Source: an uncultured Ignavibacteria bacterium
Lineage (GTDB): Bacteria > Bacteroidota > Ignavibacteria > Ignavibacteriales > Melioribacteraceae
DNA: 15,932 nucleotides
Direction of reading: 5' to 3'
Assembly (NCBI GenBank): GCA_937930275.1
Contig: CALGLM010000194.1
Span: 1 to 15,932, forward strand
In this document: positions 1 to 15,932 of the stretch, piece by piece
Position numbering within the stretch: the first letter of the stretch is position 1
Layout of the letters: each line of letters opens with the position of its first letter
Notes under the pieces: model-generated
What the model saw: only the letters and a program-made list of their open reading frames with translations
Told to the model about the DNA's origin: nothing
Database searches by the model: none
Program-made: the position numbers and the translations under genes

Positions 1-248
1 ATGCCTTCTTTAGGCATTCTATTTGCCATTTTAATAGATGAATAGGCAATAGCGGTACCAATTTCAAGTGCATTAATCGGCTGTTTTAACTCAATTAAAA
101 TTTCTAACAACTCTGCAGATTTGTAATCTAATATAGGTATCTTTTTAGCTTTTGCAAGCTCTTCCATTTCCTTTTCCAATTCTGTAAAAGGTTTTCTGTT
201 TTTGGTTAAGTAGTCTAATATACTTTCACCGTTAATTAATGCGTTCAT
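1..248 (-). CDS. SAM-dependent O-methyltransferase, N-terminal part (runs off the window)
   Basis: Only the first 82 codons are present; the gene continues past the left edge. The protein begins MNALINGESILDYL and reaches the class I SAM-binding motif I (LEIGTAIAYSS, about residues 63-73). The preceding segment 'AKKIPILDYKSAELLEILIELK' type helix is typical of the family 3 O-methyltransferases (YrrM/TrmR and CaMT-like). In bacteria the characterised YrrM/TrmR members methylate 5-hydroxyuridine in tRNA; whether this one does cannot be judged from the fragment. Its start lies 8 bp after the gatB stop, with an AAGGAC ribosome-binding site in the gap, so the two are probably co-transcribed. A gatB neighbour would fit a translation-related role, but that is inference. 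Confidence 0.8.
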   Translation of the reverse strand, partial: MNALINGESILDYLTKNRKPFTELEKEMEELAKAKKIPILDYKSAELLEILIELKQPINALEIGTAIAYSSIKMANRMPKEG

Positions 249-256
249 ACTTGTCC

Positions 257-1705
257 TTATATTTTGTAGTTATCCAACTTTTCTTTCAATATTTTATTAA
301 CCAATTGCGGATTAGCTTTTCCTTTGGATATTTTCATTATTTGACCGACAAAAAATCCTATTACACTTTGTTTTCCGGCTAAGTATTTTTCTACTTCAGT
401 TTTATTTTGGTCAATTACGTCATCAATTATTTTTTCAATTTCTGAAGTGTCGCTAATTTGAATTAAATTTTTAGACTTTACATATTCTTCCGGATCAATA
501 TTTTCTTTTACCAAATCGCCAAAAATATCTTTCGCAATTTTAGAGCTAATAGTTCCTTTGTTTACCAAGTTAACAAGTTTAGCAAGGTTAATTGCCGAAA
601 GATTAAATTCGGAAATATTAATTTTATTTTCATTTAGGTATTTAAAAATATCCCCCATCATGTAATTGCTAAGGGCTTTGTAATCCGAACAATGTTTTGC
701 AGCGGCTTCATAATAATCGGCAAATTGTTTTTCGTTAGTTAAAACTTCTGAATCATAAACGGGTAAATTATAGCTATCAATAAACAGTTTTTTCCTTTCA
801 TCCGGCAGTGTAGGCAATTGCAATTTTAATGAATTTATGTATGAATCATCTAAAATAACAGGTACTAAATCAGGATCGGGGAAATATCTGTAATCGTGCG
901 ATTCTTCTTTACTTCGCATAGGTGCAGCAAAATTTTTATCTGCATTCCATAATAATGTTTGTTGAATAATTCTTCCGCCGTCTTCAATAATCTCTATCTG
1001 TCTTTCAATTTCAAAGTTAATTGCCTTTTCGACATTTTTAAAAGAGTTCATGTTTTTAATTTCTGTTTTTGTACCAAGCTCTTTAGTTCCTTTTAATCTA
1101 ACTGAAACGTTGGCATCACAACGTAAGGAACCTTCTTCCATATTCCCGTCACAAATATTTAAATAAGTAACAATTTGCCTTAATTTGGTTAAATACAATA
1201 CCGCCTCTTCGGCAGTTCTTATATCGGGTTCGCTTACAATTTCCAACAAAGGTACACCGCATCTATTTACATCAACTAAAGTGCTAAAACCCTGGTCGTG
1301 TATCGATTTTCCGGCATCTTCTTCCATGTGAATTCGAGTAATTCCAATTTTTACTTCTTTTCCGTCTTTAGGTAAAACATTTAGGTGACCGAATTCACAA
1401 ATCGGTTTCTCTAATTGTGAAATTTGATAACCTTTAGGCAGGTCGGGGTAAAAATAATTTTTGCGTGCAAAAATTGATTTCCGATTTATTGAACAATTTG
1501 TTGCTAATCCTAATAAAACAGCAAATTCTATTACTTTTTTGTTGGTCACGGGTAAAACTCCGGGATGACCTAAACATATTGGGCAAACATTGGTATTGGG
1601 GGGCATTCCAAATTTTGTACTACACGAACAAAATAATTTTGTATTAGTTTTTAATTGTGCGTGAACTTCCAGCCCTATTACTGCTTCATATTTTTCGTTA
1701 CTCAT
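257..1705 (-). CDS. gatB: Asp-tRNA(Asn)/Glu-tRNA(Gln) amidotransferase subunit B
   Basis: GatB of the GatCAB complex, which converts misacylated Glu-tRNA(Gln) and/or Asp-tRNA(Asn) to the correct amide form in the cytoplasm. GatB is the kinase/tRNA-binding subunit. The 482 residues match the usual length. Visible marks are the N-terminal GLEVHAQL motif, a zinc-type cysteine set (C26, C28, C41, C44), the family signature ARKNYFYPDLPKGYQIS around residues 80-96, and the C-terminal tRNA-binding helical (YqeY-like) domain ending GKANPQLVNKILKEKL. Start ATG at 1705 is preceded by AGGTATATGA, an acceptable ribosome-binding site. gatA and gatC are not in the window. The downstream methyltransferase follows after 8 bp. 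Confidence 0.98.
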   Translation of the reverse strand: MSNEKYEAVIGLEVHAQLKTNTKLFCSCSTKFGMPPNTNVCPICLGHPGVLPVTNKKVIEFAVLLGLATNCSINRKSIFARKNYFYPDLPKGYQISQLEKPICEFGHLNVLPKDGKEVKIGITRIHMEEDAGKSIHDQGFSTLVDVNRCGVPLLEIVSEPDIRTAEEAVLYLTKLRQIVTYLNICDGNMEEGSLRCDANVSVRLKGTKELGTKTEIKNMNSFKNVEKAINFEIERQIEIIEDGGRIIQQTLLWNADKNFAAPMRSKEESHDYRYFPDPDLVPVILDDSYINSLKLQLPTLPDERKKLFIDSYNLPVYDSEVLTNEKQFADYYEAAAKHCSDYKALSNYMMGDIFKYLNENKINISEFNLSAINLAKLVNLVNKGTISSKIAKDIFGDLVKENIDPEEYVKSKNLIQISDTSEIEKIIDDVIDQNKTEVEKYLAGKQSVIGFFVGQIMKISKGKANPQLVNKILKEKLDNYKI

Positions 1706-1742
1706 TCATATACCTAAAAAGTTACACTGTAAAAATAAATAT

Positions 1743-1773
1743 TAAAAATTGCAATTGCCAATAAAATTGCAAT
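1743..1773 (-). terminator. Possible rho-independent terminator of the sigma-54 regulator gene
   Basis: On the minus strand, just after the regulator stop at 1783, the octamer ATTGCAAT occurs twice (plus coordinates 1766-1773 and 1748-1755) with a 10-nt loop. ATTGCAAT is its own reverse complement, so the copies form a perfect 8-bp stem, and a run of five T follows. The stem is AT-rich and weak. The core is the same TGCA-type motif found in the array at 3531-3597, so it could instead be a regulator-binding site upstream of gatB. Confidence 0.4.
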
Positions 1774-1782
1774 ATTAATCAG

Positions 1783-3492
1783 TTAAAAAATATTATATTT
1801 CTTCATCTTTCGCCATAAAGTAGTTAGATGAATACCCAGCTCGTTAGCGGTTTTAGTTTTATTATTCCCGTTTCTTTTAAGCGCTTCGCTAATTATCGAA
1901 ATTTCGCTATCGGATAATAAATTGTTTTTTGCTTGTGCTGTTTCTTTAAATTCAAGTGTTAATCTTTCCGGCAGGTGTTCGGGCATAATCATTTTACCCG
2001 GGCATAAAATAAAACAATGCTCAAGTACATTTTCAAGTTCTCGTATATTACCGGGCCATGTATAGGTAATAAAATACTTATATGCCAATGAAGAAATTCC
2101 CTCTATCGATTTATTAAATTTTTTATTAAAAGTTCTTAAAAAATGTTCTATTAATAAAGGTAAATCTTCAATTCGTTCACGCAGGGAAGGGAGATGTATA
2201 TTCATTACATTAATTCTAAAGTATAAATCTTCTCTAAAATTTCCTTTTTCAATTTCCGATTGCAAGTTTTTGTTTGTAGCCGCAATAATTCTGGCATTTA
2301 AGTTAATAGGTTTGTTACCGCCGACCCTTTCAAATTGTTTTGTCTCCAAAACTCGCAAAAGTTTTACTTGTACAGCCGGAGAAATATCTGCAACCTCATC
2401 CAAAAATAAAGTACCGCCGTTAGCCATTTCAAATCTGCCGATTTTAGATTTTACTGCTCCGGTAAATGCTCCTACTTCGTGCCCGAATAATTCGCTTTCA
2501 ATTAGTGTTTCGGCAAAAGCACTACAATTTACGGCAATAAAGGGGGCATTTTTATTGTTACTATTTAGATGAATTGCACGGGCTACCAATTCCTTTCCCG
2601 TGCCGCTTTCTCCGGTTATTAAAACAGAACTTTGTGTTTGTGCAACGCTAAGGCAAAGACTAAAGATACGTTCCATTACTTTACTTTTACCAATTATATT
2701 AGCCAATTTGTACTTTTCGGTTATGTGATCGGATAAATTTATTATTTCCGAAATGTCAACAAAAGTTTCAACAGCTCCAATTTTGGTGTTTTTGTTATCA
2801 AGTAAAATACCGGAATTAACCCTTATTTGTTTTATTGTGTTTTTCTTAGTATAAATTGCCAATTCGTTACCAATTGTAGCTGTTCCTTTTGTCATTGTTT
2901 CAATCATATGGCAATTTTTTTGGCATAAGTTAGATTTGAAAATAGTCCAACAATGTTTTCCAATTGCCTCATCTTTTTTGTAACCGGTTATTTTTTCGGC
3001 GGATTTATTAAACGATGTTATTCGCCAATCATTATCAATTGTAAATGTACCTTCAATATTGCTGTTAAAAATTGCCTCAAGTTTGTTTCGTTCGTTAATT
3101 AATTCAGTTGTTTTATTTTCCAACTGTTCTGCCAAAGCCACCATTTCTTTTGTATCTCTAAAAACGAAAACAACACCTATAATATCAACTTCTCCTTTTT
3201 GAACGGGAGTTATAGAAGCAAGAACGTTTTTAATTGTATTGTTTTTACAAAATATATCAATGGTAAGATTTGAAAAAGTTTGCCCGTTATTTAAGGCGTC
3301 TAAAATAAATCGCTTTGTTTCGCTATCCGCAAAAATTTTGTCACACTTTTTACCGATAAGTTCGTTTTCCGGATACCCGCTAATTCTTTCAACCGCTTCA
3401 TTTGTCGAAACCACTTCGCACTCTTTACTTAAAACTATTATCCCGTCCGGAATAATAAAACTTTCATATTTACTATCAATTTCTAAAGGCAT
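1783..3492 (-). CDS. Sigma-54-dependent transcriptional activator (PAS-PAS-AAA+-Fis HTH)
   Basis: An enhancer-binding activator of RNA polymerase-sigma54, 569 residues. Order: PAS domain 1 (about 10-115), PAS domain 2 (about 140-250), AAA+ domain (about 262-490) with Walker A GESGTGK (294-300), the sigma-54 contact loop GAFTGA (341-346), Walker B TLFLDE (361-366) and the FREDLYFR arginine-finger region (419-426), then a Fis-type helix-turn-helix (about 535-569, ending TTLWRKMKKYNIF). There is no receiver domain, so PAS ligand or redox sensing is the likely input. PAS 2 carries a C181-x8-C190-x3-C194 cluster. An in-frame ATG at 3585 exists, but the extra 31 codons merely translate the TGCA repeat array; the ATG at 3492 sits before the PAS fold and has a GAG-type site upstream, so I chose it. 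The gene diverges from the ten-gene operon that it probably activates, as DVU2106 does in the Desulfovibrio orp locus. Confidence 0.93.
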   Translation of the reverse strand: MPLEIDSKYESFIIPDGIIVLSKECEVVSTNEAVERISGYPENELIGKKCDKIFADSETKRFILDALNNGQTFSNLTIDIFCKNNTIKNVLASITPVQKGEVDIIGVVFVFRDTKEMVALAEQLENKTTELINERNKLEAIFNSNIEGTFTIDNDWRITSFNKSAEKITGYKKDEAIGKHCWTIFKSNLCQKNCHMIETMTKGTATIGNELAIYTKKNTIKQIRVNSGILLDNKNTKIGAVETFVDISEIINLSDHITEKYKLANIIGKSKVMERIFSLCLSVAQTQSSVLITGESGTGKELVARAIHLNSNNKNAPFIAVNCSAFAETLIESELFGHEVGAFTGAVKSKIGRFEMANGGTLFLDEVADISPAVQVKLLRVLETKQFERVGGNKPINLNARIIAATNKNLQSEIEKGNFREDLYFRINVMNIHLPSLRERIEDLPLLIEHFLRTFNKKFNKSIEGISSLAYKYFITYTWPGNIRELENVLEHCFILCPGKMIMPEHLPERLTLEFKETAQAKNNLLSDSEISIISEALKRNGNNKTKTANELGIHLTTLWRKMKKYNIF

Positions 3493-3530
3493 TATTATCT
3501 CGTAGTTTAAAAGCAAACTTACTAAAAGTA

Positions 3531-3597
3531 TTGCAAAAATGCAATAATCTGCAATACTATTGCAATATATATTGCAACATTGCAAATATTATTGCAG
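3531..3597. promoter_or_regulatory. Array of TGCA-centred dyads: probable activator binding sites (UAS)
   Basis: Seven TGCA cores lie in 67 bp, starting at 3532, 3540, 3550, 3561, 3573, 3581 and 3593, mostly within TTGCAA or TGCAAT. Positions 3560-3577 form a perfect 18-bp palindrome (TTGCAATATATATTGCAA). A second near-dyad of the same geometry (TTGCAA-N6-TTGCAG) follows at 3580-3597, 20 bp on and so on the same helix face. The array lies just upstream of the sigma-54 activator start and about 165-230 bp upstream of the predicted operon start site, the usual place for sigma-54 enhancer sites. Binding by the neighbouring regulator is inferred. Confidence 0.7.
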
Positions 3598-3736
3598 CTA
3601 TTTTAAATAAATATATTAAGTTTTTTTGCATTCAATTAATTCTAAATACCAATATATAATAATTTTTACTGCTAACATCTTATATTATAATAGGTTATCG
3701 TAATATGCGAGATACTTTTAAAAAATTGATAAAATG

Positions 3737-3753
3737 CGGCATGTTACTTGCAT
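3737..3753 (+). promoter_or_regulatory. Sigma-54 (-24/-12) promoter of the ten-gene operon
   Basis: The sequence CGGCATGTTACTTGCAT matches the sigma-54 consensus TGGCACG-N4-TTGCW closely. It has GG at 3738-3739, exactly 10 nt, then GC at 3750-3751. Transcription should begin near 3763, 17 nt before the ATG at 3780, whose GGA ribosome-binding site (3771-3773) lies within that short leader. The match, the upstream dyad array and the divergent sigma-54 activator support each other. Its position also argues that the first gene starts at 3780, not 3705. Confidence 0.75.
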
Positions 3754-3779
3754 ATAAAGTAAAAAATAACGGAATTAAA

Positions 3780-4832
3780 ATGTTAACAGAACAAAAAAAC
3801 AAAATCAAAAAAAATAACTTGTTTAGCACTATTAAACAAAGCATGATTGATTTTTGCGATAAGCTTGATAAAAGTTTATTAGATAACGCAGAATGTCGAG
3901 ATAAAATGATAATTGGGCCGGTGTACTCTCGAAGATTTGGGAGTATCTTAGTAATAAATAACGTTTTGTGCAAAACTTGTACATATAACTGTATCTATTG
4001 CCAAACAGGCGGAGCGGATTGCTGCAGAACCGAAAGAGGGACATGCTTTAGTCCGTATGAATTGTTCTTTTATGTAAGGAAAAAAATTGAAGAACTTGAG
4101 AAGGAGAATATAAAAATAAATTATATTGCTTTTAGACCAAGAGGTGAAGCCACTTTAGATTTGAATTTAGCTCATGAACTTAGGTTAATAAGAGAACTTG
4201 GTTATAAGACAATAGTTTTTACAAATTCTTCTTTAATATGGAATGAAAACGTGAAAGAAAATTTGTTGTTTTCGGATATTGTTTCGTTAAAAGTTGATAC
4301 AGTAAATGAAGCTATTTGGAAAAAAATAAATAAACCCCACAAACGACTTCCGTTTGATGCAATTTTAGAGGGGATAGTCGATTTTTCTAAGAATTACCAC
4401 GGCAAACTAACTACCGAAACAATGATTATTAAGGATATTAATGATAACATTGAAGAGATAAAAAATACATGTAGTTTTTTGTCATCATTCAAACGAGATT
4501 TATCGTATTTTTTTATTCCGCAGAGACCTCCGCAAAAAGGATACGCGGTTCCTCCGGAAGCAGAAGTTTTGGATAAAATTAAATTATTTGTCCCTGCCAA
4601 TTTAAATAACGTTAAAATGATTTGCTGTGACGATAGTTTACCTATTGAATTAAGCGGAAACTATGAAGAAGAATTACTGAAATTAATTTCAATAAAATCG
4701 GTTAAAGAAAGTGATGTTAAAAGTACAATTTTAAAATATGATTTGAAGAATAATTTATTGGATGAATGGCTTAAAAAAGAATTAATTGAAAAAATTGAAT
4801 ACAATAATGAGCATTTTATAAAAATAAAATAA
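3780..4832 (+). CDS. Radical SAM protein, TYW1-like/COG0731 family, with C-terminal winged-helix-like tail
   Basis: First gene of the operon, 350 residues from the ATG at 3780. The radical SAM cluster motif is C67-x3-C71-x2-C74 (within CTYNCIYCQ), preceded by the family's GPVYSRRFG segment; RGEATLDLN further on corresponds to the SAM-binding GE motif. COG0731 proteins are 4Fe-4S enzymes related to wybutosine synthase TYW1, and most members have no known reaction. The last 60 or so residues look like a small winged-helix domain. Extra cysteines follow the core motif (C81, C82, C89) and are absent from the operon's second copy. An upstream in-frame ATG at 3705 would add 25 residues but lacks a ribosome-binding site and lies upstream of the sigma-54 promoter. 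The protein is a paralogue of the gene at 7908-8843. Confidence 0.88.
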   Translation: MLTEQKNKIKKNNLFSTIKQSMIDFCDKLDKSLLDNAECRDKMIIGPVYSRRFGSILVINNVLCKTCTYNCIYCQTGGADCCRTERGTCFSPYELFFYVRKKIEELEKENIKINYIAFRPRGEATLDLNLAHELRLIRELGYKTIVFTNSSLIWNENVKENLLFSDIVSLKVDTVNEAIWKKINKPHKRLPFDAILEGIVDFSKNYHGKLTTETMIIKDINDNIEEIKNTCSFLSSFKRDLSYFFIPQRPPQKGYAVPPEAEVLDKIKLFVPANLNNVKMICCDDSLPIELSGNYEEELLKLISIKSVKESDVKSTILKYDLKNNLLDEWLKKELIEKIEYNNEHFIKIK

Positions 4833-4846
4833 GGAATTTTTAGTTT

Positions 4847-5701
4847 ATGTTAAACTCGCCCGGTTGTATATCCTGCATAGTTAAACAAGCATATTCGTTA
4901 AGTAATTTGATAGGAATAAAAGACCAAGAAAAACAGAAAGAAATAATATTTAGAACAATGGAAATGTTGTTGGCGAACAAAAATATTGAATCAGCTCCTC
5001 ACTTTTCGTTAATGATGTTGGATATTTTACGTGAGTATGTAAATGTTGACGAACATTTTGAGGAAATTAAAACCAAGAACGGAAAGTTGGCTGAAGGGTA
5101 TCTTAAATACCTGCGAATTATGATGAATGAAGCAACAGATAAAATTGAAATGGCGGTTAGAATTTCAATAATGGGGAATACAATTGATTTAGCCGCAAAT
5201 CCCAATTTTAATTTAGAGTCGGATGTAAATAAATTAACTTCAGATGATTATGATTTAAGTGTCCTTACAGAATTTAGGGATGAGCTTAAAAAAGCCAAAT
5301 CAATTTTATTTATTGCAGATAATTATGAAGAAGCAATTTTTGATAGATTTTTATTGGAGCAAATGGCAGATAAAGAATTGGTTTTTGCAACACGGGGCAA
5401 TAAAGTTTATAATGACATTACTTATGATGATGCAATTAATTTAGGGTATGATAAATTGTGCAAGGTAATAAACAGCGGAAGTATGATTGCGGGTACGGCG
5501 TTAGAGCAATGCACGGACGAGTTTATTAATTATTATAATAATAGCGATATTGTTATTTCAAAAGGACAGGGGAATTACGAAACTTTATTAAACGCAAAAA
5601 GACCGATTTATTTTTTATTTAAGGTTAAATGCGAAACTATTGCCGAAATAAGCAAGAGTAAATTATATACAAATGTAATGTTATATACAAAAGGAAAATA
5701 G
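4847..5701 (+). CDS. DUF89/ARMT1-like metal-dependent phosphatase family protein
   Basis: A 284-residue protein of the DUF89 (COG1578) family. The visible family marks are an N-terminal C7-x2-C10 (GCISCIVKQ), GNTIDLAAN at 110-118, the metal-site segment beginning D158-N159 (DNYEEAIFD; more usually DNAGEIVFD) and SKGQGNYE at 238-245. Characterised DUF89 proteins are Mn/Ni/Co-dependent phosphatases that clear damaged phosphometabolites. The substrate here is unknown, and the change of the usual GE to EE at 161-162 is a mild departure. It lies 14 bp after the radical SAM gene with an AAGGA site at 4831, and is clearly part of the operon. Its presence in a cofactor-maturation operon might mean it handles a phosphorylated intermediate; that is inference only. 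Confidence 0.88.
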   Translation: MLNSPGCISCIVKQAYSLSNLIGIKDQEKQKEIIFRTMEMLLANKNIESAPHFSLMMLDILREYVNVDEHFEEIKTKNGKLAEGYLKYLRIMMNEATDKIEMAVRISIMGNTIDLAANPNFNLESDVNKLTSDDYDLSVLTEFRDELKKAKSILFIADNYEEAIFDRFLLEQMADKELVFATRGNKVYNDITYDDAINLGYDKLCKVINSGSMIAGTALEQCTDEFINYYNNSDIVISKGQGNYETLLNAKRPIYFLFKVKCETIAEISKSKLYTNVMLYTKGK

Positions 5702-5727
5702 AATAACTAATTTAAAACGGAAAAAAA

Positions 5728-7068
5728 ATGAAAAAATATGATGTTGTTATTATAGGAGGCGGACCCGCCGGAGTTACTTGTGCATTATCGGCAAAAAATA
5801 CGTATCCTGAAAAACAAATTGCAATTATTAGAAAAGAACAAAAGCCGATGATTCCTTGCGGAATACCTTATATTATTAATAGGCTTAATAATGTAGATGA
5901 TAATATTTTACCGGATGCACCCTTAGCAGCCAATAATATTGATATTATTATTGATGAAGTTATATCGAGAGATGAAAAAAATGTTAAACTGGCAAGCGGC
6001 GAAAATATTGAATTTGAAAAATTAGTTTTAGCAATGGGTAGTAAGGCAGTTTTGCCCAAAATTGAAGGGATTGAAAAAGAAGGAATATTTCTTGTTAAAA
6101 AAGATAGCGAATATTTGGAAAAATTAAAAACCCAAATTTCGCAAGCCAATACTATTGCAATACTGGGAGGCGGCTACATTGGCGTTGAAATTACCGATGA
6201 ATTAATTTCGGCAAAAAAAAGAGTAATTATTGTTGAAATGGAAAAGACTTTATTACCCACTATGGATGAAGAATTCGGTAATAAAGTTAAAGAAATTTTA
6301 GTTACTGCGGGCTGTGAGGTAATAACAGGTAAAAGTATTTCCAAAGTTTTGGGAAGCGAAAAAATAAATGCGGTAGAATTAAATGACGGTACTATTATTA
6401 GAACCGATATGCTAATAGTTTCATGCGGCTATAAACCGAACTTAGAATTAGTTAAAAAATTGGGGGTTAATTATACCGAAGGATTAGGAATTATTGTTGA
6501 CGATTACTTACGAACAAGCGAAAAAGATATATTTGCAATAGGCGATTGTGCAGCAAAATACGATTACTTTACCGGAGAATACTCTAATATTATGTTGGCA
6601 AGTACTGCGATGGCGGAAGGAAGATTAGCAGGCTCGAATTTATATACAATAAAAGTTATAAGACAATATCAAGGTGTACTCGGTACGTTTTCAACCAAAA
6701 TAGGAAATATGGCATTTGCAGTTAGCGGAATAACCGAAAAACGTGCTAAAAGGAGAAATTTAGACTATATTATCGGCACTGCAAAAGCTGTAGATAGACA
6801 CCCCGGAAAATTAAGCGGTGCAAGTGAAGTTAATATTAAATTAATTTTTTCAACTTATTCTCATACTTTAATGGGATGTCAAATTTCGGGAGGGGACTCT
6901 ATTGGAGAAATGATTAATATGATTTCGGTTATTATATTAAATAAAATGACTGACATTGATATAAATACTTTACAAATAGGTACTCATCCTCTATTAACAT
7001 CGTCACCGGTTGTTTATCCCTTAATAAATGCTTCGGCAGATGCAATTAAAAAAAGACACAATAAATAA
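5728..7068 (+). CDS. FAD/NAD(P)-dependent oxidoreductase, CoA-disulfide reductase / NADH oxidase type
   Basis: A 446-residue flavoprotein of the pyridine nucleotide-disulfide oxidoreductase class. It has the N-terminal FAD motif GGGPAG (10-15), a single catalytic-type cysteine in MIPCGIPYI (C44), the NAD(P)-binding GGGYIG (147-152), the second FAD motif FAIGDCAA (269-276), and the C-terminal dimerisation domain. One cysteine at this place, rather than a CxxxxC pair, is characteristic of CoA-disulfide reductase, NADH oxidase/peroxidase and NAD(P)H-dependent persulfide/polysulfide reductases. Within an operon for iron-sulfur and possibly thiometallate chemistry, reduction of a persulfide, disulfide or polysulfide is the most attractive role, but the substrate cannot be read from the sequence. 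It follows the DUF89 gene by 26 bp with a GGA site before ATG. Confidence 0.9.
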   Translation: MKKYDVVIIGGGPAGVTCALSAKNTYPEKQIAIIRKEQKPMIPCGIPYIINRLNNVDDNILPDAPLAANNIDIIIDEVISRDEKNVKLASGENIEFEKLVLAMGSKAVLPKIEGIEKEGIFLVKKDSEYLEKLKTQISQANTIAILGGGYIGVEITDELISAKKRVIIVEMEKTLLPTMDEEFGNKVKEILVTAGCEVITGKSISKVLGSEKINAVELNDGTIIRTDMLIVSCGYKPNLELVKKLGVNYTEGLGIIVDDYLRTSEKDIFAIGDCAAKYDYFTGEYSNIMLASTAMAEGRLAGSNLYTIKVIRQYQGVLGTFSTKIGNMAFAVSGITEKRAKRRNLDYIIGTAKAVDRHPGKLSGASEVNIKLIFSTYSHTLMGCQISGGDSIGEMINMISVIILNKMTDIDINTLQIGTHPLLTSSPVVYPLINASADAIKKRHNK

Positions 7069-7084
7069 TATAAGAGATTAAGAA

Positions 7085-7906
7085 ATGGAAAATGCCGATA
7101 CGCAAAAATATATTGAAGAAGAAAGAAGAATTAAAGAAACAATATCAAAAATAAAAAACAGAATAGCCGTATTTAGCGGAAAAGGGGGAGTGGGTAAAAC
7201 TACGGTCGCAGTAAACCTTGCATATTCTCTTCAATCGGAAGGTTACGAAACAGGAATATTAGACGCTGATATTACCGGACCAAACGTGCCAAAGATGATG
7301 GGGATTAATTCCGAAGCGATTGTATTAAACGAATCATTATTCCCTTACGAAAAATATGGGTTAAAGATGATATCAATTGCGGGATTAATTGAACCGGGTA
7401 AAGCATTAATATGGCGCGGTCCTATGCGTTCTAAAGTAATAAATCAATTTTTGGCAGATGTTGAATGGGGTGAATTAGATTATCTAATTGCTGATTTACC
7501 TCCGGGTACCGGGGATGAAATATTAACCGTTGCTCAGCAAATGAGACCCGATTATGCGGTTGTTGTTACAACACCGCAAGAAGTTTCGGTAATTGACGCA
7601 GAACGTGCTATTGATATGGCTATACAGCTTAATATAAAAAATATCGGAGTTGTTGAAAATATGTCCGGTTTTGTTTGCCCAAATTGCAATTCTAAAATCG
7701 ATTTATTTGGTTCGGGTGGCGGTAAAAATCTTGCCGAAAAATATGGTGTGGACTTTTTGGGTTCAATACCGATTGATGCTAATGCACCTGCTTTGGGTGA
7801 TTTGGGTACGCCTATTGTGTTAAAAAATCCTGATAGTTTAGTTTCGGAAGCATTTGTTGAGATAGCAAAAAATATTTGTAATAAAATTAATGTGATTATA
7901 AAATAA
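7085..7906 (+). CDS. mrp: Mrp/NBP35-family iron-sulfur cluster carrier ATPase
   Basis: A 273-residue P-loop ATPase of the Mrp/ApbC/NBP35 family, which carries and transfers 4Fe-4S clusters to target proteins in the cytoplasm. It shows the deviant Walker A GKGGVGKT (32-39), the switch segment DADITGPNVPKMMG (60-73), ADLPPGTGDE (136-145) and the cluster-binding C198-P-N-C201 pair conserved in Mrp/NBP35. There is no N-terminal DUF59 domain, only a short charged helix. The DVU2109-type protein of the Desulfovibrio orp locus belongs to the same family. The start has only a weak purine-rich site 16 bp after the previous stop, and the next gene starts 1 bp after its stop, suggesting translational coupling. 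Confidence 0.95.
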   Translation: MENADTQKYIEEERRIKETISKIKNRIAVFSGKGGVGKTTVAVNLAYSLQSEGYETGILDADITGPNVPKMMGINSEAIVLNESLFPYEKYGLKMISIAGLIEPGKALIWRGPMRSKVINQFLADVEWGELDYLIADLPPGTGDEILTVAQQMRPDYAVVVTTPQEVSVIDAERAIDMAIQLNIKNIGVVENMSGFVCPNCNSKIDLFGSGGGKNLAEKYGVDFLGSIPIDANAPALGDLGTPIVLKNPDSLVSEAFVEIAKNICNKINVIIK

Positions 7907-7907
7907 A

Positions 7908-8843
7908 ATGATAGTATATGGTCCGGTTCCGTCAAGAAGATTAGGAAGGAGTATAGGAATTAATAATATTCCTCCAAAAAACTGCAGTTATTCATGCATT
8001 TATTGCCAAGTTGGAATTACTACAAAAAGAATATCAGTGCGAAAAGAATTTTATTCTACGGATGATATAGTAAAACAAGTAGAAATTAAGCTAAACGAAC
8101 TTTATAAAAAGAACGAAAATGTCGATTATCTTTCGTTTGTACCTGACGGTGAACCTACATTGGATATTAATTTAGGGAAAACCATAAGAAAATTAAGACA
8201 ATTTGGAATAAAAATAGCAGTTATTACAAACTCATCGTTGTTATGGGATGAAATCGTGAGGAGTGATTTATCATTTGCCGATTGGGTTTCCGTAAAAGTT
8301 GACACAGTAATTAATAAAGATTGGATAAAAGTTAATCATCCTGCAAAAGGTTTAGTATTGAATGATATTTTGCAAGGGATTAAAAACTTTAGAAAAGATT
8401 ATAGATCTGTATTAGTAACCGAAACTATGCTTGTAAGCGGAATTAACAGTAATGATGATAGCTTAAACGAAACAGCTAAATTTATAAGTACATTAAATGC
8501 TAAAAATGTATATATTTTAGTTCCGATAAGACCCCCTGCCGTTAAATTAGAAGAAGCAAACGAAACGATAATAAAAAATGCGTTAAGTATTTATTTCTAC
8601 TATAATAATAACGTAAAATTAATAAACTACAACGAGGGGAATAATTTTTCGTCTTTCTCTAATCCGATTGATGAGTTATTAAGTATTTTATCGGTTCATC
8701 CTATGCGTAAAGATGCCATAACCGAGTATTTTAAAAATGCACGGTTAGATGAGGGAGAGTTAAATAATTTGATTAACACGAAAAAAATAAAAGAAATAAG
8801 CTATAATAACACTCAATTTTACAAAACAAACAACGAGGTGTAA
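7908..8843 (+). CDS. Radical SAM protein, TYW1-like/COG0731 family (second paralogue)
   Basis: A 311-residue paralogue of the operon's first gene, sharing the block order GPVPSRRLG, C26-x3-C30-x2-C33 (CSYSCIYCQVG), DGEPTLDIN, TNSSLLWDE, VKVDTV, the TETMLV segment, PIRPP, and a similar C-terminal winged-helix-like tail. The core is the minimal COG0731 form, without the extra cysteines (C81/C82/C89) of the first copy, and with GEPTLD where the first has GEATLD. Like its relatives it should cleave SAM reductively with a 4Fe-4S cluster; the product is unknown. It starts 1 bp after the Mrp gene and ends 2 bp before the DUF5320 gene. Confidence 0.9.
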   Translation: MIVYGPVPSRRLGRSIGINNIPPKNCSYSCIYCQVGITTKRISVRKEFYSTDDIVKQVEIKLNELYKKNENVDYLSFVPDGEPTLDINLGKTIRKLRQFGIKIAVITNSSLLWDEIVRSDLSFADWVSVKVDTVINKDWIKVNHPAKGLVLNDILQGIKNFRKDYRSVLVTETMLVSGINSNDDSLNETAKFISTLNAKNVYILVPIRPPAVKLEEANETIIKNALSIYFYYNNNVKLINYNEGNNFSSFSNPIDELLSILSVHPMRKDAITEYFKNARLDEGELNNLINTKKIKEISYNNTQFYKTNNEV

Positions 8844-8845
8844 CA

Positions 8846-9049
8846 ATGCCAAATAGAGACGGTACGGGACCAATGGGAAAAGGAAGCGGTACAGGCAGAA
8901 GAATGGGAAAATGCAAAACACCCGAAGAAACGGCTACAAAAACCGAAAATTCGGAAATTTTGGGTATCGGTAGAGGAGGAAGACCAAGAGGGGGAGGAAA
9001 AGGAAACGGTTTTGGCGGCGGAAGAAGACGAGGAAATAATAAAGACTAA
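8846..9049 (+). CDS. DUF5320-like small Gly/Arg-rich protein
   Basis: A 67-residue protein beginning MPNRDGTGPMGKGSGTGRRMGKC. DUF5320 proteins begin in the same way (DGTGPMG...TGR..GxC) and are repeatedly found beside NifX/ORP-like proteins and MinD/ferredoxin ATPases in anaerobes. The C-terminal half is a glycine/arginine/lysine-rich low-complexity tail (GRGGRPRGGGKG...GGGRRRG). The single cysteine is at position 23. GAGGTG at 8835-8840 is a strong ribosome-binding site, and the gene is 2 bp from each neighbour. The small size and low complexity might suggest a spurious gene, but the family-specific N-terminus, spacing and ribosome-binding site all support it. Function unknown. Confidence 0.85.
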   Translation: MPNRDGTGPMGKGSGTGRRMGKCKTPEETATKTENSEILGIGRGGRPRGGGKGNGFGGGRRRGNNKD

Positions 9050-9051
9050 AA

Positions 9052-9387
9052 ATGAAAATAGCATTTTGTGCGTTAGAAAGTTGTATTGATTCCGTAATTA
9101 GCAGGCATTTTGGTAGAAGTAACTATTTTTTATTTTACGATACCGAAACTGATAGCTATTACATAAAAACTAACCCTACTGTTAATACAGTGGGCGCAGC
9201 AGGAATACAAACCGCACAATTTATTATTTCCCAAAATGTAGAGGTTGTTGTTACCGGAAAAATCGGTGATAATGCAATTAGATTTCTAAAATTAGCAAAT
9301 ATAAACATTATCACTGATTGCACCGGAAAAATTAAGGATCTTATCCCTTTACTGAAAATAAAAAATTATAAAAAATTACGTGCTTAA
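9052..9387 (+). CDS. NifX/ORP-family (dinitrogenase FeMo-cofactor biosynthesis domain) protein, copy 1
   Basis: A 111-residue single-domain protein of the NifX/NafY/NifB-C-terminal/ORP fold (RNase H-like). The visible marks are MKIAFCALE at the start, HFGRSNYFLFYD (19-30), GAAGIQTAQFI (48-58) and VVVTGKIGDNAIRFL (65-79). Family members bind metal-sulfur cofactors non-covalently; the Desulfovibrio orange protein binds a Mo-Cu sulfide cluster. No nitrogenase genes are in the window, so a link to nitrogen fixation is not supported. It follows the DUF5320 gene by 2 bp. It probably receives or stores a metal cluster, acting with the ATPases downstream. Confidence 0.92.
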   Translation: MKIAFCALESCIDSVISRHFGRSNYFLFYDTETDSYYIKTNPTVNTVGAAGIQTAQFIISQNVEVVVTGKIGDNAIRFLKLANINIITDCTGKIKDLIPLLKIKNYKKLRA

Positions 9388-9418
9388 ATATTGCACTAAT
9401 TAAAGAAAGGATTATTTA

Positions 9419-10258
9419 ATGATAATATCTGTAGCTTCGGGAAAAGGGGGAACGGGTAAAACTACTATTGCTACAAATTTAGCGGCAGTAATAAAAAACT
9501 CGACTTATGTTGATTGTGACGTAGAAGAACCAAACGGCGCAATTATACTTAAACCCGATTTTGATTATACTAAGTCGATTTATAAAAAACTACCCAAAAT
9601 TGATACTTTTAAATGTACATATTGCGGAAAATGCAAAACTGTCTGCGAATTTAATGCTATAGTATTTATTTTAGGTGAAGTTTTGGTTGTTGACGAAATG
9701 TGCCATAGCTGTGGTGCTTGTTCATATTTTTGCCCCGAAAATGCAATTAGCGAAATTGTAAAAGAAATTGGTAAAATAAATATCGGAAGAGCAGGCGAAA
9801 TTAATTTTATTGAAGGTGTTCTTAATATCGGTGAGGCTTCAGCTTCTCCCTTAATTAAAGAGTTGATAAAGACCAAAATTAATGACGGAGTTACAATTTT
9901 GGATTCGCCGCCGGGAACTTCGTGTAGTATGGTGGAAGTTGTTAAAAACTCCGATTATTGTATTTTAGTTACCGAATCAACTCCATTTGGATTGCATGAC
10001 TTAAAACTTGCAATTAAAGCAGTTAAAAACTTGGGAATTAATTTTGGAGTAATTATTAACAAATGCGATCCGATGTATAAAGAGTTAGATGAATATTTAG
10101 CCGTAGAAAATATTGAGATACTAACAAAAATTCCGTTTGAAAAAAAATATGCAGAACTTTATTCAAGCGGAGAATTACTTATAAAAGACACAATTTTTAG
10201 GGGAAAAATGCAATCTGTTTATCTGAATATTGAAAATAAATTAAAAGATATAAAGTGA
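9419..10258 (+). CDS. MinD-superfamily P-loop ATPase with inserted ferredoxin domain, copy 1 (COG1149)
   Basis: A 279-residue protein in which a MinD/ParA-type ATPase is interrupted by two 4Fe-4S ferredoxin motifs. Deviant Walker A GKGGTGKT lies at 8-15, then cluster I cysteines C66, C69, C72, C76 and cluster II cysteines C95, C98, C101, C105, then LDSPPGTSCSMVEVV and a MinD-like C-terminus. Paired proteins of this type (DVU2103/DVU2104) are partners of the orange protein in Desulfovibrio. The likely role is ATP-driven electron or cluster delivery to the NifX/ORP-like partner. The longest spacer in the operon (31 bp) precedes it, with AAGG at 9407-9410. Its stop codon overlaps the GTG start of the next gene. 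Confidence 0.95.
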   Translation: MIISVASGKGGTGKTTIATNLAAVIKNSTYVDCDVEEPNGAIILKPDFDYTKSIYKKLPKIDTFKCTYCGKCKTVCEFNAIVFILGEVLVVDEMCHSCGACSYFCPENAISEIVKEIGKINIGRAGEINFIEGVLNIGEASASPLIKELIKTKINDGVTILDSPPGTSCSMVEVVKNSDYCILVTESTPFGLHDLKLAIKAVKNLGINFGVIINKCDPMYKELDEYLAVENIEILTKIPFEKKYAELYSSGELLIKDTIFRGKMQSVYLNIENKLKDIK

Positions 10259-11148
10259 AAAGTAAAATAAATAAAATAATAGTTTTAAGCGGGAAAGGCG
10301 GAACCGGAAAAACAACGGTTGCTTCGGCATTTAATAAATTAGCCCAAAATAATATAACTGTTGACTGTGATGTGGATGCAGCGGATTTATTTATTTTATT
10401 AGATCCGGAAATTAGAGAGACTACTAATTTTATTGGGGGAAAAAAGGCAAAAATAAATTATGATGCTTGTAATTACTGCGGGTTATGCGAAAATTTATGC
10501 CGTTTTGATGCCATAAAAAATTTTTATATTGATACCGTTAGCTGTGAAGGATGCGGATTATGTTTTAGGGCATGTCCCGCAAATGCAATAACATTTGAAT
10601 CGGTTACTGTCGGTGAAATATATATTTCGGAACTAAGAGACAAAAACAAATTTTATTTTGCGGAATTATTCCCGGGTGAAAGTAATTCGGGAAAATTAGT
10701 ATCAAAACTAAAAGAAAAACAAGAAAATTACATTAAAGCTAATAAAACAGATTGGGTAATAATAGATGGTCCACCCGGAATCGGTTGTCCGGTTAACGCA
10801 AGTTTGGCAGGTGTTGATATTGCCGTTTTAGTTACGGAACCGACTTATTCAGGTCTGCACGATTTGGAAAGATTAATAAAATTACTTCAAACATTTAAAA
10901 TTAGAAGTACGGTAATAATTAACAAATACGATTTAAATCTTTCTATAAGTAAAAAAATTGAAGATTTTATTAATAAAAACAAAATTAGCTTGTTGGGGCA
11001 TTTATCTTATAATTATGCTGCGGTTCGTGCATTACAAAACAAAAAAACAATTGTTGAATATTCGCCTACTCTTAGCGGCGAGATAAATAATATTTGGAAA
11101 AATTTAATAAATTTATTAAACGGAGAAATAAATGAAAATTGCAATTAG
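10255..11148 (+). CDS. MinD-superfamily P-loop ATPase with inserted ferredoxin domain, copy 2 (COG1149)
   Basis: A 297-residue paralogue of the preceding gene, with Walker A GKGGTGKT (13-20), two 4Fe-4S motifs (C72, C75, C78, C82 and C97, C100, C103, C107), IDGPPGIGCPVNASL and a longer loop between the ferredoxin insert and the ATPase half. It starts at GTG 10255, which overlaps the preceding TGA stop in GTGA, so the two should be translationally coupled. That fits obligate pairing of the two ATPases as a heterodimer, as inferred for the Desulfovibrio pair. Its 3' end overlaps the next gene by 17 bp. Confidence 0.95.
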   Translation: MKSKINKIIVLSGKGGTGKTTVASAFNKLAQNNITVDCDVDAADLFILLDPEIRETTNFIGGKKAKINYDACNYCGLCENLCRFDAIKNFYIDTVSCEGCGLCFRACPANAITFESVTVGEIYISELRDKNKFYFAELFPGESNSGKLVSKLKEKQENYIKANKTDWVIIDGPPGIGCPVNASLAGVDIAVLVTEPTYSGLHDLERLIKLLQTFKIRSTVIINKYDLNLSISKKIEDFINKNKISLLGHLSYNYAAVRALQNKKTIVEYSPTLSGEINNIWKNLINLLNGEINENCN

Positions 11149-11455
11149 TTCCATGGGGGATAGTCTTAATTCGTTTGTTAGCGAAAAATTTGGGAGGTGT
11201 CCGTATTTTATAATATTTAACACCGAAGATAACGTGTTTGTAAGTATAAAAAATCCCAATGTGGAATTACAAAACTCGGCAGGTATAAAAGCATCGGAAA
11301 TAATAATTGAAAACGGGGCGGAAATATTGCTTACGGGGCATGTAGGTGATAAAGCGGAAAATATTTTAGAAAAAGCAAAAATAAAAATGATTACCGGGTA
11401 CGATTCTTCAATACAAATTAAAGATGCTATAAATAGTTATTTAACAAAAAAATAA
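11132..11455 (+). CDS. NifX/ORP-family protein, copy 2
   Basis: A 107-residue protein of the same RNase H-like NifX/ORP fold as the gene at 9052. Shared marks are MKIAISS, KFGRCPYFIIF (19-29), NSAGIKASEII (48-58) and ILLTGHVGDKAENIL (65-79). It differs by C23 in the GRCPYF segment (SNYF in copy 1) and a histidine in TGHVGD (TGKIGD in copy 1); GRCPYF and TGH.G are the more usual forms in this family, so this copy may be the better cofactor binder. The ATG lies inside the preceding gene, with GGAG at 11122-11125. It is the last gene of the operon. Confidence 0.92.
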   Translation: MKIAISSMGDSLNSFVSEKFGRCPYFIIFNTEDNVFVSIKNPNVELQNSAGIKASEIIIENGAEILLTGHVGDKAENILEKAKIKMITGYDSSIQIKDAINSYLTKK

Positions 11456-11524
11456 AATGGTATATTTAAGCATGTTTAGCCCATGTTAGGCAGTATTAAA
11501 AGACTTGGATAAAATAATAAATAC

Positions 11525-11576
11525 AAACACCCACCCCTTTTATTCCCCCTACATTAATCCAAAGTGAGGGGGAATA
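11525..11576 (+). repeat. GC-rich inverted repeat, sister of the element at 11814-11859
   Basis: A perfect 10-bp inverted repeat (TATTCCCCCT at 11541-11550, AGGGGGAATA at 11567-11576) with a 16-nt loop, preceded by AACACCCACCCC-type sequence. No T run follows on either strand, so it is not a standard intrinsic terminator, though it could stabilise the 3' end of the operon transcript. The AACACyCACCCC...ATCC...GAGGGGGA order recurs in the opposite orientation 240 bp away. Confidence 0.55.
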
Positions 11577-11813
11577 TTAGCAAACAATTTTAATCTGTAG
11601 GCAATTAAACGGATACTTAAAAATATTAATATCTACTTTAATTAATATGGATTTATTTGTGCTTTCATCTTTTTACTAAACATTAAAAATAGAAGTGGCG
11701 TAATTAATATTTACTTAAATAGATTTTTTTAATTTTATTAGACAAAAATATTAGCTTAAGTTATTCTATTAACAGTATTAGCGAAACAAATTTTACAAAT
11801 AAGTTACTTAGTC

Positions 11814-11859
11814 AAAAAAAATCCCCCTCTCGGATAAATACGAAAGGGGGGTGAGTGTT
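11814..11859 (-). terminator. Rho-independent terminator of tyrosine phenol-lyase, within a repeated element
   Basis: Read on the minus strand, CCCCCTTTCG (11850-11841) pairs with CGAGAGGGGG (11832-11823) as a 10-bp stem with one G-U pair and an 8-nt loop, then a run of eight T (11821-11814 as A on plus). It lies about 60 bp after the tyrosine phenol-lyase stop at 11913. The upstream AACACTCACCCC stretch shows it to be a copy of the element at 11525-11576. Confidence 0.8.
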
Positions 11860-11912
11860 CGTAATTTTTTATGAAGTTTTACCCTTTTGAAACAGATTCC
11901 ACTTCAATAATA

Positions 11913-13316
<1,404 letters not shown>

Positions 13317-13479
13317 TTATAGAACAATATTGTTAAATAAATATTTATTTGTCTTTTTTATCCTTTTTATTTTTTGCGTTATTTACTGCACGTAAAGTTA
13401 AAATATTCTTGTTTAGGTCCTGATTTGTATAAAGTATAAATTTTAAAATAAGTAATAAAAACAATATAAAAAAATGAAA

Positions 13480-14631
13480 TTATTTAAATTTTAGAAGGAA
13501 AATTGCTACTAAAAAACTGATTACGGAAGACAAAATAAACGGTAAAAATGCTCCGCCTGTTAAATCCCAAAGTAAACCGGTTAATATACTACCAAGCATA
13601 GTAGCTAAGCTAATTCCGGTAGTAATAACGCCTATTGCAGTCCCACGTAAGTTATCCGGTATTAAGTCACTAACCCAAGCTTTAACTACTCCTTCGCTTG
13701 CAGCAGCATAAAAACCATAGATTAAAAAGAGTATCCAGATAAACATAAATCCGGAGCTTAAAGCAAATCCTAAGTAAACCGCAGAAAATGCAAACAAACC
13801 AAAAATGAAAATTTTCTTCTTCCCTATTTTATCTGCCAGCAGTCCGATAGGGTACGAAATTAAAGCATAAATTAGGTTGTAATAAACGTAACCCCAAATA
13901 GCAGTTATATCGCTTTTTGCTATCTCTTTAGATTTGAGAATCAAAAAAACATCGCTACTGTTAAATAACGAAAAAAAAGTTAATACAAAAAACAGAATTT
14001 TAAATTGCCTTCCGGAGTTTTTCCAAAAATCCTTAAAACTTGTTTTAAGTTTAGTTTTTGAACTACCTTTTTTATCTTTAACAATTAAAGTAAAATAAAT
14101 TGCAAAAAAAGAAGGAATAATTGAAACAAGGTAAATTGTTTTATAACCGTTCGGAATAAAATACAGAAGGATTATTGCCGTAATAGGACCAATAACCGCA
14201 CCTAATGTATCCATACTTCTGTGAAAACCAAAAACAGCACCGGTATTTCCTTCTGCATAAGAAGCAAGCAATGCATCTCTTGGAGCGGTTCTTATTCCTT
14301 TTCCTATTCTATCTGTAACACGGCTAAGTAACACCGAAAAAACATTTTGTATTATACCCGGTATTGGTTTAACAATTCCCGAAAGACCATACCCTAAAAC
14401 AACAAATATTGACCTTTTTCCCATTTTATCGGAAAGATTACCGAAATAACCTTTTAATAATCCTGCCGTAATTTCGGCTAAACCTTCAATTAAGCCGACC
14501 GAGACCATAGAAGCCCCTAAGATTGAAGTCAGAAATAAAGGGGTAATGGGGTAAAGCATTTCACTTGCAAAATCGGTAAAAAAACTAACCAACCCTAAAA
14601 TAACCACAGGTTTAGATATTTTTTTGAACAT
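13480..14631 (-). CDS. Major facilitator superfamily transporter, substrate unknown
   Basis: An inner-membrane protein of 383 residues with about 12 predicted transmembrane helices. The MFS loop motif appears in both halves (GNLSDKMGKR at 64-73 and GLLADKIGKKK in the second half), and DRIGKGIRTAPRDAL (107-121) marks a common bacterial MFS subgroup of uncharacterised substrate. The central charged stretch KDKKGSSKTKLK is the usual loop between the two six-helix halves. AAGGAAATT precedes the ATG. It lies 175 bp upstream of the tyrosine phenol-lyase start and is oriented the same way, with no clear terminator between, so co-transcription is possible. A role in tyrosine or phenol transport would be guesswork. 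Confidence 0.88.
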   Translation of the reverse strand: MFKKISKPVVILGLVSFFTDFASEMLYPITPLFLTSILGASMVSVGLIEGLAEITAGLLKGYFGNLSDKMGKRSIFVVLGYGLSGIVKPIPGIIQNVFSVLLSRVTDRIGKGIRTAPRDALLASYAEGNTGAVFGFHRSMDTLGAVIGPITAIILLYFIPNGYKTIYLVSIIPSFFAIYFTLIVKDKKGSSKTKLKTSFKDFWKNSGRQFKILFFVLTFFSLFNSSDVFLILKSKEIAKSDITAIWGYVYYNLIYALISYPIGLLADKIGKKKIFIFGLFAFSAVYLGFALSSGFMFIWILFLIYGFYAAASEGVVKAWVSDLIPDNLRGTAIGVITTGISLATMLGSILTGLLWDLTGGAFLPFILSSVISFLVAIFLLKFK

Positions 14632-14700
14632 AATTTCCTTAAAATTTTTACATAAAATTAACGATTTTTATTGACATTTTCATTAACATTGTTAAATTGT

Positions 14701-14735
14701 AATGTAAATATTCCCGTATTCGGGTAATTTACATT
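14701..14735. promoter_or_regulatory. Long dyad in a divergent promoter region: possible operator
   Basis: Left arm AATGTAAATATTCCCG (14701-14716), a TATT loop, and right arm CGGGTAATTTACATT (14721-14735) form a near-perfect inverted repeat broken only by a bulge and a mismatch. It lies in the 137-bp gap between the divergent MFS and YciO-family genes. No T run follows, so a terminator is unlikely. A repressor or activator operator serving one or both genes is the simplest reading; I recognise no specific regulator. Confidence 0.5.
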
Positions 14736-14768
14736 AAACTCAATTATTAAAATAAAAAAGGAGTAATA

Positions 14769-15383
14769 ATGGAGTTCTACGAACTACACCCGGTAACACC
14801 GCAGCAAAGATACATTAATAAAGCCGTAGAGGTTTTAAAAAACGGCGGTGTAATTATTTACCCTACTGATACAGTTTACGGCTTTGGGTGCGATATATTT
14901 AATAAGGATGCACTTGAGCGCATTTATTCTATTAAAAACGAAAGTAATACTAAGCTTTTTAGTTTTATGTGTCCGGATTTAAAAGATATTGCACAATATG
15001 CAAAGGTTTCGGATTACGCTTATAAAACGATGAAAAAACTATTACCGGGACCTTATACTTTTGTGTTACCGGCCGCAAAAGAAGTTCCCAAAAAACTTTG
15101 GACAAAGCGTAAAACAGTCGGAATTAGAGTTCCCGATAATCAAGTTGCTTTAACTTTAGTTAGGGAGTTGGGAAACCCTATTATTAGCACAAGCGTAACA
15201 AATAGACTTGGAGAAAACTACTTTGATGCGAACGAAATTAAGGCGGTTTTTGATTATCAGGTTGATTTAATGCTTTCTGTTGGAGCTTTAGAAGGAAGAC
15301 CAAGCAGTATTATTGATTTAAGTAACGACGAACCGGAAGTATTACGCGAAGGCGCCGGTGATGTATCGATTTTTTATGCCTGA
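14769..15383 (+). CDS. yciO: YciO-family (Sua5/YciO/YrdC) protein
   Basis: A 204-residue protein of the Sua5/YciO/YrdC fold, whose YrdC/TsaC members make threonylcarbamoyl-AMP for tRNA t6A37. Resemblance is closest to E. coli YciO: FY.HP..PQQRYINKAVEV at the start, GGVIIYPTDTVYGFG (26-40), the LLPGPYTFVLPA-type segment, KRKTVGIRVP, ISTSVTNR, and the REGAGDVSIF ending. The KxR substrate motif of true YrdC/TsaC is replaced by K56-N-E58, as expected for the YciO branch, so its role in t6A synthesis is doubtful. AAGGAG at 14758-14763 is a strong ribosome-binding site, and a clear terminator lies at 15469-15499. Confidence 0.9.
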   Translation: MEFYELHPVTPQQRYINKAVEVLKNGGVIIYPTDTVYGFGCDIFNKDALERIYSIKNESNTKLFSFMCPDLKDIAQYAKVSDYAYKTMKKLLPGPYTFVLPAAKEVPKKLWTKRKTVGIRVPDNQVALTLVRELGNPIISTSVTNRLGENYFDANEIKAVFDYQVDLMLSVGALEGRPSSIIDLSNDEPEVLREGAGDVSIFYA

Positions 15384-15468
15384 TTGAATTGCTTAAAAAT
15401 ATATTTTAATTTTGTATGTTTTTAGCAATTTTAAGTAAATTTATTTTTTAAATACCCAAATATTTTAT

Positions 15469-15499
15469 AGCCCACCATAAAAAAGGTGGGTTTTTTTTT
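15469..15499 (+). terminator. Rho-independent terminator of the yciO-like gene
   Basis: CCCACC (15471-15476) and GGTGGG (15485-15490) form a 6-bp GC-rich stem with an 8-nt A-rich loop, followed by nine T (15491-15499). It lies 86 bp after the stop at 15383. Confidence 0.88.
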
Positions 15500-15577
15500 G
15501 CTACCGTAAATTTTTGTTCACATGAATGAATTAATGTTGTCGTGTTCCCCAAAAATAAATTGATGATGTAACGTCCC

Positions 15578-15634
15578 CACGAGTGAATTCGTGTTTTGTG
15601 GTCTTTTATTCAACATTTAACCCTCAACATTTAA
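15578..15634. repeat. Short repeats downstream of the T9SS protein gene
   Basis: A small hairpin CACGA-N6-TCGTG (15578-15593) and two direct copies of TCAACATTTAA (15610-15620 and 15624-15634) lie in the gap after the T9SS gene stop. They show no coding potential and no clear terminator structure. The function is unknown, and they may be chance. Confidence 0.35.
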
Positions 15635-15636
15635 TA

Positions 15637-15932
15637 TTATTTTACCAAAACCATTTTCTTCAAATCATTAAATATGGGTATTTTTCCTTTACCCGTTACT
15701 TCCAATCTATACAAATATATACCGCTTGCCATATTACTTAAATCTATTTGGGTTTCGTTATACCCTTTGCTTTTGTTCCCTTCAATTATCGTTTTTATTA
15801 ACTCACCTGTTATTGCATATATCTTTATTCTAACTTCGCTTTCATCCTTTAAGCTGTAACTTATGGTTGTTGTAGGGTTAAAAGGATTAGGGTAATTTTG
15901 GTATAGTGCATATTCGTAATTCTCTGTTATGG
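15637..15932 (-). CDS. C-terminal end of a secreted protein with a type IX secretion (Por) sorting domain
   Basis: The last 97 codons of a gene that begins beyond the right edge, read in the frame ending at TAA 15639-15637. The translated end contains ALYQNYPNPFNPTTTISYSL, then RIKIYAITGELIKTI, DLSNMASGIYLYRLEV, and the ending KKMVLVK. This is the T9SS type A C-terminal sorting domain, which directs export across the outer membrane and is then usually removed. The function of the mature protein cannot be known from this part. This is the best taxonomic clue in the window. Confidence 0.92.
   Translation of the reverse strand, partial: ITENYEYALYQNYPNPFNPTTTISYSLKDESEVRIKIYAITGELIKTIIEGNKSKGYNETQIDLSNMASGIYLYRLEVTGKGKIPIFNDLKKMVLVK

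Follow-up and report, generated by a model that had tools for sequence, protein, structure and literature searches.

Organization of the locus

The window, i.e., the whole stretch of 15,932 nucleotides that was analysed, belongs to a Melioribacteraceae-like, oxygen-avoiding member of the Ignavibacteriota. This host had been called T9SS-bearing in the first-pass annotation. The label derives from a single partial ORF at the edge of the window, in which a Por_Secre_tail domain was indeed found (50 bits). Ten close-packed genes lie on the forward strand at positions 3705–11455, divergent from a sigma-54 activator gene on the reverse strand (approximately 1783–3492). The ORF coordinates give intergenic gaps of at most 31 bp, and two gene pairs overlap. 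The ten-gene operon first annotated was confirmed, all ten ORFs being present and their families recovered with Pfam. The interval first assigned to it, 3492–11455, held the ten genes and left the activator gene almost entirely outside.

The first gene encodes rSAM1, a COG0731-type radical SAM protein (3705–4832, PF04055), whose start is probably near 3780 rather than at 3705 because most of the listed relatives have about 340–365 amino acids. It is followed by a DUF89/ARMT1-like protein (4847–5701, PF01937), with 2g8l and 2ffj as the nearest solved structures, and by a CoA-disulfide-reductase-like FAD/NAD oxidoreductase (5728–7068, Pyr_redox_2/Pyr_redox_dim). The latter scored 226.6 bits with TIGR03385, below the cut-off of 578.8 for the CoA-disulfide reductase equivalog. 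Its earlier description as a "single-cysteine" flavin reductase holds for the active-site motif IPCGIPY and not for the whole protein, in which other cysteines are present. Next come a one-domain Mrp/NBP35-type P-loop ATPase (CPNC; 7085–7906, PF10609), a second COG0731-type radical SAM protein, rSAM2 (7908–8843, PF04055), a DUF5320 protein of 67 amino acids (8846–9049, PF17253) and NifX1 (9052–9387, PF02579). The operon ends with two MinD-type ATPases (9419–10258 and 10255–11148, Fer4 and CbiA), each with an inserted two-cluster ferredoxin domain, and NifX2, which has an FGRC motif (11132–11455, PF02579).

The activator and the control region

The activator is composed of two PAS domains, an AAA+ domain with the GAFTGA motif and a Fis-type HTH (Sigma54_activat/PAS/HTH_8). 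Its start codon is probably at position 3492; the longest ORF begins at 3585. The second PAS domain contains a C-X8-C-X3-C motif at residues 212, 221 and 225 (longest-ORF numbering), and the three cysteines were kept in 15 of the 16 aligned homologues, the sixteenth (L016) being masked there.

A motif scan located two copies of the palindrome TTGC-N6-GCAA, at 3531–3544 and 3572–3585. Two copies in the window compare with 0.33 expected, and 10 of 200 shuffles reached this number. Over seven control regions the count was nine, against a shuffle mean of 0.06 and a shuffle maximum of 2. We infer that the palindrome is a candidate binding site of the activator. Locus L139, where the gene set is divided into two operons, has exactly two tandem-palindrome sites genome-wide, one ahead of each operon. 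As a general regulon finder, the tandem palindrome was rejected: 30 of 159 genomes matched, compared with 8 for the reversed control, and most of the sites in the 30 matching genomes had no shown tie to the locus. In genomes G069, G058 and G276 the palindrome occurs singly, at these loci and nowhere else, and gives no tandem match.

A candidate sigma-54 promoter with −24/−12 elements, CGGCATGTTACTTGCA, was present at 3737–3752 on the forward strand. It is weak on its own, but the best scores summed over the seven regions reached 90 against a shuffle mean of 70.7, with none of 500 shuffles as high. A looser scan allowing two mismatches returned 18 sites in the window, CGGCATGTTACTTGCA among them, for 7.2 expected; a strict scan gave no forward-strand match in L138 or L139. 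The module is probably controlled by sigma-54.

Conservation of the gene set

Locus L138 showed the same ten genes and divergent activator in the same order, with insertions and a split rSAM2, and the operon is therefore more than a chance assembly. In 48 genomes from many phyla, 48 of 67 DUF5320 genes were located within 5 kb of a NifX gene (fused cases counted; 0.89 expected), 15 of 67 within 5 kb of a DUF89 gene and 15 of 67 within 5 kb of an rSAM gene (0.29 expected for each). DUF5320, NifX, DUF89 and this rSAM family thus clustered far above chance, none of them being universal. A chance neighbourhood of unrelated genes was ruled out by the synteny, the shared palindromes and the linkage counts.

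The extra genes had been proposed to be tied to the ATPase/NifX core, with a lack of conserved co-occurrence as the refuting result. Co-occurrence was found, in some relatives and above chance across phyla, and in L139 the candidate operator is common to both sets; the association is partial, with no universal member. Among 80 MinD loci, DUF89 was seen in only 17 and rSAM in only 14, some of the absences being due to short contigs. An rSAM gene lay within 5 kb in 4 of the 15 sampled class members with MinD2. The presence of rSAM showed no clear dependence on that of DUF5320 (29/38 versus 5/10). The flavoenzyme (CoA-disulfide reductase clade, more than 300 bits) was linked to the locus in 7 of 13 cases; it was not retained as a fixed member, as no link was found in the other six. 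One of these, L187, starts at the end of its contig. According to record titles and locus labels, the MinD–NifX core, accompanied by a changing set of further genes, is found in Ignavibacteriota, Bacteroidota, Omnitrophota, Planctomycetota, sulfate reducers and archaea. From their titles and the opening lines of their abstracts, none of the literature matches listed for DUF5320, for COG0731 with DUF89, for ORP with radical SAM or NifX, or for dinitrogenase cofactor with radical SAM or MinD gave an account of this gene set.

The radical SAM enzymes

In rSAM1, for which at least 257 relatives were among the matches listed (a count that is not the family size), a cysteine-rich patch follows the CX3CX2C motif, with a CC pair at residues 307–308 (longest-ORF numbering). 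A relative of rSAM1 is encoded by the cultured Ignavibacterium album JCM 16511. In rSAM2, only Cys 26, 30 and 33 of the SAM cluster were conserved, in all of the 120 best relatives. TYW1 binds a second Fe-S cluster through extra cysteines. rSAM2 differs from TYW1 in keeping only its three conserved cysteines, rSAM1 has other extra cysteines, and the neighbours in the window are Fe-S and not tRNA genes. A role in tRNA wybutosine synthesis was rejected for rSAM2 on cysteines and context, and for rSAM1 on context only.

NifB is often, though not always, a fusion of an rSAM and a NifX domain; unlike in fused NifB, the two domains are encoded by separate genes in the window. In a NifB-like route, NifX would hold an Fe-S precursor that rSAM1 and rSAM2 convert into a special metallocofactor, and MinD and Mrp would deliver this product to an enzyme. 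We consider this route unlikely. The Z score of the rSAM2 model with NifB lay within 1.6 of those with PFL-AE (18.8), RlmN (17.6) and TYW1 (17.2), in a model that is poor at residues 29–41 by the SAM cluster (pLDDT below 50). No NifB model appeared among the listed NCBIfam matches, the operon contains no client enzyme, and no rSAM gene was seen at most MinD–NifX loci.

NifX proteins, Mrp and the orange protein

The first-pass annotation presented the locus as an expanded orange-protein (ORP) locus, in which a Mo-Cu sulfide cluster would be matured on the NifX proteins by a fuller ORP pathway. In its core genes and its divergently oriented sigma-54 activator, the locus does fit the orp layout described for D. 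vulgaris (PMC6345978, PMC3897727). The NifX clade and the Mrp domain do not. In a FastTree phylogeny of 179 segments of this short domain, with a midpoint root, the D. gigas ORP grouped with L064, L038 and L044 (support 0.93), and the window NifX proteins fell outside the ORP clade, in a separate clade of 18 (support 0.74). The Mrp protein (273 amino acids) scored 312.2 bits with NF041136 for a cut-off of 450, covering positions 2–251 of the 365 of the profile, and lacks the C-terminal NifX domain that is the second domain of MrpORP. Because of these two differences, "expanded ORP" describes a relation and not a membership. Apart from the name of PF02579, no molybdate or copper family was found among the ten genes, and maturation of a Mo-Cu cluster seems quite improbable.

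By sequence, the best solved match of NifX1 was MTH1175 (2.8e-10), in a near tie with the Thermotoga protein 1rdu (5.1e-10), and that of NifX2 was again MTH1175 (6.5e-12), in a near tie with ORP (6.4e-11). MTH1175 is termed IssA-type in the available text of PMC5524996.

DUF5320 and the IssA tail

The 67-residue protein matched PF17253 with 37.7 bits (cut-off 27). It has a pI of 11.2, 20 glycines, 15 lysines or arginines and 1 aromatic residue, and the family shares the start MP..DGTGP.G.GP.TGR..G.C. As reported for IssA (PMC5524996), the tail of this iron-sulfur (thioferrate) storage protein has 70 residues, 14 of them aromatic, and is Gly-rich and cationic with a pI of 10.7. Judged by sequence, DUF5320 looks like a detached IssA tail. 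Binding of DUF5320 to thioferrate would be an analogy, because the window NifX proteins are tailless (2 and 0 residues beyond the domain in NifX1 and NifX2, respectively) and the aromatic residues are far fewer.

With a DUF5320 profile built from the free-standing copies at the same loci, 12 of 32 long NifX tails matched above 10 bits and above all 200 shuffles. Composition was rejected as the explanation, since the tails of L018, L052, L064 and L079 are strongly Gly/Arg-rich and did not reach this level, while 12 of 32 exceeded the shuffles. Some of the matches were carried by a helical end and not by the Gly-rich part (L037). DUF5320–NifX fusions, with both Pfam matches above cut-off in one open frame, were present in 8 of 48 genomes; two of ten candidates (G309, G315) were left out as not being one open frame. 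Both of the fusions scanned alone (L023, L060) passed the two cut-offs. The DUF5320-like part of the fusions sits where the cationic Gly-rich tail of IssA sits.

In M. voltae grown on pyrite, the IssA-clade proteins Mvol_0689 and Mvol_0693 and the rSAM proteins Mvol_0696 and Mvol_0698 were more abundant, as given in the available part of PMC9431491. The two pairs are neighbours as read from their locus numbers, and these rSAM proteins are of other types than those of the window.

A cell-division or positioning complex, with the MinD ATPases central and the Fe-S parts as sensors, would agree with the targets of DVU2106 classed under cell division and with an ORP complex "putatively involved in cell division" (PMC6345978, text available in part), but the extra genes encode redox, rSAM and phosphatase-like enzymes and the fusions point to a scaffold, which makes it very unlikely. 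Equally improbable is a small-peptide system in which DUF5320, with its conserved start, would be the substrate modified by a neighbouring rSAM enzyme.

Proposed function

We propose, tentatively and at a little under an even chance, that the locus is a conserved anaerobic module in which an anionic metal-sulfide, most likely an iron-sulfide, is assembled or stored on scaffolds of the NifX fold and passed on to target proteins, DUF5320 acting as an IssA-type tail in trans. NifX1 and NifX2 would be the scaffold, and DUF5320, by analogy with IssA, may wrap the anionic cargo. The MinD–ferredoxin pair would spend ATP either to move electrons to the cargo or to release it. Mrp could ferry clusters to apo-proteins, a role that MrpORP fills in vitro when it hands clusters to Orp3–Orp4–Orp8 (PMC6345978, text available in part). 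The CoA-disulfide-reductase-like enzyme would produce sulfide or maintain thiols in the reduced state. The two radical SAM enzymes, of which rSAM1 may have an additional Fe-S site, may modify the cargo or a partner, and DUF89 would be a putative phosphatase. The PAS cysteines of the activator may sense redox, sulfide or Fe-S status. A more specific form of the proposal, possible though rather doubtful, is a split IssA with which bacteria would store or buffer iron sulfide, consisting of tailless NifX and a separate DUF5320 peptide wrapped around the anionic iron-sulfide chain, and serviced by an ATP-driven reductase pair of its own and by rSAM enzymes modifying scaffold, peptide or cargo.

For this storage module we counted the synteny of L138, the palindromes of L139, the linkage in 48 genomes, the fusions, the MTH1175 matches and, from partly available sources, the IssA tail, the MrpORP transfer, the M. 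voltae report and the value of −2.20 ± 0.3 for DVU2109 in a DsrC-perturbed D. vulgaris strain (PMC6470260). Against it we counted the tailless NifX proteins, the near-tied structure matches, the helical-end tail matches, the origin of the profile, the degenerate sigma-54 sites, the 7/13 linkage of the flavoenzyme, the few DUF89 and rSAM genes at MinD loci, the rSAM types of M. voltae and the link made in print between the D. vulgaris complex and cell division.

The storage and rationing of iron and sulfide in anaerobes are poorly known, and IssA and the ORP complex have so far been separate cases, which this locus connects. DUF5320, a family without a function, gains a concrete and testable role, and the locus supplies a candidate operator. 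If the split-IssA form of the proposal is true, DUF5320 would provide the mobile half of a system for storing mineral that occurs across many anaerobic phyla. The DUF5320–NifX fusions, the palindromes and the extra cysteines of rSAM1 are new relative to the first-pass annotation.

Comparison with known systems

The D. vulgaris ORP complex (DVU2103–DVU2109) shares with the window the pair of ferredoxin-inserted MinD ATPases, a one-domain NifX-fold protein, an Mrp ATPase and a divergent sigma-54 activator with palindromic sites, whose role in the window is putative. The published members named in the available text, Orp3, 4, 5, 8 and 9, include no rSAM, DUF89 or CoA-disulfide-reductase-like protein (PMC6345978); in the window, Mrp has one domain and the NifX proteins are outside the ORP clade. 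FeMo-cofactor assembly by NifB and NifX likewise places rSAM enzymes alongside NifX-fold proteins and Fe-S carriers, but here the genes are separate, the rSAM enzymes are COG0731-type and the window has no nitrogenase genes. IssA of Pyrococcus furiosus has the same NifX-fold domain (IPR003731/PF02579) and carries its tail on the same chain, whereas the cationic Gly-rich part in the window is a separate DUF5320 protein, in trans, with fewer aromatic residues and set among ATPases and rSAM enzymes.

Operon organization

The ten-gene operon (3705–11455, forward strand) has spacings of at most 31 bp and two overlaps. Its order is rSAM1, DUF89, a CoA-disulfide-reductase-like (CoADR-like) flavoenzyme, Mrp, rSAM2, DUF5320, NifX1, MinD1, MinD2 and NifX2, where rSAM denotes COG0731-type radical SAM proteins, MinD the ferredoxin-inserted ATPases and NifX the PF02579 proteins. 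The divergent gene, from about 3492 to 1783, encodes the sigma-54 activator, which has two PAS domains. This arrangement, proposed in the first-pass annotation, is real, and the gene set recurs beyond what could be known at that stage. A beta-eliminating lyase of putative tryptophanase type (11913–13316, reverse strand) is the downstream neighbour, convergent with the operon; lyases of this type are able to liberate sulfide from cysteine. At the window edge, an incomplete ORF encodes a T9SS sorting domain. Among the matches listed for rSAM2 and MinD2 (120 each), most named close relatives belonged to Melioribacteraceae and other Ignavibacteriota.

Conservation within the lineage

Of 159 genomes sampled from the class to which genome G001 belongs, 15 had a MinD2 relative (E 1e-40 or better) and 28 an rSAM relative (E 1e-25 or better). 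Locus L138 (genome G069) contained all ten genes and the divergent activator in the order of the window, interspersed with genes for a CGGC protein, a PNPOx-like protein, a carbohydrate-binding-like protein and a third NifX. A pyruvoyl arginine decarboxylase followed the set, a frame break split rSAM2, and identities to the window ranged from 39% to 73%. In L139 (G157), one operon was DUF89-CoADR-Mrp-CGGC (CGGC by likeness to L138), and the other, divergent from the activator, was rSAM1-rSAM2-DUF5320-NifX-MinD1-MinD2-NifX2. The CGGC-domain protein followed Mrp at L138:11782–12243 (PF08821, Pfam) and L139:5029–5469 (by likeness); it was absent from the window and is a possible further module member.

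Genome G058 showed the activator divergent from DUF89-CoADR-(two genes)-Mrp (L182), NifX-MinD1-MinD2-NifX2 about 3–4 kb beyond (L142), and rSAM2, DUF5320 and NifX on a separate contig (L141). L140 (G276) held the activator, rSAM1, DUF5320, MinD1, MinD2 and NifX2, interrupted by unrelated genes, and L143 (G197) the activator, DUF5320, NifX and rSAM2 without MinD. In four of the 15 MinD2-bearing genomes (G069, G157, G276 and G158), an rSAM gene shared a contig with the MinD genes at a distance of 5 kb or less; none was found within that distance in the other 11, some with short contigs, so that the complete set is not universal.

Linkage across phyla

The best 80 of 312 MinD2-relative loci, confirmed in one scan and often truncated by contig ends, came from many bacterial and archaeal phyla. 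With the window subtracted, they contained NifX (69), Mrp (33), DUF89 (17), DUF5320 (16), rSAM (14), the activator (11) and the CoADR-like enzyme (8); stand-alone DUF5320 rose to 25 once shorter ORFs were admitted. Linkage was counted over 48 whole genomes from this set, all picked for the MinD core, against random gene placement. Counting NifX among the matches listed, weakest left out, 48 of the 67 DUF5320 genes had NifX no more than 5 kb away (0.89 expected), eight of the 48 being fusions, while 12 of 42 rSAM genes (0.60 expected) and 10 of 48 DUF89 genes (0.61 expected) were near NifX. DUF5320 was equally often within 5 kb of DUF89 and of rSAM (15/67 each, 0.29 expected), and DUF89 was near rSAM in 7/48 (0.23 expected). 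At least one of NifX, DUF89 and rSAM was near 55 of the 67 DUF5320 genes, and none near 12. The window-type CoADR clade (>300 bits) had 13 members in 59 genomes, seven of them module-linked; no module link was found for the other six (locus L187 begins at a contig end). The co-occurrence of the extra genes with the core, proposed as a check in the first-pass annotation, holds for DUF89 and rSAM linkage in the 48 genomes and for the complete set of L138, but is partial for rSAM near MinD within the class and for the CoADR-like enzyme.

In locus L039 (2870–4696), both MinD-ferredoxin ATPases apparently form one 609-aa ORF, judged from length and score; such a fusion would fit paired action of the two. 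In Methanohalophilus (L190:7751–9674, reverse strand), genes for rSAM, DUF5320 and a putative DUF134-like protein adjoin, with no NifX labelled in the 14 kb covered.

Control regions

The palindrome TTGC-N6-GCAA, a candidate activator site, occurs twice in the window (3531 and 3572), both times in the activator-operon gap. Nine copies were found in seven control regions of six loci (shuffle mean 0.06, maximum 2 in 500 shuffles); elsewhere in these loci there were only two, in L143, just inside the longest activator ORF. A genome search for tandem palindromes returned exactly two sites in G157, one ahead of each of its two operons, and one in G197, at the activator-DUF5320-NifX locus; the module loci of G069, G058 and G276 carry single palindromes and gave no tandem match. 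Tandem matches occurred in 30 of the 159 genomes and reversed-control matches in 8, so that tandem sites found elsewhere could be background or belong to different elements. Five genomes contain a similar 46-bp element that includes two palindromes (L150, L151, L152, L153 and L155, in G194, G147, G268, G249 and G081). Locus L180 (G147, C44) has tandem copies at 8069/8100 and 11133/11165, some kilobases from a different sigma-54 activator and near putative cytochrome-like and molybdopterin-like genes, perhaps another regulon.

Sigma-54-like sites, scored as a set with weights of our own choice, reached 90 against 70.7 for shuffles (0/500 as high), the window site being 3737–3752. A strict scan found no site in L138 or L139, and a loose one gave 18 in the window. 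Of 16 aligned homologues of the activator, 15 carried the PAS2 motif C-X8-C-X3-C; the remaining one was masked at that position.

DUF5320 and the NifX tail

The iron-sulfur storage protein IssA of Pyrococcus furiosus is described in PMC5524996 as a NifX-fold protein whose 70-residue tail, cationic and rich in Gly and aromatic residues, is proposed to wrap thioferrate; some IssA-clade members have little or no tail. Among 170 NifX-domain ORFs examined, 32 extended at least 25 residues past the domain. Thirteen of these long tails were Gly/Arg-rich, and 12 were matched by a DUF5320 profile, built from 38 stand-alone proteins, at >10 bits and with a score that none of 200 shuffles of that tail reached. 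Most of the 12 had a Gly/Arg/Met-rich stretch and a helical end; the L037 tail matched through the helical end alone. PF17253 (DUF5320) and PF02579 both passed the cut-off in one open frame in eight of the 48 genomes, as did the fusion ORFs of L023 and L060 scanned singly; in L060 the fused part corresponds to the conserved DUF5320 start. Both NifX proteins of the window stop at the domain end, and the DUF5320 gene, 2 bp upstream of NifX1, encodes 67 aa (pI 11.2, 20 Gly, 15 Lys/Arg). We infer that this protein is an IssA-type NifX tail supplied in trans, although it has 1 aromatic residue where the IssA tail is aromatic-rich.

In Pseudodesulfovibrio (L038:1–675), a single frame that is already open where the locus begins combines a putative DUF134-like end, a Gly/Arg/Gln-rich stretch and an ORP-type NifX domain.

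Proposed working and relation to known systems

The operon, its recurrence, the palindrome and the DUF5320-NifX fusion are observed features; the storage/delivery mechanism that we propose is inferential in all its biochemical steps. The NifX proteins would be the scaffold and DUF5320 its tail, MinD1 and MinD2 would form an ATP-driven redox pair, and Mrp would be a carrier. The CoADR-like enzyme would supply sulfide or thiol, rSAM1 and rSAM2 would modify the cluster or a partner, DUF89 would act as a phosphatase, and the activator would sense Fe-S or redox state.

Two published expression results agree with this mechanism in direction, though indirectly: DVU2109 is reported at -2.20 +/- 0.3 in a D. 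vulgaris strain with perturbed DsrC (PMC6470260), and two IssA-clade proteins, together with two rSAM proteins belonging to other types, were up in M. voltae on pyrite (PMC9431491). The complex of the orange protein (ORP) system (DVU2103–DVU2109) has been linked in print to cell division (PMC6345978), for which the mechanism does not account. The D. vulgaris orp promoters are reported to carry palindromic DVU2106 sites (PMC3897727), a feature common to the window control region when compared as palindromes. The locus is a variant related to both ORP and IssA, and a member of neither.
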